A stretch of DNA of 64,000 bases, from assembly GCA_938005545.1 (NCBI GenBank), contig CALKXV010000013.1:1-64000 (forward strand), written 5' to 3'. A program made the translations under genes and the position numbers. This stretch comes from an uncultured Paracoccaceae bacterium. GTDB lineage: Bacteria > Pseudomonadota > Alphaproteobacteria > Rhodobacterales > Rhodobacteraceae. Shown here piece after piece: positions 1 through 64,000 of this stretch (the first letter of the stretch is position 1; each line of letters begins with the position of its first letter). Below the pieces are notes generated by a model. The model did not search any database. It had not been told where the DNA came from and saw only the letters and a list, made by a program, of their open reading frames with translations.

Positions 1-123
1 CAACGCGTCGGCGCGCTCCAATCCGACAAGTGACCGCGCCTATCCTCTTGAAACAGGAATGTATAGGCCACAACGGAACCGATACGACATCCGTTCCTTT
101 CGTGCGCTCCATGATGTGATGCA

Positions 124-200
124 TGGCGATCCGGGAAGGACTCGAACCCTCAACCTGCTGATTAGAAGTCAGCTGCTCTATCCAGTTGAGCTACCGGACC
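124..200 (-). tRNA. tRNA-Arg (anticodon UCU)
   Basis: Read on the minus strand the 77 bases fold as a standard tRNA. The acceptor stem GGTCCGG pairs with CCGGATC (one G-U), the D arm is GCTC..GAGC, and the anticodon arm GCTGA/TCAGC carries the loop CTTCTAA, which gives anticodon TCT. The T arm GAGGG/CCTTC contains TTCGAGT, and the 3' CCA is encoded (TGG at 124-126 on the plus strand). UCU reads AGA/AGG arginine codons. The gene is transcribed away from the TetR gene to its right. Confidence 0.96.
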
Positions 201-233
201 GCTTGAGCGTGTTATGGTCCGAGCCGCTGGCTC

Positions 234-262
234 TTGGCAAGCGGGTTGCGCCAAGCTATGCG
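234..262 (+). promoter_or_regulatory. Probable promoter of the TetR-type gene
   Basis: TTGGCA at 234-239 and TATGCG at 257-262 are separated by 17 bases, a good sigma-70-type pair. The expected start point near 269 falls inside the palindrome at 264-276, as an autorepression site would. This is inferred from sequence alone. Confidence 0.5.
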
Positions 263-263
263 T

Positions 264-276
264 TGAACGTCGTTCA
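264..276. promoter_or_regulatory. Palindromic operator, copy 1 (TetR autoregulation)
   Basis: TGAACGTCGTTCA is a dyad of the form TGAAC-N3-GTTCA, 14 bases before the ATG of the TetR-type gene. The same dyad occurs three more times before the next operon (979-991, 1001-1013, 1035-1047). The recurrence with a fixed 3-base centre makes this a likely binding site for the adjacent regulator. Confidence 0.7.
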
Positions 277-290
277 GCGAGTGCACCACC

Positions 291-887
291 ATGGCCCGAG
301 ATACCGAAAAACGCCACGCAAAGTTGCGGGGAAAACTACTCGAAATCGCCGAAGACGAGGTTCGCGCCAAAGGTGTGCAATCCCTCCGGGCACGGGTTTT
401 GGCCGACAAGGCTGGCTGTGCCGTTGGCGCGATATACAACGTGTTCGACGATATGACCGGGTTGGTACTGGCGTTGAATGGTCGAACGTTTCAGCGTCTG
501 GGTGCGTCGGTTTCAGCCGAGGTCGACCAATCGAACGGCGCGCCCGTCGACAAGCTGATCATCATGAGCCACGCCTATTTGCGCTTCGCGACCGAAAACC
601 CGAAACTCTGGCGTGCATTGTTTGATATCGAAATGACCGCCGACGGACATGTGCCTGCGTGGTACATGGAAGAACTGGGCAGCCTGTTCGCAATTATCAC
701 CGGGCCATTGGCGGAAATGCACCCCGACGCGGACCCGGGCGAGCTTGATCTGATGACCCGCACCTTGTTCTCGTCTGTGCATGGTATTGTCCTCTTGGGA
801 TTGGAACGTCGGATTTCCGGCGTTCCGAGCGAACGTATTCAAGACATGATCACGTTTCTTCTGACTCGGATCGCCAAATCCGGGTAA
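291..887 (+). CDS. TetR/AcrR-family transcriptional repressor
   Basis: The 198-residue protein has the layout of TetR repressors. An N-terminal helix-turn-helix covers about residues 10-55, with the recognition stretch AGCAVGAIYNVFDD (compare the family pattern xGVSxGAxYxHFxxK). A C-terminal all-helical ligand domain of the WHG/TetR_C_33 kind follows, rich in Trp and aromatic residues around 110-120. The start at 291 has only a weak ribosome site, but it begins the conserved HTH domain. A palindrome lies at 264-276 and three copies precede the PspA operon downstream, so the protein probably represses itself and that operon. The inducing ligand is unknown; an envelope-stress or membrane-active compound is a guess. 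Confidence 0.9.
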   Translation: MARDTEKRHAKLRGKLLEIAEDEVRAKGVQSLRARVLADKAGCAVGAIYNVFDDMTGLVLALNGRTFQRLGASVSAEVDQSNGAPVDKLIIMSHAYLRFATENPKLWRALFDIEMTADGHVPAWYMEELGSLFAIITGPLAEMHPDADPGELDLMTRTLFSSVHGIVLLGLERRISGVPSERIQDMITFLLTRIAKSG

Positions 888-978
888 CACGGGGGAGGGT
901 TTCACCCCATATTCCCTGGGCTCTCTGCCCTTTTTCGTGCCGCAAAGTCCTGATTTCACGACCAAAACACATTGTTTC

Positions 979-991
979 TGAACATCGTTCA
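979..991. promoter_or_regulatory. Palindromic operator, copy 2
   Basis: TGAACATCGTTCA, the same TGAAC-N3-GTTCA dyad as upstream of the TetR-type gene. It lies 22 bases (start to start) before copy 3 and just upstream of the putative -35 box of the PspA operon. Confidence 0.7.
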
Positions 992-999
992 TATTTTAA

Positions 1000-1027
1000 T
1001 TGAACGGCGTTCAAGTTTCTGTATGCT
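1000..1027 (+). promoter_or_regulatory. Probable promoter of the PspA operon
   Basis: TTGAAC at 1000-1005 and TATGCT at 1022-1027, 16 bases apart, form a plausible -35/-10 pair. The -35 box is embedded in operator copy 3 (1001-1013), and the expected start near 1034 touches copy 4 (1035-1047). A bound repressor would block polymerase. There is no obvious sigma-54 element, unlike classical PspF-controlled psp operons. Confidence 0.55.
1001..1013. promoter_or_regulatory. Palindromic operator, copy 3 (overlaps -35)
   Basis: TGAACGGCGTTCA, the third TGAAC-N3-GTTCA dyad. Its left half forms most of the putative -35 box of the PspA operon. Confidence 0.7.
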
Positions 1028-1034
1028 GCCCTCA

Positions 1035-1047
1035 TGAACACTGTTCA
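1035..1047. promoter_or_regulatory. Palindromic operator, copy 4 (at start point)
   Basis: TGAACACTGTTCA, the fourth TGAAC-N3-GTTCA dyad, 13 bases upstream of the PspA start codon at 1060 and next to the expected transcription start. Confidence 0.68.
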
Positions 1048-1059
1048 GGGAGTGACAAC

Positions 1060-1737
1060 ATGTTCTCGACACTAAAAACTTTGATGGACGGCGCGAACGC
1101 GCGCGCCGATGACAGGTTGAAAGACGTCTATGCCATCGAATTGATCGAACAGCGGATTCGCGAGGCCGATGCAAATCTTTCGGCGGCCAAGATGACTTTG
1201 GCCAGCCTGATCCAGCGCAAGCGCTCGGAAGAGAAACTCGTCGCCAAACTGGACGCACGTATTGCCGATCTGACGACCCGCGCCACCGAAGCGCTCGCCT
1301 CAAAACGAAACGATCTGGCCGAGCAAGCCGCCCAAGCGATTGCAGACATGGAAAACGAGCGACGCATTCGCCGCGATACGGTCGAGGCGCACGTAACCCG
1401 GATCGGACAACTTCAAATGTCCATCGAAGCCGCGCACCGCCGCCTTGTCGATCTCAGGCAGGGCGCGATCACAGCACGGGCCGTGCGACGCGAACAAAAA
1501 TCGCAAGCACGTCTCAACAAAACCCTCGCCGGAACGTCGGCGGCGGACGAAGCCGAAACGCTGATCCGCCGCGTGGTCGATCAAAGCGATCCTTTCGAGC
1601 AATCCCAAATCCTGGGCGAAATCGACCAGGGCCTTTCGGGAAGCAACATTGCCCAAACCCTGGAAACCGAAGGGTTCGGTCCCGCCACAAAATCGACGGC
1701 CGCGTCGGTTCTTGACCGGCTGAAATCAAAAGACTGA
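1060..1737 (+). CDS. PspA/IM30-family phage-shock-type protein
   Basis: The 225-residue protein is almost entirely charged alpha-helix. Coiled coil runs from about residue 25 to 165 (long Glu/Arg/Lys/Ala heptads) and begins with MFSTLKTLMDG, which resembles the amphipathic N-terminal helix of PspA/IM30 proteins. These proteins polymerise on the inner membrane and protect it during envelope stress. I chose ATG 1060, which has an AGGGAG ribosome site, over the upstream in-frame start at 1000, which lies inside the promoter and operators. The gene pairs with a two-helix membrane protein 24 bases downstream. Three repressor dyads precede it, so control by the neighbouring TetR-type regulator is likely. 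No pspB, pspC or pspF homologue is visible nearby. Confidence 0.85.
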   Translation: MFSTLKTLMDGANARADDRLKDVYAIELIEQRIREADANLSAAKMTLASLIQRKRSEEKLVAKLDARIADLTTRATEALASKRNDLAEQAAQAIADMENERRIRRDTVEAHVTRIGQLQMSIEAAHRRLVDLRQGAITARAVRREQKSQARLNKTLAGTSAADEAETLIRRVVDQSDPFEQSQILGEIDQGLSGSNIAQTLETEGFGPATKSTAASVLDRLKSKD

Positions 1738-1761
1738 AACTGAATTCAAGGAGAAAACCCA

Positions 1762-2034
1762 ATGGAACATTCAAACGACAACCGTGTGATCATCAACTTT
1801 AATCTGCTTGGCGTTGTAGCCGCCTATGTGCTGCTTGGCCTGTCAATCTGGATCACTGACATTCCCCTTTCGGCGAAAGGCTTTTGGGGGATCGGAGTTC
1901 TTTTGTTGACGCTGTCGCTGGTGAACTTTGTCAAATACCGCTTCGATGATCGTCTTCGCGAAGATCGCCTCCAGCGCCTTGAAGACGCGAAAAACGAAAA
2001 GCTGCTTGAGGATTACGTTTCCGACAACGGCTAA
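1762..2034 (+). CDS. Small two-helix inner-membrane protein, PspA operon
   Basis: A 90-residue protein with two hydrophobic segments (about residues 14-33 and 41-58) joined by a short turn, and a charged C-terminal helix (RFDDRLREDRLQRLEDAKNE). It follows the PspA gene by 24 bases with an AAGGAG ribosome site, so the two are probably co-transcribed and it may act as a membrane partner of PspA. I do not recognise a named family. It ends the operon: a strong hairpin lies about 55 bases after its stop codon. Confidence 0.75.
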   Translation: MEHSNDNRVIINFNLLGVVAAYVLLGLSIWITDIPLSAKGFWGIGVLLLTLSLVNFVKYRFDDRLREDRLQRLEDAKNEKLLEDYVSDNG

Positions 2035-2089
2035 ACGCCAATCCTCAAATGACAAGCTGCGCATCATGCGTGGATGATATGATCAAATA

Positions 2090-2119
2090 AAAACGGCCTC
2101 GAAAATTCGGGGCCGTTTT
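2090..2119. terminator. Bidirectional rho-independent terminator
   Basis: AAAACGGCC (2090-2098) pairs with GGCCGTTTT (2111-2119) around a 12-base loop. It ends in T residues on the plus strand and gives a T-rich tail on the minus strand too. It sits between the convergent PspA operon and the DUF1508 gene and can serve both. Confidence 0.85.
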
Positions 2120-2137
2120 CACATTAATTTCAAATGC

Positions 2138-2473
2138 TTATGCGGTTTGGTCGTCAACCTTTGCACCCGGCGCATTCTTTGCAACCGAAGCAATACCGTT
2201 ATCGCGTGCTTTTTCGCTTTCATAGCTTTCCGAAACGCCAATCACCTGACCATTGGTGGCCCGAAGATTAAAACGGTGTTTCCCGGCACGTGTCGACTTG
2301 CGTTCGAACCGTGCGTCGGTCTGGCTATTTTTACGAACGGATTCAATTCCGTTCATGCAGCTTGCTTTACGCTTGTAACCTTCGCTGGCCAGAATAATCT
2401 GACCATTACCCGCCTTTAAGCGAAACCGTGTCTCGCCCTTTTTGTCTTTAAAAACTTCAAACTTGCCCGCCAT
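2138..2473 (-). CDS. DUF1508 (YegP-type) double-repeat protein
   Basis: The 111-residue protein contains two tandem copies of the roughly 50-residue DUF1508 repeat. The first is GKFEVFKDKKGETRFRLKAG..GQIILASEGY, the second GKHRFNLRATNGQVIGVSESY. YegP-family proteins are small beta-rich proteins of unknown biochemical role. The start is the ATG at 2473, preceded by an AGAGAGAGA purine run; a longer in-frame extension upstream has no family similarity. The gene stands alone, ending at the shared terminator. Confidence 0.88.
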   Translation of the reverse strand: MAGKFEVFKDKKGETRFRLKAGNGQIILASEGYKRKASCMNGIESVRKNSQTDARFERKSTRAGKHRFNLRATNGQVIGVSESYESEKARDNGIASVAKNAPGAKVDDQTA

Positions 2474-2611
2474 GGATCTCTCTCTCTGCTTTCTGACTAG
2501 GCAAGATATAAACTGCCGCGACCGTATAGCGACTGATTTTTGGCGAACTGCGACGGGATGATTCGGGTGGGTTACGGTTTTGTCACACATTGGAAAAATT
2601 CCAAGCGGTAG

Positions 2612-3451
2612 CTAGCTCAGTATAAGCGGTCCGAAAGTCGCCCGAATCCTTGCAAGTGTTTCCGCAGAACGCGCCGTCACAAGGCAACCGTCGCCCGACA
2701 TAACGCCGCGGTAAGGCGTGCCATCCAAAAGCCCAACGGCCCCGCCAGCTTCCTCGACAGCCAACGCGCCAGCGGCATGATCCCAAGGGTTAAGCGTGCC
2801 CGTCAGGCAAAAATCGGCATGGCCTTGGGCCATCATTCTGCATTCGTGACAGGAACACCGCACCGACCAAACCCGACGAAATCCGGGGATCGCACCCGAC
2901 AGGCGCATCCGGATTTCGAACGGAAACATAAACAACGGCACGAACCCAACAGATTGGTCCTGTGGTGTGTCGCCGCCGATCTGAAGCCGGCGCGGCGCGG
3001 CATCCGGGCGACAGAACCAAGCGCCGCCGCCCCGACGCGCGACCACCCAATCGTCAATCACCGGATCATACAACATGCCAAAAACCGTCTCGCCATTTTG
3101 CGTAACCGCCAAGATCACGCCGAACGTCGCCAGACCCTTGGCAAAATTCCACGTCCCATCAACAGGATCGATGATCACCGCACAATCAGCATCGGCCAAA
3201 CCATCCAACACGCCCGGATCAGCGGAAACCGCTTCTTCGCCAACAACCAATGCGTCGGGCAACAGCTCGCGCACCGCTTGCCCGATCGCGGCTTCAGCAC
3301 GCACGTCTGCTTCGGTGACAAGATCGTCGGGTTCGGACTTTGATCGAATGTCGCTGTCCGGCAAAGCCCGGAACCTTGGCATGATTTCGGCCTTGGCCAC
3401 ACGCCGGACGATTGCGACCAGCTCGTTTTCAATCTTGACACTCAGCCCCAT
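2612..3451 (-). CDS. Inositol-monophosphatase-family phosphatase
   Basis: The 279-residue protein has the metal-binding motifs of the Li+-sensitive IMPase/FBPase/CysQ superfamily: GEE near residue 71, the central DPVDGTWNF (about 94-102) and the C-terminal WDHAAGALAVEEAGG (about 220-234). Such enzymes use Mg2+ to hydrolyse inositol, histidinol or 3'-phosphoadenosine phosphates; the substrate cannot be read from sequence. Its start codon lies one base beyond the stop of the upstream GNAT gene, so the two are probably co-transcribed. Confidence 0.9.
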   Translation of the reverse strand: MGLSVKIENELVAIVRRVAKAEIMPRFRALPDSDIRSKSEPDDLVTEADVRAEAAIGQAVRELLPDALVVGEEAVSADPGVLDGLADADCAVIIDPVDGTWNFAKGLATFGVILAVTQNGETVFGMLYDPVIDDWVVARRGGGAWFCRPDAAPRRLQIGGDTPQDQSVGFVPLFMFPFEIRMRLSGAIPGFRRVWSVRCSCHECRMMAQGHADFCLTGTLNPWDHAAGALAVEEAGGAVGLLDGTPYRGVMSGDGCLVTARSAETLARIRATFGPLILS

Positions 3452-3452
3452 C

Positions 3453-3923
3453 TTAAACTGACCGGGTCATGAATACCGAATGGGGGTCTTCAACATATCC
3501 CTCAAAGGGTGGGCAAAATGAAAACCCGTGACGCTGATAAAAGGCGCGCGCGGGCGCAAAGACAGGCTGTGAGCCCGTTTCCAAAGAAACGCGTGTCATT
3601 CCGCTGTCGCCAGCTTCCTGCAACAGCCGCCCCAGAATGGTATCCGCCAAGCCTTCGCCGCGTCGCTCTTCCATCACATGCATGGATTTCAATTCGCTAT
3701 GTGTTTCGGAAATCCGCTTTAACGCGCCCATGGCCACAGGAGTGCCCTGATCAAAGGCGGCATAGAACCGAACGTCTGCCTCGGCCATGTCGCTTGCATC
3801 CATTGCATGGACAGAACAGGCAGGCGAGGACGCCAGCATCAACGTAAGATGTCGGTTAATAAGTGGTGCGATCGCGGGGTCAGCGGGATCAACCGCGCGA
3901 ACATCCAAACCTAGTGCGTCCAC
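3453..3923 (-). CDS. GNAT-family N-acetyltransferase
   Basis: A 156-residue single-domain GNAT. Motif A appears as MHVMEERRGEGLADTILGRLLQ (about residues 80-101), whose R-G-E-G-L-A part is the acetyl-CoA pyrophosphate loop. The C-terminal FYQRHGF signature follows at about residue 130. The acceptor is unknown. The start overlaps the end of the ETC complex I subunit gene by 13 bases and its stop abuts the phosphatase gene, so these three minus-strand genes probably form one transcript. Confidence 0.88.
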   Translation of the reverse strand: MDALGLDVRAVDPADPAIAPLINRHLTLMLASSPACSVHAMDASDMAEADVRFYAAFDQGTPVAMGALKRISETHSELKSMHVMEERRGEGLADTILGRLLQEAGDSGMTRVSLETGSQPVFAPARAFYQRHGFSFCPPFEGYVEDPHSVFMTRSV

Positions 3924-4222
3924 GCGCCACGCCGGTTGGTCGCGAAGTTATCACCATACCCACCCGGTCGCACATTTGGTTTGCGCGTCTTGGGTTCGGT
4001 CACGACCGCCTCAATACACTTTTCTGACGCATATTCCACCGCCGCTTCTTTCGTGGGAAACTGCATCCGAACCTGAGCCTGCGTGTTGTCTGACGACGTC
4101 CAACCCATCAAAGGATCAACTTCGCGGCCGGTTTCGTTTACGAATTCGAGAACCCAGGTCTGGGACGTTGCAGTTCCCGAAGACATGGCAGATTTGGCGG
4201 GGCGATAAATACGTGCAGTCAT
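3911..4222 (-). CDS. ETC complex I subunit, NDUFS4-like (NADH dehydrogenase accessory)
   Basis: The 103-residue protein matches the bacterial NDUFS4/21-kDa family: an N-terminal ARIYRPAKSAMSSG, a central WVLEFV..DPLMGWTSSDNTQAQVRMQF segment and a C-terminal GYGDNFATNRRGAWTH. In mitochondria and alphaproteobacteria this protein is an accessory subunit of the peripheral arm of respiratory complex I. It heads a three-gene leftward transcript. Its upstream region, shared with uvrB, contains a perfect 15-bp inverted repeat. Confidence 0.92.
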   Translation of the reverse strand: MTARIYRPAKSAMSSGTATSQTWVLEFVNETGREVDPLMGWTSSDNTQAQVRMQFPTKEAAVEYASEKCIEAVVTEPKTRKPNVRPGGYGDNFATNRRGAWTH

Positions 4223-4273
4223 GGCCCTACTCTATCAACAAAAACTAACATCTGATCAAGAGGGGAAGAGAGA

Positions 4274-4330
4274 GTGCCGACTGGACAACAAAGAGCGAGG
4301 GGTGGGTGGGTCGCATTGTCCAGTCGGCAC
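4274..4330. repeat. Perfect 15-bp inverted repeat between divergent genes
   Basis: GTGCCGACTGGACAA (4274-4288) and its exact reverse complement TTGTCCAGTCGGCAC (4316-4330) enclose a 27-base, G-rich centre (GAGGGGTGGGTGGGT). As RNA this would be a very stable hairpin. It is not followed by a T run on either side, so it is not an ordinary terminator. It lies in the 283-base gap between the NDUFS4-like gene and uvrB, about 175 bases before uvrB. It could be a structured 5' leader, a small RNA, or a protein-binding or mobile-element remnant. Confidence 0.85.
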
Positions 4331-4505
4331 CCGTTCTGCTGCTTAGAGTTAACATTTTGCACGATTAAGGAGTCTACGCAACCAATATTTCTATCTTAGG
4401 TTGTATTTGAAATTTACTGTTCGTTATCCACGTTTTGCCGCAAACTTGTCAGGAGTGGCTTCATCCCCCCTATTCTCCGCTTGAATCAGAACAAATAGGG
4501 ATCAA

Positions 4506-6722
4506 ATGTATCCTAACCTTAAGGATTCGTTTTTTATGACCACAACGCCTGCGCCCCTTCTGAATTCGCCCGCCCCCGATGTTCAAACACGCGAGAAACT
4601 CGAAGGCGGTCGCGCACTTGTGCTGCATTCCGAGTTTGAACCCGCCGGTGATCAACCCACAGCCATCGCAGAACTGGTCCAGGGCGTGACGGAGGGCGAA
4701 CAGAATCAGGTGCTTTTGGGCGCAACGGGAACCGGCAAAACCTACACCATGGCCAAAGTGATCGAAGCCACCCAGCGCCCCGCCATCATCCTTGCGCCCA
4801 ACAAAACGCTGGCCGCCCAGCTATACGGCGAATTCAAAAGCTTCTTTCCCGACAACGCTGTCGAGTATTTCGTCAGCTTCTACGACTATTACCAACCCGA
4901 AGCCTATGTCGCGCGCTCAGACACCTATATCGAAAAAGAAAGCCAGATTAACGATCAGATCGACCGGATGCGCCATTCGGCCACCCGCGCATTGTTGGAA
5001 CGCGACGACGTGATCATCGTCGCCTCGGTCTCGTGCATCTATGGCATCGGCTCGGTCGAAACTTACGGCGCCATGACGCTCGATTTGCACGTGGGCAAAC
5101 CCTACAACCAACGCGCCATCATGGCCGATCTGATCGCCCAGCAGTACAAGCGCAACGATCAGGCCTTTCAACGCGGCACATTCCGGGTGCGCGGCGATAC
5201 GCTGGAAATCTGGCCCGCGCACATTGAAGATCGCGCATGGCGTCTGTCCTTCTTCGGCGAAGACCTCGAAAGCATCGGCGAATTTGACAGCCTGACGGGT
5301 GAGAAAACCGGCACCATGGAAAAGGTGCGTATCTACGCCAACTCGCACTACGTCACGCCCAAGCCCACGCTGAAACAGGCGATAGGTCTGATCAAAGAAG
5401 AGTTGAAAACCCGCCTTGGCCAGCTTGTCGACGAAGGCAAACTGCTGGAAGCCCAACGGCTGGAACAACGCTGCAACTTCGATCTCGAAATGCTGGAAGC
5501 CACCGGCCACTGCAACGGCATCGAAAACTACTCGCGCTATCTAACGGGCCGCAACCCCGGCGAACCACCCCCGACCCTGTTCGAATTCATCCCCGACAAC
5601 GCCATCGTCTTCGCCGACGAAAGCCATGTCTCCGTCCCCCAGATCGGCGGCATGTACAAAGGCGACTACCGGCGTAAATTCACGCTGGCCGAACACGGGT
5701 TCCGCCTGCCCTCCTGCACCGACAACCGCCCCCTAAAGTTCGAAGAATGGGACGCCATGCGCCCGCAATCCGTCTTCGTCTCGGCCACGCCGCAAAACTG
5801 GGAACTGGAACAATCGGGCGGTGTTTTCGTCGAACAGGTGATCCGCCCCACCGGCCTTCTCGATCCCCCTGTTGAAATCCGCCCCGTCGAAATGCAGGTG
5901 GATGATCTTCTCGACGAGGTCCGCAAAGTCACCGCCGACGGCATGCGCACCCTTTGCACCACGCTCACCAAACGCATGGCCGAAGACCTGACGGAATACA
6001 TGCACGAACAGGGCATCAAAGTCCGCTACATGCATTCCGACATCGACACGCTCGAACGCATCGAAATCCTGCGCGATCTCCGCCTTGGCGCTTTCGACGT
6101 GTTGATCGGCATCAACCTTCTGCGCGAAGGCCTCGACATCCCCGAATGCGGGCTGGTTGCCATTCTCGACGCCGACAAAGAAGGCTTCCTGCGAAGCGAA
6201 ACATCGCTCGTCCAAACCATCGGACGCGCCGCGCGAAACGCCGAAGGCCGTGTCATCATGTACGCCGACCGCATCACCGGTTCCATGGAACGCGCCTTGG
6301 GCGAAACCAACCGCCGCCGCGAAAAACAAGAGGCGTACAACGTCAAACACGGCATCACTCCCGCCACGGTGAAAAAGAATGTCGAGGATGTGCTGTCCGG
6401 CCTCTACAAGGGCGACACCGACATGGCCCGCGTCACCGCCAAAGTCGACAACCCCATGGTCGGCGAGAATTTGGCGACACACCTGGAAGCGCTGCGCACC
6501 CAAATGCGCAAAGCCGCCGAAAACCTGGAATTCGAAGAAGCCGCCCGCCTGCGCGACGAAGTGAAACGCTTGGAGACAGTCGAACTAACCATCGCCGATG
6601 ATCCACTGGCGCGTCAGTCAGCGGTGGAAACCGCCGTCGAAGATGCGCAAAAGGCGAGCGGCCGAAGCACCGCAGGCCGGGCAGGCCAGAGGGGCGGGAA
6701 TGTGCAAAGGAGGAAGCGGTGA
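4506..6722 (+). CDS. uvrB: Excinuclease ABC subunit UvrB
   Basis: UvrB loads onto DNA with UvrA, verifies damage with its beta-hairpin and recruits UvrC for incision in nucleotide excision repair. The 738-residue protein has the Walker A motif GATGTGKT (about 75-82), the tyrosine-rich beta-hairpin region ([15 protein letters not shown]), the helicase motif FADESH, the C-terminal helicase repeats with TIGRAARN, and a final UVR domain ([18 protein letters not shown]) that binds UvrC. Two starts are possible: ATG 4506 (TAGGG upstream) and ATG 4536 (AAGGAT upstream). The family similarity begins after both. I saw no clear alphaproteobacterial LexA box (GTTC-N7-GTTC) upstream. Confidence 0.98.
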
Positions 6723-6782
6723 AGAAACAGGGATTCCCAAACGGGCCAGCCATTGATAGAGTCCGATTTTAGGAGGACAGTA

Positions 6783-7487
6783 TTGCCGCTCGATCATGAT
6801 ATTCTCGGCCACGGCGTATATACGCCTCGTGAAGCTGCCCGTTTGATAGGCGAAACTCCTCAACATGTCTTTCGTTGGACAAGAGGTAGCGGACCAACGG
6901 AGCCTCTTTGGCAAGCCCATTACCAGTTCGTCGAAGATTCTACGGAAATCAGCTTTCTTGACTTGATCGAAGTGCGCGTCGTCGCCGCAATGAGGCGCCA
7001 GGGTATTTCTCTTCAATCAATTCGCTATGCAATAGATTTCGCTCAAAACGCTCTCGGTGTGGAAAGACCGTTGTCATCGCGAGACTTCAAAACCGACGGA
7101 TCAGAAATCCTGATGGACGCGATCGAGGATGACGGTGAGTTTGTGAGTTTATCAAAAAAGGCACCGGGCCAGAAAGTTTTTAAAAGAATCATCGAACAAT
7201 CACTAAACGATCTCGAATATGAAGACGATCTCGTTGCGCGCTGGCGGCCGAAGGGCTTTGAGAAAGTCATAATTGATCCAGCTAGGAGCTTTGGCGATCC
7301 ACTAGTTGACGAATTTGGCGTTTCAACAGGTATGATTTATCGCGAGTATCAGGAATTCAATGATGCGAAATATCTGTCGAAGATTTATGAAATTCCTGTT
7401 CAAGTGATTCGTGTCGCTATTCGATACGAAGAAAACTTGGATAAGAAATCAAAGAGTACAGATGGTAAAGGTACTGCTCGATCATAA
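6783..7487 (+). CDS. VapB45-like antitoxin with HTH and DUF433-type domains
   Basis: The 234-residue protein starts at TTG 6783, six bases after a perfect AGGAGG; the upstream TTG at 6753 has no ribosome site. Residues about 10-35 (VYTPREAARLIGETPQHVFRWTRG) look like a MerR-type helix-turn-helix. Residues about 150-215 (IDPARSFGDPLVDEFGVSTGMIYREY..IYEIPVQVIRVAIRYEE) match the DUF433 antitoxin fold. This build and size match the VapB45 (Rv2018) antitoxin family, which neutralises a PIN-like RNase and represses its own operon. It overlaps the toxin gene by 26 bases. The pair is visibly more AT-rich than uvrB, suggesting acquisition. Confidence 0.78.
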   Translation: MPLDHDILGHGVYTPREAARLIGETPQHVFRWTRGSGPTEPLWQAHYQFVEDSTEISFLDLIEVRVVAAMRRQGISLQSIRYAIDFAQNALGVERPLSSRDFKTDGSEILMDAIEDDGEFVSLSKKAPGQKVFKRIIEQSLNDLEYEDDLVARWRPKGFEKVIIDPARSFGDPLVDEFGVSTGMIYREYQEFNDAKYLSKIYEIPVQVIRVAIRYEENLDKKSKSTDGKGTARS

Positions 7488-7857
7488 CTTGCCTCCCGCC
7501 TTGGCTCGTTCCCTCAATGAAATCGTGTCGATAGAAGGGCACGAAGCTCGCGCACTTAGGGACCTCTTCGAAGTGAACGTTTCGGACGTGGAGTATTTCA
7601 ACAGACTTGGCGCACGTGGCAGCTGGATTGTGATCTCAAAAGACCTCAAAAACAGTAGGAAACGAGCAGAACGAGCCGCAATATTGAATAATAAAATTGT
7701 TGCCTTTTATCTTTCATCGTCCTTACAAAAGAAACACATTACCATGCAAGCAGCGGCCATTCTGTGGCATTGGCCGGCGATGCTCCAAACTAAAAATTTG
7801 TTTGAAAAGGGCCTATTCCGACTTCCCGAAAATAAGGGAAAATTTCATCCAATGTGA
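7462..7857 (+). CDS. VapC45-like PIN-domain toxin (predicted RNase)
   Basis: The 131-residue protein begins MVKVLLDHNLPPALARSLNE, the N-terminal strand and acidic DHNLP motif of the VapC45/PIN-like (DUF5615-type) toxins. It continues with the central WIVISKDLKNSRKRAERAA (second acidic patch near residue 57). PIN toxins cleave RNA using Mg2+ held by acidic residues. The start ATG at 7462 lies inside the antitoxin gene (26-base overlap), so the two are translationally coupled, as expected for a type II toxin-antitoxin operon. The upstream in-frame start at 7411 would extend deep into the antitoxin and is rejected. Confidence 0.75.
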   Translation: MVKVLLDHNLPPALARSLNEIVSIEGHEARALRDLFEVNVSDVEYFNRLGARGSWIVISKDLKNSRKRAERAAILNNKIVAFYLSSSLQKKHITMQAAAILWHWPAMLQTKNLFEKGLFRLPENKGKFHPM

Positions 7858-7973
7858 TCCTCTCGGCAATACGACTACTTTGCCCCTATCGGTGACGGAC
7901 ATTGGGCTGCCAACCCCGTTAGGTTTGGAACTCATCCTACTCCGCCAATAACCTCAAAAAGGAGCCCAAACCC

Positions 7974-8363
7974 ATGCTCACCGGCACCTGCCATTGCGGC
8001 TCCGTCACATGGCGTTTCACCGCTGACCCCACCCAAGCCACGGCCTGTAATTGCACCATCTGCGCCAAGGCGGGCACCTTTTGGATTTATGGGACCGAGG
8101 GCGAGGACATCGACATCACCGGCCCCACCACCGCCTATAAACGTGCCGACAGCGGCAACCTTGAGTTCCTCCACTGCCCCACCTGCGGCAACACAATCGG
8201 CTGGCGCGCGGCCGACCCAGACAACAATCGCGCTGCTCTGAACCTGCGTCTTGTTGATACGCCCGACACCGTGATGAACCTGCCCATCCGCCATTTCGAA
8301 GGGCTGAACACCTTCACGCCCCTGCCCGACGATGGCACAACGGTCAAAGACCTCTGGTTCTAA
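7974..8363 (+). CDS. GFA/CENP-V-family zinc protein
   Basis: The 129-residue protein has the GFA (glutathione-dependent formaldehyde-activating) fold with its zinc ligands: CHCGSV (residues 6-8), CNCTIC (about 23-28) and CPTCGNTIG (about 68-76). Members of this family are mostly uncharacterised; the name comes from one enzyme that speeds S-hydroxymethylglutathione formation. A GGAG ribosome site precedes ATG 7974. The stop overlaps the end of the convergent MmcQ-like gene by four bases. Confidence 0.88.
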   Translation: MLTGTCHCGSVTWRFTADPTQATACNCTICAKAGTFWIYGTEGEDIDITGPTTAYKRADSGNLEFLHCPTCGNTIGWRAADPDNNRAALNLRLVDTPDTVMNLPIRHFEGLNTFTPLPDDGTTVKDLWF

Positions 8364-8713
8364 ACACCCAATTCGGCACGCGCCTTTTTCGTCAGCTTCG
8401 CGACGACCATGTCGTAACTCGTTTCCAGATGGCGCTTTAGCTCCCCCGCCCCCAACGGCTCCGTATCGTAAACCTGCAACCACTTCATGCCCCGCGACGC
8501 CAGATAGGGCGCTGGCCGTATCCCCGGTGCATCGCCCAGAACTTCAAAAGCAATGTCGCCGACTTTGAACGTGAACGCAGGGCCATCTTCGTACCATCCA
8601 CACAAGGCAAACAATTTGCCGCCCACTTTCCAAACATCGGAATTGCCCCATTGCACCACATGCGTCGTCGCCTTCATTGCACCGCAAAAGGCGTTGAATT
8701 CATCTCGCGTCAT
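8360..8713 (-). CDS. MmcQ/YjbR-family protein
   Basis: A 117-residue single-domain protein of the MmcQ/YjbR (CyaY-like fold) family. It starts MTRDEFNAFCGAMKATTHVVQWG and has the WKVGGKLFAL and PYLASRGMKWLQV segments typical of it. Members are assigned a DNA-binding fold but have no settled function. It overlaps the upstream DUF5665 gene by four bases (ATGA), so they are co-translated. Confidence 0.85.
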   Translation of the reverse strand: MTRDEFNAFCGAMKATTHVVQWGNSDVWKVGGKLFALCGWYEDGPAFTFKVGDIAFEVLGDAPGIRPAPYLASRGMKWLQVYDTEPLGAGELKRHLETSYDMVVAKLTKKARAELGV

Positions 8714-8976
8714 GGCGCGCCCTCAATCACCTGAATGATTTCGCCGGCCCATTCGCCCAGAACCGGAATGAAATCCACCGATGACAACATATAAACCAAT
8801 GCGGACACCAATATTGTCGCCCCAACAACCGAACCTAATCCAAACGCCAATCCCCGCAGGAATTGAAACCACAAAAGCCGGACCCAATTGTCGTAAATTC
8901 GGATCAGCCGGTGGCCGTTCAATCGCTCTAATTCGCGCCGAAGGGCTGTCATCTCTTGGTTTGCACTGTCGTCCAT
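8710..8976 (-). CDS. DUF5665 membrane protein
   Basis: An 88-residue protein with a charged N-terminal helix (EMTALRRELERLNGHRLIRIYDNW) and one or two hydrophobic segments between about residues 36 and 65 (FLRGLAFGLGSVVGATILVSALVYMLSSV), ending EWAGEIIQVIE. This is the usual layout of DUF5665 proteins, which are small inner-membrane proteins of unknown role. It is the first gene of a two-gene leftward unit with the MmcQ-like gene. Confidence 0.82.
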   Translation of the reverse strand: MDDSANQEMTALRRELERLNGHRLIRIYDNWVRLLWFQFLRGLAFGLGSVVGATILVSALVYMLSSVDFIPVLGEWAGEIIQVIEGAP

Positions 8977-9100
8977 CTCTGGCCCTCATTTTACCGTTGG
9001 GCACGAGGCTATCCCGACACCTGTGCAAATGCCATCACCCCTTGACGGATGCCTCACCCGGACCAACACTTCAATTTTCTAATCAATTTTCGGAGGTCCC

Positions 9101-9433
9101 ATGTCCCTTCCTCTAGGCTTACTTTTCACCTTAGCGACCGCGTTGTTCGTGATTGCAGGCGACGTTGTGATAAAAGTTGCCGCCGACGCCGCGCGCTTCG
9201 CCTCTCCCACCATGGCCACAGGCGTACTGCTTTATGCGCTCTCGGCGATCTGTTGGTACTTTGCCATGCGCAACATCACCCTCGGACAAGGGGCGGTCGC
9301 CTATTCCATGCTGACACTGATCGCGGTGGTTGTGATCGGTGCCATCTGGTTCGGCGACCCCATCGGCACACAGCAAATCCTGGGATTAACCTGCGCGCTG
9401 GCCGCCATGCTATTGATGAGCGAGGCCGCTTAG
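9101..9433 (+). CDS. Half-size EamA/SMR-like membrane transporter
   Basis: The 110-residue protein has four hydrophobic helices (about 4-22, 32-52, 58-78, 86-105). That is the size of small multidrug resistance proteins or one half of a DMT/EamA transporter. The membrane-embedded glutamate that couples drug export to protons in EmrE (AEVIG, Glu14) is not present at the matching place (LFVIAGDVVIK); the only acidic residue nearby is an Asp. It is therefore more likely a DMT-type half transporter than a classical SMR pump. A GGAGG ribosome site precedes ATG 9101. Confidence 0.75.
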   Translation: MSLPLGLLFTLATALFVIAGDVVIKVAADAARFASPTMATGVLLYALSAICWYFAMRNITLGQGAVAYSMLTLIAVVVIGAIWFGDPIGTQQILGLTCALAAMLLMSEAA

Positions 9434-9500
9434 ACAACGGGTCTTGTCATTTCCCGCCCAAACAGAGAATTTAACCACATCCAAGGAAAGAGCCATCAAC

Positions 9501-9878
9501 ATGCCCATCACCGCCTTCGATCACGTCAACGTCCGCACCAACAAGCTCGACGAAATGATCGCGTGGTATGGCGATGTTTTGGGCCTGTATTCCGGGCCTC
9601 GCGCCGATTTTCCGTTTCCGGGGGCCTGGCTTTATCTGGGCAGTCACGCGCTGGTGCATTTGGTTGGCATCGACGGCGATCCGGCCAGCCCGGAAAATGT
9701 ATCGCTGGAACATTTCGCCCTGCGCGCCCAAGGTTTGAAAGAATTTTTGGCAAAGCTGGAAAGCCAAGGCATCGACGCACGGGTCAGCCATGTACCGGGG
9801 ATGCCGATCATACAGGTCAACATCTTCGATCCCGAAGGCAATCACATCCACGTGGATTTCGACGCCGCCGAGGCCTAA
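9501..9878 (+). CDS. VOC-family (glyoxalase-like) protein
   Basis: The 125-residue protein has the paired beta-alpha-beta-beta-beta modules of the vicinal-oxygen-chelate fold: FDHVNVRTNKLDEMIAWYGDVLGL at the start, LVHLVGIDG in the middle, and VNIFDPEGNHIHVDF at the end. His and Glu at the expected positions could hold a metal. Family members include glyoxalase I, dioxygenases and antibiotic-resistance proteins, so the reaction is unassigned. ATG 9501 is preceded by AAGGAAAG; the upstream in-frame start at 9444 adds unrelated sequence. Confidence 0.86.
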   Translation: MPITAFDHVNVRTNKLDEMIAWYGDVLGLYSGPRADFPFPGAWLYLGSHALVHLVGIDGDPASPENVSLEHFALRAQGLKEFLAKLESQGIDARVSHVPGMPIIQVNIFDPEGNHIHVDFDAAEA

Positions 9879-9916
9879 ACTGTTGCCAGACGCCGAAAGT
9901 GGCTTAACATTACGCC

Positions 9917-10351
9917 ATGCGCGTCTTGTTTTGCCTTTTCTGCCTTGCGTCCCCTGCCGCAGCTTGGGAAGCGTCTTCCAACGGGCCGATCTGCCTTCTT
10001 AGCCAGATGACGGACAAGGGCACGGTGGTTGTGTCCCATGATCCGCGAAACGCTTTGCCTTATGCGATCCAACTCAGCCGCCAATCCGAAATCTGGAATG
10101 ATGCGCCGATGTTTGCCCTTCAGTTTGACGGGCCCGGCCGGATCACCATCACGACAGAGCGCCACCAATTGGCCGACAACAACGCCGAGCTGATCGTCAC
10201 TGATCGCGGGTTTGACAACGTGTTGCGCGGTCTTGAAGCCAACTTTGTCGCTCTGGCCGTTCTGGGCAATCAATCGCTGGTTATTCCGCTGAACGGAGCC
10301 GCGCCAGAAGTTGCCAAGTTCCGAAGCTGTGCAACAGGTGCTGGCGCGTGA
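9917..10351 (+). CDS. Secreted or periplasmic hypothetical protein
   Basis: The 144-residue protein has a short signal peptide (MRVLFCLFCLASPAAAW, cleavage likely after the AAA near residue 16) and a beta-rich body with Cys residues at about 26 and 138 that could form a disulfide. It resembles small invasion-associated-locus-B-like or unnamed periplasmic proteins of Rhodobacterales, but I cannot assign it. Its end overlaps the untranslated lead of the RidA gene. Confidence 0.65.
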   Translation: MRVLFCLFCLASPAAAWEASSNGPICLLSQMTDKGTVVVSHDPRNALPYAIQLSRQSEIWNDAPMFALQFDGPGRITITTERHQLADNNAELIVTDRGFDNVLRGLEANFVALAVLGNQSLVIPLNGAAPEVAKFRSCATGAGA

Positions 10352-10406
10352 CTTGACGCCAGTGCGGCACCGCGACAGGCTCCGGCAAAACACCCCGGAG
10401 GATCCG

Positions 10407-10796
10407 ATGCCCGACTTTCACCTTTTCTCAAATGGCCCGCGCCCTGTTGCGCCTTTTTCCCATGCGGTCGAAGACGATGGTTGGGTTATCTTAACCGGCC
10501 AAATGCCCACCGACCCCGCCGCGCCAGACGCGCCGCTCCCCACGGGTGTCGAAGCGCAAACACGCCGCGTTATGGACAACCTTGCGCTGATCCTTGGGGA
10601 ATTGAACCTTGATCTCAGCCACGTCGTGCAATGCCGTTGCTTCCTGACCGAATTTGAACGCGATTATGCGGCCTTCAACGACACTTACCAAAGCTACTTC
10701 CCCGAAGATCGCCGCCCGGCCCGCACAACCGTCGGCGTCACCGCACTTGCTGTTGGTGCCTTGGTTGAAATCGATTGCATCGCACGCCGACCATGA
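10407..10796 (+). CDS. RidA-family enamine/imine deaminase
   Basis: The 129-residue protein has the RidA (YjgF/YER057c/UK114) pattern: an early APFSHAVEDDGWVILTGQMPTDP, a QTRRVMDNLALILGELNLDLSHVVQCRCFLTEF helix-strand, and the C-terminal RPARTTVGVTALAVGALVEIDCIA with the catalytic-type Arg near residue 105. RidA proteins form trimers and hydrolyse reactive enamines made by PLP enzymes. ATG 10407 follows a CGGAGG ribosome site. The stop overlaps the next gene as ATGA. This is one of two RidA genes in the window. Confidence 0.9.
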   Translation: MPDFHLFSNGPRPVAPFSHAVEDDGWVILTGQMPTDPAAPDAPLPTGVEAQTRRVMDNLALILGELNLDLSHVVQCRCFLTEFERDYAAFNDTYQSYFPEDRRPARTTVGVTALAVGALVEIDCIARRP

Positions 10797-11044
10797 GATG
10801 GGCGGTCTTTCTGCTTGCCGCGCTCCAGGTCGTTTTGTTCGTGCTTTACAGCCTGGGTCGGCCCTTGACCGATCCTGATGGCGCGACAATCCCCCAAGGG
10901 GCCGTCACACTCGCCGGGATGGGCATCGCGATCTTCCTCGTGCCCGCATTGATCCTTGCAATAAACCGCAAAGCACCACGCCTGTCTCTGGTGCTTGCCG
11001 TCATCCCATTGGTCGCAGGCTACATCGCGTTGCGGTTCGTTTAG
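10793..11044 (+). CDS. Small three-helix membrane protein
   Basis: An 83-residue hydrophobic protein with three predicted membrane segments (about residues 4-22, 39-57 and 63-81). It starts at ATG 10793 inside the RidA stop (ATGA overlap), so it is translationally coupled to RidA. No family is recognised. The stop lies three bases before the end of the convergent UspA gene. Confidence 0.7.
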   Translation: MRWAVFLLAALQVVLFVLYSLGRPLTDPDGATIPQGAVTLAGMGIAIFLVPALILAINRKAPRLSLVLAVIPLVAGYIALRFV

Positions 11045-11047
11045 GCC

Positions 11048-11455
11048 CTAACGGATCACATGCACACCGCAATGTGCGTGCCGGACAACCCGCGCAGCCG
11101 TCGATCCCAACAGGAAATCACCGAAACCGGGCTGGTGCGACGAAATCACAATGCAATCCACGCCCTTTTGTTTCGCATATTCGACGATCTGAGTTCCGGG
11201 CGAACCACGCAAAATCACCGTTTCCACGTCACGGCCCTCCGCGAACGCCGCAAGCGCCTCGCCCACATTCTTGTTCACTTGCGCATCAATTTCGGGAAGG
11301 ATGCCCCCGATGCCGACATATGCCGGTATCGGCTCCACAACCGTCAGCGCCGTGATCTTTGCTCCATCGCCGCCCAGAAGTTTGGCCATCTCAAAAGCCC
11401 CGTCGTGACGGTCTTTATGGCTTGGATCGATCGGGACCAAAATATTTGCATACAT
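11048..11455 (-). CDS. Universal stress protein (UspA family)
   Basis: The 135-residue single Usp domain starts MYANILVPIDPSHKDR and has VDCIVISSHQPGFGDFLLGSTAARVVRHAHCGVHVI at the end. The G-(2x)-G-(9x)-S/T ATP-binding motif appears there as G-DFLLG-STAARVVRHA. It probably binds ATP and helps survival in stress. ATG 11455 has a GGAG ribosome site; the upstream in-frame start at 11497 does not belong to the domain. Confidence 0.92.
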   Translation of the reverse strand: MYANILVPIDPSHKDRHDGAFEMAKLLGGDGAKITALTVVEPIPAYVGIGGILPEIDAQVNKNVGEALAAFAEGRDVETVILRGSPGTQIVEYAKQKGVDCIVISSHQPGFGDFLLGSTAARVVRHAHCGVHVIR

Positions 11456-11529
11456 ATCTGAAGCTCCTTTGTTCGGCGTCAGTAAACCAAACGCCATCCG
11501 AACTGTCCTTGATCTATATCAGTCGTGTC

Positions 11530-11952
11530 TCAGGCACCCACATCCGGCAGAGGCACCAATTGCACCCCGTTGATCCGCCAATCGCCGTCCTGTTGGATCA
11601 TCAGATAATCCAGCGCATGAAGCGTGCCCGTCTGATCGCGGATATGAACCCGTTGCCACAAGCCGCCAGCCACCTCGCGCAGCTCCAGAAACTGCACATC
11701 GCCAGGCCGCCAGACCATGGGATAGCCGTTTCGCACCATCTGGCCAAACCGCTCCGAACCGCCAAACAACCCTTGAATGTTGGGCGACGCAAAACTGAAC
11801 GCGGTCGCAAAATCATCCACTTTGAACGCATCAATCTGCGCCCCAATCGTGGCTTCAATTCCGGGTTCGGGTGGCACAACATCCTGAGCAATAACGATAC
11901 TTGCCCAAGCCATGGCCATCATCGTTGCAAGTATCCGAACCCAAATGCGCAT
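11530..11952 (-). CDS. DUF4864 periplasmic protein
   Basis: The 140-residue protein starts with a signal peptide (MRIWVRILATMMAMAWASIVIAQ). It continues with the DUF4864 body: IGAQIDAFKVDDFATAFSFASPNIQGLFG, followed by MVWRPGDVQFLELREV and LHALDYLMIQQDGDWRINGVQL. The fold is SnoaL/NTF2-like and its function is unknown. The second of two nearby ATGs (11952) has the best distance from the AGGGAG ribosome site; 11958 is the alternative. Confidence 0.85.
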   Translation of the reverse strand: MRIWVRILATMMAMAWASIVIAQDVVPPEPGIEATIGAQIDAFKVDDFATAFSFASPNIQGLFGGSERFGQMVRNGYPMVWRPGDVQFLELREVAGGLWQRVHIRDQTGTLHALDYLMIQQDGDWRINGVQLVPLPDVGA

Positions 11953-12016
11953 CGCCATATCTCCCTGTTTCAAAGGAATACATAGCACATTCACCATCAG
12001 ATCAAAAATCGCGTGC

Positions 12017-13594
12017 CTAAATCAGTTCGCCCGCCAACCCTTTGTCGATCAGCACCACGCTTTCATCCACGCCATAAAGCGCGATAAAGCCGCCAAACCG
12101 CGGGCCTTGCGACGCGCCCAAAAGCACCTCGTAAAGCGCCTTGAACCAATCCCGCAAGGGCTCAAATTCATGCGCCTTGCCCACCGCAAATACCATCGAC
12201 TGCAATTCTTCTGCGTCCAATCCGCCCTCCCAGACCTGAAGCTTGGCCTTCAAATCTTCAAGTGCCGCGCGTTCACGATCATCGGGCGCACGGAATTTCC
12301 GCGTCGGCGCCACAAAATCCTTAAAGTACCGCACCGCACATTCCGCCGCCGCATCCAACTGCGGGTGCGTTTCGGGCGAAGCCTCAGGTGCGTAACGCTG
12401 CATAAAGCCCCAAAGCGCATCCTTGTCTTCCGCACCCGACACGCTGGCAAGGTTCAACAACATCGCAAACGGCACAACCATGGTCGATGCTGGCACGTCC
12501 CCATTGTGGATGTGAAACACCGGGTTCGCTGCGCGGGCTTTTTCGTCTTGATCCGCATAAGCGCGCAACTGTTGATGATACTCGTCGACCGCCTTCGGGA
12601 TCACATCGAAATGCATCCGCTTCGCTGTCTTCGGCTTTTGATACATGAAATACGACAGGCTCTCCGTCGACGCATAGCTCAGCCATTCATCAATGCTGAT
12701 CCCGTTGCCCGAAGACTTCGAAATCTTGTGACCCTGATCGTCCAGGAACAATTCATAGCTGAAATGCTCCGGTGGGCGCTGTCCCAACGTCCGGCAAATG
12801 GCGTCATAGATTTTCTCGTTGGTTGCATGTTCCTTGCCGTACATCTCAAAATCGACACCCAGTGCGGCCCACCGTGCCCCGAAATCCGGCTTCCACTGCA
12901 ACTTCACATGCCCACCCGTCACCGGCAGCGTCCATTCCTTGCCGTCCGGGTCATCAAACGTCACGGTCCCCTCAACGGCGTCTACATGCTTCATCGGCAC
13001 ATAAAGAACCCGCCCAGTTTCAGGGTGCAACGGAAGGAAGATCGAATATGTCTCGCGCCGTTCTTCGCGCAGCGACTTCAGCATGATCGCCATCAGATCG
13101 TCGTATTTTTCCGCACACCGCAGCAAAATCTCGTCAAAGCGCCCGGATTTGTAAAACTCCTTGGCCGAATAGAACTCATAGTCAAACCCGAACGTATCCA
13201 GAAACCGCCGCAACATTTCGTTGTTGTGATCGCCAAAGCTTTTGTTCGTCCCAAAAGGGTCGGGCACAGATGTCAGCGGCATCTGTAAATACTCCACCAA
13301 CTTCTCTTGGTTGGGCACATTGCCCGGCACCTTGCGCATACCGTCAAGATCGTCGGAAAAGCAGATCAACTTGGTCGGAATGTCCGAAATCACTTCAAAC
13401 GCGCGCCGCACCATCGTTGTGCGCAATACTTCGCCAAAGGTTCCGATGTGTGGCAATCCGGAAGGACCATAGCCGGTTTCGAACAGCACATAGCCCTTGT
13501 CCGGCGCGTCTTTTTCATAGCGTTTGAGCAAACGCCGCGCCTCTTCAAAAGGCCAAGCCTTCGAGGTCATTGCAGCGTCGCGCATTGCAGTCAT
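12017..13594 (-). CDS. lysK: Lysyl-tRNA synthetase, class I
   Basis: This 525-residue enzyme charges tRNA-Lys. It is the class I (archaeal-type) LysRS, used by most alphaproteobacteria instead of the class II LysS. The HIGH-type signature is [12 protein letters not shown] (about residues 44-55), and the KMSKS loop appears as [12 protein letters not shown] (about 290-301), followed by the helical anticodon-binding domain. ATG 13594 is well placed after AAGGAA. The gene is monocistronic and diverges from the TerB-like genes. Confidence 0.97.
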
Positions 13595-13689
13595 TTTTTT
13601 ATTCCTTAAAGGTTAAGGCAGGTGTCCTATTGCGGCAAACGGCGCGCGTCAATAAATTCCAATGAAACCGCACAGAAGGAGCGTTCGTC

Positions 13690-14112
13690 ATGGCCGTTCA
13701 AACCATAGATTTCACGCCTGAAGACACGCTTGTAGCGATCATGATGGCTGTGACCGCTTCAGATGGCACAATCCATACGGCGCAGTTGGTGTCGATCGAA
13801 CGCATGGTCGATCACTTGCCGGTCTTCAAGGACTACAAGATCGAGCGTATCAAAGACGTCTCAAACACGGTCTTTGATGTTCTGGCCGAAGAAGACGGGT
13901 TGGACATCCTGTGGGAAACCGTGCGCGCCAATTTGCCCGAGCGTCTTCTTGATACCGCCTATGCCATGGCCTGCGACGTCACAGCTGCCGACGGTTCCGC
14001 TCACGAAACCGAACTCCAGCTTCTGGCCGATATGCGATACGAGCTAAACATCGACCGTCTGCTCGCCGCCGCCATCGAAGCCGGCGCACGGGCACGGCAC
14101 CGGGTGCTCTAG
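13690..14112 (+). CDS. TerB-family protein
   Basis: The 140-residue all-helical protein has two related segments, each with a D-G-x(4)-E-like acidic turn: TASDGTIHTAQLVSIERM (about 20-37) and TAADGSAHETELQLLADM (about 98-115). This is the internal symmetry of the TerB/DjlA-type tellurite-resistance fold, which binds metal through acidic residues. A bacterial role in membrane-linked stress or metal sensing is proposed for the family. A GGAG ribosome site precedes ATG 13690. A second TerB-like gene follows 105 bases downstream. Confidence 0.85.
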   Translation: MAVQTIDFTPEDTLVAIMMAVTASDGTIHTAQLVSIERMVDHLPVFKDYKIERIKDVSNTVFDVLAEEDGLDILWETVRANLPERLLDTAYAMACDVTAADGSAHETELQLLADMRYELNIDRLLAAAIEAGARARHRVL

Positions 14113-14217
14113 GCCAGATTGGAAACACTCCATTTCCCGCCGACGCCAAGTCACGCCCAACACGTGACACAATTCCGGCGCAGGTTTTGCGCGCAAGGTT
14201 AATTGCGATCGGGAAAG

Positions 14218-14925
14218 ATGCGACAAGCTGCCAAATACAGCGCTCTCGGATTTTCGGCGACATGCTTTTGCTTGGCCGCCGATGCCGCCGTCGGGCTGGG
14301 TGCCGCGCAGTGGCTTGTCGATCTTTGTCTGACAGATGCCACCGACGACATGGCGGGCATGACCATGCCCCAAGCTACCCCCGGCCCGTTCCTTGCGATG
14401 AGCACCATTTTTGCAGGCGTCGGCGTTGGAATTCTGGCAACCGAAGATCGCGAAGCTGCTTTGGGCCTGACTGCGCCCGATGCCGCGCAACATGCGGGCA
14501 TCTTGTCAGCCATCGTTCTGATGGCCGCCGTCAATGGCCGCACCAATGAACAAGACATTGCCAACGTCTTTCAGATCGTCACGGGCAAAAGCCTTGAACC
14601 TGAACTGGCACGTTTGGCCTATCAGCGGTTCGAAGCCACCGACCCCACGACGTTAACGACCACTGGAATCGAACCTACCACAGACGCACTTTCCCGCCGC
14701 CGGATTCTGGCGGCTGCCTTTTTGATGGGATGCGTTGCCAATCGGGCGTCCGAAGAAACCACGTCCCTGATCGAAGAACTCGCACTGGCCACAAAGGCGA
14801 CATCCGACGACGTCGCCGCCGCCCGCGCTGCACTTCAGAATTGGACAGAAAACGACAGCGGCCTGATGGGGCTGCCGTTGATCACGCTGCTTCGAACCAA
14901 GCCGCTTGGCCTGCGCCCCGCGTAA
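14218..14925 (+). CDS. TerB-like protein with hydrophobic N-terminus
   Basis: The 235-residue protein has one or two hydrophobic stretches in its first 90 residues (about 6-30 and 62-80). It then has a helical region with AAVNGRTNEQDIANVFQIV and, after residue 150, a second repeat with MGCVANRASEETTSLIEELALAT. This matches the pairing of helices in TerB-like domains, but the similarity is weak. ATG 14218 with GGGAAAG upstream is preferred to the TTG at 14203. It probably works with the soluble TerB-like protein just upstream. Confidence 0.6.
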   Translation: MRQAAKYSALGFSATCFCLAADAAVGLGAAQWLVDLCLTDATDDMAGMTMPQATPGPFLAMSTIFAGVGVGILATEDREAALGLTAPDAAQHAGILSAIVLMAAVNGRTNEQDIANVFQIVTGKSLEPELARLAYQRFEATDPTTLTTTGIEPTTDALSRRRILAAAFLMGCVANRASEETTSLIEELALATKATSDDVAAARAALQNWTENDSGLMGLPLITLLRTKPLGLRPA

Positions 14926-14939
14926 CCTAAAACCCGGCC

Positions 14940-15533
14940 TTACAACCCAACCAACATTTTCAGCTTGGCCACCGCAACGTCGTGATCTTCCTGATACCGG
15001 ATGGTCTCAAAAAATTGCCCGTCGTTGTCGAACAACAAAACAGACGCCGAGTGATTCATGGTATAATCTTCGCCTTCTGTTGGAACTTTTTTCGCAAAAA
15101 CACCGAAAGATTCCAGCATCTTGTCGACTTCTTCCCGCGATCCGGAAACGCCTGCAACACCGGGCACCCAACCCACGTAATCCGTCAGAATGTCAACGGT
15201 ATCGCGTTCGGGATCGACGGTGATGAAATAGACATCAAGGTTTTCCGACCCTTCGATATCCTCTTGCCAAACGCTGATATCGCCCAGCGTCGTCGGACAG
15301 ACATCGGGGCAATGGGTAAAGCCAAAAAACACCGCCGTCGGGCCACCGACAAGCGAAGCTTGGGTAAAGTCAGTGCCGTCCGTTGCTTGCAAGCGATAGT
15401 CGCCCTGACCAAGGGTCGAACGCGCGCTTTCCTGAAGCCAGGGCGAAATGCCCACGACCCAGGTGATCAAAGCCACGTTCAATCCAACAAGCCCCCAAAG
15501 CGCCGTTTTCATCCGGCCAGATAGTCGTGCCAT
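14940..15533 (-). CDS. SCO1/SenC-family copper chaperone
   Basis: The 197-residue membrane-anchored protein has an N-terminal helix (about residues 9-27) and a periplasmic thioredoxin fold. The copper-binding motif is FGFTHCPDVCPTT (CxxxC at about 75-79) and the distal His is in YTMNHSASVLLF (about 160). SCO proteins deliver copper to the CuA site of cytochrome c oxidase or maintain its thiols. It sits next to a PCu(A)C chaperone gene read in the same direction, 15 bases away, a familiar pair for oxidase copper loading. Confidence 0.93.
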   Translation of the reverse strand: MARLSGRMKTALWGLVGLNVALITWVVGISPWLQESARSTLGQGDYRLQATDGTDFTQASLVGGPTAVFFGFTHCPDVCPTTLGDISVWQEDIEGSENLDVYFITVDPERDTVDILTDYVGWVPGVAGVSGSREEVDKMLESFGVFAKKVPTEGEDYTMNHSASVLLFDNDGQFFETIRYQEDHDVAVAKLKMLVGL

Positions 15534-15548
15534 CTTGGGCTCCAGAAC

Positions 15549-16061
15549 CTAGTGTTTATGTGCGCCATGGCTGCTCTGGGCGGTCTTGCCATGGACCACG
15601 ACAGGCACCGTAACGTCACCCGCCTTGGCAAATTTCAGCGTGATCTCGATCGTCTCACCTTCTTTCAATGCATGGTTCAGATCGAACATCATCACGTGAT
15701 ATCCGCCGGGTTTAAGCTCAACCGTCTCGCCAGCTTGCACCTTCAATCCGTCGGCCAAGGCACGCATTTTCATCACGTCGCCCTGCATCGCCATTTCGTG
15801 GATTTCCACGCGCCCTGCCACCGTGCTTGTGCCACCGATCAGCATATCGCCCGCGTCGTTTGTGTTGGTGACAGTCATGAACGCACCGGCAACGGGTTGG
15901 TTCGGAAGTGTTTCACGCGAGAACGCATTCTCGATCATAATGCCACCGGCCATCGCCTTGTGGTCCATGCTTTCGGCACCAAGTGGTGCGGCGATAGCCA
16001 CTGCGAATATTGTAACTGCGCACCTTAAAATGTGGTTTGCCCCCGAACGTGATTTCGACAT
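15549..16061 (-). CDS. PCu(A)C-type periplasmic copper chaperone
   Basis: The 170-residue secreted protein has a signal peptide ending near GAES (about 31) and the H(M)x10-Mx21-HxM copper site of PCu(A)C proteins, visible as VEIHEMAMQGDVMKMR and GYHVMMFDLNH. It also has a His-rich C-terminus (SSHGAHKH). It delivers Cu(I) to cytochrome oxidase together with SCO, whose gene follows immediately. Extra His/Met residues near the mature N-terminus (MDHKAM) may add copper affinity. Confidence 0.92.
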   Translation of the reverse strand: MSKSRSGANHILRCAVTIFAVAIAAPLGAESMDHKAMAGGIMIENAFSRETLPNQPVAGAFMTVTNTNDAGDMLIGGTSTVAGRVEIHEMAMQGDVMKMRALADGLKVQAGETVELKPGGYHVMMFDLNHALKEGETIEITLKFAKAGDVTVPVVVHGKTAQSSHGAHKH

Positions 16062-16142
16062 GTTCGGTCCTCTTCCCTGATGTATCGAGGCATGTCTGAA
16101 GCGCGATTCGGGCGAATTTGTGGCAGCAGGCGAAAAGGTGCC

Positions 16143-17639
16143 TTAGCTGAATTGCGCAATCCACTCGCCGATCAACTGGCGTTGCAACCGTCGCGACCGG
16201 TTGGCCCAAGTCCGTGATCCCGCCGGTCGCTCGCGTTGCTCAACCGGAACCGCATCGCGTCGCTCGATATCGGCCGTCAGAATGGAAAACGCCAAATCGC
16301 GACCCTTTGAATTGGTCACAACACCCGCAAGGGACGAGACGAAATTCAGGGTTCCGGTCTTTGCACGCACCAGCACGCCCTTGGGCACCGCGGTGTCCTC
16401 ACGCGTCAGGTTCACTGTCTTCAACAGTGGCGCAATGCCCCGACTTTTCGCCATGATCGTGGCCATCCCGTTCGGCGATATGTTCGATCCGTACCCGAGC
16501 CCCGAGTGATCAACAAACCGCATCCCGGCAACGCCATAGTTCGCCATGCACCACCCGCCCATACACGCACCCGAGGCTTCCAAATCCGCAACCTCGCCAA
16601 ACGTGCGGCTGGCCGTCAAACCCGTGGCTTCCGCAGTCAGGTTGGTTGAAAACTTCAACATATTCTGCACCAACGGCACCAAATTATCACTGCTGACCGA
16701 AACCAATTCCTGCGTCTCTGGCAAAACCGAAACCACTTCGGCGGGCTTCAAAACAATGCCGTTTGACCGCGCCAAAGTCCGAAACACATCGCCTGCATAT
16801 AACGCCGGATACCGCACCGGTAACCACCGCGCCCCATCCTTGCCAAGCGCCCAGTCCGCGACCGACCATTGATCCCGCGAGCCCCAATCCCGATAACCAA
16901 ACACAGGCGCTTTCCGCTCAACAATCGACATCCGCGACACAGCGGTCGACGGGCTGAAATTGCGGCTTCGCGCATGCATCGTGATGTCGTATGCACCCTT
17001 GGTTTTGCGCCATTGGAAATGCACACGGTTGAAATTCAAATTCAAACCGCCGTAGCTCGGATTATAAGCCACATGATCAGGCTGACCGAAATCAATCCGC
17101 TTGCCACGCGGCAAGGCACTTGCCCAAAGCAGAAACCGCCCCGTCACTTCCGTAATACCGGCCTCACGCAACGCCTTGGCCAAATCCGCCAATCGGTCCG
17201 TATCCAACGTCGGATCACCGCCACCCGCCAGGATAAGATCACCTTGAAGGCGCCCCTTCACCACAGGCCCCGTCGCCAGAACCCGCGTTTGAAACTGATG
17301 GTTGCCGCCCAAACGGTCGATGGCAAACAGCGCGGTCACCACCTTCAGCGTCGATGCAGGCGGCAAGGCAATCCCGCCAAAACGCGCCTCCAGAACCTCA
17401 CCCGTCTTGGCGTCGACCACCGAAAATCCAACCGCACCACTCAAATTGGCAGCCCGAACAAGGGCTTCGCTCCGCGACGTTCTTGGCTCAGCGGCGGCAA
17501 CGGCCAGTTTTTGCAAATTGGGACGTGGACGTGGTCGCCCTGTTGTTTCCGGCGTTGCCGCAAAAACACTGCCGCCAGCAGCGGTCAAAACGCCCGTCAC
17601 CACAGAGCGGCGCGTCATCAAATGAGGCTTGCGCGTCAT
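16143..17639 (-). CDS. dacB: D-alanyl-D-alanine carboxypeptidase/endopeptidase (PBP4 type)
   Basis: The 498-residue protein belongs to peptidase family S13, which trims or cuts peptidoglycan cross-links in the periplasm. The three penicillin-binding motifs are present: STLK in LPPASTLKVVTALFA (about residues 95-98), the SxN motif as STN in MLKFSTNLTAE, and KTG in VRAKTGTLNFVSSLAG near 415. The N-terminus has a paired-Arg, Tat-like signal (TRRSVVTGVLTAAGGSVFA). It lies 76 bases after nadD on the same strand and may share its transcript. Confidence 0.93.
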   Translation of the reverse strand: MTRKPHLMTRRSVVTGVLTAAGGSVFAATPETTGRPRPRPNLQKLAVAAAEPRTSRSEALVRAANLSGAVGFSVVDAKTGEVLEARFGGIALPPASTLKVVTALFAIDRLGGNHQFQTRVLATGPVVKGRLQGDLILAGGGDPTLDTDRLADLAKALREAGITEVTGRFLLWASALPRGKRIDFGQPDHVAYNPSYGGLNLNFNRVHFQWRKTKGAYDITMHARSRNFSPSTAVSRMSIVERKAPVFGYRDWGSRDQWSVADWALGKDGARWLPVRYPALYAGDVFRTLARSNGIVLKPAEVVSVLPETQELVSVSSDNLVPLVQNMLKFSTNLTAEATGLTASRTFGEVADLEASGACMGGWCMANYGVAGMRFVDHSGLGYGSNISPNGMATIMAKSRGIAPLLKTVNLTREDTAVPKGVLVRAKTGTLNFVSSLAGVVTNSKGRDLAFSILTADIERRDAVPVEQRERPAGSRTWANRSRRLQRQLIGEWIAQFS

Positions 17640-17715
17640 ACCGGGTTTATCCGGCCATCGTGGATGCGAAACAAGCGGCTTTCGGATTCAGATACGCGAT
17701 TGTGATTTCTCGGGC

Positions 17716-18321
17716 TCAATCCGTGGCCCACCCGCCAGAGGCGCGAATACCAGTCGAAGACAGATCGCTCATCGGAACGTTTAAAAACGCCCATGCCGGG
17801 GCCTCCTTCAGCGCCAATACCCGCGCATTCCGGGACTTTACGCGGTGCGCGCGAAACTGCCGCGCCGCCAAAGACGTGCGCGCAGAAATTCGCTGTCCGG
17901 GCCGCGCCAAAACCGCCAAAGGCAATAAATACATGATCTCGCGCCAATTCTCCCAACGGTGAAAATCCGCCAGATTATCCGCCCCCATTAACCAAACAAA
18001 GTTCACGCCCGGATAACGGTCCATCAAGGTCGTCAGGGTTTGATAGGTAAACCGCGTCCCCATCTGCGCTTCCAAATCCGTAATCTGCACACGCGGATGC
18101 ACCATCACCTCACCCGCCCGCGCCATCCGTTCCGGCAAAGGCGCAGGCCCCCGCGCTTTCAAAGGGTTACCCGGCGACACCAGCCACCAAACTTCGTCCA
18201 GCCCCAGCCGTTTCAAGGCCTCGCGCGTGATATGCGCATGCCCGTCGTGAGCCGGATCGAACGATCCACCCAAAAGCCCGATACACATGCCGGGCCGCGC
18301 AAAAGGAAATCCGCTTCTCAT
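17716..18321 (-). CDS. nadD: Nicotinate-nucleotide adenylyltransferase
   Basis: NadD converts nicotinate mononucleotide and ATP to deamido-NAD. The 201-residue protein has the nucleotidyltransferase motif [17 protein letters not shown] (about 14-30, containing the GxFxPxHxGH core) and the SSTGIRAS signature near the C-terminus (compare ISSTxIR). Start 18321 is uncertain; an internal ATG 33 bases downstream (MCIGLLGG) would give a more typical N-terminus. The usual rsfS partner is not adjacent. Confidence 0.94.
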
Positions 18322-18382
18322 GTGTCAGGCGTGGTGTCTGCCCCAGCGTCCAATGTCCAGCAAAAACGAAATGCACGTCGCC

Positions 18383-18399
18383 TTGGGGCAAAGCCCCAA
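18383..18399. repeat. Short GC-rich hairpin between nadD and the aldo/keto reductase
   Basis: TTGGGGC (18383-18389) and GCCCCAA (18393-18399) flank AAA. There is no T run, so it is not a classical terminator. It may be a REP-like hairpin related to the one at 22131-22160. Confidence 0.55.
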
Positions 18400-18436
18400 A
18401 CACATCGAAAGTGTGCGCCAAAGGCGCTCCGCCAGA

Positions 18437-19492
18437 TTAAACTTCTTCCGAAGACCGGGCCCACAAATTGATCAGATTGTCGTCCAAAGCCCGCGCATCA
18501 ATCGCAGTCAACTCGTCTTGGGTGAACTCAAGGTTGCCCACCGCAGCCACGCAATCCTCGATCTGACTGACTTTCGACGCCCCGATCAACGCCGTCGTCA
18601 CGCGTTCACCACGCAACACCCAAGCCAGCGCCATCTGCGCCAAAGTCTGCCCCCGCGCTTCTGCAATCGCGTTTAACGCTTTCAACCGTTCGATCACATC
18701 GTCGGACAGGTGATGCGGCAACAGGGACTTGCCTTGGGTCGCCCGGCTGCCGTCTGGAATCCCGTTCAGATACTTGCCGGTCAGCAACCCCTGGGCCAGT
18801 GGCGTAAAGGCAATCGACCCGACACCCAATTCCTCAAGCGTGTCCAACAATCCATCCCGCTCAACCCAGCGGTTAAGGATATTATAGCTCGGTTGGTGGA
18901 TCAGACAGGGCGTGCCCAGATCGTTCAGGATCGCCACCGCGTCCTTTGTCCGTTCGGTGTTGTAAGACGAAATCCCAACATATTGCGCCCGCCCCGACCG
19001 CACGATGTGATCCAGGGCGCCCATGGTTTCTTCCAATGGCGTGTCGGGATCAAACCGATGCGAATAGAAAATATCGACGTAATCCAGACCCATCCGTTTC
19101 AGCGACTGGTCGCAAGACGCAATCACATACTTCCGGGCGCCGAATTCGCCATAAGGCCCCGGCCACATCAAATATCCGGCCTTGGATGAAATCACCAACT
19201 CATCGCGATAACCGGCAAAATCCGTCGCCAGTATCTCGCCAAATGCTTCCTCCGCAGATCCCGGAGGTGGGCCGTAATTGTTCGCCAGATCGAAATGCGT
19301 GATCCCATGATCAAACGCCGACCGGCACAGATCGCGCTTCAATTCATGAGGCGTGTCGCCGCCAAAGTTGTGCCATAACCCAAGGCTGATCGCGGGCAGT
19401 CGCAGGCCTGAGCGGCCACAACGGCGATACGCCATCTTCTCATAACGTGAATCGGCGGGCGAATAGCGGGGGGTTGGGGCTGGTCTGATCAT
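18437..19492 (-). CDS. Aldo/keto reductase (YghZ/Kv-beta-like)
   Basis: The 351-residue NADP(H)-dependent TIM-barrel reductase has the catalytic tetrad residues in context: FDLANNYGPPPGSAEEAFG (Asp and Tyr), VISSKAGY (Lys) and IFYSHRFDP (His). The C-terminal cofactor-binding region IGASKVSQIEDCVAA follows. The MAYRRCGRSGLRLPAISLGLWHNFG start and the GPYGEFGARKYVIASCDQSLKRM insert resemble E. coli YghZ, which reduces methylglyoxal-like aldehydes. ATG 19492 is preferred over the 40-residue extension to 19612. Confidence 0.92.
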   Translation of the reverse strand: MIRPAPTPRYSPADSRYEKMAYRRCGRSGLRLPAISLGLWHNFGGDTPHELKRDLCRSAFDHGITHFDLANNYGPPPGSAEEAFGEILATDFAGYRDELVISSKAGYLMWPGPYGEFGARKYVIASCDQSLKRMGLDYVDIFYSHRFDPDTPLEETMGALDHIVRSGRAQYVGISSYNTERTKDAVAILNDLGTPCLIHQPSYNILNRWVERDGLLDTLEELGVGSIAFTPLAQGLLTGKYLNGIPDGSRATQGKSLLPHHLSDDVIERLKALNAIAEARGQTLAQMALAWVLRGERVTTALIGASKVSQIEDCVAAVGNLEFTQDELTAIDARALDDNLINLWARSSEEV

Positions 19493-19560
19493 ACCCCGTT
19501 TCTTGGCCCAACGGGTCGGACTGTCAATCGCCCCATCCCAGAAATCCGGCGTTTGACGCC

Positions 19561-19878
19561 CTAAAGAACGACGGGCGAGCCATGCGGCGTGCGCCGATAG
19601 GCCTCTTCCCAATCCCCCTTTCGGGCATCCAACTCATCCCGCTCCAGCGGCACCACTGTTTCCAGCGCCACAAGTGCCGCCTTGTAATATGTGTCCTCGC
19701 TATCCGCTTTCCCCGCCTCGGTCGCCTCCGTCAAAGCCGCCCCAAGCGCATCTGCCCATTGGGTCGCCGTCACATGGCCCGCGCGGATCAAAGCCTGCGC
19801 ACTCGCCAAAACCTGGGCATGCCAGGGTTCCACAAAGGCGTGACCCAAGGGCGCAAGCGGATCATCAGGCGCTTGCAA
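19561..19878 (-). CDS. Nitrile hydratase accessory (activator) protein
   Basis: The roughly 105-residue protein matches the small nitrile hydratase accessory family. That family loads the metal into the alpha subunit and resembles the N-terminal part of the beta subunit (FVEPWHAQVLASAQALIRAGHVTATQWADALGAAL, then YYKAALVALETVV). No ATG fits. The best start is TTG 19878, which overlaps the end of nthB and follows GGGAG by about six bases; the open frame continues upstream only as an nthB shadow. It is the third gene of the operon, as in other NHase clusters. Confidence 0.82.
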   Translation of the reverse strand: MQAPDDPLAPLGHAFVEPWHAQVLASAQALIRAGHVTATQWADALGAALTEATEAGKADSEDTYYKAALVALETVVPLERDELDARKGDWEEAYRRTPHGSPVVL

Positions 19879-20512
19879 GATAAGGCTCCCAAAGATCCAA
19901 ACACACGACGTCCTCGGCCGCTTCGGCATCCGACCACAGATCGCCCGCGCGAAATTCAACGGTGTAAAGATGTTCCGCCCTATGATCGCCCCGCGCCCCG
20001 GTATCTGCAAAAACATGCGCACCGTGATGCGCAATCACCTTGCCACGCGCGCCGCGCGCATAACTTGGCAACCGCGTATGGCCCGCCGAAGGCCGCGCAT
20101 CGGTCACCACCGGATCACCCAACTGAAACGCAGGTTGCGCGTCGATCTCCCGGCTGAAATCCACACTCAGCGCCCGCTGCATCGCCTCACACTCATCCAC
20201 AGACACCACCGGCGGCGACGCGCCCCGAACAGCCGCCTTGCCACTCACACACTCCGCCAAGGTGTATGCACCCGCATCAATACCCAACGCCATGTTGTTC
20301 GCATTCCACTTCTGGAAGTACGGCACCGACAGATAAACGGCTGGCGGCATGGTTTCCAAAGCATGACGAAACCAATCGATCGTAACGCCCGGCGTCGTCA
20401 CCAGTTTGGTCAAGGCCCACTGACGCCGTTCCCAATCATCGCGATATTCCGGGCTATCCACCTCGATGGGCCCAAAGCTCTCCTTGCCACCCAGATCCTG
20501 CGGGCCATCCAT
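19865..20512 (-). CDS. nthB: Nitrile hydratase subunit beta
   Basis: The 215-residue subunit starts MDGPQDLGGKESFGPI, the family-specific beginning, with the VYLSVPYFQKWNANNM helix (about 65-80). It ends in the SH3-like domain (FQLGDPVVTDARPSAGHTRLPSYARGARGKV..HRAEHLYTVEF) that packs on the alpha subunit. Together they hydrate nitriles to amides. ATG 20512 shares one base with the nthA stop (TGATG), giving tight coupling. At 215 residues it is close to the family norm. Confidence 0.94.
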   Translation of the reverse strand: MDGPQDLGGKESFGPIEVDSPEYRDDWERRQWALTKLVTTPGVTIDWFRHALETMPPAVYLSVPYFQKWNANNMALGIDAGAYTLAECVSGKAAVRGASPPVVSVDECEAMQRALSVDFSREIDAQPAFQLGDPVVTDARPSAGHTRLPSYARGARGKVIAHHGAHVFADTGARGDHRAEHLYTVEFRAGDLWSDAEAAEDVVCLDLWEPYLASA

Positions 20513-21153
20513 CAGCTCGGCTCCAAAGCAAGATCGCGCGCGGTGCCGATCATACTGTCGCGTGTAATGATGGCCGCCAGTTGGTCCGCGCTCCATCCTT
20601 CGGTACCGGCCGGGCGCTCGGGGATCACAAGATACCTAAGCTCGGCCGTCGAATCCCAAACCCGCACTTTCACATCCGCACCCAGCTCAACACCAAATTC
20701 CGCCAATACCGCCCGCGGTTCCTTTACAGCCCGCGCGCGATAGGCGGCTGACCGATACCAGATCGGCGACATGCCAAGCAGCGAAAACGGATAGCAGGAA
20801 CACAAGGTACACACGACCAGATTGTGCGTATCGGCCGTGTTCTGCACCGCCTTGGTATGCTCCGTCGCATGCCCCTCATACCCGAAATCCTTCACCGCCT
20901 GCCCCGCATCCTCCATCAGACGCGCATGGTATTCAGGCTCCGTCCAGGCCCGCGCGATGACTTCCGCCCCGCGCTTGGGGCCAATACGCTCGGCATAAAG
21001 CTCAATCCAATTGTCGATGCTTTCCTGCGCAACAAGGCCCTTCTCAACGACCAGACTTTCAAGCGCCTTCACGCGCAACGCCGGGTCCGAGGGCAGATGG
21101 GTATGAAGATCACGGTGGATCTTCTCGATGGCTTTGGTGTCAAAACTGGGCAT
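20512..21153 (-). CDS. nthA: Nitrile hydratase subunit alpha (cobalt type)
   Basis: The 213-residue alpha subunit carries the metal-binding claw VCTLCSCYPFSLLG (about residues 106-119). The Thr in CTLCSC marks the cobalt enzymes (iron enzymes have Ser), and two of the cysteines become oxidised to sulfinic and sulfenic acids in the family. The PIWYRSAAYRARAVKEPRAVL segment that follows is also diagnostic. Gene order is alpha, beta, activator. No amidase gene lies beside the operon to use the amide product. Confidence 0.95.
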   Translation of the reverse strand: MPSFDTKAIEKIHRDLHTHLPSDPALRVKALESLVVEKGLVAQESIDNWIELYAERIGPKRGAEVIARAWTEPEYHARLMEDAGQAVKDFGYEGHATEHTKAVQNTADTHNLVVCTLCSCYPFSLLGMSPIWYRSAAYRARAVKEPRAVLAEFGVELGADVKVRVWDSTAELRYLVIPERPAGTEGWSADQLAAIITRDSMIGTARDLALEPS

Positions 21154-21251
21154 GGATCAATCAGACCGCCCCACGACGGCAACGTCAAGCACCCGCACGG
21201 GTCAAACTCTCGTTAACCCTGAATTCAGACTTCGAGGCGCATGCAATTCCC

Positions 21252-22076
21252 ATGCAAACCGCGCGCCAACTCCCCCTGCAACAGCACCCGAGCTTCGCCG
21301 CCGCCGTGCGCCAGCTTGGCGCAAAAACCCGCGCGATTGATCTTCCGGGCTCGGAACCCGTGCAAACGATCATCCGATTCGGCCTGCGCTTCGCATCCCG
21401 TGGCCCAATCTGGCACAATACCCCCGGCAAACCTGAAACCGACGCCCTAAGACGCTCAGGCCTGCACCTGATCAACAGCAACGGCGGCGATGAAACCACC
21501 TTCAAAACCGCAGGCTATCGCCAGATCATTGCACCGCGCCACGTGGCGGAATGGTCAATCCTTGGCACCCCCGACGATCGCATGAAACGCCTGAAAGGCA
21601 AATGGCGCAACGGGCTCCGCCGCGGCCTAAAACACCCCCAAACCATCCAAAAAGAGACCTTCCGCCCAAGACGTCACCGCTGGCTTCTGGACGCCGATCT
21701 GAAACAACAAAAATCCAAAGGCTTCCGTAACCTGCCGCAAACATTCCTAACCGCCTTTGACGCCGAAAACCCCGGCAACACCTGCGTCTACACAGCCTAC
21801 GAAAAAGGCGAACCCATCGCCGCCATGCTGTTCTTGCTGCACGGCAAAGTCGCTACTTACCATTTGGGCTGGACCGGCCCCTTGGGACGCGCCCGCGCCT
21901 CACACCATGCGATCCTCATGCACGCCGCCGATGTGTTGTCCCGCCAGTCCATCGAACGCATCGACCTTGGCACAATCGACTTCGAAAACGCCAAAGGCCT
22001 CGCCCACTTCAAACGCGGCACCGGCGCCACCCTACGCCCCTTGGGCGGCACATGGGCGCGGGTGCCGTGGCTCTAA
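21252..22076 (+). CDS. FemAB/GNAT-like acyltransferase
   Basis: The 274-residue protein has the Acetyltransf_6/FemAB-type C-terminal domain: RLKGKWRNGLRRGLKHP (about 114-130, the conserved K-x-R/N-L pattern), CVYTAYEKGEPIAAMLFLLHGKVATYHLGWT (about 178-208) and LGTIDFENAKGLAHFKRGTGAT (about 240-260). Proteins of this kind transfer amino-acyl or acyl groups; the acceptor is unknown. It diverges from nthA, sharing a 98-base gap. Confidence 0.82.
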   Translation: MQTARQLPLQQHPSFAAAVRQLGAKTRAIDLPGSEPVQTIIRFGLRFASRGPIWHNTPGKPETDALRRSGLHLINSNGGDETTFKTAGYRQIIAPRHVAEWSILGTPDDRMKRLKGKWRNGLRRGLKHPQTIQKETFRPRRHRWLLDADLKQQKSKGFRNLPQTFLTAFDAENPGNTCVYTAYEKGEPIAAMLFLLHGKVATYHLGWTGPLGRARASHHAILMHAADVLSRQSIERIDLGTIDFENAKGLAHFKRGTGATLRPLGGTWARVPWL

Positions 22077-22110
22077 TCCCAACACTTTAAATAAAATTGT
22101 GCTTCTTCTG

Positions 22111-22162
22111 TCCAAAATACTTCGGGGGAATTGGCCCTTGGGCCAAGGGGGCAGAGCCCCAA
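22111..22162. repeat. REP-like intergenic hairpin element
   Basis: The stretch holds CCAAAATACTTCGGGGG and then two adjacent perfect hairpins: TTGGCCC-TT-GGGCCAA (22131-22146) and GGGGC-AGA-GCCCC (22148-22160). From memory, similar AAATACT..GGGGG..GGGGC-GCCCC elements occur between genes in many Rhodobacteraceae. It lies between two convergent genes and could end transcription or bind proteins. Confidence 0.6.
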
Positions 22163-23053
22163 CTAACGCCCAATCCAAGGGATCGAAACATCCCCTTTTT
22201 TTGCCGCCTGAAGTCCTGGCTCCCAATACTCAACGCTTTCATAGAGATAACGGAATCCGGCGAACAATGGCCCCGAAACCTGCTCCGGCATGCCACGAAT
22301 ATCGGCCCACTGCTTTTCATAGCGGAATTCCGAACTGTCACGAACGTCCGAATTCCGCATGGAGTCCAAAACAACCAACGCCAGACAAGGCACATGCCCA
22401 AAGTCGCCCGGAACATGGCTGACCAAACTCACCACCTCACGAGGAAAGGTCGGGTCATCCTTAGGAAATGCCAAGGTCTCGCTGGCCAACACCTCTTCAA
22501 GCGCTTCTTTGTGGCGTCGGGCCTCATCGCCGTAGTCAGCATGTGACACCGCTTCTATGGCATCAGCGGTCATTGACCTTGCGACAGGGATCAACAGCGC
22601 CTCCACCTCACCCAACCCCCGTGTCAAGAAATCCGCCACCTTTGGCCGGACGCTTCGGCCTTCCCATTCCAAATGGCGTAAATGCCGAAACCCATTAACC
22701 AACCCGGCGCGCACCTCTGGCAAGACAGTACGGAAAACCGGCTCACCCGCCTCCCATATCCACAATAAATCCTTATCCAGCGTGCCGCTTTCCAAGGCAT
22801 CAATCAGTAAAACGGCCACCGCCGCCAAAGCCGCGGCCCGACCATCCTCCAGGTTCATCGCCGCAATCCAAAGCGCATCACGGCTCCGATCACTCAACGC
22901 TTCGAAATCTTGCGCGCGCCCAAACGGCTCCAGTTCTGCCAATACGGCACGATCCCCAGCGGCAATCCCCTCCAAAGCGGGCGCCCGAAAGTGCCCCACC
23001 ACACGCCGCAAATCCATCAGCGCCTGAAACTCTCTGAAATTCGGCATCCACAT
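22163..23053 (-). CDS. Hypothetical protein, helical, no recognised family
   Basis: The 296-residue protein is mostly alpha-helical with evenly spaced Leu/Ala/Glu (for example AAALAAVAVLLIDALESGTLDKDLLWIWEAGEPVF at about 75-110, and RRHKEALEEVLASETLAFPKDDP). It has no signal peptide and no motif I recognise. The C-terminal half has YLYESVEYWEPGLQAAKKGD. Start 23053 or the second Met at 23047 are equally likely. It diverges from ettA and converges on the REP-like element. It uses codons like its neighbours and looks native. Confidence 0.7.
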   Translation of the reverse strand: MWMPNFREFQALMDLRRVVGHFRAPALEGIAAGDRAVLAELEPFGRAQDFEALSDRSRDALWIAAMNLEDGRAAALAAVAVLLIDALESGTLDKDLLWIWEAGEPVFRTVLPEVRAGLVNGFRHLRHLEWEGRSVRPKVADFLTRGLGEVEALLIPVARSMTADAIEAVSHADYGDEARRHKEALEEVLASETLAFPKDDPTFPREVVSLVSHVPGDFGHVPCLALVVLDSMRNSDVRDSSEFRYEKQWADIRGMPEQVSGPLFAGFRYLYESVEYWEPGLQAAKKGDVSIPWIGR

Positions 23054-23137
23054 GATCGCTTGTTACCCCAAGTCGATTGCCCTTGCACTTCCAATTGGCT
23101 ATCTCACAAGCCGATCAAACGTTTCAAAGGATGTGTC

Positions 23138-24793
23138 ATGGCTGCCTATCAATACGTCTACCACATGGACGGCGTGTCCAAGACATACCCCGGTGGCAAG
23201 AAGTGCTTTGAAAACATCCGCCTGTCCTTCCTGCCCGGCGTAAAGATCGGCGTGGTCGGCGTCAACGGCGCGGGTAAATCCACTTTGATGAAGATCATGG
23301 CCGGGATGGACAAGGACTTCACCGGCGAAGCCTGGGCCGCAGAAGGGGCCAAAGTCGGTTACCTCCCACAAGAACCCCAGCTCGATGAAACCCTGAACGT
23401 GCGCGACAACATCATGCTGGGCGTCGCCGAGAAAAAGGCCAAGCTCGACAAATACAACGAACTCGCCATGAACTATTCCGACGAAACCGCCGATGAAATG
23501 GCCGCCCTTCAGGATGAAATCGACGCGAACAACCTCTGGGATCTCGACGCCCAGATCGACGTCGCCATGGAAGCCCTCCGCTGCCCCCCCGATGAGGCCG
23601 CTGTCGAAACCCTGTCGGGTGGTGAAAGCCGCCGCGTCGCGCTGTGCAAACTGCTGCTCGAAGCCCCCGACATGCTGCTCTTGGATGAACCGACCAACCA
23701 CCTCGACGCCGAAACCATCGCTTGGCTGCAACAGCACCTGATCGACTACAAAGGCACCATCCTGATCGTCACCCACGACCGCTACTTCCTCGATGACATC
23801 ACCGGCTGGATCCTCGAACTCGACCGGGGCCGCGGCATCCCATACGAAGGCAACTACTCCGCATGGCTCGAACAAAAAGCCAAACGCCTCGAAAAAGAAG
23901 CCAAAGAAGACAAAACCAAGCAGAAAACGCTGGAACGCGAACTCGACTGGATCCGCCAGGGCGCCAAAGCCCGACAGGCCAAACAAAAGGCCCGGATCAA
24001 CGCCTATGAAGATCTCGCCAACCAGTCCGAACGCGAAAAACTCTCGCGCGCCCAGATCATCATCCCCAACGGCCCGCGTCTGGGCCAAAAGGTGATCGAG
24101 GTTGAGAACCTCCAAAAAGCCATGGGCGACAAGCTTTTGATCGAAGACCTCAGCTTCTCCCTTCCCCCCGGCGGCATCGTCGGCGTCATCGGCCCGAACG
24201 GTGCGGGTAAATCCACCCTGTTCCGCATGTTGACGGGGCAGGAAAAACCCGACGGCGGCGAAATCTCATACGGTGACACGGTCGATCTGTCCTACGTCGA
24301 CCAATCCCGCGACGCGCTGACCGGCGACGCCACGGTCTGGGAAGAAATCTCAAGCGGAGGAGAAATCATCCAATTGGGCGATGCCCAGATGAACTCCCGC
24401 GCCTATTGCTCGGCCTTCAACTTCAAAGGTGGCGACCAACAGAAAAAAGTCGGCAGCCTGTCGGGCGGCGAACGCAACCGCGTCCACCTGGCAAAACTCC
24501 TGAAAGCGGGCGGCAACGTCCTCCTCCTCGATGAACCCACCAACGACCTCGACGTCGAAACCCTGAGGGCCCTCGAAGACGCCATCGAAAACTTCGCCGG
24601 CTGCGCCGTGATCATCTCCCACGACCGCTTTTTCCTCGACCGCCTCTGCACGCACATCCTGGCCTTCGAAGGAGACGCCCACGTCGAATGGTTCGAAGGC
24701 AACTTCGAGGACTACGAAGAAGACAAGAAGAAACGGTTAGGAACCGATGCCGCTGAACCCAAACGTCTAAAACACAAGAAATTCACGAGGTAA
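23138..24793 (+). CDS. ettA: Energy-dependent translational throttle protein EttA (ABC-F)
   Basis: EttA is a soluble ABC-F ATPase that binds the ribosomal E site and gates the first elongation steps according to the ADP/ATP ratio. The 551-residue protein has two ABC domains: Walker A GVNGAGKST (about 42-50) and GPNGAGKST (about 351-359), and signatures LSGGESRR and LSGGERNR. Between them is a highly charged linker (EKEAKEDKTKQKTLERELDWIRQGAKARQAKQKARI), the P-site-tRNA-interaction region. ATG 23138 follows AAGGAT and gives the family length (about 555). Its last 11 bases overlap the convergent ATPase gene. Confidence 0.95.
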   Translation: MAAYQYVYHMDGVSKTYPGGKKCFENIRLSFLPGVKIGVVGVNGAGKSTLMKIMAGMDKDFTGEAWAAEGAKVGYLPQEPQLDETLNVRDNIMLGVAEKKAKLDKYNELAMNYSDETADEMAALQDEIDANNLWDLDAQIDVAMEALRCPPDEAAVETLSGGESRRVALCKLLLEAPDMLLLDEPTNHLDAETIAWLQQHLIDYKGTILIVTHDRYFLDDITGWILELDRGRGIPYEGNYSAWLEQKAKRLEKEAKEDKTKQKTLERELDWIRQGAKARQAKQKARINAYEDLANQSEREKLSRAQIIIPNGPRLGQKVIEVENLQKAMGDKLLIEDLSFSLPPGGIVGVIGPNGAGKSTLFRMLTGQEKPDGGEISYGDTVDLSYVDQSRDALTGDATVWEEISSGGEIIQLGDAQMNSRAYCSAFNFKGGDQQKKVGSLSGGERNRVHLAKLLKAGGNVLLLDEPTNDLDVETLRALEDAIENFAGCAVIISHDRFFLDRLCTHILAFEGDAHVEWFEGNFEDYEEDKKKRLGTDAAEPKRLKHKKFTR

Positions 24794-25988
24794 TCACGGG
24801 TTTCCTCAGTTCTTCTGGTTTCGGCTGACGCGAAATAAAATCTCCCAACATTGGAACCGCAAAGGAATACTTTCCGTAGCGGTTTTTATAGATCAAACCT
24901 TTTTCGCCTAAAGTGGAAAGCATTTGATTTACATGACTGTTACTGAACGGTTTAATCCACATGCAGCTTTGATCAACAATTTCCTGCACCGAAAACTCCG
25001 AGTGAGAATTGGAAAGCTCGGATATGACAAACATCAATTCACGCTGGCGATCAGATGCGCGAGACCATCGCCCGGCAAAGAAATCAGTGTCTAGTTTTTG
25101 GATAAGTTCCTGCATAGGAATAGATCTCGCAGGATCGACTTCCCATATGTCGTATGCCTCTCGACAAATAAATTGAATGAAGTACGGATACCCACCAGAG
25201 ATTCTACAAACTGAAGATATCGATTCCTCAGTTGGTTTGATCGGGTTAGGGCTATTATTTAACGGAATTTCAATGGCTTCCCTACTTTCAGGCTCATTTA
25301 GAGAATCCAGAAATAGGATAGTAAACATCCTTTCGGCATAAGTTCTTGCTTCTACTAGTTTTGGAAACAAAGTAGGCAATCCTGCAAGTACTAACATGAA
25401 CGGAATATTTTCCCTTTGTATTGCTTGGAAAACATCCAACAAAACTGACAGTGGATACTCCTCCTTTGCTGCATTATCCGACAAGTTTTGAGACTCATCA
25501 TACGCAAAAATTAATCGCATGTCTGACGGAATATTTTGAGCGACAAATCTCAAAACAGTCTTTAGCTTATCAAGAACGAGTCCGGGAGTGTTTTGGTAAA
25601 CAGCGTTAAGCGTATTGTAGTTCAATGTTACATCATTATTTTCAATACCAGCGTTGAAGCCTGGTAATTGGCGATCACTTTTCTTCACGACAACGGCTGA
25701 AGTTAGAATTGCCAAATCTGTTAGTATTCTGACTGCGAGATTCTCTTCACTTACGCTTACTGTCTCGGAAAGATCAGATCCAACCCAACCCCAATCTTTG
25801 GCGGTTGCCATCGGCTTGAATTCACCAAGGAGAACAGTTTTTCCAACGCCTCGTAATCCGGTAAGGACCGCGTTCTTCAAAATGACGTCCTGATCAAGTA
25901 ACTTATCGAAGTCAGCCTTTTCGGCTACTCGTCCAGCAAGGTGCGGTGGAGGATGCCCGGCACCGGGTCGAAATGGGTTGCTACTCAT
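24783..25988 (-). CDS. Lone AT-rich P-loop (AAA/STAND-like) ATPase
   Basis: The 401-residue protein opens with FRPGAGHPPPHLAGRVAEKADFDKLL (the GR..E..FDKLL entry of archaeal-ATPase/Orc1-like NTPases). Walker A is TGLRGVGKTVLL (about 43-54), a Walker B-like LIFAYDESQNL lies near 160, and a sensor-like FMLVLAGLPTLF near 200. A C-terminal winged-helix-like region ends in HVNQMLSTLGEKGLIYKNRYGKYSFAVPMLGDFI. Similar ATPases appear in mobile or defence settings, but no partner gene is present. ATG 25988 has AAGGAG upstream. Its base composition is clearly lower in GC than ettA, and its end overlaps ettA by 11 bases, suggesting insertion by transfer. Confidence 0.85.
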   Translation of the reverse strand: MSSNPFRPGAGHPPPHLAGRVAEKADFDKLLDQDVILKNAVLTGLRGVGKTVLLGEFKPMATAKDWGWVGSDLSETVSVSEENLAVRILTDLAILTSAVVVKKSDRQLPGFNAGIENNDVTLNYNTLNAVYQNTPGLVLDKLKTVLRFVAQNIPSDMRLIFAYDESQNLSDNAAKEEYPLSVLLDVFQAIQRENIPFMLVLAGLPTLFPKLVEARTYAERMFTILFLDSLNEPESREAIEIPLNNSPNPIKPTEESISSVCRISGGYPYFIQFICREAYDIWEVDPARSIPMQELIQKLDTDFFAGRWSRASDRQRELMFVISELSNSHSEFSVQEIVDQSCMWIKPFSNSHVNQMLSTLGEKGLIYKNRYGKYSFAVPMLGDFISRQPKPEELRKPVITS

Positions 25989-26126
25989 TGAGCGCTCCTT
26001 AGGAGGATATCTAAATTTAGCCCTGTGCATAACTTTAGTCAACTACGTTGGTGTTTATAATTCGTTTCTATTTGGGAAAAAGTAGGGCTGCGCAAAAACC
26101 ACGCCAGCCCAGGGTCGGGCGCGTCT

Positions 26127-26369
26127 CTAAGCCACAATCCGCAACGCCAGATACGGCGCAAAGTTCAGCATCAAAATCGCGATCTTGTACTGGCTGAGAT
26201 AACCGACGAAAATCTCCGGCCATTTCTCGGCAGGCACGCCCGTGATCCGCGCTTCCAGATTGGCTGCAAAATCGCGGGCAAAGATGATGAAGACAGCGGC
26301 CAAAGCATAGATGCCCACATTGATCACCAGCATCCAGCCGAACAGGCTTGTGAGTTGTGACATATCCAT
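26127..26369 (-). CDS. DUF6868-type small membrane protein
   Basis: The 80-residue protein has two hydrophobic helices (about residues 8-30 and 55-75), with the start MDMSQLTSLFGWMLVINVGIY and the loop EARITGVPAEKWPEIFVGYLSQYKIAI typical of this small family of unknown function. ATG 26369 follows GGAGGGG. It lies 49 bases after the BrnA-like gene on the same strand and may be co-transcribed. Confidence 0.75.
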   Translation of the reverse strand: MDMSQLTSLFGWMLVINVGIYALAAVFIIFARDFAANLEARITGVPAEKWPEIFVGYLSQYKIAILMLNFAPYLALRIVA

Positions 26370-26418
26370 GAAACCCCTCCTTTCCCTGACCACTATATAG
26401 TCCTTCGCGCCCCGGTTT

Positions 26419-26877
26419 TCATCCCCGCTGTTCCTGATCCAGAACGCCTTGCAGATAAGCCCAGTGTTCTTCCAAGGCCTCGGTCCGGCGGTCGCGCATA
26501 TCTTCGGGCGGTTCGGCATCGCGCTGCCCCCGCGTCGCTTCAAGTGCCTCAATATATCCCATCTCAAGCGCGTTCACCTCGGCGATCTGCATCTGCACCC
26601 AAGTCGCCAAAATCCGGTTGATCCGTGCCTGATACCCATGGCCCATCGCCTTGAACGTCTTTGCGACCGAGCGATCCAGATAAAGCGTCACCTTTTCTTT
26701 CGGCTCGGAGACATCCACGTCCATCTCAAGCATGTGCCAGGCATCCGGCACCATACGGCGGGCGCGATCCAAAAACAGATCATCGCTTTCCAGCGCCTGA
26801 TCCCACAACAAGCGATACAGACGTTCGCGTGCGATGCGTTTGGTTTTTGCACCTGTTCTGCGTGAGGTAATCGGCAT
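26419..26877 (-). CDS. BrnA-like antitoxin domain protein without a toxin partner
   Basis: The 152-residue protein contains the BrnA_antitoxin ribbon-helix-helix core KVTLYLDRSVAKTFKAMGHGYQARINRILATWV (about 63-95). It is embedded in a longer protein with a 60-residue charged N-terminus and a 55-residue C-terminus; plain BrnA antitoxins are about 80-110 residues. RHH proteins bind DNA as dimers, and BrnA normally neutralises the RNase BrnT encoded just upstream. No BrnT-like frame is present on either side. It may therefore be a solitary regulator. Confidence 0.75.
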   Translation of the reverse strand: MPITSRRTGAKTKRIARERLYRLLWDQALESDDLFLDRARRMVPDAWHMLEMDVDVSEPKEKVTLYLDRSVAKTFKAMGHGYQARINRILATWVQMQIAEVNALEMGYIEALEATRGQRDAEPPEDMRDRRTEALEEHWAYLQGVLDQEQRG

Positions 26878-26930
26878 GGGCTGAAGCCTGCCGTTATTTG
26901 GTTAAGCCCGCGCAAATCCACCGTTCGGGG

Positions 26931-26974
26931 GCACCGACGTGATACCGACGCGATACCGACGTCATACAGACGTG
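26931..26974. repeat. 11-bp tandem repeat, locus A
   Basis: The units CACCGACGTG, ATACCGACGCG, ATACCGACGTC and ATACAGACGTG follow each other at 26932-26974. The repeat period is 11 bases, about one DNA turn. A near-identical array with the same GCACCGACG lead occurs at 34701-34744, so this is a dispersed element family. It sits just upstream of the BrnA-like gene (start 26877). Confidence 0.85.
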
Positions 26975-26996
26975 GCACCGCAGGCGTTTTGGCCCG

Positions 26997-27191
26997 CTAG
27001 GATCGCGCCTTGGGCGACCCCTGATCGTCGGATGGTTTTGACGGTGAATTCGCGGTTTTCGGCGGGCCTGATCGTTGTTTTGCCTGTTCAGACAGGTCTT
27101 GAACGGCCCCGGCAACCCGCGACCACATTTGCCCGCGTCGTTTGAAGACTCGGAAAGAGACAGAGTTTGATTCCGTGTTTTTCGGTGTCAT
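26997..27191 (-). CDS. Possible small hydrophilic protein
   Basis: A 64-codon frame, very rich in Ser, Lys, Arg, Pro and Gln (ends PSKPSDDQGSPKARS), starting at ATG 27191 with AGGG seven bases upstream. It has no recognisable domain and looks disordered in its second half. It fills most of the gap between the BrnA-like gene and dodecin. It could be real or chance; composition alone does not decide. Confidence 0.35.
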   Translation of the reverse strand: MTPKNTESNSVSFRVFKRRGQMWSRVAGAVQDLSEQAKQRSGPPKTANSPSKPSDDQGSPKARS

Positions 27192-27280
27192 AACAAAGCC
27201 CTACACCCCACGCCGCCACCAGGAACGCCAACGGCTCCCAGCGCGGCGTCGGTCACTCGTTACCAATTTCACTAAAAAAC

Positions 27281-27481
27281 TCATTCCAGAATAAAGGTCA
27301 CTTTAAGCACCACCCGGTACTCAGCGATCTTTCCGTTCTTGACGACGACTTTCTGGTCCTTGACCCAAGCCGCCTCCACATTCTTCAAAGTTGCCGAAGC
27401 GCGTTTCACGCCTTCTTCCACAGCATCATCAAAGCTTTTCTTTGAAGACGCGATAATTTCCGTAATGCGTGCAACTGACAT
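27281..27481 (-). CDS. Dodecin-family flavin-binding protein
   Basis: The 66-residue protein matches dodecin throughout: VARITEIIASSKKSFDDAVEEGVKRASATLKNVEAAWVKDQKV and YRVVLKVTFILE. Dodecins form hollow dodecamers that store or buffer flavins (riboflavin, FMN, lumichrome); the Trp in AAWVKDQ is the residue that stacks on the flavin. The gene is monocistronic. Its upstream region is shared with the cold-shock gene reading the other way. Confidence 0.95.
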   Translation of the reverse strand: MSVARITEIIASSKKSFDDAVEEGVKRASATLKNVEAAWVKDQKVVVKNGKIAEYRVVLKVTFILE

Positions 27482-27814
27482 GTTTAACCCCTGTTGTTGT
27501 GTCTAAGGGAAAGCTAAACATCAGATTACCATGGCGCTAATGGGAAAAACCGGCGAAAGGATGCAGAATCCTTGCGCAACACCACTGACATAGCGTCAGT
27601 TTAGGATGCTAAACTATGGCAAGGATTGGCCTTTGTGCCCAATTCAAAAGCAGTAAGAATCGATCAAACCTTGCCAAACCATTATCAAGGCACTAGATCC
27701 CACACCGCTACCCTCTGATCGATCTACTGTCCCTAACCGGCCCAGTCTCGTACTTCAGACGCTCTAGCCGGGTCGTTGCATTCCGCGAACGGCACAAATT
27801 AGGAGACCACGGAA
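27482..27814. other. 333-base divergent intergenic region, dodecin/cold-shock gene
   Basis: The region contains no reading frame I believe. It must hold both promoters and, by analogy with other cspA genes, a long 5' leader for the cold-shock gene. Its clearest structure is a pair of adjoining hairpins at 27584-27614. An AGGAG ribosome site at about 27801-27805 serves the cold-shock gene. Confidence 0.6.
27584..27614. repeat. Two adjoining perfect stem-loops
   Basis: ACTGAC-ATAGC-GTCAGT (27584-27600) is followed, sharing two bases, by GTTTAG-GATG-CTAAAC (27599-27614). The two cannot both form fully because they share GT, so they may be alternative or stacked structures. They lie 200 bases before the cold-shock ATG and about 100 bases before the dodecin start. 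Confidence 0.65.
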
Positions 27815-28021
27815 ATGGCTACTGGCACCGTGAAATGGTTTAACACCACAAAAGGCTTCGGCTTTATTGCACCTGACGAAGGCGGCAAGGACGTATTTGT
27901 TCATATTTCCGCTGTTGAGCGTTCAGGCCTGCAAGGCCTCGCCGACGACCAGAAGGTTAGCTATGAGCTGGCAGCAGGTCGTGACGGTCGCGAAAGCGCC
28001 GAGAGCCTCGCTCTGATCTAA
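27815..28021 (+). CDS. CspA-family cold-shock protein
   Basis: The 68-residue OB-fold protein has both RNA-binding motifs: GFGFIAPDEG (RNP1-type KGFGFI) and DVFVHISAV (RNP2-type). It begins MATGTVKWFNTTKGFGFI. Cold-shock proteins act as single-strand nucleic-acid chaperones. AGGAG lies about ten bases before the ATG. A strong hairpin terminator follows about 30 bases after the stop. Confidence 0.97.
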   Translation: MATGTVKWFNTTKGFGFIAPDEGGKDVFVHISAVERSGLQGLADDQKVSYELAAGRDGRESAESLALI

Positions 28022-28050
28022 TCTAATCATCAGCGAGTCACGACATTGGG

Positions 28051-28079
28051 AAGGCGCGGCATCTGCTGCGCCTTTTTGT
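28051..28079 (+). terminator. Rho-independent terminator of the cold-shock gene
   Basis: AAGGCGC (28051-28057) pairs with GCGCCTT (28068-28074) across a 10-base loop and runs into TTTTTGTT. It also lies just downstream of the convergent CBU_0592-like gene. Confidence 0.88.
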
Positions 28080-28089
28080 TTTTGGCAGC

Positions 28090-28356
28090 TCATTTCGGGG
28101 TTTCGCCACGCCGATGCGCCCATCGGGCCAAGGCCGCCACAGCGATACATATCCAAAGCACCTCAATCAGAATCGCACCTGCGTTTGGCCGGAACCAAAG
28201 CGACCACAGGATCAATCCCGCCCCAAAAAGGTTCAAAAGATTGAAGGCCGGTCGCTCCGGGTCAACCCATCCCCGCGAAACCGCAAGGTAAGCGCCTGCG
28301 ATAAAGATCGACCCCAGAACCCCCAGCCAATCGATCAAAGTCATATCTTCCAACAT
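28090..28356 (-). CDS. CBU_0592-family small membrane protein
   Basis: The 88-residue protein has three hydrophobic segments (about residues 8-27, 38-55 and 60-77) in the pattern IDWLGVLGSIFIAGAYLAVSRGWVDPERPAFNLLNLFGAGLILWSL, the signature of the CBU_0592 family. Its function is unknown. An inner ATG four codons later (after GGAAG) is an equally good start. It converges on the cold-shock terminator. Confidence 0.8.
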   Translation of the reverse strand: MLEDMTLIDWLGVLGSIFIAGAYLAVSRGWVDPERPAFNLLNLFGAGLILWSLWFRPNAGAILIEVLWICIAVAALARWAHRRGETPK

Positions 28357-28756
28357 AAGCTACAACTTATGCGACCGTTACGATGTGGCCAATGGTCAAA
28401 ATTCTCTTTTCACGTTGCATCACAGTCAAGACGCATGACTGACAAAATGCCGGAAGACGCAGGTTTTACCCCCCAAGTCTTATTTGGAAAAGGAGAAGGC
28501 TATGAAAGATAAGAAAGAAATGCCTGACGAAAAAAATAGTTCTTTGACGACTGGGTGATGATCTCACCACTTGAATTCCCCGAATTTTGTGGCAGTGTAC
28601 AACCATGAGGATACTACACATTACCGCTGCTTATTTGTCTGCGGCCCATTTTCACAGATTACCCAGCAATATGGATCTTGCTCGAATCTCGGTTACCCGC
28701 CTATTTTGCCCGGTCGCCAGAGTGATTTCTGATGTAACAGCAAGGCCAATTCACGG
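28357..28756. other. 400-base region with one possible micro-ORF
   Basis: There is no substantial gene here. It holds the promoter side of the CBU_0592-like gene and the lead to argO. The only coding-like element is an 18-codon frame at 28502-28558 after a strong AAGGAGAAGG ribosome site. The stretch after it is AT-rich and shows no hairpin I consider convincing. Confidence 0.5.
28502..28558 (+). CDS. Possible 18-residue micro-ORF
   Basis: ATG AAA GAT AAG.. encodes MKDKKEMPDEKNSSLTTG, preceded by AAAAGGAGAAGGCT, a near-ideal ribosome site. The peptide is very hydrophilic. A run of seven A at 28530-28536 lies inside it. It could be a leader peptide or chance; the strong ribosome site is the only support. 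Confidence 0.25.
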   Translation: MKDKKEMPDEKNSSLTTG

Positions 28757-29356
28757 ATGACAACAATTTTAGCCGGCTTCGCCGTTGGCCTGTCGCTGAT
28801 AGCGGCGATTGGGGCTCAGAATGCCTTTGTTTTGCGGCAGGGCATACGCAAAAGCCACGTCGGCAAGGTGGCGATGACCTGTATCTTGTCCGACGCCATT
28901 CTGATCATGGTGGGCGTCGGTGGTTTCGGTGCGCTTACCGAAGCTTTGCCAATGTTCGAACCAATCACCCGTTGGGGTGGTGCTCTTTTTCTGGCCGTTT
29001 ACGGCGCGCTGAGCATGAAGCGCGCCTTCTTTGGCACAGGCGGGCTTGAGGCTGACGGATCTGGCGAAATGTCGGCCAAGGCCGCCGTTTTGACGTGTCT
29101 TGCGCTGACCTGGCTCAATCCTCACGTCTATCTGGATACCGTGGTTCTGTTGGGTGCCATCGCTGCGCAATACGGTCCCGAGCGCTGGCTATTCGGGGCG
29201 GGCGCTGTTTTGGCGTCTTTCGTGTTCTTTATGGTGCTGGGCTATGGCGCGGCCTATCTTCAACCGTTCTTTGCCCGGCCGTTGTCCTGGCGCATCCTCG
29301 ATTTTGCCGTTGCGATTCTCATGTGGACGATCGCGCTTTCGCTGATCTTGCCTTGA
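28757..29356 (+). CDS. LysE/ArgO-family amino-acid exporter
   Basis: The 199-residue inner-membrane protein has about six hydrophobic helices. The N-terminal signature is GLSLIAAIGAQNAFVLRQGIRKSHV (the LysE GxQNxFVLRQG motif), with CILSDAILIMVGVGGFG and TWLNPHVYLDTVVLLGA further on, all typical of ArgO/LysE exporters of basic amino acids such as arginine or lysine. The LysR-type regulator often found beside such genes (ArgP/LysG) is absent here. An EamA transporter gene follows 30 bases downstream. Confidence 0.93.
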   Translation: MTTILAGFAVGLSLIAAIGAQNAFVLRQGIRKSHVGKVAMTCILSDAILIMVGVGGFGALTEALPMFEPITRWGGALFLAVYGALSMKRAFFGTGGLEADGSGEMSAKAAVLTCLALTWLNPHVYLDTVVLLGAIAAQYGPERWLFGAGAVLASFVFFMVLGYGAAYLQPFFARPLSWRILDFAVAILMWTIALSLILP

Positions 29357-29386
29357 GCCGCACCGGGCAAACCCCCATAGAAGGTC

Positions 29387-30295
29387 ATGGTCGACGCCCT
29401 GCCCTCACCAAATTCGGACCACGCACAATCCCCTGTTGCAGGCATTTTGTGGATGGTTTTGACCGGCCTGTTCTTCGTGGCTGTAACGGCGGCCGTTAAA
29501 CAAGGCGCATCAGACCTGCCAGCAGCCATGTCCGCTTTTCTTCGCTATGTGCTGGGCCTCATATTTTTCATCCCAATTCTTTTCAACATTCGTCAATTCA
29601 ACATCTCAAAACGCCAGTTCCGCCTGTTTGCATTGCGGGGATTCATCCACAGCTTTGGCGTTGTCCTTTGGTTCTTTGCCATGACGCGCATCACCATCGC
29701 CGAGGTGACGGCGATGAATTACATGACCCCGATTTATATTACGCTTGCTGCCGCGCTTGTTTTGGGTGAACGGGTTGCAGCAGCACGTTTTATCGCCATC
29801 GGGGTCGCCTTTGTTGGTGCCTTGATCATCCTGCGGCCCGGATTGCGCGAAATTTCCGACGGCCATGTCGCGATGATCTTTACAGCCATTTCCTTTGCGA
29901 TCGGCTATCTGATGGCCAAACGTATGGCCGATGAACTGCCCGCCTCGGTTGTGGTGGCCATGTTGTCGGTCACTGTAACCATCGGGCTGTTGCCGATGGC
30001 TCTTTGGGTCTGGCAATGGCCAACACTTGAAGAAACCGCCTGGATGTTTTTGGTCGCCGTTTTGGCCACCGCTGGTCATTACTCCATGACCCGCGCCTTT
30101 GCTGCCGCGCCCGTCAATGTGACCCAACCCATCACATTTCTTCAATTGGTTTGGTCGGTGTTGGTGGGCGTATTACTCTTCGGTGAAGGCATTGATTTTT
30201 GGGTTATTTTCGGCGGCACGCTTATTATATTGGCCGCAAGTTTCATTGCAATTCGCGAGGCCATGCTGAAACGTCGTGCGGCGGGTCACTCTTAA
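29387..30295 (+). CDS. EamA/DMT-superfamily transporter
   Basis: The 302-residue protein has ten hydrophobic helices arranged as two EamA repeats (about residues 20-145 and 158-290). Typical segments include FALRGFIHSFGVVLWFFAMTRITIAEVTAMNYMTPIYITLAAALVLGE in the first and TAGHYSMTRAFAAAPVNVTQPITFLQLVWSVLVGVLLFGE in the second. Such proteins export metabolites or drugs; the substrate is unknown. It probably shares a transcript with the LysE-type exporter. Confidence 0.92.
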   Translation: MVDALPSPNSDHAQSPVAGILWMVLTGLFFVAVTAAVKQGASDLPAAMSAFLRYVLGLIFFIPILFNIRQFNISKRQFRLFALRGFIHSFGVVLWFFAMTRITIAEVTAMNYMTPIYITLAAALVLGERVAAARFIAIGVAFVGALIILRPGLREISDGHVAMIFTAISFAIGYLMAKRMADELPASVVVAMLSVTVTIGLLPMALWVWQWPTLEETAWMFLVAVLATAGHYSMTRAFAAAPVNVTQPITFLQLVWSVLVGVLLFGEGIDFWVIFGGTLIILAASFIAIREAMLKRRAAGHS

Positions 30296-30400
30296 AACAA
30301 TCCTTGGGTTTTGGATAAACCAAGAACTCCGAACGTTTTCGCCCTGAATTTGCCGTTATCTCGTTGATAAGTGCACACATAAAGTTTCAGGAGACGGTTC

Positions 30401-30958
30401 ATGAGTAGCCCCCCATCTGCCACCCCGAATGGGGATTTTCAGGCTCGGCTAAACCGGGTTGCGGATGCGCGTGCACCGATAGACGCGAACAAGGTCGACG
30501 TCCCTGTCATTCCCGATTGGAAAGAAAACTTCAAATATCCCGCTGCAATTGTGGGTGCCGCTCTCGTTGGAATGCTGGCGGTCCTCATTTCGCGTTATGT
30601 CCGGTTTCAACTGTTGGGTGGTTCGTTGGCTGGCGAAGATGCAGACATAACAATGATGATCGACGGTTGCATCGCCGCCGCCTGTTCTTTTGCATTGTTT
30701 GGTATGATGCGGTTCAGCGGTCCAGAATTTAAGGCCGCGCAATCCGTCGGGATCGCAATCGTGATCTTGTGCATGCACAATTTGGTTCACGCGATGCCAA
30801 GCGTATTCAAAGTGGCGTTCTCGCAGGAATGGACCGAAAACGTCGTTGCTTATACAGAGCCGAATTCAATCCTGTTCCGAGGCATAAGCTTTGCGCTGTC
30901 CGAACCCGCCAGCGAAGCGGCCGCTTCGCCAACCATCCGACGCGCCGGAAAACTCTAA
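30401..30958 (+). CDS. Hypothetical membrane protein
   Basis: The 185-residue protein has three hydrophobic segments (about 46-65, 83-103 and 114-134), a 40-residue polar N-terminus and a polar C-terminus with PASEAAASPTIRRAGKL. I recognise no family. ATG 30401 has an AGGAG ribosome site. Its last four bases overlap the end of the convergent ParA gene. Confidence 0.7.
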   Translation: MSSPPSATPNGDFQARLNRVADARAPIDANKVDVPVIPDWKENFKYPAAIVGAALVGMLAVLISRYVRFQLLGGSLAGEDADITMMIDGCIAAACSFALFGMMRFSGPEFKAAQSVGIAIVILCMHNLVHAMPSVFKVAFSQEWTENVVAYTEPNSILFRGISFALSEPASEAAASPTIRRAGKL

Positions 30959-31584
30959 CGCTTTAGTTTCGTCAGTACTTCGCGCATTAATGCCTCGACC
31001 TCGTCGACCCATACCCCTTTGCCGCGTTCAATCGCAGCTTTTCCGATACCCATGGTCTCGGGAAAGGCGACACGGTGGCCAATTGTGGTTTTTGCCGGGG
31101 TGACGCCAAGATCTTTTAGCGCCTTGTCAACGTCTTCGGCCACACGCGTTCCCGTCTTGGTGCGGTTCAGAACGACCAAAACATCTGCGCCCTCACGGTT
31201 TGCCATATCCAACACGCCTTCGGTCGCCCACACATCAACGGGGCTGGCCGAAACGGGCACAATCACCAGATCGCTTTCCCGGATCGCAGGTTTCAGATCG
31301 CTATCGATCTTCGGGGGAGTGTCGATCAGAACAAAATCCGCCGTTTTCCGCAGCTTGTCGCATTCATAACTCACGCCCCAGGCGCTCGCGGTCGAAAAGT
31401 CAAACCCCGGATCACCCGCTTCACGACGGGTCATATACCATCGCCCAAGCGATCCTTGTGGGTCCGTATCCAAAAGTGAGACCGTCTTGCCGGCCTTTGC
31501 CAATGCAACAGCCAGATTGGCCACGATGGTCGTTTTCCCTGCGCCGCCCTTTTGCTGTGCGACGGTGATGATCTTTCCAGCCAT
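30955..31584 (-). CDS. Orphan ParA/MinD-like ATPase
   Basis: The 209-residue protein has the deviant Walker A QQKGGAGKTT (about residues 10-19), the switch I region LLDTDPQGSLGRW and the Walker B FVLIDTPPKIDSD. It begins MAGKIITVAQQKGGAGKTTI. ParA ATPases position DNA or protein complexes using a dynamic dimer. No parB or parS is next to it, so it is not the chromosomal partition locus. It may place another cargo, as in PpfA or McdA-like systems. ATG 31584 follows AAGGGGG; the 16-residue extension to 31632 is rejected. Confidence 0.9.
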   Translation of the reverse strand: MAGKIITVAQQKGGAGKTTIVANLAVALAKAGKTVSLLDTDPQGSLGRWYMTRREAGDPGFDFSTASAWGVSYECDKLRKTADFVLIDTPPKIDSDLKPAIRESDLVIVPVSASPVDVWATEGVLDMANREGADVLVVLNRTKTGTRVAEDVDKALKDLGVTPAKTTIGHRVAFPETMGIGKAAIERGKGVWVDEVEALMREVLTKLKR

Positions 31585-31641
31585 AGTCGCCCCCTTTCGC
31601 TGCGTTGCAGCATATGACTTTCTGCGGCGCAATACAAGTGA

Positions 31642-32259
31642 TCAGGGACCGAACCAGTCAACGTCATCGGCGGTCTCAACAACCAGCCGTCCATCCGGAA
31701 AGGGGCGCATCAAAGCACGCGCAACCGCTTCATCGCCATCCAGCCAGTTTCCGATGTCTGCGATATCCAGCAAAACACCCATTCGGTGATGCACATCCCG
31801 CACATCGTTTGAAGGCGCGCAAGTCACCGTCGCGACTTGTGCAACCTCGCGCCCACCCGGCGCGATCCAAACGTCCGTGATTGCTGCGAAAAACAGCGGC
31901 GCACCCAAAGCTTCTTTGATCCGCCACGCCTGCTTTTTCCGGGTCTTTCCCGTCCATTCATACCAGCCATCCGCTGGCACAATCGCGCGGGCCACACCGT
32001 CGAACGCGGTCTTGTCAAAGACGGTCTCGGATCGCGCGTTGATGATGGTTTCCATCACCGGCCGTCCGCGCGCATTCACCCGGCCAACGGGAATAATCCC
32101 CCATCGCATACGCTCGAAACGACGCGCTTTTGTACATACGATGATTTGCTCTCCGGGCGAGATGTTGCGTCTTGGGGGCTCATCACCCAAATCACTGGAC
32201 GCGTCGAGCAAACCGCACAGCTCATCCAAAGGGCGTTCAAGAAATAACCGTCCCGGCAT
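31642..32259 (-). CDS. SRAP (YedK/HMCES-like) protein with catalytic Cys2 replaced by Pro
   Basis: The 205-residue protein aligns with SRAP peptidases over its full length: NISPGEQ, INARSET, ADGWYEW (active-site Glu) and VHHRMGVLL (active-site His, normally HxRMP). Canonical YedK and HMCES begin MCGR, and after Met removal Cys2 forms a stable thiazolidine cross-link with abasic sites in single-stranded DNA. Here the start reads MPGRLFLE, so Cys2 is Pro. I checked the codons at 32254-32259 (ATG CCG). The protein may bind DNA without cross-linking, or do something else. It lies three bases after a RidA-family gene. Confidence 0.85.
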   Translation of the reverse strand: MPGRLFLERPLDELCGLLDASSDLGDEPPRRNISPGEQIIVCTKARRFERMRWGIIPVGRVNARGRPVMETIINARSETVFDKTAFDGVARAIVPADGWYEWTGKTRKKQAWRIKEALGAPLFFAAITDVWIAPGGREVAQVATVTCAPSNDVRDVHHRMGVLLDIADIGNWLDGDEAVARALMRPFPDGRLVVETADDVDWFGP

Positions 32260-32262
32260 CGC

Positions 32263-32661
32263 TCATCCTTGATCAAACACCGCAGCGACAACTTCGATCT
32301 CGACCTTAAACTCGGCCCGCGTAAACCCGCCAACGATCATCAACGTCGAGGCTGGCAATCGTTCAACCCCCACCAACCACGCATCACGCGCGGCCATGTA
32401 ATCCGCCATATAGGCACGGTCGGTCACAAAGGCATTGATCCGAACCACATCCCCCGGCCCAGCGCCTGCTGCGCCCAAAATTGCAGCAATGTTTGAAAAG
32501 CAAAGGTCCGATTGCGCCCGAACACTCTCCGGGGTCGTGCCCGTTAAATCCACAGCCAACTGCCCGGATGTAAACACCAGCCGCGCACCTTTCGGCACCT
32601 CCACCCCATGGGTATAAGCCGCAAGGGGCGGTGCAATCGTCTTTGGTGTCAATTCCCGCAT
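32263..32661 (-). CDS. RidA-family protein (second copy)
   Basis: The 132-residue protein has RidA features: YTHGVEVPKGARLVFTSGQLAVD (early strand), QSDLCFSNIAAILGAAGAGPGDVVRINAFVTDRAYMADY, and the final LPASTLMIVGGFTRAEFKVEIEVVAA. The position of the usual catalytic Arg (R-P-A-R-T) is not conserved here (LPASTLM). It may therefore belong to one of the RidA subfamilies (Rid2-7) without general imine-hydrolase activity. ATG 32661 is preferred to 32760. It precedes the SRAP gene on the same strand. Confidence 0.87.
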   Translation of the reverse strand: MRELTPKTIAPPLAAYTHGVEVPKGARLVFTSGQLAVDLTGTTPESVRAQSDLCFSNIAAILGAAGAGPGDVVRINAFVTDRAYMADYMAARDAWLVGVERLPASTLMIVGGFTRAEFKVEIEVVAAVFDQG

Positions 32662-32869
32662 CAAAAGCCCCTTTTGCCAATCCGTCACCCTCTTTCGTGC
32701 GCGACATCGCGATTTTTTGCAAACGAATGCCGCTGCATCCCTGTGCGAATCACGAAACACCGACTAATCTTTAGGCAATCACCTTGGGGGGCGAGCAGTG
32801 GGTTTCGGGGGCATCTGGCACCCTGACCTCAATCCTCATAGGCAAAACTGAATAAACCTGGAGGTATCA

Positions 32870-33868
32870 ATGTTTCAAAAAACTCTGACAGCAGCTGCCG
32901 CGATGTCACTAATCGCGGGTACAGCACTCGCCGATGGCCACCTGACAAAGGTTAGTTTCGGCACAAACTGGGTCGCTCAGGCCGAACATGGTGGCTTTTA
33001 TCAATCTGTCGCGGACGGCACCTATGCCGAATGCGGTCTTGACGTCACCATCCTGCCGGGTGGTCCGCAGGTCAACAATCGGGCTCTGATGCTGGCGGGA
33101 CGGATCGATTTCCACATGGGTGGTGATCTGTTGCAAGCGTTTTCAGCAGCCCAGGAAAACATTCCCGTCGTCAACGTGGCGGCCATTTTCCAAAAGCACC
33201 CACAAGTTATCGTGGCACATCCGGGCGAAGCCGAAAGCTGGGAAGATCTCAAAAGCCTCGACACACTTCTGATCGGCGACAACGGCTTTCAGTCCTACTA
33301 CCAGTGGATGATCAACGCACACGGGTTCACCGCCGAACAGCGCAAGCCCTATACGTTTAACCCGGCGCCTTTCCTTGCCGACAAGAAAACCGGCATGCAG
33401 GGTTACCTGTCGTCGGAACCCTACCTCATCAAGAAAGAAGGCGGCTTTGATCCCAATGTCTTTTTGATCGCCGATGCGGGGTATTCAAGTTACGCCACAA
33501 CGATCGAAACCATGCGGGAAACGATCGACACCCGCCCCGAACAGGTACAGTGCTTTGTCGAAGGCTCGATCAAAGGCTGGTACAACTATCTTTATAACGA
33601 CAACGCCGCTGCAAACGCTGCTATTCAGGAAGCCAACCCTGAAATGACAGCCGACAAGATCGCCTTTGCCATCGACAAGCTGAAGGCTTGGGGCATTGTT
33701 GACAGCGGCGACGCAGAAACGCTTGGGATCGGCGTGATCACCGACAAAACCGTCGATGATTTCTATGCCAAAATGGTGGAAGCTGGCGTCGTGGACGGTG
33801 GCATCGACTACAAAGGCACCTATACGACCCAATTCGTCGGCAACGGCGTCGGCCTGGATCTGAAATAG
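32870..33868 (+). CDS. ABC transporter substrate-binding protein, NMT1/THI5-like
   Basis: The 332-residue periplasmic protein has a signal peptide (MFQKTLTAAAAMSLIAGTALADG) and the SsuA/THI5 fold: FGTNWVAQAEHGGFYQSVADGTYAECGLDVTILPGGPQ, then the middle MLAGRIDFHMGGDLLQAFSAAQE. Relatives bind pyrimidines (HMP or formylaminopyrimidine), taurine or nitrate; the TNW..EHGGFYQ start favours the pyrimidine-like group. It opens a nine-gene operon with its own ATPase, permease and catabolic enzymes. GGAGG precedes the ATG. I looked for a TPP riboswitch upstream and saw none. Confidence 0.9.
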   Translation: MFQKTLTAAAAMSLIAGTALADGHLTKVSFGTNWVAQAEHGGFYQSVADGTYAECGLDVTILPGGPQVNNRALMLAGRIDFHMGGDLLQAFSAAQENIPVVNVAAIFQKHPQVIVAHPGEAESWEDLKSLDTLLIGDNGFQSYYQWMINAHGFTAEQRKPYTFNPAPFLADKKTGMQGYLSSEPYLIKKEGGFDPNVFLIADAGYSSYATTIETMRETIDTRPEQVQCFVEGSIKGWYNYLYNDNAAANAAIQEANPEMTADKIAFAIDKLKAWGIVDSGDAETLGIGVITDKTVDDFYAKMVEAGVVDGGIDYKGTYTTQFVGNGVGLDLK

Positions 33869-33921
33869 GCCAGATATATGGGCCGAGCCTCGCGCTCGGC
33901 CTACCCCTCCCGGAGACGTCC

Positions 33922-34698
33922 ATGACACTGCCCCTTGGCCAGCGCGCGCCGCTTTTGTCCATGAATCACATCGAAAAGACATTCGCTGGCGACATCACAG
34001 CCTTGCGGGACATGTCCTTGAACGTGAACGAAGGCGATTTCCTATCTCTACTTGGCCCGTCAGGTTGTGGCAAATCGACGGCCCTTCGCCTGATCGCGGG
34101 CCTGTCACACCCAACCCGTGGGCGCATCGAATGGCAGGGCGGCAAAGGTAAAGATGATCTGGGCATTGTTTTTCAAGAACCAACCCTCATGCCTTGGGCC
34201 ACCGTCGCACAAAACGTGTGGTTGCCCTTCCGTCTGCGCGGCACCGGATTTGACGACGTCAAGACCGAGATTTACGAAGTGCTGAAGCTGGTCGGGCTTG
34301 AGAATTTCCGCGACGCCTACCCCCGTGAACTTTCCGGCGGCATGAAAATGCGAGTGGCCATTGCGCGCGCCATGGTCACCAAACCGCGCCTGATCCTGAT
34401 GGACGAACCCTTTGCAGCCTTGGATGAAATCACCCGCTTCAAGCTGAACAACGATCTGCTGGAATTGAAAGCCGCCATCGGCTGCACCGTGATTTTCGTG
34501 ACCCACTCGGTGTTCGAAAGCGTGTTTCTGTCGGATCGCATCATCGTCATGGCCGCCCGACCGGGCCGGGTTATCCATGAGCTGGAAGTCGACACACCTT
34601 ACCCCCGAAGCGAAGCCTTCCGCACCTCCGCCGAATACGCCGCCCACACGCGCGCGACATCAGATGCATTGGGCGAAGCAATTGGGGAAGCGGCATGA
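33922..34698 (+). CDS. ABC transporter ATP-binding protein (NMT1-type importer)
   Basis: The 258-residue ATPase has Walker A GPSGCGKST (about 45-53), the Q-loop VFQEPTLMPWATV, the signature LSGGMKMRVAIARAM (about 140) and Walker B LILMDEPFAALDEI. It belongs to the TauB/SsuB/ThiZ subgroup, which powers uptake of sulfonates, nitrate or pyrimidines. It follows the binding-protein gene by 53 bases with GGAG upstream. A 142-base gap containing an 11-bp tandem repeat separates it from the permease gene. Confidence 0.94.
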   Translation: MTLPLGQRAPLLSMNHIEKTFAGDITALRDMSLNVNEGDFLSLLGPSGCGKSTALRLIAGLSHPTRGRIEWQGGKGKDDLGIVFQEPTLMPWATVAQNVWLPFRLRGTGFDDVKTEIYEVLKLVGLENFRDAYPRELSGGMKMRVAIARAMVTKPRLILMDEPFAALDEITRFKLNNDLLELKAAIGCTVIFVTHSVFESVFLSDRIIVMAARPGRVIHELEVDTPYPRSEAFRTSAEYAAHTRATSDALGEAIGEAA

Positions 34699-34700
34699 TT

Positions 34701-34744
34701 GCACCGACGCAATACCGACGTGATACCGACGTGATACCGACGTT
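34701..34744. repeat. 11-bp tandem repeat, locus B (inside the ABC operon)
   Basis: CACCGACGCA is followed by ATACCGACGTG twice and ATACCGACGTT (34702-34744), with an exact 11-base period. It shares its unit and its GCACCGACG lead with the array at 26931-26974. It lies between co-directional ATPase and permease genes, starting three bases after the ATPase stop. Confidence 0.88.
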
Positions 34745-34767
34745 GGTTTTTTCGCGTTTTCAAAGAC

Positions 34768-34787
34768 TTGACCGCATTTGGGGTCAA
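34768..34787. repeat. Small inverted repeat TTGACC-N8-GGTCAA
   Basis: TTGACC (34768-34773) and GGTCAA (34782-34787) form a perfect 6-bp dyad around eight bases, between the tandem repeat and the permease gene. It may be an operator or a weak intra-operon hairpin. Confidence 0.45.
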
Positions 34788-34840
34788 TCAACACCAATGT
34801 GCCGTTCGCACCGGTTGAATTTCATTAAGGGGTCGCGATC

Positions 34841-35710
34841 ATGACCGTGACCGAAACCGTACCTGAAGCCAATCCAGACGCACCGGTGATCGACGTCGAA
34901 GAAGCTGCGCGCGCGCGGCGTGACAAGATCCATCGGATCGCCAGATGGATACTGCCCAGCCTTGTGATGGCGATGACACTTTTGGCATGGCACCTTTACG
35001 TGACGCTAAACAATGTACCCCATTATGTTCTGCCCGGACCGCTTTTGGTCGGCCAATCTGTCTTCGACGACTGGGGCATTCTGTGGCCTGCACTGCTGAC
35101 GACCTTACGCCTGACACTCCTTGCGCTGATCTTTGCAATCCTTGGCGGTGTGGCTTTGGCCGTTGCTTTCACCCAATCAAAATGGGCGGAAATGAGCTTC
35201 TTTCCCTATGCCGTTATCCTTCAGGTCACCCCGGTTGTCGCCATCGCACCGCTTTTGCAGATCTATGTCGACAGCGCCTTTGTCGCTGCACTTCTGTGCG
35301 CTTGGATTGTTGCATTTTTTCCAATCCTTTCAAACACAACCATCGGATTGAAGTCTGCCGACCATAACCTGCAAGACTTGTTCACCATTTATGGCGCGTC
35401 CCGCTGGCAACGGCTCCGATACCTTTCAGCACCCTCTGCATTGCCGTTTTTTCTGGGCGGTTTACGTATTGCCGGGGGCCTTGCCCTCATCGGTGCCGTG
35501 GTCGCCGAATTCGTCATCGGTCGCGCAGGCACGGGGCTCGGCCTTGCCTCAACCCTGCTGGAGGCCAGCTATCGGTTTAACTTTGGACGGCTTTACGCCG
35601 CACTCATCCTGATCTCGGCCATGGGCGTTGCTATCTTCGCCGTCACATCACTGATCAGCCACCTGTTGCTGCGCAAATGGCACGAAAGTGCACTGAAGCG
35701 TGAAGGATGA
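34841..35710 (+). CDS. ABC transporter permease (NMT1-type importer)
   Basis: The 289-residue protein has about six membrane helices after a 40-residue polar N-terminus. The BPD_transp_1 loop that docks on the ATPase reads ADHNLQDLFTIYGASRWQRLRYLSAPSALPFFLGGLRIAGGLALIGAVVAEF. It belongs with TauC/SsuC/ThiX permeases. AAGG lies upstream of ATG 34841. Its stop overlaps the amidohydrolase start (ATGA), tying transport to the catabolic genes. Confidence 0.93.
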   Translation: MTVTETVPEANPDAPVIDVEEAARARRDKIHRIARWILPSLVMAMTLLAWHLYVTLNNVPHYVLPGPLLVGQSVFDDWGILWPALLTTLRLTLLALIFAILGGVALAVAFTQSKWAEMSFFPYAVILQVTPVVAIAPLLQIYVDSAFVAALLCAWIVAFFPILSNTTIGLKSADHNLQDLFTIYGASRWQRLRYLSAPSALPFFLGGLRIAGGLALIGAVVAEFVIGRAGTGLGLASTLLEASYRFNFGRLYAALILISAMGVAIFAVTSLISHLLLRKWHESALKREG

Positions 35711-36972
35711 AGCCACTTGGTGAAAACGGCCTTTGGCGGCTTCGCAATGTTACGGTTCCGGGCTGTCTGGTGGGCAAAGATGATGATCTGGTTGTCACCA
35801 ACCTGACCGTTGACGGCGACCGCTTCGCAGACCGCGGCGGCACCGATATTGAAATGGATCGCGCCATCGTTCTGCCGTGCTTTGTTGATATGCACACACA
35901 TCTCGACAAAGGTCACATCTGGCCCCGCGCCTCGAACCCGGATGGGTCTTTCATGGGCGCGCTCGGCACCGTTTCAAAAGACCGCACAGCCAATTGGAGC
36001 GCGGCAGATGTGCGCACCCGAATGGAATTTTCGCTCAAGTGCGCTTATGCCCATGGAACCGCTGCGATCCGTACACATATCGACAGTCTTGTGCCGCAGG
36101 ACGAAATTTCCTGGCCCGTTTTCGCCGAAATACGCCGCGACTGGGAGGGCCGGATCGACCTTCAGGCCTCAAGCCTTGTTGGCTGCGACAGCTTTGAAAA
36201 TGTCCGTGAGGACTATGCTGACACAGCCGATATCGTTGCGGGAGCTGGTGGCGTGCTTGGCATCGTCACGTACCCTGTGCCCGACATCAAAACGCGCCTG
36301 AACGATTTCTTCCATCTTGCGGGTGACCGCGAGCTCGACGTCGATTTTCATGCCGACGAAACCATGGATGCCAGTTCGGAAACCCTGCGCCTGATTGCTG
36401 AAACCGTTTTGGAATCCCGGTGGGATCGGCCCGTCACTGTCGGCCACTGCTGTTCCTTGTCTACCCAGGACGATGCACGCGCGATGGACACGCTTGATCT
36501 TGTCGCGAAGGCCGGAATTAACATCGTCAGCCTGCCCATGTGCAACCTTTACCTGCAAGATCGCCACGCCAACAGAACACCGCGCAACCGTGGCATAACG
36601 CTGGTTCACGAGATGGTTGCACGCGGGATCAACGTCAGCTTTGCCAGCGACAACACCCGTGATCCGTTTTATGCTTATGGCGATCTCGACATGCTGGAAG
36701 TGATGCGCCAGGCGACACGTATCGGTCATCTGGATCACAGCCGTGCCGATTGGCCAAATACATTTCTGGGCAACCCGGCAAAAGCCTGTGGCTTCAAACC
36801 CCCTTGCTTCGAGACCGGCGCGCCTGCGGATTTCATTGTTTTCAAAGCCCGCACTTGGACCGAACTCTTCGCGCGCCCGCAATCGGACCGCATGGTGTTT
36901 CGAGGCGGCGAGGCTATCGACACAACACTGCCCGACTATTCTGAGTTGGATCACCTGATGGAGAAGTCTTGA
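35707..36972 (+). CDS. Cytosine-deaminase-like amidohydrolase
   Basis: The 421-residue protein is a TIM-barrel metal-dependent hydrolase of the COG0402/CodA type. The metal ligands are visible: HTHLDK (His63, His65), the DFHADE strand (about 218), VGHCCSLS (about 245) and SFASDNTRDPFYAYGDLDM (about 315). Cytosine deaminase and its relatives deaminate pyrimidines, creatinine, isoguanine or triazines. The SDNTRDPF context is similar to, but not the same as, CodA (GHDDVFDPW). The substrate ring is therefore likely a pyrimidine- or hydantoin-like heterocycle, which I cannot specify. Confidence 0.88.
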   Translation: MKPLGENGLWRLRNVTVPGCLVGKDDDLVVTNLTVDGDRFADRGGTDIEMDRAIVLPCFVDMHTHLDKGHIWPRASNPDGSFMGALGTVSKDRTANWSAADVRTRMEFSLKCAYAHGTAAIRTHIDSLVPQDEISWPVFAEIRRDWEGRIDLQASSLVGCDSFENVREDYADTADIVAGAGGVLGIVTYPVPDIKTRLNDFFHLAGDRELDVDFHADETMDASSETLRLIAETVLESRWDRPVTVGHCCSLSTQDDARAMDTLDLVAKAGINIVSLPMCNLYLQDRHANRTPRNRGITLVHEMVARGINVSFASDNTRDPFYAYGDLDMLEVMRQATRIGHLDHSRADWPNTFLGNPAKACGFKPPCFETGAPADFIVFKARTWTELFARPQSDRMVFRGGEAIDTTLPDYSELDHLMEKS

Positions 36973-38372
36973 TGAAAGCCAACGTCGCCGCCGCAAAATC
37001 CGCCCTGTCGCATTTGGAGATCGATCAGTCCGAGGCTGCGATCAAAGCAAAAAGCCGCGATTTCTTTTGGTATTCGCCGGTCTTGAAAGATCGGTTGGAC
37101 CATGTTGTCGCCGATTTTGTTGTGTCCCCCAGAACCGAAGCTGAAATTATCGAAGTCCTGAAGACCTGTTATGCCCACGACTGCCCCGTTACCACGCGCG
37201 GCGCAGGCACAGGCAACTATGGTCAGGCGATGCCGCTTGCCGGTGGGTGCGTCATGCATTTGCGCCACATGGATCGGGTGCGTGAAATCCACCCTGGTCG
37301 CGTGATCACAGAACCCGGTGTTCTGCTGAAAGATCTGGATGCGGCCTGCAAAGATCATTCGGGACAGGAAATCCGCATGTTCTCCTCGACCTGGGCGACG
37401 GCCACGATTGGCGGCTTTATCGCCGGTGGTTCGGGCGGTGTCGGGTCTTGTACCTGGGGAAGCCTGCGCGATCTTGGAAACATCATCCGTCTGCGCGTTG
37501 TTACGATGGAGGAGGAGCCGCGCGTTCTTGAATTCCGCGGCGAAGAATTGGCCCGCGTCAGCCATGCCTATGGGACGAATGGCATCATCACCGAGATCGA
37601 AATGCCGCTGGCACCCGCCTATGATTGGATTGAAATGTTCGTCGCCACGGAGGTTTTTGCCGAAGCTGTCGCCTTTGCCGAAGATCTTGCCAATCAAGAC
37701 GGCATTCTGATGAAACTTGGTACGGTTTTCGAAGCGCCAATTGCCAAAGACTACTTTCAGCGCGTGGCCCCATATGTCGAGGCGAACACCAACCTTGTCG
37801 GTTTGATGATCGCGCCGCAGTCCATGGACGGCTTCATGACATTTCTGGGCCGCCGCCCCGAAGCCAAGCTGATCTATCGCAACGACGATCTCACATGGGA
37901 TCGCAGCCCCGGACCCGTCTTTGAATACGGCTGGAACCACACAACGCTGCGCGCTTTGAAAGTTGATCCATCGATCACCTATTTGCAGGTGCGCTATGGC
38001 TATCCTCAGCACAAAGAGCTGATCGCCAAGATGCAAAGTGAATTGTCGCCCGAAGTCCTGCAACACCTCGAAGTGCTGCGCGAAAATGGCAAGGTCATGT
38101 TTGCGGGGTTGAGCTTGGTCAAGTTCACGACGGAAGAACGTTTGGACGAGATCGTGAAGATGCACGAAGATGCCGGTGCAATGGTTTTCAACCCGCATCG
38201 CTACACCCTGGAAGAAGGTGGACGCCAAACCGTGGACGACCGCCAACTGCGTTTCAAACAAGAAGCCGACCCAAAGGGGTTGTTGAACCCAGGCAAGATG
38301 ATCGCTTGGGATGACCCGAACTGGAGCTTCGATCAGATGTACGCTTATCCCAAGTTGCAGGCAGCCGAATGA
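36972..38372 (+). CDS. FAD-linked oxidase (PCMH/GlcD-like)
   Basis: The 466-residue protein has the N-terminal PCMH FAD-binding domain: VVSPRTEAEIIEVLKTCYAHDCPVTTRGAGTGNYGQAMPLAGGCVMHL (about 42-90), with STWATATIGGFIAGGSGGVGSCTWGSLRDLGN further on. A C-terminal FAD-oxidase-like cap ends LKGLLNPGKM-like (DPKGLLNPGKMIAWDD). Such enzymes oxidise hydroxy acids, sugars or alcohols. I chose ATG 36972, which shares one base with the upstream stop, over TTG 36969. No Fe-S binding cysteines are present. Confidence 0.88.
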   Translation: MKANVAAAKSALSHLEIDQSEAAIKAKSRDFFWYSPVLKDRLDHVVADFVVSPRTEAEIIEVLKTCYAHDCPVTTRGAGTGNYGQAMPLAGGCVMHLRHMDRVREIHPGRVITEPGVLLKDLDAACKDHSGQEIRMFSSTWATATIGGFIAGGSGGVGSCTWGSLRDLGNIIRLRVVTMEEEPRVLEFRGEELARVSHAYGTNGIITEIEMPLAPAYDWIEMFVATEVFAEAVAFAEDLANQDGILMKLGTVFEAPIAKDYFQRVAPYVEANTNLVGLMIAPQSMDGFMTFLGRRPEAKLIYRNDDLTWDRSPGPVFEYGWNHTTLRALKVDPSITYLQVRYGYPQHKELIAKMQSELSPEVLQHLEVLRENGKVMFAGLSLVKFTTEERLDEIVKMHEDAGAMVFNPHRYTLEEGGRQTVDDRQLRFKQEADPKGLLNPGKMIAWDDPNWSFDQMYAYPKLQAAE

Positions 38373-38947
38373 AGGCAATGGTGATCTTTGCCCATCCCTG
38401 CCCGGAAAGCTTCGGTGCAGCGTTGCATGGCAAGATCATAAGTGCGCTGAAAGATCGCGATTGGGACGTCGATGATTGCGATTTGAACGCGGAAAGGTTC
38501 CAACCGGTTATGACGGAAGAGGAACGCCGCAACTATCACGAAGAACCCGCTAACATCGAACCCGTGCGCGATTACGTCGAACGGCTTCGCGCGGCGGATG
38601 CTTTGATCTTTTCCTTCCCTGTCTGGAATTTCGGATACCCTGCAATTCTGAAAGGCTTCTTTGACCGTGTCTTTTTGCCCGGCGTGTCATTCAAATTGGT
38701 CGACGGCAAAGTTCGCCCCAACATGACCCACATCAAAAAGCTTGCCGCTGTCACGACATATGGCGGCACCCGGATGCGTGCTTTCATCGCGGGCGACCCG
38801 CCGCGCAAACATTTCACCCGCTCAGTCCGTTTCGTGATGCAACCTCAGACCATGCGTTATTCGGCATTGTATGACATGAACCGGGTCACGCTGGAGCAAC
38901 GCACCGCTTTTCTAGCCAAAGTCGAACGCGACATGCGGAGCCTTTGA
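38369..38947 (+). CDS. NAD(P)H oxidoreductase, flavodoxin-2 fold (first copy)
   Basis: The 192-residue protein has the flavodoxin_2/MdaB pattern: MKAMVIFAHPCPESFGAALHGKIISALKDRDWDVDDCDLN, the middle LIFSFPVWNFGYPAILKGFFDRVFLPGVSFKL, and VTTYGGTRMRAF. These bind FMN or FAD and reduce quinones or flavins with NAD(P)H. Its ATG overlaps the FAD-oxidase stop (ATGA), and the next gene is a divergent paralogue. It may supply reduced flavin or reduce a quinoid product in the pathway. Confidence 0.9.
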   Translation: MKAMVIFAHPCPESFGAALHGKIISALKDRDWDVDDCDLNAERFQPVMTEEERRNYHEEPANIEPVRDYVERLRAADALIFSFPVWNFGYPAILKGFFDRVFLPGVSFKLVDGKVRPNMTHIKKLAAVTTYGGTRMRAFIAGDPPRKHFTRSVRFVMQPQTMRYSALYDMNRVTLEQRTAFLAKVERDMRSL

Positions 38948-39543
38948 TGAAGGCGCTGGTGGTCTACTGCCACCCCAACGAAGCCAGCTTTACGGCGGCT
39001 GTCCGCGACACAGTGATCCGAAAATTGACCAACCAAAACGCCGATGTCCGCCTGTGCGACCTTTACGCGAGAGGTTTTGATCCACGCCTATCCTCCAAAG
39101 ACTTCGACGCTTATCTCGACACGCCGTCCAATCGCGCGACAGTTGCCGAGGACGTTGCTAATCTAACGTGGTGCGATACGCTGATCTTTGTCTATCCGAC
39201 ATGGTGGTATGGCCTGCCCGCGGTTTTGAAGGGCTGGCTTGACCGTGTATTCATTCCCGACGTCGCTTTCCTGATGCCGGATGACGCCAACAAGACGATC
39301 CGCCCGGGATTGCAGCACATAACGCGTCTTGGCGTTTTTACCACATGCGGCGCATCGTGGTGGCTTACCCAAATTATCGGTGCGCCGGGGAAACGAACGC
39401 TTATGCGGGGTGTTGGGTTTTTATGCGCCAAGAACCGCAAAACCGCTTTTGCCGCGCACTATCTTATGGACAGTTCCACCGATGCCTCGCGGCATCAGCA
39501 CCTTGACCGCGTGGCGAAAAAAATGGATCGCTTGCTGACATGA
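38947..39543 (+). CDS. NAD(P)H oxidoreductase, flavodoxin-2 fold (second copy)
   Basis: The 198-residue paralogue of the preceding protein has ALVVYCHPNEASFTAAVRDTVIRKLTNQNADVRLCDLYARGFDP, LIFVYPTWWYGLPAVLKGWLDRVFIPDVAFLMP, and LGVFTTCGASWW. The conserved P-x-W-x-Y/F-G-x-P-A-x-L-K-G motif is intact in both copies, so both are likely active and possibly form a heteromer. The start ATG 38947 shares one base with the preceding stop. Confidence 0.9.
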   Translation: MKALVVYCHPNEASFTAAVRDTVIRKLTNQNADVRLCDLYARGFDPRLSSKDFDAYLDTPSNRATVAEDVANLTWCDTLIFVYPTWWYGLPAVLKGWLDRVFIPDVAFLMPDDANKTIRPGLQHITRLGVFTTCGASWWLTQIIGAPGKRTLMRGVGFLCAKNRKTAFAAHYLMDSSTDASRHQHLDRVAKKMDRLLT

Positions 39544-40469
39544 CATATGAAGTTCCCATGCTCGATTGGTCCCGGTTTACTTCTGGTGATGATCGCGATG
39601 GCTTTGTCCGTGATCTGGGCCAGGCCTGTCGCAAGACCGGATTTTTCTTGGTTACGGGGCATGACGTTCCGCAGGGGTTGATTACCAAAACCTTCGCCGC
39701 AGCAGACCAATTCTTTAACTTGCCGGTGGCACAGAAAGCTCCGCTCGACATTCATAACCAAGGGAACAACCGGGGTTGGACGGCGCATGGCTCGGAAAAT
39801 CTGGACGATAGCCAGCCGGATCAAGTGGACCGAAAAGAAGCATTCAACATCGGGCTGGAATTGCCTGCTGACGATCCGCGGATCTCTGATCCGTTTCGTG
39901 GCACCAACCAATGGCCCGATCTGAACGGGTTCCGCGAGACCACTTTGGAATACTTTGCCGCGGTCCACCGATTGGGGATCGATTTGCACCGGGCCTTCGC
40001 CTTGGATTTGGGGTTGGACGAGACCTATTTCACGTCCTTTCTGGATGAACCTTTGGCGACGCTTCGAATGCTTAGATACCCGGCTGGCGATCCGTCAAAA
40101 GATGGAATTGGGGCAGGCGAGCATACGGATTACGGTTCTATCACCATTCTGATGAGCGATGGCGAACCCGGCTTACAACTGAAAATTCGGGACGGTGACT
40201 GGATCGATGTGCCGATGGTGCCCGGCGCCTTTGTGGTCAATATCGCCGATTGCCTGATGCGTTGGTCCAACGATATTTATGTTTCAACGCCACACCGCGT
40301 TCAGGTGCCAAGAAACGTGCGACGTTCGCTTGCGTTCTTCCTTGATCCAAATCCGGATGCCTTGATCAAGGCTTTGCCGGGTACGGGAGCAGCCAAATAT
40401 CCCCCCGTCACCGGCGCAGAGTACCTGAAGATGCGTCTTGATGCGACCTATGCCGAGAAGGCCACTTGA
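39540..40469 (+). CDS. 2-oxoglutarate/Fe(II) oxygenase, isopenicillin-N-synthase-like
   Basis: The 309-residue protein has the double-stranded beta-helix oxygenase fold. The iron triad is in EHTDYGSITILM (His195, Asp197) and TPHRVQVPRNVRRSLAFFLDPN (His252), with the R-x-S-type 2-oxoglutarate anchor just after. The DIOX_N part starts DWSRFTSGDDRDGFVRDLGQACRKTGFFLVTGHDV. Relatives oxidise purines, gibberellins, amino acids or antibiotics. In this operon it may hydroxylate or open the imported ring. Its ATG overlaps the previous stop by four bases. Confidence 0.93.
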   Translation: MTYEVPMLDWSRFTSGDDRDGFVRDLGQACRKTGFFLVTGHDVPQGLITKTFAAADQFFNLPVAQKAPLDIHNQGNNRGWTAHGSENLDDSQPDQVDRKEAFNIGLELPADDPRISDPFRGTNQWPDLNGFRETTLEYFAAVHRLGIDLHRAFALDLGLDETYFTSFLDEPLATLRMLRYPAGDPSKDGIGAGEHTDYGSITILMSDGEPGLQLKIRDGDWIDVPMVPGAFVVNIADCLMRWSNDIYVSTPHRVQVPRNVRRSLAFFLDPNPDALIKALPGTGAAKYPPVTGAEYLKMRLDATYAEKAT

Positions 40470-41267
40470 ATGACACGACGCTTAAACTGGGCCGATTACC
40501 GGACAACCGAATTCGAAGGGCTGGACCCTGAGAAAGTGATCGCCATTCTTCCCACGGCAGCGATTGAACAACACGGCCCCCATCTTCCTGTTGGTGTCGA
40601 TACGATGATTGCCGAAGGCATGCTTGACGAATTGCGCCGCCAATGCCCTGACGATCTGGATATCCGCATTCTTCCCGTACAATCCGTGGGCAAGTCGAAC
40701 GAACATCTGCATGCGCGGGGAACGCTGACGCTAACGGCAGAAACAGCGTTACGGGCTTGGCGCGAGATAGGCTTATCCGTGGCGCGCGCTGGCTTGCGCA
40801 AAATCGCGATCGTGAACAGCCACGGCGGCAATCTGGATCTGATATCAATCCTTGCGCGCGAGCTTCGGGTCGAAGCAGGAATGCTTGCTGTAAAGTGTCA
40901 GTGGGGCAATTTCGGCTCGCCGGATGGTCTGTATTCTGACCGCGAAGTGAGATTCGGTATTCACGGCGGCGATAGGGAAACGTCGCTGATGCTGCATTTT
41001 CGGCCCGAAACCGTGGATATGAGCAAGGCCGTTGACTTCGCGTCAACCGCAGAACAAGCCGTCATTCCGCCGATTGGGCCGATTTCCTATGGCTGGATCT
41101 CGCCTGACTTGAACCCTGACGGAACCGTTGGCGAAGCCCATTTGGCCTCGGCAGAAAAGGGAAAAAAGACGTCTGAACACCAGGCAAAGGGCTTTATTGA
41201 ACTGTTGCGCGCTATCCGCGACACCCCGCTCGGCAGCTTGGCGTCAGCGGGACGTAGAACTTCTTAA
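40470..41267 (+). CDS. Creatininase-family amidohydrolase
   Basis: The 265-residue protein has the creatininase metal-binding residues: PTAAIEQHGPHLPVGVDTMIAEGM (Glu, His, His and Asp, about 27-50), NSHGGNLDLIS (about 115) and IHGGDRETSLMLHF (His and Glu, about 170). Family members open lactams and cyclic or formyl amides (creatinine, formylaminopyrimidines, scyllo-inosose derivatives). It is the last gene of the operon, starting right after the previous stop. It probably opens a ring or cleaves an amide left by the upstream enzymes. Confidence 0.93.
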   Translation: MTRRLNWADYRTTEFEGLDPEKVIAILPTAAIEQHGPHLPVGVDTMIAEGMLDELRRQCPDDLDIRILPVQSVGKSNEHLHARGTLTLTAETALRAWREIGLSVARAGLRKIAIVNSHGGNLDLISILARELRVEAGMLAVKCQWGNFGSPDGLYSDREVRFGIHGGDRETSLMLHFRPETVDMSKAVDFASTAEQAVIPPIGPISYGWISPDLNPDGTVGEAHLASAEKGKKTSEHQAKGFIELLRAIRDTPLGSLASAGRRTS

Positions 41268-41349
41268 CACAATTGTAACCAATAGTTGACAACTGTTTAG
41301 TTTGAGTCACCAATGCAAGTGCTAGCTTTTGGTTAGCAAAAGACAAATT

Positions 41350-41363
41350 GGGGGAGAGCCCCC
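41350..41363 (+). repeat. GC hairpin in the leader of the small membrane protein gene
   Basis: GGGGG (41350-41354) and CCCCC (41359-41363) flank AGAG, 14 bases before the start codon at 41377. As RNA it would sit close to the ribosome site (GGGACGAG) and could slow translation. It is short and could also be a degenerate REP-type element. Confidence 0.5.
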
Positions 41364-41376
41364 TGGGACGAGAACT

Positions 41377-41544
41377 ATGGCACTAGGTGCAATGATGTTC
41401 AGCATGCCTACGGCAATGCTCGGTGCGTTTTACTTCAGCATGCTTCGCGATCTTGGAGCAGGTGAAGGCTTTGCCCTCTATGCAATGATCGGTGCGATTA
41501 GCCTGATGATTGCAACCTTGGTGAACGGATTGTCGAAAGGCTGA
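41377..41544 (+). CDS. Small two-helix membrane protein
   Basis: The 55-residue protein has two hydrophobic helices (about residues 3-22 and 31-50) separated by RDLGAGEGF. I recognise no family. It starts at ATG 41377 rather than 41329 because the shorter form begins with the membrane segment and is preceded by GGGACGAG. It lies alone between the catabolic operon and the aldolase gene. Confidence 0.6.
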   Translation: MALGAMMFSMPTAMLGAFYFSMLRDLGAGEGFALYAMIGAISLMIATLVNGLSKG

Positions 41545-41656
41545 TCCGACCAAGGACAAAACAAGACGCCAGTGATCGGCGCGGATCGATTGAAGCGATC
41601 TTCTTCGGCTGCCATGCTATCCTCAAACACGATGCTGGTGGTTTGAGGGAACAATC

Positions 41657-42463
41657 ATGAAAAATGCACTTAAAGATATCTGGGCTCGCGGCGAACCGGT
41701 TTTGAACGGCTGGTGTTCCATCGGAAGCCCGTTCACTGCTGAAATTATGGCAGCTCAAGGCTTCGATTCAATCACCATCGATGGTCAACACGGTGCGCTG
41801 GACTATTCCCACGCCCTGCCGATGTTCCAGTCAATGCGCGCTTCAGGGAAAACACTTTTGGCCCGCGTGCCGTGGCGCGAACCTGGCATCATCATGAAAT
41901 ACTTGGATGCGGGCGCTATGGGTATCATTTGCCCCATGATCAACACTGCGGCGGAAGCCGCTGAATTCGTGAGTTACTTGCGTTATCCGCCCCATGGCCA
42001 ACGCAGTTTCGGGCCGACCCGCGCCGCTTTCGCGGAGGGTGGATACACGACTGCTTCTGCCAACGATGAGATCCTCGCCTTCGCGATGATCGAAACCGCC
42101 GACGGCGTGAAAAACCTTGAGGCAATTGCTGCGACAGAAGGGTTGGACGGCCTTTACGTGGGTCCGGCGGATTTGACGCTTGGGGTCACAAACGGACGAC
42201 TTGCGCCCGGCTTTGATCGCGAAGAGCCCGAAATGATCGAGATCCAACAATGTATTGCCCTTGCTGCAAAGGCCGCTGGTATCCACGCAACGCTTCATTG
42301 TGGTAGCCCCGAGTACGCGGTGCGCGGCATCGAATGGGGCTTTGATATGGTGACCATTCAGAACGACGTTCGTTTTCTTGCCACAGCCGCTGGCGTAACT
42401 GTCGAAAAGTTCCGTACTTTATCTGGAACGGTCGGCAAAGACAGCAACGCAGGTGCTTACTAA
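41657..42463 (+). CDS. HpcH/HpaI-family aldolase
   Basis: The 268-residue class II pyruvate-type aldolase has the family residues: NGWCSIGSPFTAEIMAAQGFDSITIDGQHGALDY (metal-side His and Asp), GAMGIICPMINTAAEAAEFVSYLRYPPHGQRSFGPTRA, MIETADGVKNLEAI (metal Glu) and GLYVGPADLTLGV (metal Asp). Such enzymes cleave 4-hydroxy-2-oxo acids to pyruvate and an aldehyde. The gene follows the heterocycle operon but is separated from it by about 390 bases. Its 3' end overlaps the convergent oxidoreductase by four bases. Confidence 0.93.
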   Translation: MKNALKDIWARGEPVLNGWCSIGSPFTAEIMAAQGFDSITIDGQHGALDYSHALPMFQSMRASGKTLLARVPWREPGIIMKYLDAGAMGIICPMINTAAEAAEFVSYLRYPPHGQRSFGPTRAAFAEGGYTTASANDEILAFAMIETADGVKNLEAIAATEGLDGLYVGPADLTLGVTNGRLAPGFDREEPEMIEIQQCIALAAKAAGIHATLHCGSPEYAVRGIEWGFDMVTIQNDVRFLATAAGVTVEKFRTLSGTVGKDSNAGAY

Positions 42464-43536
42464 AAGACCAACCGCCGATCCGTTCTTGGGATGATGCGTT
42501 TGTTGTCTGTCCCCGGACGTTTGTCTGGTGCAGGCGCGCTGATGGGTTGTGCTTGCCCCGTCTCGGCAGCTTTCTCGATTGCGTGCATGGCAATAACGTC
42601 AGCCATGCCTTCGCCCCCGTCGGACGACGGTGGTGTGTTGGTCAAGATGCAATCCGTAAAATATGCCAGCTGACCGCCGAACTGGTCGCTGTCTTGAACG
42701 GGCAGCCGTTGCTTTTTTCCGCCCTTCACGATGCTGATCTCAGGCGTGGTGCGGAAGTCGTAACTTTTTTCGACTTCGATCACGCCTTCGCTGCCAAGAA
42801 CGTGAAAACTGTCGATATCGCCGATTTCGAAGCTGACCGTGAATTGCGCCAGCCTGTCACGCGGGAACCGCAGCGTTACGGCGATTGAGCCTTCGACTTC
42901 CGAAAATCGTTTGTCGCCGTTGCCATGAACCCGAACCGCTTGCGCCTCAATCGGCTCGTCTTCAAAGATGTTGCGCGCCGCGTTCAGGCAATAAATGCCG
43001 ATGTCCTGCAAAGGCCCGCCCCAGTGTTCGCGCCCAAGACGATGGTTTGTTTCCGGTGTCTGAAACCCAAACACCGACGAAAAGTGCTTGGCCTCTCCGA
43101 TCTCACCTGCCCGTATGCGTTCCAACAACTCGATGGTCGTCGCTTCGCAATGCAGGCGGTATGCCGTCATCATGTAAACGTTGTTGGCATTTGCGGCGGC
43201 GATCATTGCTTCGCACTCGGCAGCCGTGATGGCCAATGGTTTTTCGACCATGGCGTGTTTGCCGGCATTCATCGCGCGGATTGCGAAATCGGCATGCATC
43301 GAATTTGGCAGCGCAATGTAAACGGCGTCGATCAGGTCGGACGCCAACAGCGCGTCATAGCCATCGTAACCGCAGGTGTGTTCGATCCCATAGAACTCGG
43401 CCAATTTCGCCGCCACATCGCTGTTGCCTGTGACAATCGCCGTCATCTCGGCGGTGTCGGTTTGCGCAACGGATGGCATAAAAGCTTCCTGGCTGATCCA
43501 TCCAGCACCAACGATTGCATATCTAACCTTGTCCAT
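42460..43536 (-). CDS. Gfo/Idh/MocA-family NAD(P)-dependent oxidoreductase
   Basis: The 358-residue protein has an N-terminal Rossmann fold (VRYAIVGAGWISQEAFMPSV), the EKPLAIT motif with the catalytic-type Lys (about 96-102), and a C-terminal alpha/beta domain including GGPLQDIGIYCLNAARNIF (Asp and His-equivalent region). Members oxidise sugars or inositols. ATG 43536 has GGAGC upstream. The substrate is unknown. Confidence 0.92.
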   Translation of the reverse strand: MDKVRYAIVGAGWISQEAFMPSVAQTDTAEMTAIVTGNSDVAAKLAEFYGIEHTCGYDGYDALLASDLIDAVYIALPNSMHADFAIRAMNAGKHAMVEKPLAITAAECEAMIAAANANNVYMMTAYRLHCEATTIELLERIRAGEIGEAKHFSSVFGFQTPETNHRLGREHWGGPLQDIGIYCLNAARNIFEDEPIEAQAVRVHGNGDKRFSEVEGSIAVTLRFPRDRLAQFTVSFEIGDIDSFHVLGSEGVIEVEKSYDFRTTPEISIVKGGKKQRLPVQDSDQFGGQLAYFTDCILTNTPPSSDGGEGMADVIAMHAIEKAAETGQAQPISAPAPDKRPGTDNKRIIPRTDRRLVF

Positions 43537-43649
43537 GGGAGCTCCTTTGTGTTGGGCGGATTGTGACGCGGCATCACCTTGGTTACAAGCGAGCCGGGCG
43601 AGGATATATGGGGCTCGGGCGGCAAGCCGATTGAAGTCAGCCGCTACAT

Positions 43650-45239
43650 CTAAGCGTCGGCTGTGACAACGCCATGAATGTAAGCCTCAACCCTTGCGAT
43701 CTGGTCCGGCGTTAGCCTGAGGCCAAGCTTGGTGCGACGCCAGACGAAATCCTCGGCTGATCGAACCCATTCATTGGCAATCGCCCAGTCCAATTCCTGG
43801 GCTGTAATCGTAGCACCAAAATCTTCACCCAATCCGTCTGCCGCTTTTGCATCGCCCAAAACTTCACGGGTAAGCGTGCCATAGGTACGCACCAAGCGCC
43901 GGGTCCAGTAGTCGGTCAGAAAAGGATAAGTTCTTTGCAATGACGCCTCGAGATCAGCAACGCCGTTGACCGGAAAATCACCACCGGGCAATGGCTTATC
44001 GGCAGTCCAATCTTCTGCATCACTATCAAAATATGGCGCGATCTTTTTGAAGGCCGATTGTGCAAGTTTTCTATACGACGTGATCTTGCCGCCAAACACG
44101 TTGAGCATGGGTGCACCGCCGGTATCGTCGACGGTCAGCACATAATCCCGCGTGGCGGCCGATGCTGATGCAGCACCATCATCGTAAAGCGGGCGAACGC
44201 CAGAATACGTCCAAACGACGTCGTCCACTGTCAGCGGTGCCTTGAAATATCCTGAAGCGAAATCAATAAGATAATCACGCTCTTCGGGTGTGCAAACGGG
44301 CGGGCTATCTGGGTCGTCGTGATCCTGATCTGTGGTGCCGATCAACGTGAAATCTTCCTCGTACGGGATCGCAAAGATGATCCGTCCGTCGGTGCCTTGG
44401 AAGAAATAGCACTTGTCGTGATCATAAAGCCGCTTGGTTACAATGTGACTGCCCCGGACCAAACGCACGTCTTCGCGGCTGTTCGAACGGACTTTGTTGC
44501 GGATCACATCCCCCACCCAGGGCCCCGCCGCATTGACAATCATCCGCGCGGAAACGCGGCGCTCAATCCCGTTTTCGTCCAACAGAATATCCCAAACGTC
44601 TTCCTTGCGTTCTGCGGAAACAACGCGGGTGCGTACCATGATATCCGCGCCGCGATTTTGGGCATCGCGGGCGTTCAAAACGACAAGCCGCGCATCTTGT
44701 ACCCAGCAATCTGAATACTCAAAGGCCTTGCGAAACCGGTCATCCAAAACATCACCGACAGGATCGCGAGACAGATCAACAGTCGATGTCGCAGGAAGGA
44801 TCTTCCGACCCCCAAGATGGTCGTACATAAACAGACCCAAACGGATCAGCCAGCCGGGCCGCCGCCCTTTCATCCAAGGCATGACCGTAGACAACAATTT
44901 TGCCGTTGGCGTACCGCCTTCGAACCGCATGTCTTTGTGATACGGCAACACAAAACGCATGGGCCACGAAATGTGCGGCATTGCCTTCAGAAGGATTTCG
45001 CGTTCAATCAAAGCTTCGCGCACCAGCCGCAGTTCGAAATATTCAAGGTAACGCAGGCCCCCGTGAAACAGTTTGGTTGATGCTGACGACGTTGCCGACC
45101 CCAGATCGTTCATCTCGGCCAAGCCGACGCTTAGACCACGACCAACAGCATCGCGGGCAATCCCGCAGCCATTGATGCCGCCACCGATAATAAAAAGGTC
45201 ATAAACTGTCTTGGACGCAGTCATTTTTTCAGTCAACAT
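43650..45239 (-). CDS. glpD: Aerobic glycerol-3-phosphate dehydrogenase
   Basis: The 529-residue FAD enzyme oxidises sn-glycerol 3-phosphate to dihydroxyacetone phosphate at the inner membrane and feeds electrons to quinone. It has the FAD motif DLFIIGGGINGCGIARDAVGRGLSV near the start, SSASTKLFHGGLRYLEYFELRLV (substrate region), and GVRPLYDDG and FGGKITSYRKLAQ in the catalytic core. The starts at 45239 and 45224 are both weakly supported. No glpK, glpF or glpR lies beside it in this window. Confidence 0.96.
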   Translation of the reverse strand: MLTEKMTASKTVYDLFIIGGGINGCGIARDAVGRGLSVGLAEMNDLGSATSSASTKLFHGGLRYLEYFELRLVREALIEREILLKAMPHISWPMRFVLPYHKDMRFEGGTPTAKLLSTVMPWMKGRRPGWLIRLGLFMYDHLGGRKILPATSTVDLSRDPVGDVLDDRFRKAFEYSDCWVQDARLVVLNARDAQNRGADIMVRTRVVSAERKEDVWDILLDENGIERRVSARMIVNAAGPWVGDVIRNKVRSNSREDVRLVRGSHIVTKRLYDHDKCYFFQGTDGRIIFAIPYEEDFTLIGTTDQDHDDPDSPPVCTPEERDYLIDFASGYFKAPLTVDDVVWTYSGVRPLYDDGAASASAATRDYVLTVDDTGGAPMLNVFGGKITSYRKLAQSAFKKIAPYFDSDAEDWTADKPLPGGDFPVNGVADLEASLQRTYPFLTDYWTRRLVRTYGTLTREVLGDAKAADGLGEDFGATITAQELDWAIANEWVRSAEDFVWRRTKLGLRLTPDQIARVEAYIHGVVTADA

Positions 45240-45481
45240 GTCATGGGCCCATTTGGCAGTTCAAAAAGATCATCGCGACGCGGTCAATCTAATTTGGTTC
45301 GGTTGGAAACCGTGCTTGTGTAGTGCTTGTCGATCCCGGTCGCAAGTTTGATCGGTTGCGGTGTGAAACCATGATTGTCAACGATACCGGCTGAGACAAA
45401 CCTGCCACGCTCGGCTTCATTCAAGGCCTCAGACATTCCAGGGAATTGCACGGCGGAATCTCAGCCAATATCAATTCGTTA
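45240..45481. other. 242-base divergent intergenic region (glpD / DUF4129 operon)
   Basis: The region separates glpD from the rightward DUF4129 operon and must hold both promoters. CGGTTGGAAACCG makes a small dyad at about 45300-45312. I see no ORF or strong terminator. Confidence 0.4.
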
Positions 45482-46180
45482 ATGCGTCATTTATTTTACT
45501 TATTCCTTTGGATCGCTCTGAGCATCTTGTCGACCGCAAGCCATGCGCAAGAAGCTGTTGCGACACCGAGCCAGATCGAAGCTTCGGGCGAGGCCTATCT
45601 TCGCGCCATTCCGACACGCCGGATCAACACTGATGTGGTCTACTTTGACCCGACAGCGCCGCCTCCAAAACTCGAAACGCGAGAAGAGCCTGAACCAGAC
45701 CAAGACACCGCCGACGGTGAGATCGACGTTAACGTGGCGGTGATCGCAGGGTTGATCTTGGTTGGCATCATCTTCCTGTTCGCCCGATACGGCGGAACCA
45801 TGAGTGTGTCGTTTCGAAGTGACGCCGAAAATGTAGAGCGTATTCGTCGGACCGGTGCCAGAAATCATATGTTCGGAGAGATGGAACCAACCACCCTCGA
45901 CAAGATTTTGTGCCTGAAAGATCGACGTACAGCATTGATCCTATTAGCACAAAGCGCATTGACCTGCGCCGTCACAGCCGACGGGGTTCTGCTGCAACGA
46001 AGCTGGACGGCCCGTGATGCATTGCGCCGGGTGCCCGTGGAATTTGGATTGAAATCCGCATTGACCGACTTGGTTTTTGCCAGCGAACGCGTGCAATTCG
46101 GCGACCGCGACGTGACCGAAGAAGAATTTCAGTTCCATGTGGACATCATCCGACCGCTTTTTTCCGGGCCCACGTCATGA
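45482..46180 (+). CDS. DUF4129-like membrane protein
   Basis: The 232-residue protein has a signal-like N-terminus (MRHLFYLFLWIALSILSTASHAQ), a periplasmic stretch rich in Pro and Glu, one membrane helix (about 90-108, NVAVIAGLILVGIIFLFARYG) and a cytoplasmic C-terminal domain. That domain (DRRTALILLAQSALTCAVTADGVLLQRSWTARDALRRVP, then LTDLVFASERVQFGDRDVTEEEF) matches the DUF4129 pattern (RSxTxRE..R, LxxxxExVxYG). It opens a six-gene overlapping operon with MoxR and DUF58 proteins. Start 45482 is chosen at the hydrophobic segment; 45446 is possible. Confidence 0.8.
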   Translation: MRHLFYLFLWIALSILSTASHAQEAVATPSQIEASGEAYLRAIPTRRINTDVVYFDPTAPPPKLETREEPEPDQDTADGEIDVNVAVIAGLILVGIIFLFARYGGTMSVSFRSDAENVERIRRTGARNHMFGEMEPTTLDKILCLKDRRTALILLAQSALTCAVTADGVLLQRSWTARDALRRVPVEFGLKSALTDLVFASERVQFGDRDVTEEEFQFHVDIIRPLFSGPTS

Positions 46181-47481
46181 GTGACTTCAGCTTCGCCAAG
46201 CGCCCTGCTTTTCGTGCAGATATCGCAATCACGCTTGCCATCGCCGGTTTGGCTTTGTTGGTCGTTCTTTACGTCATGAGCCAAAGCAAACAGGCGCTTC
46301 GATCCTCTCCGGCTGGGTTCGACGGGTTACATGCCTGGCTGGTTTCTGAACACATTGAAACCCAGAGTTTCGCGGGCGGTTGGCCACTGAACGCTGACGA
46401 ATTCGGATTGTTGATCATCCCGATCTTCGACAGCGATCTCTCTTCAATGCGTGTCGCCCCGAAAATCAAAGAAGAGCTGTTGTTGCAACAGGACGAATAC
46501 GATCTGCGTCTGTTGCCTATCATCCGCAAGGCCGAGCGTCTGCCGTCGCTTGTGATCCTGCCAAAATGGCGTAGCGGCATGCGCCTAACAGGCTTGGGTC
46601 ATCCCGTATTGCTGGTCGAACGGACAGCGGCAAGTGAAATTGTGCGCAAGCTTACTGGCGATGATGGTGCACGGATCACCTATGCAAGGACACCGTTCAC
46701 TGAATTTAGCGCGCCTCGCGGCATGACTGGTCAGGCGAGCCTCTATGCCGTCCAGATGTTTCAGGGCGATGGTTGCAAACCGCTTATCGGCCGCGAGGGG
46801 GCGATACTTCTGGGCGACTGTCCGCTGGCGGGCGACGAGACAAAGCGCGTGCTGATCCTGTCCGACCCCGACCTTCTCAGCAATCACGGTTTGCGTCTTG
46901 GTCAAAATGCCACGATTGCGCGCGACTTCATTGCATCACGCGCGCAAGATAAGACCGTGCTGATCGACTATAGCCCTGATGACTGGTTCAGCGATGCCAA
47001 CGACGCCAGCAAACGTGAACGCACATGGAACGACTTGTTACGGTTCTTTGAACCTCCTTTTCTGGCGCTTTGGATTGGGGCAGCTCTTGCGATGGCGCTG
47101 ACGTTTTGGCGTGCAGCAATTAGGTTCGGGCCAATTCCCGCGCCGGTCACCCAACTCGAAGCAAGCAAGGCCTTTGCGATAGAAGCGCGCGCACGACTTA
47201 TGCGGCTGGCCGATTGTGACGGAGCTCTGGTCGCGGAATATATGACCGCACGTATCGCGACCGTGGCCGCAGTTCTATTCGGCCCCGCAAACGCTAGACA
47301 TTTTTCGCAACCCGACACTTTCGTCGGTTTCGTAATGCGCCGGGACGCCAAACTTGCGACGGAACTGGAATCTGTCGTTTCCAAAATTGAACAATTGCCA
47401 GACCGCATTCCACCGGCGGAGGCAATCAATCTTTTCAATCAACTGGAATTACTATTGGAGCGGGTAACCCATGACACTTGA
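46177..47481 (+). CDS. DUF4350 membrane protein
   Basis: The 434-residue protein has an N-terminal membrane helix (about 15-34), a roughly 235-residue external domain of DUF4350 type ([37 protein letters not shown] and [16 protein letters not shown], a Rossmann-like arrangement), a second helix ([17 protein letters not shown], about 290-306) and a cytoplasmic helical tail. Its ATG overlaps the DUF4129 stop (ATGA), and its end overlaps moxR by 11 bases. Its role is unknown, but this family routinely accompanies MoxR/DUF58 genes. Confidence 0.85.
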
Positions 47482-48427
47482 AACCCTACGCGACCGGGCT
47501 GACGCGCTGAAGTCCGAAATTGGAAAGGCCATTCTTGGTCAAGAAGAGGCGATAGAGCTCTTACTGGTTGCATTGTTTTCCCGCGGACACGTTCTACTTG
47601 AAGGTCCGCCCGGTACTGCAAAGACGTTGCTGGCACGCAGCTTTGCTGCCGCTCTCAATCTTGAGTTTGGACGCATTCAATTCACGCCGGATCTTATGCC
47701 GGGTGATGTTTTAGGGACATCAATTTTCAACTTTCAAACCAATGACTTTGTTTTGACCAAAGGCCCTGTCTTCTCACAGGTTCTTTTGGCTGACGAAATT
47801 AATCGCGCACCGCCAAAAACCCAAGCCGCTCTTTTGCAGGCTATGAATGAGCGTGTTGTCAGCCTTGACGGGGCGGACCATGATTTAGGCGATGACTTTA
47901 CCGTAGTCGCCACGCAGAATCCGATTGAACAACAGGGAACTTATCCATTGCCGGAAGCCCAACTTGATAGATTTCTATTCAAGCTGGTAATTGAGTTTCC
48001 ATCCAAAGATGTGGAAATGGCAATCCTTCAACAACACGCCGCCAAACCGTTGGAGGCCGGGCACGACAATACGGGTGTTGCAAAAGTTCTGACGCCCGAG
48101 GCCCTGTCGGAAAGCCGCGCTCTTATTAATGGAATTATTCTGAAGGATGACATTTTGGCCTATATCCTTCGACTGGTGCGCGCGACCCGCGAAAGCAATG
48201 ACATCGCCTTTGGGGCCTCGACCCGAGCGGCGGATGCAATTGCGGGCGCGGTACGTGCTTCCGCGGCGTTAAGCGGGCGCGACTTTGCGATCCCGGATGA
48301 CGTCAAACGCGTCATCACACCGGCACTTCGTCATCGCATCGTCTTGGGGCCTTCTGCCGAAATCGAAGGAAGAAACTCCGTTCAAGTTCTTGAAAACATT
48401 ATAAACCAGATTGAGGCTCCACGCTGA
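47471..48427 (+). CDS. MoxR-family AAA+ ATPase
   Basis: The 318-residue AAA+ protein has Walker A GPPGTAKT (residues 45-52), Walker [23 protein letters not shown] with sensor 1 [30 protein letters not shown], and the C-terminal lid with [11 protein letters not shown]. MoxR ATPases act as chaperones that insert metals or assemble complexes, typically with von Willebrand A proteins such as the DUF58 partner encoded next. The start overlaps the preceding gene by 11 bases. Confidence 0.96.
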
Positions 48428-49722
48428 TCCGCCCGTCCAACACACTCCTCTACGGCGCTTTGGCCGCGCTTGTCTTGTCAGTCTTTTTGGTGCTGGCGGG
48501 AGACGCATTGCGCGGTGCGCTCATCGCCCCTTGGTTGGTTTTGGGCGCTGTCGCGATATTGGACTTTGCAATGTCCCTTCACACACGACGACATGTAAAC
48601 TGCCAAATACCACCCGAAGTCTTTGTTGGTGAAACGTTCGAGATCGAGATCAATGTTACACCAGAAATCGGCGGCCTAACCGCCCGTCTGGATTGGCCGA
48701 AAGGTTTGTCTGGACCGTCTGATATTTTGTTCCAGAAGAAAACAGACCGCGGCGCGATGGCGAAAGTATCTTGCGTGGCGCACCGACGCGGGAACTGGAG
48801 ATTTGATCGCATATGGCTAAGGTGGAGTTCCAAGTTTGGACTGTTCGAATTCGTCCCTAATCCCAAAGTTGAACTTGAAACACGGGTCGTTCCAAATATT
48901 CGCATGGTGCAATCGGGTGAGATTACAGCAACCGTACAATCTAATCTATTTGGATCAAAGGCGAACCGCGCAATTGGTGAAGGTGCTGAGTTCCACCAGC
49001 TTCGCGAGTTCGTAAAGGGAATGGACGTTAAAAGCATCGATTGGAAACGGTCCGCAAGGCAAAGAACGTTGGTCGCAAAAGAGCTTCGCGCAGAACGCAA
49101 TCATCATGTCATTATTGCGTTGGACAATGGATATCTGATGCGCGAAGAAATTGCGGGACTACCAAAAATTGATCACGCCGTTACAGCGGCTCTGGCCGTC
49201 GCCTGGGCGGCAGCTATCGGCGGTGATCGGGTTGGGCATTTCTCATATGATGTGAAGCCACGCACGTTTGCCGCCCCCGAGGCCGGTCGCCGTGCCTTTA
49301 CGCGGCTTCGCAGCTGGAGCGCTGGATTGGAATATGTTGGCCGCGAAACGAACCATACGCTTGCAATGACCGAACTGAATGCCCGAACGCCAAAGCGCAG
49401 CTTGATCATCGTTTTCACTGATTTTCTGGATGCAACCTCTGCCGAGTTGTTGGTCGAGAACATTGCCATTCTGGCGAAACGCCATCTTTTGATCTTTGTT
49501 ACGATCCGCGACCCCGATGTCGAAAACCTGGTTCAAAACGCGCCGCAGGACATGTCTGGTGTCGCCACGCTCGTCGCGGCAAATCAGACCATCAGTGAAC
49601 GAAGACTGGTGTTGGAACGGTTGGCTCGTCTTGGGGTTACCGTCCTTGACGCGAAGCCCGGTACGATGACATCGCAACTCATCTCAACTTACCTCGACAT
49701 CAAAGCGCGGGAATTAATCTGA
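48424..49722 (+). CDS. DUF58 (vWA-like) protein, probable CTG or other non-ATG start
   Basis: The 432-residue protein has two N-terminal membrane helices and the DUF58 region [57 protein letters not shown] (the conserved GxEFxxLRxYxxGDxxRxIxWxxxAR signature, then a vWA-like DNGYLM). No ATG exists before the hydrophobic N-terminus. The frame is open from CTG 48424, which overlaps the moxR stop (CTGA) seven bases after GAGG; TTG 48460 is the alternative but loses part of the family N-terminus ([17 protein letters not shown]). Confidence 0.88.
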
Positions 49723-50720
49723 TGGAACAATCAGATGTCTTGCGCTCGGCACGCTTTCGACAGGAACGTGAAGCAGATTGGAAACGGTTGGAAACGCTGG
49801 TTTCCACCGCCGAAAAGTCCGGGGTTCAGCGCATGGGTTTTGCTGCCGCAAGGGATCTTGCGGCACTTTACCGTCAGGCCACAACGTCGCTTGCGATCGC
49901 CCGCGAAATTTCTTTGGACAAAGCGCTACTTGATTATCTCGAAGCCTTGACCGCACGAGCGTATCTTAGCGTTTACGCCCCACAAGAACGGGTGGGAAGT
50001 GTTTTCAATCGTTTCTTCCGCGCAAGTGCGCCGCAAGCCATGCGGCGATCCGCCCTTTATATCTTGGCCGGGTTTGTTTGCATGGGATTGGGTGTTTTGG
50101 TTGGATACCTGCTCTATTTCGAGAACGCCGCTTGGTATTACGTTTTTATGCCGCCGGAAATGGCAGGTGGCCGAGGCCCCGACGCCTCGACGGAATTTCT
50201 CAGATCGGTGATCTATGATGACGATCCGGAAGCCAGTGGGTTGGGTGCCTTTGCAACCTATTTGTTTTCGCACAACACCAGAATCGCGATCTTCGTATTT
50301 GGATTGGGAGCATTCCTATGCTTTCCAGCTGTTTTATTAACCTTTTACAATGGGCTGATATTAGGCGGTTTTTTTGCGCTTCACGTTGATCGAGGCCTTG
50401 GCGTCGACTTGGGCGGCTGGTTATCGGTGCACGGCGTCACGGAATTATCAGCGATCTGCATCGCTTGTGGAGGCGGGTTAATGCTGGGTGTTGCAGTTCC
50501 ATTTCCGGGACAACGAAGCCGGGCAGAGGCGTTGCGGCATGCGGGCCGGGACGCTGTGAAGTTGGCCTTGGTCGCGGCATTGATGTTGATCGTCGCTGCG
50601 GCACTTGAAGGATTTGCAAGGCAACTCATACAAGACTCTGGCACGCGCTATATCGTCGGGTGGGGCGTTGGCTTTCTTTGGTTACTTTGGTTCACTCTTT
50701 CGGGGCGGACGGCCAAATGA
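49722..50720 (+). CDS. SpoIIM-like (stage II sporulation protein M) membrane protein
   Basis: The 332-residue protein has a cytoplasmic helical N-terminus (about 1-110, with RDLAALYRQATTSLAIAREI) and five to six membrane helices. Family signatures include FLFSHNTRIAIFVFGLGAFLCFPAVLLTFYNGLILGGFFALH (compare the F-x-x-N-N-x-x-x-x-x-x-x-x-G of SpoIIM) and WLSVHGVTELSAICIACGGGLMLG (the H-G-x-x-E-x-x-A motif). The host does not sporulate; SpoIIM-like proteins in other bacteria travel with RDD and MoxR genes. The ATG shares one base with the DUF58 stop. Confidence 0.92.
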   Translation: MEQSDVLRSARFRQEREADWKRLETLVSTAEKSGVQRMGFAAARDLAALYRQATTSLAIAREISLDKALLDYLEALTARAYLSVYAPQERVGSVFNRFFRASAPQAMRRSALYILAGFVCMGLGVLVGYLLYFENAAWYYVFMPPEMAGGRGPDASTEFLRSVIYDDDPEASGLGAFATYLFSHNTRIAIFVFGLGAFLCFPAVLLTFYNGLILGGFFALHVDRGLGVDLGGWLSVHGVTELSAICIACGGGLMLGVAVPFPGQRSRAEALRHAGRDAVKLALVAALMLIVAAALEGFARQLIQDSGTRYIVGWGVGFLWLLWFTLSGRTAK

Positions 50721-51628
50721 TATTCCGCCGGCGTAAAACACGCGATTCGATTGACGTGAACCGGGTAATCCCACCGGAAGGCGTACCGTTGAACCTCAAC
50801 ATTTCTGGCGTTGGCGTTCGTCTTGGCGCTCAGATTACGGACATAATAATTACGACAATTACCGCTGTCGCTCTCGTTGTGTTATTGTGGGCGCTGGACG
50901 CGACTGAACCAGATACGTTGATGGCGATCGGCGCGCTTCTTTTTTTTGTAATTCGAATTCCTTACTACGTGATTTCCGAAATAACTTGGTATGGTCAAAC
51001 GCTTGGCAAACGATTCTTGAAAATCAAAGTTGTGTCTCATAACGGCGGAACATTGACGACCCATTCCATTGTTCTTCGTAACCTTATGAAGGAAGCCGAA
51101 ATTTTTCTACCCGGAACATTGCTTATTACATTGGATCAAACGACCCCAGTTTATTCATGGTTAGCCCTGGGATGGGTGGTTTGTGTCTTGCTTGTCCCAG
51201 TTCTGGACAGGCACCGAAGGCGGCTGGGGGACATGATTGCGGGAACCCATGTCATTCATTTGCCGGAGCCTGTATTGTTGTCAGATCTGGCCAGTGACAA
51301 CCGTTCCCGTGAAAAGCACTTTGCATTCCTCGCACATCACTTGGATCACTATGGAATATTTGAGTTGCAAACGTTGGAAGACGTGTTGCGCTCTGTGGAA
51401 AGGCGACATCTTTCGCCTCAAGCCTATAGGAATCGCCAGAACACAATCAAGACAATCGTCGAAAAAATTCGTGGCAAAATTAGCTATGCGGATGCCGTTA
51501 TGGAAACCGACTATATTCAGTTTCTGAGTGATTTCTATAATGCGCAACGCGCTCATCTAGAACAGCGCCAGCTGTTCGGTGATCGCCGACAGGACAAGCA
51601 CCACAATACTACAAACGACCAGAAATAA
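50717..51628 (+). CDS. RDD-family membrane protein with C-terminal extension
   Basis: The 303-residue protein has an RDD domain: NISGVGVRLGAQITDIIITTITAVALVVLL (the R..D of helix 1) and a second block TWYGQTLGKRFLKIKVV followed by LDRHRRRLGDMIAGTHVI (the RR..D of RDD). Unusually it carries a hydrophilic C-terminal tail of about 115 residues (LHHLDHYGIFELQTL..AYRNRQNTIKTIVEKIRGKI), which could bind the operon's ATPase. The start ATG 50717 overlaps the SpoIIM-like stop (ATGA). Confidence 0.92.
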   Translation: MIFRRRKTRDSIDVNRVIPPEGVPLNLNISGVGVRLGAQITDIIITTITAVALVVLLWALDATEPDTLMAIGALLFFVIRIPYYVISEITWYGQTLGKRFLKIKVVSHNGGTLTTHSIVLRNLMKEAEIFLPGTLLITLDQTTPVYSWLALGWVVCVLLVPVLDRHRRRLGDMIAGTHVIHLPEPVLLSDLASDNRSREKHFAFLAHHLDHYGIFELQTLEDVLRSVERRHLSPQAYRNRQNTIKTIVEKIRGKISYADAVMETDYIQFLSDFYNAQRAHLEQRQLFGDRRQDKHHNTTNDQK

Positions 51629-51722
51629 CCGGACTTATTTTCCCGGAATGCCCAGAAGAGAACAATTTTCTGCCATTCCACTCAATACTATATGGGTCAC
51701 ACTTTGCGAGCGAGGTACGATC

Positions 51723-52511
51723 ATGGCAAACCAAATAACGGCAACGTACGATGCGCCGCTCGGCGTTGGTGGGATCATTTCTGACAGTTTTTCAATTCTG
51801 TTCAGGAACTTCATTCTCGTGATGATATTGGCATTTATCCCAACACTTCTTGGGATTGTCGTTTCAGGCTCGATTGGCGGTTGGAATTACGCGCTTGGGG
51901 ATTATGAATCCGAGTTCTCGCTTGGCGGCAATGTCAATTATGCTGCCGTCGCGCTGGACCTTATCATTCAATTGGTTGTCTATGGATTGGCCACGGCATT
52001 TCTTGTACAGCTGGCCTACGACTCCAAGCTGCGACGCGATGTCGTTCCGACAAAGTACATTCGTCCTGCATTCGCTGCCGCCATTCCGATTGCTGTGTTG
52101 GGCACAATTATTGGGATACTGGCAGTCGTCGGCGCGGTCGCACTTATTATCCCAGGCCTTTGGATCTATGCAGTTTTCTCAATGACATCCCCAGCGATTG
52201 TAATCGAGCGCATTGGGTACCGTGGCATGGGGCGTAGTCGGGAGCTGACGAAAGGGTACCGCTGGCCAATTCTTGGAGCCGTGATCATTATTTCAATTTG
52301 TTCCGGTCTAGTCGCTGCTGCAATTGGCTTCGTATTCGGCTTTCTCGGCTCGGCGGCAGGTATTGGCATTGTAACAAGCGTGGCGATCAATTCACTTGGG
52401 GGTGCTTTTGGAACAGGCCTTGGCGGCATTGCAATCGCTCTGATCTATGCTCGGTTGCGCGAAATTAAAGAGGGCGTCAGCGTCGACCAAATTTCATCCG
52501 TCTTCGAATGA
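51723..52511 (+). CDS. Multi-pass membrane protein (YciC/GlpQ-membrane-domain-like)
   Basis: The 262-residue protein has about six hydrophobic helices and many Gly/Ala residues. After a polar start (MANQITATYDAPLGVGGIISDSFSILFRNFILVMILAFIPTLLG), it has LIIPGLWIYAVFSMTSPAIVIERIGYRGMGRSRELTKGYRWPILGAVIII, the core shared by YciC and the membrane domain of glycerophosphodiesterases. It lies 94 bases after the RDD gene and may be transcribed with it. ATG 51723 follows GAGG; the upstream start at 51579 overlaps the RDD gene and is rejected. Confidence 0.8.
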   Translation: MANQITATYDAPLGVGGIISDSFSILFRNFILVMILAFIPTLLGIVVSGSIGGWNYALGDYESEFSLGGNVNYAAVALDLIIQLVVYGLATAFLVQLAYDSKLRRDVVPTKYIRPAFAAAIPIAVLGTIIGILAVVGAVALIIPGLWIYAVFSMTSPAIVIERIGYRGMGRSRELTKGYRWPILGAVIIISICSGLVAAAIGFVFGFLGSAAGIGIVTSVAINSLGGAFGTGLGGIAIALIYARLREIKEGVSVDQISSVFE

Positions 52512-52527
52512 TTCTTTTTATGAAATG

Positions 52528-52558
52528 AAAATGGCAGACCTTTTCAGCTTGCCATTTT
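52528..52558. terminator. Bidirectional rho-independent terminator
   Basis: AAAATGGCA (52528-52536) pairs with TGCCATTTT (52550-52558) around 13 bases and runs into T residues. It lies between the end of the rightward membrane-protein operon and the end of the leftward urt operon, just beside the urtE stop, and suits both. Confidence 0.85.
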
Positions 52559-53257
52559 TCAAACTGAAACCTTAGATAGCAAGCTTTCTCGATCCGTGCG
52601 ACCACGCGGTTCGTTGTGTGTGACGGTTCCGCGGGTCAACGTCACAAAGTGATCACCTAAGTCAAAGGCGAAATCAAAATACTGCTCGACCAAAAGGATG
52701 GCAATGTCACCCTGATCACGAAGGTAAGAAATTACGCGACCAATTTGCTGAATGATGTTCGGCTGAATTCCTTCTGTTGGTTCGTCGAGCAGAAGCAGTT
52801 TTGGTTTGGCAACAAGCGCACGACCGATTGCCAATTGTTGCTGTTGGCCCCCCGATAGATCTCCACCGCGGCGCCCTTGCATTTCTTTTAGCACAGGGAA
52901 AAGTTCGAAGATCTCATCACGCACACGATGCTCCGCTTTCGACAGACAGGCAAATCCCGTTTCCAGATTCTCCTGTACGGTGAGCAAAGGAAAAACGTCA
53001 CGACCTTGCGGCACATATCCAACCCCAAGTTTGGCTAGAGCATGGGCCTTTGCATTCAATGGAACGTCGGTGTCGTTCACTCGCAATGAACCGCCCGAGC
53101 GCGGATGGGTGCCCGATACTGCCTTTAACAAGCTTGTTTTTCCGACGCCATTTGTTCCCATCAGGCATGTGACAGCGCCGGTTTCGGCCGAAAAACTCAC
53201 GTCGTTCAGAATTTTCGAATGACCATAGTGGAGCGTTAAATTTTTAATATCGAGCAT
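52559..53257 (-). CDS. urtE: Urea ABC transporter ATP-binding protein UrtE
   Basis: The 232-residue LivF-type ATPase of the UrtABCDE urea importer has Walker A GTNGVGKTSLL (about 34-42), the signature LSGGQQQQLAIGRALV (about 133) and Walker B LLLLDEPTEGIQPNI. UrtE is typically distinguished from LivF by this EGIQPNI region. It is the last gene of the urt operon, three bases after urtD. The importer feeds the urease encoded on the other strand at 58.8-63.7 kb. Confidence 0.94.
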   Translation of the reverse strand: MLDIKNLTLHYGHSKILNDVSFSAETGAVTCLMGTNGVGKTSLLKAVSGTHPRSGGSLRVNDTDVPLNAKAHALAKLGVGYVPQGRDVFPLLTVQENLETGFACLSKAEHRVRDEIFELFPVLKEMQGRRGGDLSGGQQQQLAIGRALVAKPKLLLLDEPTEGIQPNIIQQIGRVISYLRDQGDIAILLVEQYFDFAFDLGDHFVTLTRGTVTHNEPRGRTDRESLLSKVSV

Positions 53258-53260
53258 TGT

Positions 53261-54001
53261 TCACCGCCCCAAATAGACATCAATGACTTCGGGTGTTTTC
53301 GTGACATGGTCCAAAGTGCCTTCTGCCAGAACCGACCCTTCGTTCAATACCGTCACTTTGCAATTCAAGCGGCGCACGAATTCCATATCGTGTTCCACGA
53401 CGACGACCGATCGGGTGGTCGCAGCTTGGATCAATATGTCAGTCGTCTTCTCGCGCTCGGCGGGCGTCATTCCAGCGGCAGGTTCATCAACCAATAAAAG
53501 TCGGGGGTCTTGTGCCAGTAGCATTCCGATTTCCAGCCATTGTTTCTGTCCGTGGCTAAGTTCGCCGGACGTTCGGCTCAATTGGTCGACCAGCCCGACT
53601 TGATCTGCGATCTCGTCGATCCGATTTGCGTCTTTGCGTGAACCACGAAAAATTAGCACGTCAAAGGGTCCGCGTGGGTTTCGCAATGCCATGGCCAGAT
53701 TGTCACGCACGGATTGCGCCTCGAATACTGTCGGTTTCTGAAATTTCCGTCCGATGCCGGCACGCGAAATCTGACTTTCCGACATTCCGACCAGCGACAA
53801 GTTCATTTCTCCAAACAATACCTGACCGGTATCGGGGCGCGTCTTTCCGGTTACAATGTCCATGAACGTTGTCTTGCCGGCGCCGTTTGGCCCGATAACT
53901 GCACGCATTTCGGGTTCGGCGATTTGGAACGACAAGTTATTTATTGCTTTGAATCCATCAAACGACACTGAAACGCCGGACATTTCCAAAAGCGAACTCA
54001 T
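53261..54001 (-). CDS. urtD: Urea ABC transporter ATP-binding protein UrtD
   Basis: The 246-residue LivG-type ATPase has Walker A GPNGAGKTTFMDIVTGKTRP (about 36-55, the I-T-G-K-T-R-P form of UrtD), the signature LSHGQKQWLEIGMLL (the LSHGQKQWLEIGM variant typical of UrtD rather than LSGGQ) and Walker B LLLVDEPAAGMTPAE. It starts at ATG 54001, inside the end of urtC (four-base overlap). A longer frame upstream is an urtC shadow. Confidence 0.96.
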   Translation of the reverse strand: MSSLLEMSGVSVSFDGFKAINNLSFQIAEPEMRAVIGPNGAGKTTFMDIVTGKTRPDTGQVLFGEMNLSLVGMSESQISRAGIGRKFQKPTVFEAQSVRDNLAMALRNPRGPFDVLIFRGSRKDANRIDEIADQVGLVDQLSRTSGELSHGQKQWLEIGMLLAQDPRLLLVDEPAAGMTPAEREKTTDILIQAATTRSVVVVEHDMEFVRRLNCKVTVLNEGSVLAEGTLDHVTKTPEVIDVYLGR

Positions 54002-55164
54002 GATGTTCTCCGGGCCAATTTGTCGAATAGGCTGCCGATGCCGCCCGGAAAGAACAGAGTGACCGCAACGAAGGACAGGCCCAAAAGGACCAACCACCAA
54101 TCCGTCCACCTGATGACATAGAAACCAAGATTGATATCCGGTGCACCGCCGCCGGTGAACCAACTTGATGCGAGCGAAACGAACACGGCCCCCAAGACTG
54201 CGCCATAAAGCCGCCCACGCCCGCCGATGGCGACCCATACCGCAAGGTAGATCGAAGCGATCGGTGCAATCTCGGCCGGGTTGATAATACCGGCTTGTGG
54301 ATAGTAAAGCGCGCCCGCAATGCCAGCGACCATGGCCGTCAGCGTAAAGACAAACAGCTTATAACTTTCCACGTGATAGCCGAGGAAGCGGACCCGCGCC
54401 TCGTCATCACGTATCGCTTTGATGACGCTTCCCATCTTGCCGTCCAATACCCAGGCGAACAAAGGATACCCGCCCCCCAAAGCCAAGGCCGACGCCCAAA
54501 AGAACCCGATTGATATTTGCGCCTGACTCAAGTGCCCTAAGCCGGGGATGTTTTGCAGGCCTGACAAACCATTGTTGCCACGCAATCCGCTGTCGTTTTG
54601 GAAGAGATACAAAGCCAAGGCCAATGTCATAGCTTGTGTGAGGATCGACAGGTAGACACCCGTTACTCGGCTGCGAAATGCCAACCAACCGAAGACCAGC
54701 GCCAGTAGTCCCGGCACCAAAACCACGGCCAACAATTGCAGAAACAGGCTATCTGAAAATACCCAGATCGCCGGAAATTCCGAAGATCCGACAACGCCGA
54801 AAATCTGGATGCCAATGGCGTTGTTGATCTCGGCCTCGGTCGCGGGGATCACGGCATTGGCCAGATTGTCGACCACGATTTCCTTGGTGCGTGCATACAT
54901 CAACCACATGCCGACCGCATAGCCGCCAATTCCGAAGAAGGCGAAATGCCCAAGCGAAAGAATGCCGCAATACCCCCAGACTACATCCATCGCGATAGCA
55001 ACGAGGCAAAGCATCAACGTCTTTCCAAGCGTTTTCACGAAAGAGGTTGAGATGACGCCGCTACCGGTCGCTTCCGACAAGATCGTTATTAGAACCGTGA
55101 AGCCTGCCAATCCCAAAAGGAACCAAAGTACCGATGGGTTGCGTGCGACGAAGGTGCGTTCCAT
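53998..55164 (-). CDS. urtC: Urea ABC transporter permease UrtC
   Basis: The 388-residue LivM-type permease has about nine to ten membrane helices with GYCGILSLGHFAFFGIGGYAVGMWLMYAR (about 65-93, the BPD_transp_2 core) and LSILTQAMTLALALYLFQNDSGLRGNNGLSGLQNI, a segment characteristic of UrtC. It starts at 55164, four bases after the urtB stop, with AGGGA upstream. It forms the channel together with UrtB. Confidence 0.95.
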   Translation of the reverse strand: MERTFVARNPSVLWFLLGLAGFTVLITILSEATGSGVISTSFVKTLGKTLMLCLVAIAMDVVWGYCGILSLGHFAFFGIGGYAVGMWLMYARTKEIVVDNLANAVIPATEAEINNAIGIQIFGVVGSSEFPAIWVFSDSLFLQLLAVVLVPGLLALVFGWLAFRSRVTGVYLSILTQAMTLALALYLFQNDSGLRGNNGLSGLQNIPGLGHLSQAQISIGFFWASALALGGGYPLFAWVLDGKMGSVIKAIRDDEARVRFLGYHVESYKLFVFTLTAMVAGIAGALYYPQAGIINPAEIAPIASIYLAVWVAIGGRGRLYGAVLGAVFVSLASSWFTGGGAPDINLGFYVIRWTDWWLVLLGLSFVAVTLFFPGGIGSLFDKLARRTS

Positions 55165-55168
55165 GTCC

Positions 55169-57097
55169 CTAATCCCCTGCCGCGCGACCTTTTAGGGCGA
55201 CGATGCCCTTGGGCCGGAATTGAATAAAGAGGATAATAAACAGGATCATATAGGTTTGCGCCGCCAGCGTATTCGACGGGTTCAACCACTCAATTACCTT
55301 TTGAAGCCCACCGATCATTCCAGCGCCCGCAAGCGTGCCCCAGACATTGCCGACGCCGCCGACAACCACGGTCATGAAACTTTGCACGATGTAATCGGCG
55401 CCCATTTCCGAGGTCACTTTTGCATAAAGCCCGATGGCGACACCCGCGATCCCAGCGATGCCCGAACCAAGTCCGAAAGTCATCATATTGATCTGATCCG
55501 GGTTGATCCCCATCGACGCCGCCATGCGAGGGTTCTGGGTGACGGCACGCACTTCCAACCCGAGCCGAGTGCGCTTTAGAATAAACAGGATCAAGCATAG
55601 AAAGATCAGAGCAAGCACAAAGATCGCGATACGGATGTAAGAAATTGCGACGATATCATTGAAAACCAAAGCGCCATCTAACCACTCAGGCGACGTCAAG
55701 GGCCGGGCTTGGGTGCCGAAAATATTCTTGGCCAACTGCTGCAAGACGATTGAAATTCCGAAAGTCGCGAGCAGGGTTTCAAGCGGACGGTGGTACAAAC
55801 GGCGGATGACCGTGCGTTCCATCAAGACGCCTGCGCCGAATGTGATAAGGAAGGCAAGCGGCAAGGCAACGATGATTGAAACGGTGTAATTCGGGATGAA
55901 TTGCTGGACGACAAAGCCGGTATAGGCTCCCATCATTATGAATTCACCGTGGGCCATATTGATCACCCCCATTACGCCAAAGGTGATGGCCAATCCGATG
56001 GCAGCCAAGAAATAGATCGACGCGAGCGATAATCCGTCCAAAAATAAATCCGCCGACTGGTTGAGCGCAATTCTGGTTTGCAAGGCCTCAAGACTGACCA
56101 ATGCGGCATCGGTTATGGTCACGTCTTTTTCGACATAAACTTCAAAGATCACGTGCTCAGCTAATACTGCCTGCACCTGATCGTCGCCGACCAGCGGCGC
56201 AACTGTTCCATCGGCGGCCAGCGCCCTATAGGCAGTGGCGCGGGCTTCGTAAGTATCAAGCGATGCGATTGCTCTGCCGCCCACGCGCCCTTCGATAATG
56301 TTGGCGGTCAAGGCCGCTTTGATCTGATCTTGAGTGGTGCGGGGTTGCGCCAATTCGGTGGCGACCAGAATATCGTAAGCATCTTCCATGGGAAGATCAG
56401 CGCCCGGCTGCAAAACCGCCGCGATGTTTTGATCTTCCGGAAGCTCTGTCGCCACGTGGCGTTTGGTGGCCAGAATCTGATTCAGAACGGCACGCACATC
56501 GACAGATAAATCACCCGCCATGCCTTCGATGGCCGCCACGCGATCCTCAGCCGTTTCTCCGAAGGACGCGCGCATCATGCCTACCAGTCGTTCTTTCACT
56601 GCTTTTAGGTTGGGATCTGTTTCGCCGTCGATTGAGGCCATCAAAGGTTCTAACTGACTGGCTTGCATATCGCGGGCAATCGCCTCAATCGCGCCGCGAC
56701 GACGGTTGATGTCAGGGTCTGACAGCTGGAACTGCACAAGGGCGGTGCCAATTGAGCGGCGCACACCACCGTTTGGCTTTATTTGGGTAAGATCATCCGC
56801 AGGGCCGACAGCCACACCGCTGGTAATATCGACGATTTCGGTTTCATCGTCGCTGAGGTAAAAGAACAACCCGTCCGTATCGCGCAGATAGACTTCTTTG
56901 TCCTGCCATTTCTCAAGAAACGGCGCCGCCTCTGGCAATCCAGACGCAACCAGATCGTCCAGCACAACGCCGACAGACCGCCGCCCAGGTTTGGTTACTT
57001 CTTCCTGATGGGTTTGAAGGATGCTTTGCAGGTCCTGCGCAATCGCGGCGGACGTGGCAAAGACGCCCAGAAGGACACCGAAAATCAGACGAAACAT
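55169..57097 (-). CDS. urtB: Urea ABC transporter permease UrtB with periplasmic N-domain
   Basis: The 642-residue protein combines a signal peptide (MFRLIFGVLLGVFATSAAIAQ), a roughly 300-residue periplasmic helical domain (repeated alpha-solenoid-like segments such as VRAVLNQILATKRH) and a C-terminal LivH-type permease (GVMGVINMAHGEFIMMGAYTGFVVQ, then YKVTSEMGADYIVQSFMTVVVGGVGNVWGT-like). Ordinary UrtB/LivH permeases are about 290-300 residues, while the long form with an N-terminal extension is common for UrtB. It follows urtA by 58 bases. Confidence 0.95.
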   Translation of the reverse strand: MFRLIFGVLLGVFATSAAIAQDLQSILQTHQEEVTKPGRRSVGVVLDDLVASGLPEAAPFLEKWQDKEVYLRDTDGLFFYLSDDETEIVDITSGVAVGPADDLTQIKPNGGVRRSIGTALVQFQLSDPDINRRRGAIEAIARDMQASQLEPLMASIDGETDPNLKAVKERLVGMMRASFGETAEDRVAAIEGMAGDLSVDVRAVLNQILATKRHVATELPEDQNIAAVLQPGADLPMEDAYDILVATELAQPRTTQDQIKAALTANIIEGRVGGRAIASLDTYEARATAYRALAADGTVAPLVGDDQVQAVLAEHVIFEVYVEKDVTITDAALVSLEALQTRIALNQSADLFLDGLSLASIYFLAAIGLAITFGVMGVINMAHGEFIMMGAYTGFVVQQFIPNYTVSIIVALPLAFLITFGAGVLMERTVIRRLYHRPLETLLATFGISIVLQQLAKNIFGTQARPLTSPEWLDGALVFNDIVAISYIRIAIFVLALIFLCLILFILKRTRLGLEVRAVTQNPRMAASMGINPDQINMMTFGLGSGIAGIAGVAIGLYAKVTSEMGADYIVQSFMTVVVGGVGNVWGTLAGAGMIGGLQKVIEWLNPSNTLAAQTYMILFIILFIQFRPKGIVALKGRAAGD

Positions 57098-57155
57098 GTT
57101 GGGGACCTGTCAGGCAGCAGTGACGCGGGAGTTTCCCCCCGCGCCGACTTTGGGT

Positions 57156-58439
57156 TTAGTAGTTGGATGTCAGTTGGACGCAGGTCTTGGTTTCGGTGTT
57201 GTACATACCGCACTCAAGCTCCAACCAATCAGACTTTAGAACCGCCGATTCCGGCAGGAAATCTGTCCAAGCGTCGCCCGGAACTTCCGATGTCTGGCTG
57301 ATGATGTCGAACTGACCTTTTGCCGTGATCTCGCCGATCAAAACCGGCTTGGCAAGATGGTGGTTCGGCAGCATGACAGCCGTTCCGCCCGTCAGGTTTG
57401 GGAATTCCTGACCATACATCGCGGTGCGCACTGCATCCACGTCGGTCGTACCAGCGGCGGTTACAGCGTTCACCCACATGTTGAAGCCAATGTAATGGGC
57501 TTCCATTGGATCGTTGGTAACACGCTCTTCGCCAGCAAAGGCTTTCCATGCTTCGATGAAGCCGTCATTGGCTTCGCTTTCGGCGCTTTGGAAATAGTTC
57601 CAAGCCGCAAGGTGGCCAACAAGGTTGGATGTGTCGAGACCCGAGAGTTCCTCTTCACCAACCGAGAAGGCAACTACCGGGATATCGTCGGCACTGATGC
57701 CCGCCGCCGCGAGTTCTTTGTAAAAGCCGATGTTGGCGTCACCGTTGATCGTGGAAATGACACCGACTTGCTTGCCGTCTTCGCCAAGTGCAACAACGTC
57801 AGCGACGATTGTGGCCCAGTCAGAATGGCCAAAAGGTGTGTAATTCACGAAGATATCTTCGGATGCGATGCCTTTATCCTTAAGGTAGGATTCCAGAATG
57901 TTGTTCGTTGTGCGGGGATAGACATAATCGGTCCCCAGAAGTGCAAACTTTTCAACGCCCAGCTCTTCCAAGAAGTAATCCGTTGCAGGGATCGCTTGCT
58001 GGTTGGGCGCAGCACCGGTGTAAAAGACATTCTTTGAACTTTCTTCACCCTCATACTGAACAGGGTAGAACAGAAGACCGTTCAGTTCTTCGATCACCGG
58101 CAACACGGATTTCCGCGACACCGACGTCCAGTTACCGAAAATCACGTCGACATCATGAACTGTCAAAAGCTCCCGCGCTTTTTCAGCGAACAATGGCCAG
58201 TCGGACGCAGGATCAACGACCACGGCTTCAATCTGGCAATCCAGCACACCGCCCGCTGAATTCTGCTGTTCAATCAGCATCAGCATCGTGTCTTTCAAGG
58301 TCGTTTCGGAAATCGCCATTGTGCCGGACAGCGAGTGCAGCACGCCAACCTTAATCGGGTCTTCGCAGGCGGCCGACGCGACACCAGCAGTCAACGTCAA
58401 AGCAGCCGCGCCTTTGAGGGTTTTCGTAAGAATGGTCAT
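57156..58439 (-). CDS. urtA: Urea ABC transporter substrate-binding protein UrtA
   Basis: The 427-residue periplasmic binding protein has a signal peptide (about 1-23, ending ASAAC) and the UrtA core: EDPIKVGVLHSLSGTMAISETTLKDTMLMLIEQQN, VIFGNWTSVSRKSVLPVIEELNGLLFYPVQYEGEESSKNVFYTGAAPNQQ, and LGTDYVYPRTTNNILESYLK. It captures urea in the periplasm for UrtBCDE. It is the first gene of the leftward operon. A 7-bp dyad lies about 33 bases upstream of the start codon. Confidence 0.96.
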   Translation of the reverse strand: MTILTKTLKGAAALTLTAGVASAACEDPIKVGVLHSLSGTMAISETTLKDTMLMLIEQQNSAGGVLDCQIEAVVVDPASDWPLFAEKARELLTVHDVDVIFGNWTSVSRKSVLPVIEELNGLLFYPVQYEGEESSKNVFYTGAAPNQQAIPATDYFLEELGVEKFALLGTDYVYPRTTNNILESYLKDKGIASEDIFVNYTPFGHSDWATIVADVVALGEDGKQVGVISTINGDANIGFYKELAAAGISADDIPVVAFSVGEEELSGLDTSNLVGHLAAWNYFQSAESEANDGFIEAWKAFAGEERVTNDPMEAHYIGFNMWVNAVTAAGTTDVDAVRTAMYGQEFPNLTGGTAVMLPNHHLAKPVLIGEITAKGQFDIISQTSEVPGDAWTDFLPESAVLKSDWLELECGMYNTETKTCVQLTSNY

Positions 58440-58471
58440 CCATATCTCCTAGCGGAACTGCAAGCATGCAT

Positions 58472-58489
58472 TTGCACCCAAAGGCGCAA
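58472..58489. promoter_or_regulatory. NtrC-like dyad upstream of urtA
   Basis: TTGCACC (58472-58478) and GGCGCAA (58483-58489) form a dyad with one mismatch around CAAA. It resembles the NtrC site TGCACC-N5-GGTGCA but has a 4-base gap. If real, it would link urea uptake to nitrogen control. Confidence 0.4.
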
Positions 58490-58506
58490 CGTCATAGCAA
58501 GGTTCC

Positions 58507-58520
58507 GCAACTATTGTTGC
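58507..58520. promoter_or_regulatory. Second dyad in the urtA-ureD region
   Basis: GCAAC (58507-58511) and GTTGC (58516-58520) form a perfect dyad around TATT. It lies in the middle of the divergent region. The binding protein is unknown. Confidence 0.4.
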
Positions 58521-58830
58521 AAACCGTGTGGCGACCGGATCGAGGTCCAATTCGTTTGGTCGTCACACACCCCGCCTGATCTCCGGCTTCCCAGGAAAGC
58601 TGTGCCAGGGAGGGGCTGCGACAGTCACGCCAAGCTGTGCTGTGAGTTCAAGCGTCCGCGCCGCAATGTGGGCACATTCAAGGCGTTCGATTAAAAACTA
58701 CGCATATCTACCGATGCCTGCCCGATTTGCAGGCATAGTCTCTGAGGCGTCTGTTTAAATCTGCCTGAAATCTTGGCGATCATCTGACAGTTGGGCACAA
58801 ACGCTTTGAGCTGCCGAACGAAGAATTCAC

Positions 58831-59679
58831 ATGCCGTTGCAAATGACTGCCAAAGCCCGGGCGACGACGCCCCTTTCCGCGATGCCGGAGGTGCCGCGCA
58901 CTATTGGCACGCTTGAAGTGCGTTCCAAGGTACGTGACGGGTTGAGTTGCCTTGATGATCTTCGGTGCAGCGGCGCCATGCGCGCGTTGTTTCCCCGGAT
59001 GGAAAAACGTCTGGAAGCCATCATGATCAACACGTCAGGCGGTCTGACTTCTGGTGATCGGCTGTCTGTCACGGCCTGTGCAGGGCAAGCGTCTCATCTT
59101 ACATTAACAACCCAAGCCGCTGAACGCGCTTATCGCGCCGAAGGGCGGCCTGCCAAGGTGTGTACTGATCTAGTGGTTGAACCCGGTGCGTGCCTTCAAT
59201 GGTTGCCTCAAGAAATGATCGTCTTTGATCATTGTGCATTGGACCGTCAGCTAAAGATCGAGCTTGCGCCATCAGCGAAGCTTTTAATGGTAGAACCTAT
59301 TGTCTTTGGGCGCAGTGCCATGGGCGAAACGGTTGAAACCGGGCATTTTTCGGATCGCATTGAAATTCGTCGTGACGGTATCCCGCTATATATGGACAGT
59401 CTGTTGCTCAGCGGCGCAATCCGCGCTCAGCTCGCGTCAAAGGCCACGGCACATGATGCAAAGGCAATGACATCATTGGTTTATGTCGCACCGGATGCCG
59501 AAGCTCAGCTAAACCCCGTTCGCGCGCACCTGCCCCAAACTGCTGGGGCCAGTCTTTTGAGCAACGACGTTCTTGTCTTGCGCATTCTGGCAACCGACAG
59601 CTTCGAGCTGCGCAAAAGCCTTGTGCCCGTTTTAGACCTGCTTAGCCAATGCACACTTCCCAAATCCTGGAGACTTTGA
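58831..59679 (+). CDS. ureD: Urease accessory protein UreD
   Basis: UreD is part of the UreD-UreF-UreG complex that carries Ni and carbonate to the urease active site. The 282-residue protein has the family landmarks [29 protein letters not shown] (the G-G-x-x-x-G-D motif, about 71-85), [11 protein letters not shown] (about 90-100) and [25 protein letters not shown]. Start 58831 is assumed; ATG 58843 is also possible. It opens the urease operon. Confidence 0.95.
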
Positions 59680-59683
59680 TCCG

Positions 59684-59986
59684 ATGCAATTGACCCCAAG
59701 GGAAAAGGATAAGTTGTTGATCGCCGTGGCGGCCGATGTGGCGCGCAAACGGTTGGCGCGTGGTGTCTTGTTGAATCATCCCGAAGCGATTGCGCTTATC
59801 ACGGATGCGGTGGTCGAAGGTGCTCGCGATGGCCGCTCCGTCGCGGACATGATGCAAGCCGGCGCACAGGTCATCACCCGCGATCAATGCATGGAAGGCG
59901 TGCCCGAAATGATCCACGACGTTCAGGTCGAAGCGACCTTCCCGGATGGCACCAAGCTTGTCACCGTTCACAATCCAATCCGTTGA
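59684..59986 (+). CDS. ureA: Urease subunit gamma
   Basis: The 100-residue subunit starts [39 protein letters not shown] and ends with [29 protein letters not shown], the family signature throughout. UreA, UreB and UreC form the (alpha-beta-gamma)3 urease that hydrolyses urea to ammonia and carbamate in the cytoplasm. It begins four bases after ureD. Confidence 0.98.
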
Positions 59987-59995
59987 GGTAGCACC

Positions 59996-60301
59996 ATGAT
60001 CCCCGGAGAACTTTTCCCAGCTGATGGTACACTGACCCTGAACGAAGGCGCTGACGTCACCGTTCTTATGGTCGCCAATACAGGTGACAGGCCCGTACAG
60101 GTTGGCTCGCACTATCATTTCGCCGAAGCAAACGCGGCATTGGATTTCGACCGGGCTGCGTCGCATGGCCAAAGGTTGGACATTGCGGCGGGCACCGCCG
60201 TTCGTTTCGAGCCCGGCCAACGTCGCGAAGTGAACCTGATCCCGATCTCGGGTGCACGCCGCATCTTTGGTTTCAACCAAGCCGTGATGGGTGACCTCTG
60301 A
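59996..60301 (+). CDS. ureB: Urease subunit beta
   Basis: The 101-residue subunit has the beta pattern [53 protein letters not shown] and the final [48 protein letters not shown] site lies upstream. Its stop shares one base with the ureC ATG (TGATG). Confidence 0.98.
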
Positions 60302-62013
60302 TGCCTGCAACGATTTCCCGCTCCGACTATGCCTCAATGTTTGGCCCGACCACCGGCGATAAACTTCGGCTTGCCGACACCGACCTGATCATCGAAGTCG
60401 AACGCGACCTCACCGGACCTTACGGCGAAGAGGTGAAGTTCGGTGGCGGCAAGGTGATCCGCGACGGCATGGGGCAATCCCAAACAACGCGCGCCGACGG
60501 CGCTGTCGATACCGTTATCACCAACGCCTTGGTGGTGGACCATTCGGGCATCTACAAAGCGGACATTGGCTTGAAGGACGGGCGCATCCACAAAGTTGGT
60601 AAAGCCGGAAATCCAGATACGCAGCCCGGCGTCGATATCATCGTTGGCCCCGGCACCGAAGCGATTGCAGGCGAAGGACGCATCCTGACGGCAGGTGGAT
60701 TTGACAGTCACATCCATTTCATCTGCCCGCAACAGATTGAAGATGCTCTACATTCTGGGCTAACCACCATGCTTGGCGGGGGCACGGGCCCGGCGCACGG
60801 CACACTGGCCACCACCTGCACGCCCGGCCCTTGGCATATCGGACGGATGCTGCAAGCTGCTGACGCCTTTCCGATGAACCTTGCCTTCGCGGGCAAGGGC
60901 AACGCCTCGCTGCCCGCCGCTTTGGAAGAACAGGTAAAGGGTGGAGCCGCCGCACTGAAGCTGCACGAAGATTGGGGCACAACGCCCGGCGCTATCGATT
61001 GTTGCCTTAGTGTCGCCGATGCCATGGACGTGCAGGTCATGATCCACACTGACACATTGAACGAAAGTGGCTTTGTCGAAAACACCGTAGCCGCCATGCG
61101 AGGCCGTACAATCCACGCGTTCCACACCGAAGGTGCAGGTGGCGGCCATGCGCCCGACATCATCAAGATTTGCGGCGAAGATCATGTGCTGCCAAGTTCC
61201 ACCAACCCGACACGGCCCTTCACAGTCAACACTGTTGAGGAACATTTGGACATGCTGATGGTCTGCCACCATCTGGACAAGTCCATCCCCGAAGACGTCG
61301 CTTTTGCCGAAAGCCGCATTCGCCGCGAAACGATTGCTGCCGAAGATATCCTGCATGACATGGGCGCATTTTCGATCATCGCCTCTGACAGTCAAGCCAT
61401 GGGGCGTGTCGGTGAAGTTCTGATCCGGACATGGCAAACCGCTGATAAGATGAAGAAACAGCGTGGGCGTCTGGCCGAGGAAACCGGCGAGAATGACAAT
61501 TTTCGCGTTCGCCGGTACATCGCAAAATACACGATCAATCCGGCCATCGCCCACGGCATGAGCCATGAAATCGGAAGTATTGAGGAAGGCAAACGCGCCG
61601 ACCTCGTGTTGTGGAGTCCTGCGTTTTTTGGCGTGAAGCCCGAGATGGTTTTGATCGGCGGCTCAATTGTTTGCGCACAGATGGGCGACCCTAACGCGTC
61701 GATCCCGACACCGCAGCCGGTCTATTCGCGGCCCATGTTCGGAGCCTTTGGTCGTGCGGTCGAACATGCAGCAGTGGTTTTCGTGTCGCAAGCGGCGCAG
61801 GCCGAAAACATTGGCGAAACGTTAGGTTTGGCCAAATCGACGTTGGCGGTCAACAACACGCGGGACATCGGCAAGAAGGATCTGAAGCTGAACGGCGCAA
61901 CCCCCGAAATCGATGTGCACCCCGAAACATACGAAGTCCGTGCGGACGGCGAATTGCTCACCTGTCAACCCGCAGAAGTTCTCCCCATGGCTCAAAGGTA
62001 CTTTTTGTTCTGA
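60301..62013 (+). CDS. ureC: Urease subunit alpha
   Basis: The 570-residue catalytic subunit binds two Ni ions. The carbamylated lysine is Lys220 in [16 protein letters not shown], the first Ni ligands are in [11 protein letters not shown], and the mobile-flap histidines are in [14 protein letters not shown] and [14 protein letters not shown]. The N-terminal strand [34 protein letters not shown] is diagnostic. It is full length and shows no substitution of a known active-site residue. Confidence 0.99.
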
Positions 62014-62486
62014 TGCCCGACTTTCTTTGCCAAACCATAGAACCCGCCGGAGGTTGGAGCGTTGCCGTTGGCCGCTGTGATCTGAACTATGATGATCGAT
62101 TTTTTCGTCGCAAGGTATTGAACACGAACGATAATCGTTCTGTTCTGGTTGATCTGCCGCAAGCGACGTCACTGAACCACGGTGACGCTTTAGTGACGGC
62201 AGATGGCCAGTTCATTGCCGTGCAAGCGGCACCCGAAAATCTCTATGCGGTGACGGGTGACAACCTTGCACAACTGGCGTGGCACATTGGCAATCGGCAC
62301 ACGCCTTGCCAAATTGATGAAGAGCGTTTGTTGATCCAGCGCGACGAAGTGATCGGACACATGCTTGGGCATCTGGGTGCAGTGGTCACCGAAATTTTCG
62401 AACCCTTTACGCCAGAAGGCGGCGCCTACGGCCATGGTCGGACGCATTCGCATGAACATGGGGCTTCAACGCACCATGACCATTGA
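62013..62486 (+). CDS. ureE: Urease Ni-metallochaperone UreE
   Basis: The 157-residue protein binds Ni as a dimer and passes it to UreG. It has the UreE N-domain (DLPQATSLNHGDALVTADGQFIAVQAAPENLYAVTG), the middle AWHIGNRHTPCQIDEERLLIQRDEVIGHMLGHLGA with the conserved central His, and a His-rich C-terminal tail ([18 protein letters not shown]) typical of Ni storage. It overlaps ureC by one base and ureF by 11. Confidence 0.97.
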   Translation: MPDFLCQTIEPAGGWSVAVGRCDLNYDDRFFRRKVLNTNDNRSVLVDLPQATSLNHGDALVTADGQFIAVQAAPENLYAVTGDNLAQLAWHIGNRHTPCQIDEERLLIQRDEVIGHMLGHLGAVVTEIFEPFTPEGGAYGHGRTHSHEHGASTHHDH

Positions 62487-63120
62487 CGCAAAATTGCTGA
62501 CGTTAATTCAATGGCTTTCTCCCAGCTATCCGATTGGCGCTTTTTCGTGGTCGCATGGGCTAGAGGCGGCTGTTGCAGAAGGCTGGATGTCGAACACAAC
62601 CGAATTAGAAGACTGGCTTCGGGCTTTGTTGACACATGGGTCTCTTCGAAACGATGCAATTTTTGTAGCGCTTGCACATAGGGCTCGCGCGAATGAAATC
62701 GCTGAATTGAATGAAACCTCAAAAGCTTACGCCGCTTCGAAAGAACGACTGCGTGAGGCCGAGCGGCAAGGGGCCGCTTTTGCAAAGATTACACGAAACA
62801 TTTGGGATTTAGCGTTGCCCGATCTTCAAATGCCAGTTGCCTTGGGATTGGCGGGGCAATTAGCAGGTATTAAACCCATTGATTTAATTGCAATCTATAC
62901 TCATGGGTTTTGTAGTAACCTTGTATCAGCAGCGCAGCGTTTAATGAAGCTTGGGCAATCTAATGCGCAAAAAGTGTTGGCTAATTTGAATGTTGAATGT
63001 CTGGCATTGGCAGAAGATGCGGTCGAGGCAGAGTTGTCTGACATCCATTCAATTGCTTTCTTTTCAGATATTGCAGCGATGCACCATGAGACTGTTCCAC
63101 AAAGGATTTTCCAATCATGA
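62476..63120 (+). CDS. ureF: Urease accessory protein UreF
   Basis: The 214-residue all-helical protein activates UreG within the UreDFG complex. It starts [40 protein letters not shown] (the S-P-x-x-P-x-G-x-F-x-x-S-x-G-L-E signature) and ends with [28 protein letters not shown] 62476 overlaps the ureE end by 11 bases. Codon use from here on is noticeably more AT-rich than in ureA-C. Its stop overlaps ureG (ATGA). Confidence 0.95.
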
Positions 63121-63740
63121 CAAAGCTGAACGGACCTCTCCGAATTGGAATTGGCGGGCCTGTTGGTGCCGGAAAAACGACGCTGACCGCAAGATTGTCG
63201 GAGGCGTTGACGGCGGATTTTTCGGTCGGTGTGATTACGAATGACATCTATACACAGGAAGACGCCGAGGCTTTGACGCGGATGCAAATCTTACCATCTG
63301 ATCGAATTATTGGCGTAGAAACAGGTGGTTGCCCGCATACGGCCATCCGGGAAGATGCCTCGATCAACTTGGCTGCTGTGGCTGATTTGAACGCACGGCA
63401 CCCGGATTTGGATGTCGTGTTGATCGAGTCCGGTGGTGATAATTTGTCGGCCACCTTTAGCCCGGAACTCGCTGATCTGACCATCTATGTCATTGATGTT
63501 GCTGCGGGAGAGGAAATCCCAAGGAAAGGTGGGCCTGCTTTGACGCGGTCGGATATTCTTGTGATCAACAAGACCGATCTTGCGCCTTATGTTGGCGCAT
63601 CTTTGGAGGTAATGGAACGCGATGCGCGGCGAATGCGTGAAGGGCGGCCATTTGTGTTTACAAGTCTTAAGACTGGAATTGGGACGCAAGGCATCCTAGA
63701 TTTAATCCACGATTTGGCGGGATTAGAGCGCGCAGCTTAG
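63117..63740 (+). CDS. ureG: Urease accessory GTPase UreG
   Basis: The 207-residue SIMIBI GTPase delivers Ni to urease. It has the P-loop [17 protein letters not shown] (about 11-27), the Ni-binding CPH motif in [15 protein letters not shown], the Walker [16 protein letters not shown] and the G4 motif INKTDLAP. It is complete and ends the urease operon within the window. An NKTD motif with an intact CPH indicates a working protein. Confidence 0.98.
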
Positions 63741-63797
63741 GCGTTCGCTGGGTTAAGAAGCTGTGAGGCCTGCGACCGGTGTTTTTGTTATTTGTGG

Positions 63798-63836
63798 CAA
63801 AACGTACAGGCTTTTGAATTGCCTTTATCCGTTTTG
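63798..63836. repeat. Nested inverted repeat after the urease operon
   Basis: CAAAACG (63798-63804) pairs with CGTTTTG (63830-63836), and inside it AGGC (63808-63811) pairs with GCCT (63821-63824). As RNA this would be an interrupted hairpin about 60 bases after the ureG stop. It has no T run, so terminator function is uncertain. No believable gene lies between 63741 and the window end. Confidence 0.4.
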
Positions 63837-64000
63837 TACAGAAGTGCGAACGGTGGGATTAACAATTTGTGCGGCCTTGGCTGACCGGAAACGGGGTCGA
63901 GTTTGTAGGATCAATGGTTTCTGGGAATGTTGCAAATTACGAATGTCTAGTTCGATCTCGATGTTGCCGGTTTAGCCCAATGCGTGTGTGATGATTTTTG

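Follow-up and report, generated by a model that had tools for sequence, protein, structure and literature searches.

A conserved import and degradation gene unit in Rhodobacterales, probably serving a nucleobase-like heterocycle

The window analysed here, a 64,000-nucleotide stretch of a contig from an uncultured Paracoccaceae bacterium, holds a conserved and real catabolic unit which, as far as the open-licence literature shows, is undescribed. We consider it probable that this unit imports and breaks down a nucleobase-like heterocycle of the purine or pyrimidine type, because xanthine riboswitches are found in relatives and RutR-like regulators in divergent variants, and because the protein evidence (a ThiY/THI5-type binding protein, an enzyme of the cytosine-deaminase fold and the relatives of the oxygenase) points the same way. 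The sequence-only reading had proposed import and catabolism of a pyrimidine- or hydantoin-like nitrogen compound; the conserved context fits such a role, but a purine- or pyrimidine-like substrate is now favoured over a hydantoin. No description of the gene set was found in open-licence literature, nor any named pathway with exactly this set, as had been said before, and the main text of a rhizosphere transcriptome paper names neither cytosine deaminase nor creatininase genes (PMC3333776). Since relatives of its amidohydrolase, nearly all of them inside such a unit, occur in 48 of 293 sampled genomes of the order, and related sets in rhizobia and Klebsiella, there is probably an environmental nitrogen compound without a known breakdown route.

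Gene content and conservation

Nine collinear ORFs occupy positions 32870-41267, and their coordinates and Pfam matches bear out the families assigned earlier (Table 1). The tight packing reported from the permease onward was also recovered, with five consecutive 4-base overlaps and a last junction that abuts (0 bases), while the first two junctions of the operon are spaced by gaps of 53 and 142 bases. The operon itself encodes no regulator, as the sequence-only reading stated. That reading had overlooked a tenth gene, a divergent Rid-family ORF that is co-conserved and shares an intergenic region with the NMT1 gene. Aldolase-like and oxidoreductase genes located downstream were not counted as members, as no more than a few close relatives share them.

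Table 1. Features of the unit, in window coordinates
Feature	Position	Strand	Match or remark
Rid-family protein	32263..32661	-	PF01042; most likely start 32661 (conserved MRELTP), open frame from 32760
Palindrome TGCCCAAnnnTTGGGCA, weak copy (3 mismatches)	32762..32776		in the Rid-NMT1 intergenic region
Periplasmic binding protein, NMT1 family, ThiY/THI5 type	32870..33868	+	PF09084
ABC transporter ATPase, NitT/TauT type	33922..34698	+	PF00005
ABC transporter permease	34841..35710	+	PF00528
Cytosine-deaminase-fold amidohydrolase	35707..36972	+	NF005759
FAD-linked oxidase/dehydrogenase (FAD_binding_4)	36969..38372	+	PF01565
Flavodoxin-fold NAD(P)H oxidoreductase 1 (Flavodoxin_2)	38369..38947	+	PF02525
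Flavodoxin-fold NAD(P)H oxidoreductase 2 (Flavodoxin_2)	38944..39543	+	PF02525
2OG-Fe(II) oxygenase, IPNS-like	39540..40469	+	PF14226 (DIOX_N) + PF03171 (2OG-FeII_Oxy)
Creatininase-family amidohydrolase (HGGN type), distinct from true creatininase	40470..41267	+	PF02633

When the 293 sampled genomes were searched with the amidohydrolase, a relative was found in the 48 mentioned above, nearly always within the unit, and we compared 45 close Rhodobacterales loci found in this way, the window excluded. None of the 45 lacks the NMT1 binding protein, the ATPase, the permease, the FAD enzyme or a flavodoxin-fold reductase (the second reductase is present in 45, the first in 43); the creatininase-family gene occurs in 38 and the Rid gene in 36. 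The 2OG oxygenase, present in just 26 and absent from 19, is therefore accessory and the remaining genes form the core; we looked for a consistent replacement oxygenase in the loci without it and found none in its place. With the oxygenase itself as query, species genomes yielded 80 loci. We assessed the 66 that had 7 kb or more of sequence upstream: all seven other core genes were found in 55, the creatininase-family gene in 53 and the Rid gene in 46. These locus counts are lower bounds, because early contig ends can hide genes. In three loci (L084, L099 and L104, the last cut by a contig end) the half with the transporter and deaminase genes runs divergently from the half with the other enzymes, yet the two stay together. 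The gene order recurs across dozens of genera, and the arrangement exceeds chance. Neither of the two outcomes that the sequence-only reading had named as refuting its proposal was observed: co-conservation is not lost in the 45 and 66 loci, and the open-licence literature showed no known pathway identical with this set. Of the enzyme set that it treated as a unit, the importer, hydrolases, FAD enzyme and reductases are indeed conserved together, but the 2OG oxygenase proved accessory and the Rid gene had been left out.

Beyond the order, the FAD enzyme matched 32 of 398 genomes in a phylum sample, and the majority of the matches examined belong to a form of the unit that can still be recognised. 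Related but differently ordered sets occur in Rhizobium, Agrobacterium, Klebsiella, Pantoea and other Proteobacteria. On Rhizobium and Agrobacterium plasmids, near a molybdenum hydroxylase, we found creatininase-family, LysR, NMT1, ATPase, permease, amidohydrolase, FAD-enzyme, one flavodoxin-fold and Rid genes, and on Klebsiella and Pantoea plasmids a PDR/VanB reductase gene together with those for the amidohydrolase, Rid, creatininase-family, NMT1, ATPase, permease, FAD-enzyme and LysR proteins. Further variants add a ferredoxin or TetR gene, and the Klebsiella FAD gene had no match in E. coli complete genomes. The hydrolases, FAD enzyme and importer are thus mostly constant, whereas the electron-transfer gene varies (flavodoxin-fold, PDR reductase or ferredoxin) and presumably encodes the partner of the FAD enzyme. 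The species that carry the unit include marine, soil and clinical bacteria.

Regulatory context

A palindrome, TGCCCAAnnnTTGGGCA, recurs upstream in relatives, where 28 of 86 regions contain it with no more than 2 mismatches and shuffles predict 3.9. It could be a shared operator for the Rid and NMT1 genes, although the copy in the window is not significant on its own.

Both xanthine and uric acid are ligands of the xanthine riboswitch, which turns off purine oxidation genes; the genes under its control include IPNS-like dioxygenases and NMT1/THI5-like genes (PMC7373994). In nine cases, a second 2OG oxygenase gene adjoins the Rid end of the operon. The xanthine riboswitch RF03054 precedes this gene above the cut-off of 36 in six of the nine genomes, falls below it in two (35.1 and 31.5 bits) and is absent in one; the nine may share one ancestral arrangement. 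Separate from these are a Klebsiella NMT1-amidohydrolase-2OG operon that adjoins the unit and has a xanthine riboswitch scoring 63 bits, and a third arrangement (L158), where two xanthine riboswitches lie near an amidohydrolase relative of 43% identity. Genes of the RF03054 (NMT1-motif) riboswitch bring together IPNS-like 2OG oxygenases, NMT1/THI5-like binding proteins and amidohydrolase deaminases, as does the unit, and physically adjoin it in Klebsiella and several Rhodobacteraceae. The window operon differs in its extra FAD enzyme, flavodoxin-fold reductases, creatininase-family enzyme and Rid protein, and in having no riboswitch: within the window no RF03054 match precedes it, an Rfam scan of the operon gave chance-level matches only, and a search of the whole genome gave no xanthine riboswitch at threshold, a negative of limited weight because the control genomes were silent too. 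Genome-level co-occurrence is also weak and not significant (3 of 45 operon genomes against 0 of 26 others), which leaves adjacency in some relatives as the basis of the riboswitch link. A hydroxyisourate hydrolase gene of standard uricolysis lies elsewhere in the genome, so the operon is not necessarily the urate pathway.

In some divergent variants the TetR protein is RutR-like, scoring 115 bits to E. coli RutR with the next TetR at 40; this resemblance is limited to such variants and stays below the RutR equivalog cut-off.

Proteins of the unit and the nature of the substrate

The amidohydrolase scores 598 bits against NCBIfam NF005759 "cytosine deaminase" (curated cut-off 403), a model name that is not experimental evidence. 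Its fold matches are cytosine deaminase, 5-methylcytosine deaminase and AtzC, and H63, H65, H215, E218, H247 and D315, invariant in 50 sequences, match the metal and catalytic residues H61, H63, H214, E217, H246 and D313 of E. coli CodA. With CodA, Klebsiella 5-methylcytosine deaminase and AtzC it shares this fold and these residues, but identity is only about 23%, Asn stands at the Asp314 position and an invariant Lys follows HTHLD. In E. coli cytosine deaminase, Gln156 binds the N3/O2 edge of the pyrimidine and reads the 2-oxo group of cytosine. The equivalent position is a gap in the PDB alignments, and Gln is not the favoured residue in any of columns 154 to 164 across the 50 family members. 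Judged on these residues, plain cytosine is an unlikely substrate; the fold without Gln156, taken with the other context, favours another nucleobase-like compound.

The binding protein is of the ThiY/THI5 type by both sequence and fold. A profile search of the PDB returned no chains other than those of the ThiY and THI5 types, and the closest folds (Foldseek, VIA-align) are 4nmy, which binds thiamin (VIA-align Z 29.1), and 3ix1, which binds FAMP (27.4), followed by THI5 (25), with others at 21-23 or less; binding proteins of the riboflavin, sulfonate or taurine type come lower in fold, a ranking that leaves those types conceivable. Such a protein may equally point to a thiamin-type pyrimidine. 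If the substrate were a thiamin-derived pyrimidine (HMP, or an aminomethyl- or formylaminomethyl-pyrimidine), its salvage or breakdown would proceed by ThiY-like import, deformylation by the creatininase-family enzyme, removal of the 4-amino group by the deaminase and oxidation of the hydroxymethyl group by the FAD enzyme, and the missing Gln156 equivalent would suit a 2-methylpyrimidine. Like ThiXYZ, which imports thiamin pyrimidine, the operon combines this type of binding protein with an ATPase and a permease, but here a catabolic enzyme set follows the importer, searches of the window and of 28 operon or related loci gave no TPP riboswitch at threshold, and no thiamin genes were noticed nearby. 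As NMT1/THI5-like genes with xanthine riboswitches are moreover distinct from thiamin genes (PMC7373994), we regard this origin of the substrate as unlikely.

The Rid protein carries Ser at the position of the catalytic Arg (Arg105/Arg104 of RidA/RutC) in 105 of 105 aligned rows, and so lacks a catalytic residue of the imine/enamine deaminases of the RidA/RutC kind; a Ser is present in about 10% of RidA proteins (PMC4433059). Since the Arg of RidA relatives binds the carboxylate of the ligand (PMC4433059), a substrate without a carboxylate, such as a ring imine, would fit its absence. The replacement bears on a Rut-like route for an ordinary pyrimidine base (cytosine, 5-methylcytosine or thymine), as RutC requires the Arg (PMC8113886). 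The unit has a Rid protein, a reductase partner and a hydrolase in common with E. coli rutABCDEFG and its regulator RutR, a RutR-like regulator appears in the divergent variants, and the cytosine-deaminase fold and a thymine dioxygenase among the oxygenase relatives would also agree with pyrimidine catabolism. However, an ABC importer takes the place of RutG, the unit differs from rut in having a cytosine-deaminase-type enzyme, this enzyme lacks a conserved Gln156 equivalent, and no RutA above cut-off was found in the genome (44 bits against 498; the draft is 98.8% complete), so that we find a Rut-like route very unlikely.

The FAD enzyme scores 578 bits against PDB 6v42, and forms one family with the FAD/FMN-containing dehydrogenase of 6v42/6v43 over nearly the full length; no paper on 6v42 was found in open-licence literature. 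With its two quinone-reductase-like flavoproteins and a Rid protein suited to damage control, the unit could be imagined to detoxify a redox-active heterocycle, or to belong to biosynthesis around one, rather than to serve nutrition, but a binding-protein-dependent importer in nearly every variant and two hydrolases in the core make this improbable.

The last gene is not creatininase: its product scores 84 bits against TIGR04448, far from the cut-off of 235, and carries HGGN where creatininase carries HYEN, while E33, H35, D44, H118 and E170 are invariant in the alignment. Degradation of creatinine or hydantoin, which the family names, the Creatininase Pfam match and the reported action of CodA-type enzymes on creatinine would suggest, thereby loses specific support and is most improbable, no creatinase or hydantoinase being recognised among the neighbours either. 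The unit offers concrete candidates for several enzymes whose current names mislead (cytosine deaminase, creatininase, RidA) and ties them to riboswitch-controlled purine oxidation genes.

Putative route and the accessory oxygenase

For the favoured nucleobase-like substrate, we infer its class, the order of the steps and its use as a nitrogen source from the gene content and order, co-conservation, residues and contexts described above. The ten genes would act as one nutrient-scavenging unit. The ThiY/THI5-type binding protein, ATPase and permease would import an amino-substituted nucleobase-like heterocycle, from which the cytosine-deaminase-fold enzyme could strip the amino group in the cytosol. 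A change in the oxidation state of the ring would follow, brought about by the FAD enzyme together with its redox partners, one or two NAD(P)H reductases of the flavodoxin fold. The creatininase-family metalloenzyme would hydrolyse an amide or formamide bond, and the Arg-less Rid protein might deal with a ring-derived imine or another unstable intermediate, the ammonia freed being available for growth. The succession of deamination, oxidation and ring opening in the sequence-only reading likewise remains a conjecture from the enzyme families.

A more particular, and rather doubtful, version is an undescribed route by which a redox-active aminopyrimidine is broken down, such as a formamidopyrimidine or a 5,6-diaminopyrimidine from purine, pterin or flavin breakdown. 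Here ThiY-like import would be followed by deformylation by the creatininase-family enzyme, deamination and oxidation to a quinonoid imine, which the flavodoxin-fold and Rid proteins would reduce or hydrolyse.

Where the 2OG oxygenase is present, it could widen the substrate range by hydroxylating the ring or a side group. Its iron ligands H195, D197 and H252, as well as R261 and S263 of the Arg-x-Ser motif for 2-oxoglutarate, are invariant in 29 aligned sequences. Relatives of this oxygenase outside the operon (L043, L057, L058 and L111) lie near further oxygenases and transporters that look, by eye, to be of the nucleobase type, and in L057 a gene that we read by eye as guanine-deaminase-like is found nearby.

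Putative nucleobase-related genes beside the operon in relatives

Xanthine riboswitches (RF03054) and 2OG oxygenase genes occur in several operon-bearing genomes, either next to the operon or apart from it (table). In L237 and L238, two of the compared loci, the riboswitch and second oxygenase gene beside the operon are accompanied upstream by a second cytosine-deaminase-like gene and an ABC transporter, nucleoside-type as read, which also adjoin the operon; this arrangement looks like a nucleobase-degradation island.

Positions of features in the window and in compared loci
Feature	Locus	Positions	Setting
Xanthine riboswitch	L237	6272-6322	precedes second 2OG oxygenase gene, beside operon
Xanthine riboswitch	L238	6515-6566	precedes second 2OG oxygenase gene, beside operon
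Xanthine riboswitch + 2OG oxygenase gene	L243	8927-8979	stand-alone, away from operon
Xanthine riboswitch + 2OG oxygenase gene	L244	8688-8744	stand-alone, away from operon
Cluster with creatininase-family relative (43%)	L214	1472-13641	Rhizobium plasmid
Tandem repeat, about 3 copies of ATACCGACGTG	window	34706-34745	142-base ATPase/permease intergenic gap
RF02514 (5' ureB sRNA), 108 bits	window	60457-60744 (-)	close to far end

Other arrangements of the genes

On the Rhizobium plasmid, the creatininase-family relative is accompanied by a nucleoside deaminase and an amidohydrolase of the TRZ/8-oxoguanine-deaminase group, and the transporter is a different one. Three loci (L084, L099 and L104) carry the operon as two divergently oriented halves that still lie side by side, one with the transporter and deaminase and the other running from the FAD enzyme through the creatininase-family gene.

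Non-coding features

A conserved palindrome, TGCCCAAnnnTTGGGCA, was observed 5' of the NMT1 start in the upstream regions of about 28 relatives. The window itself holds a short tandem repeat and an Rfam match (table).
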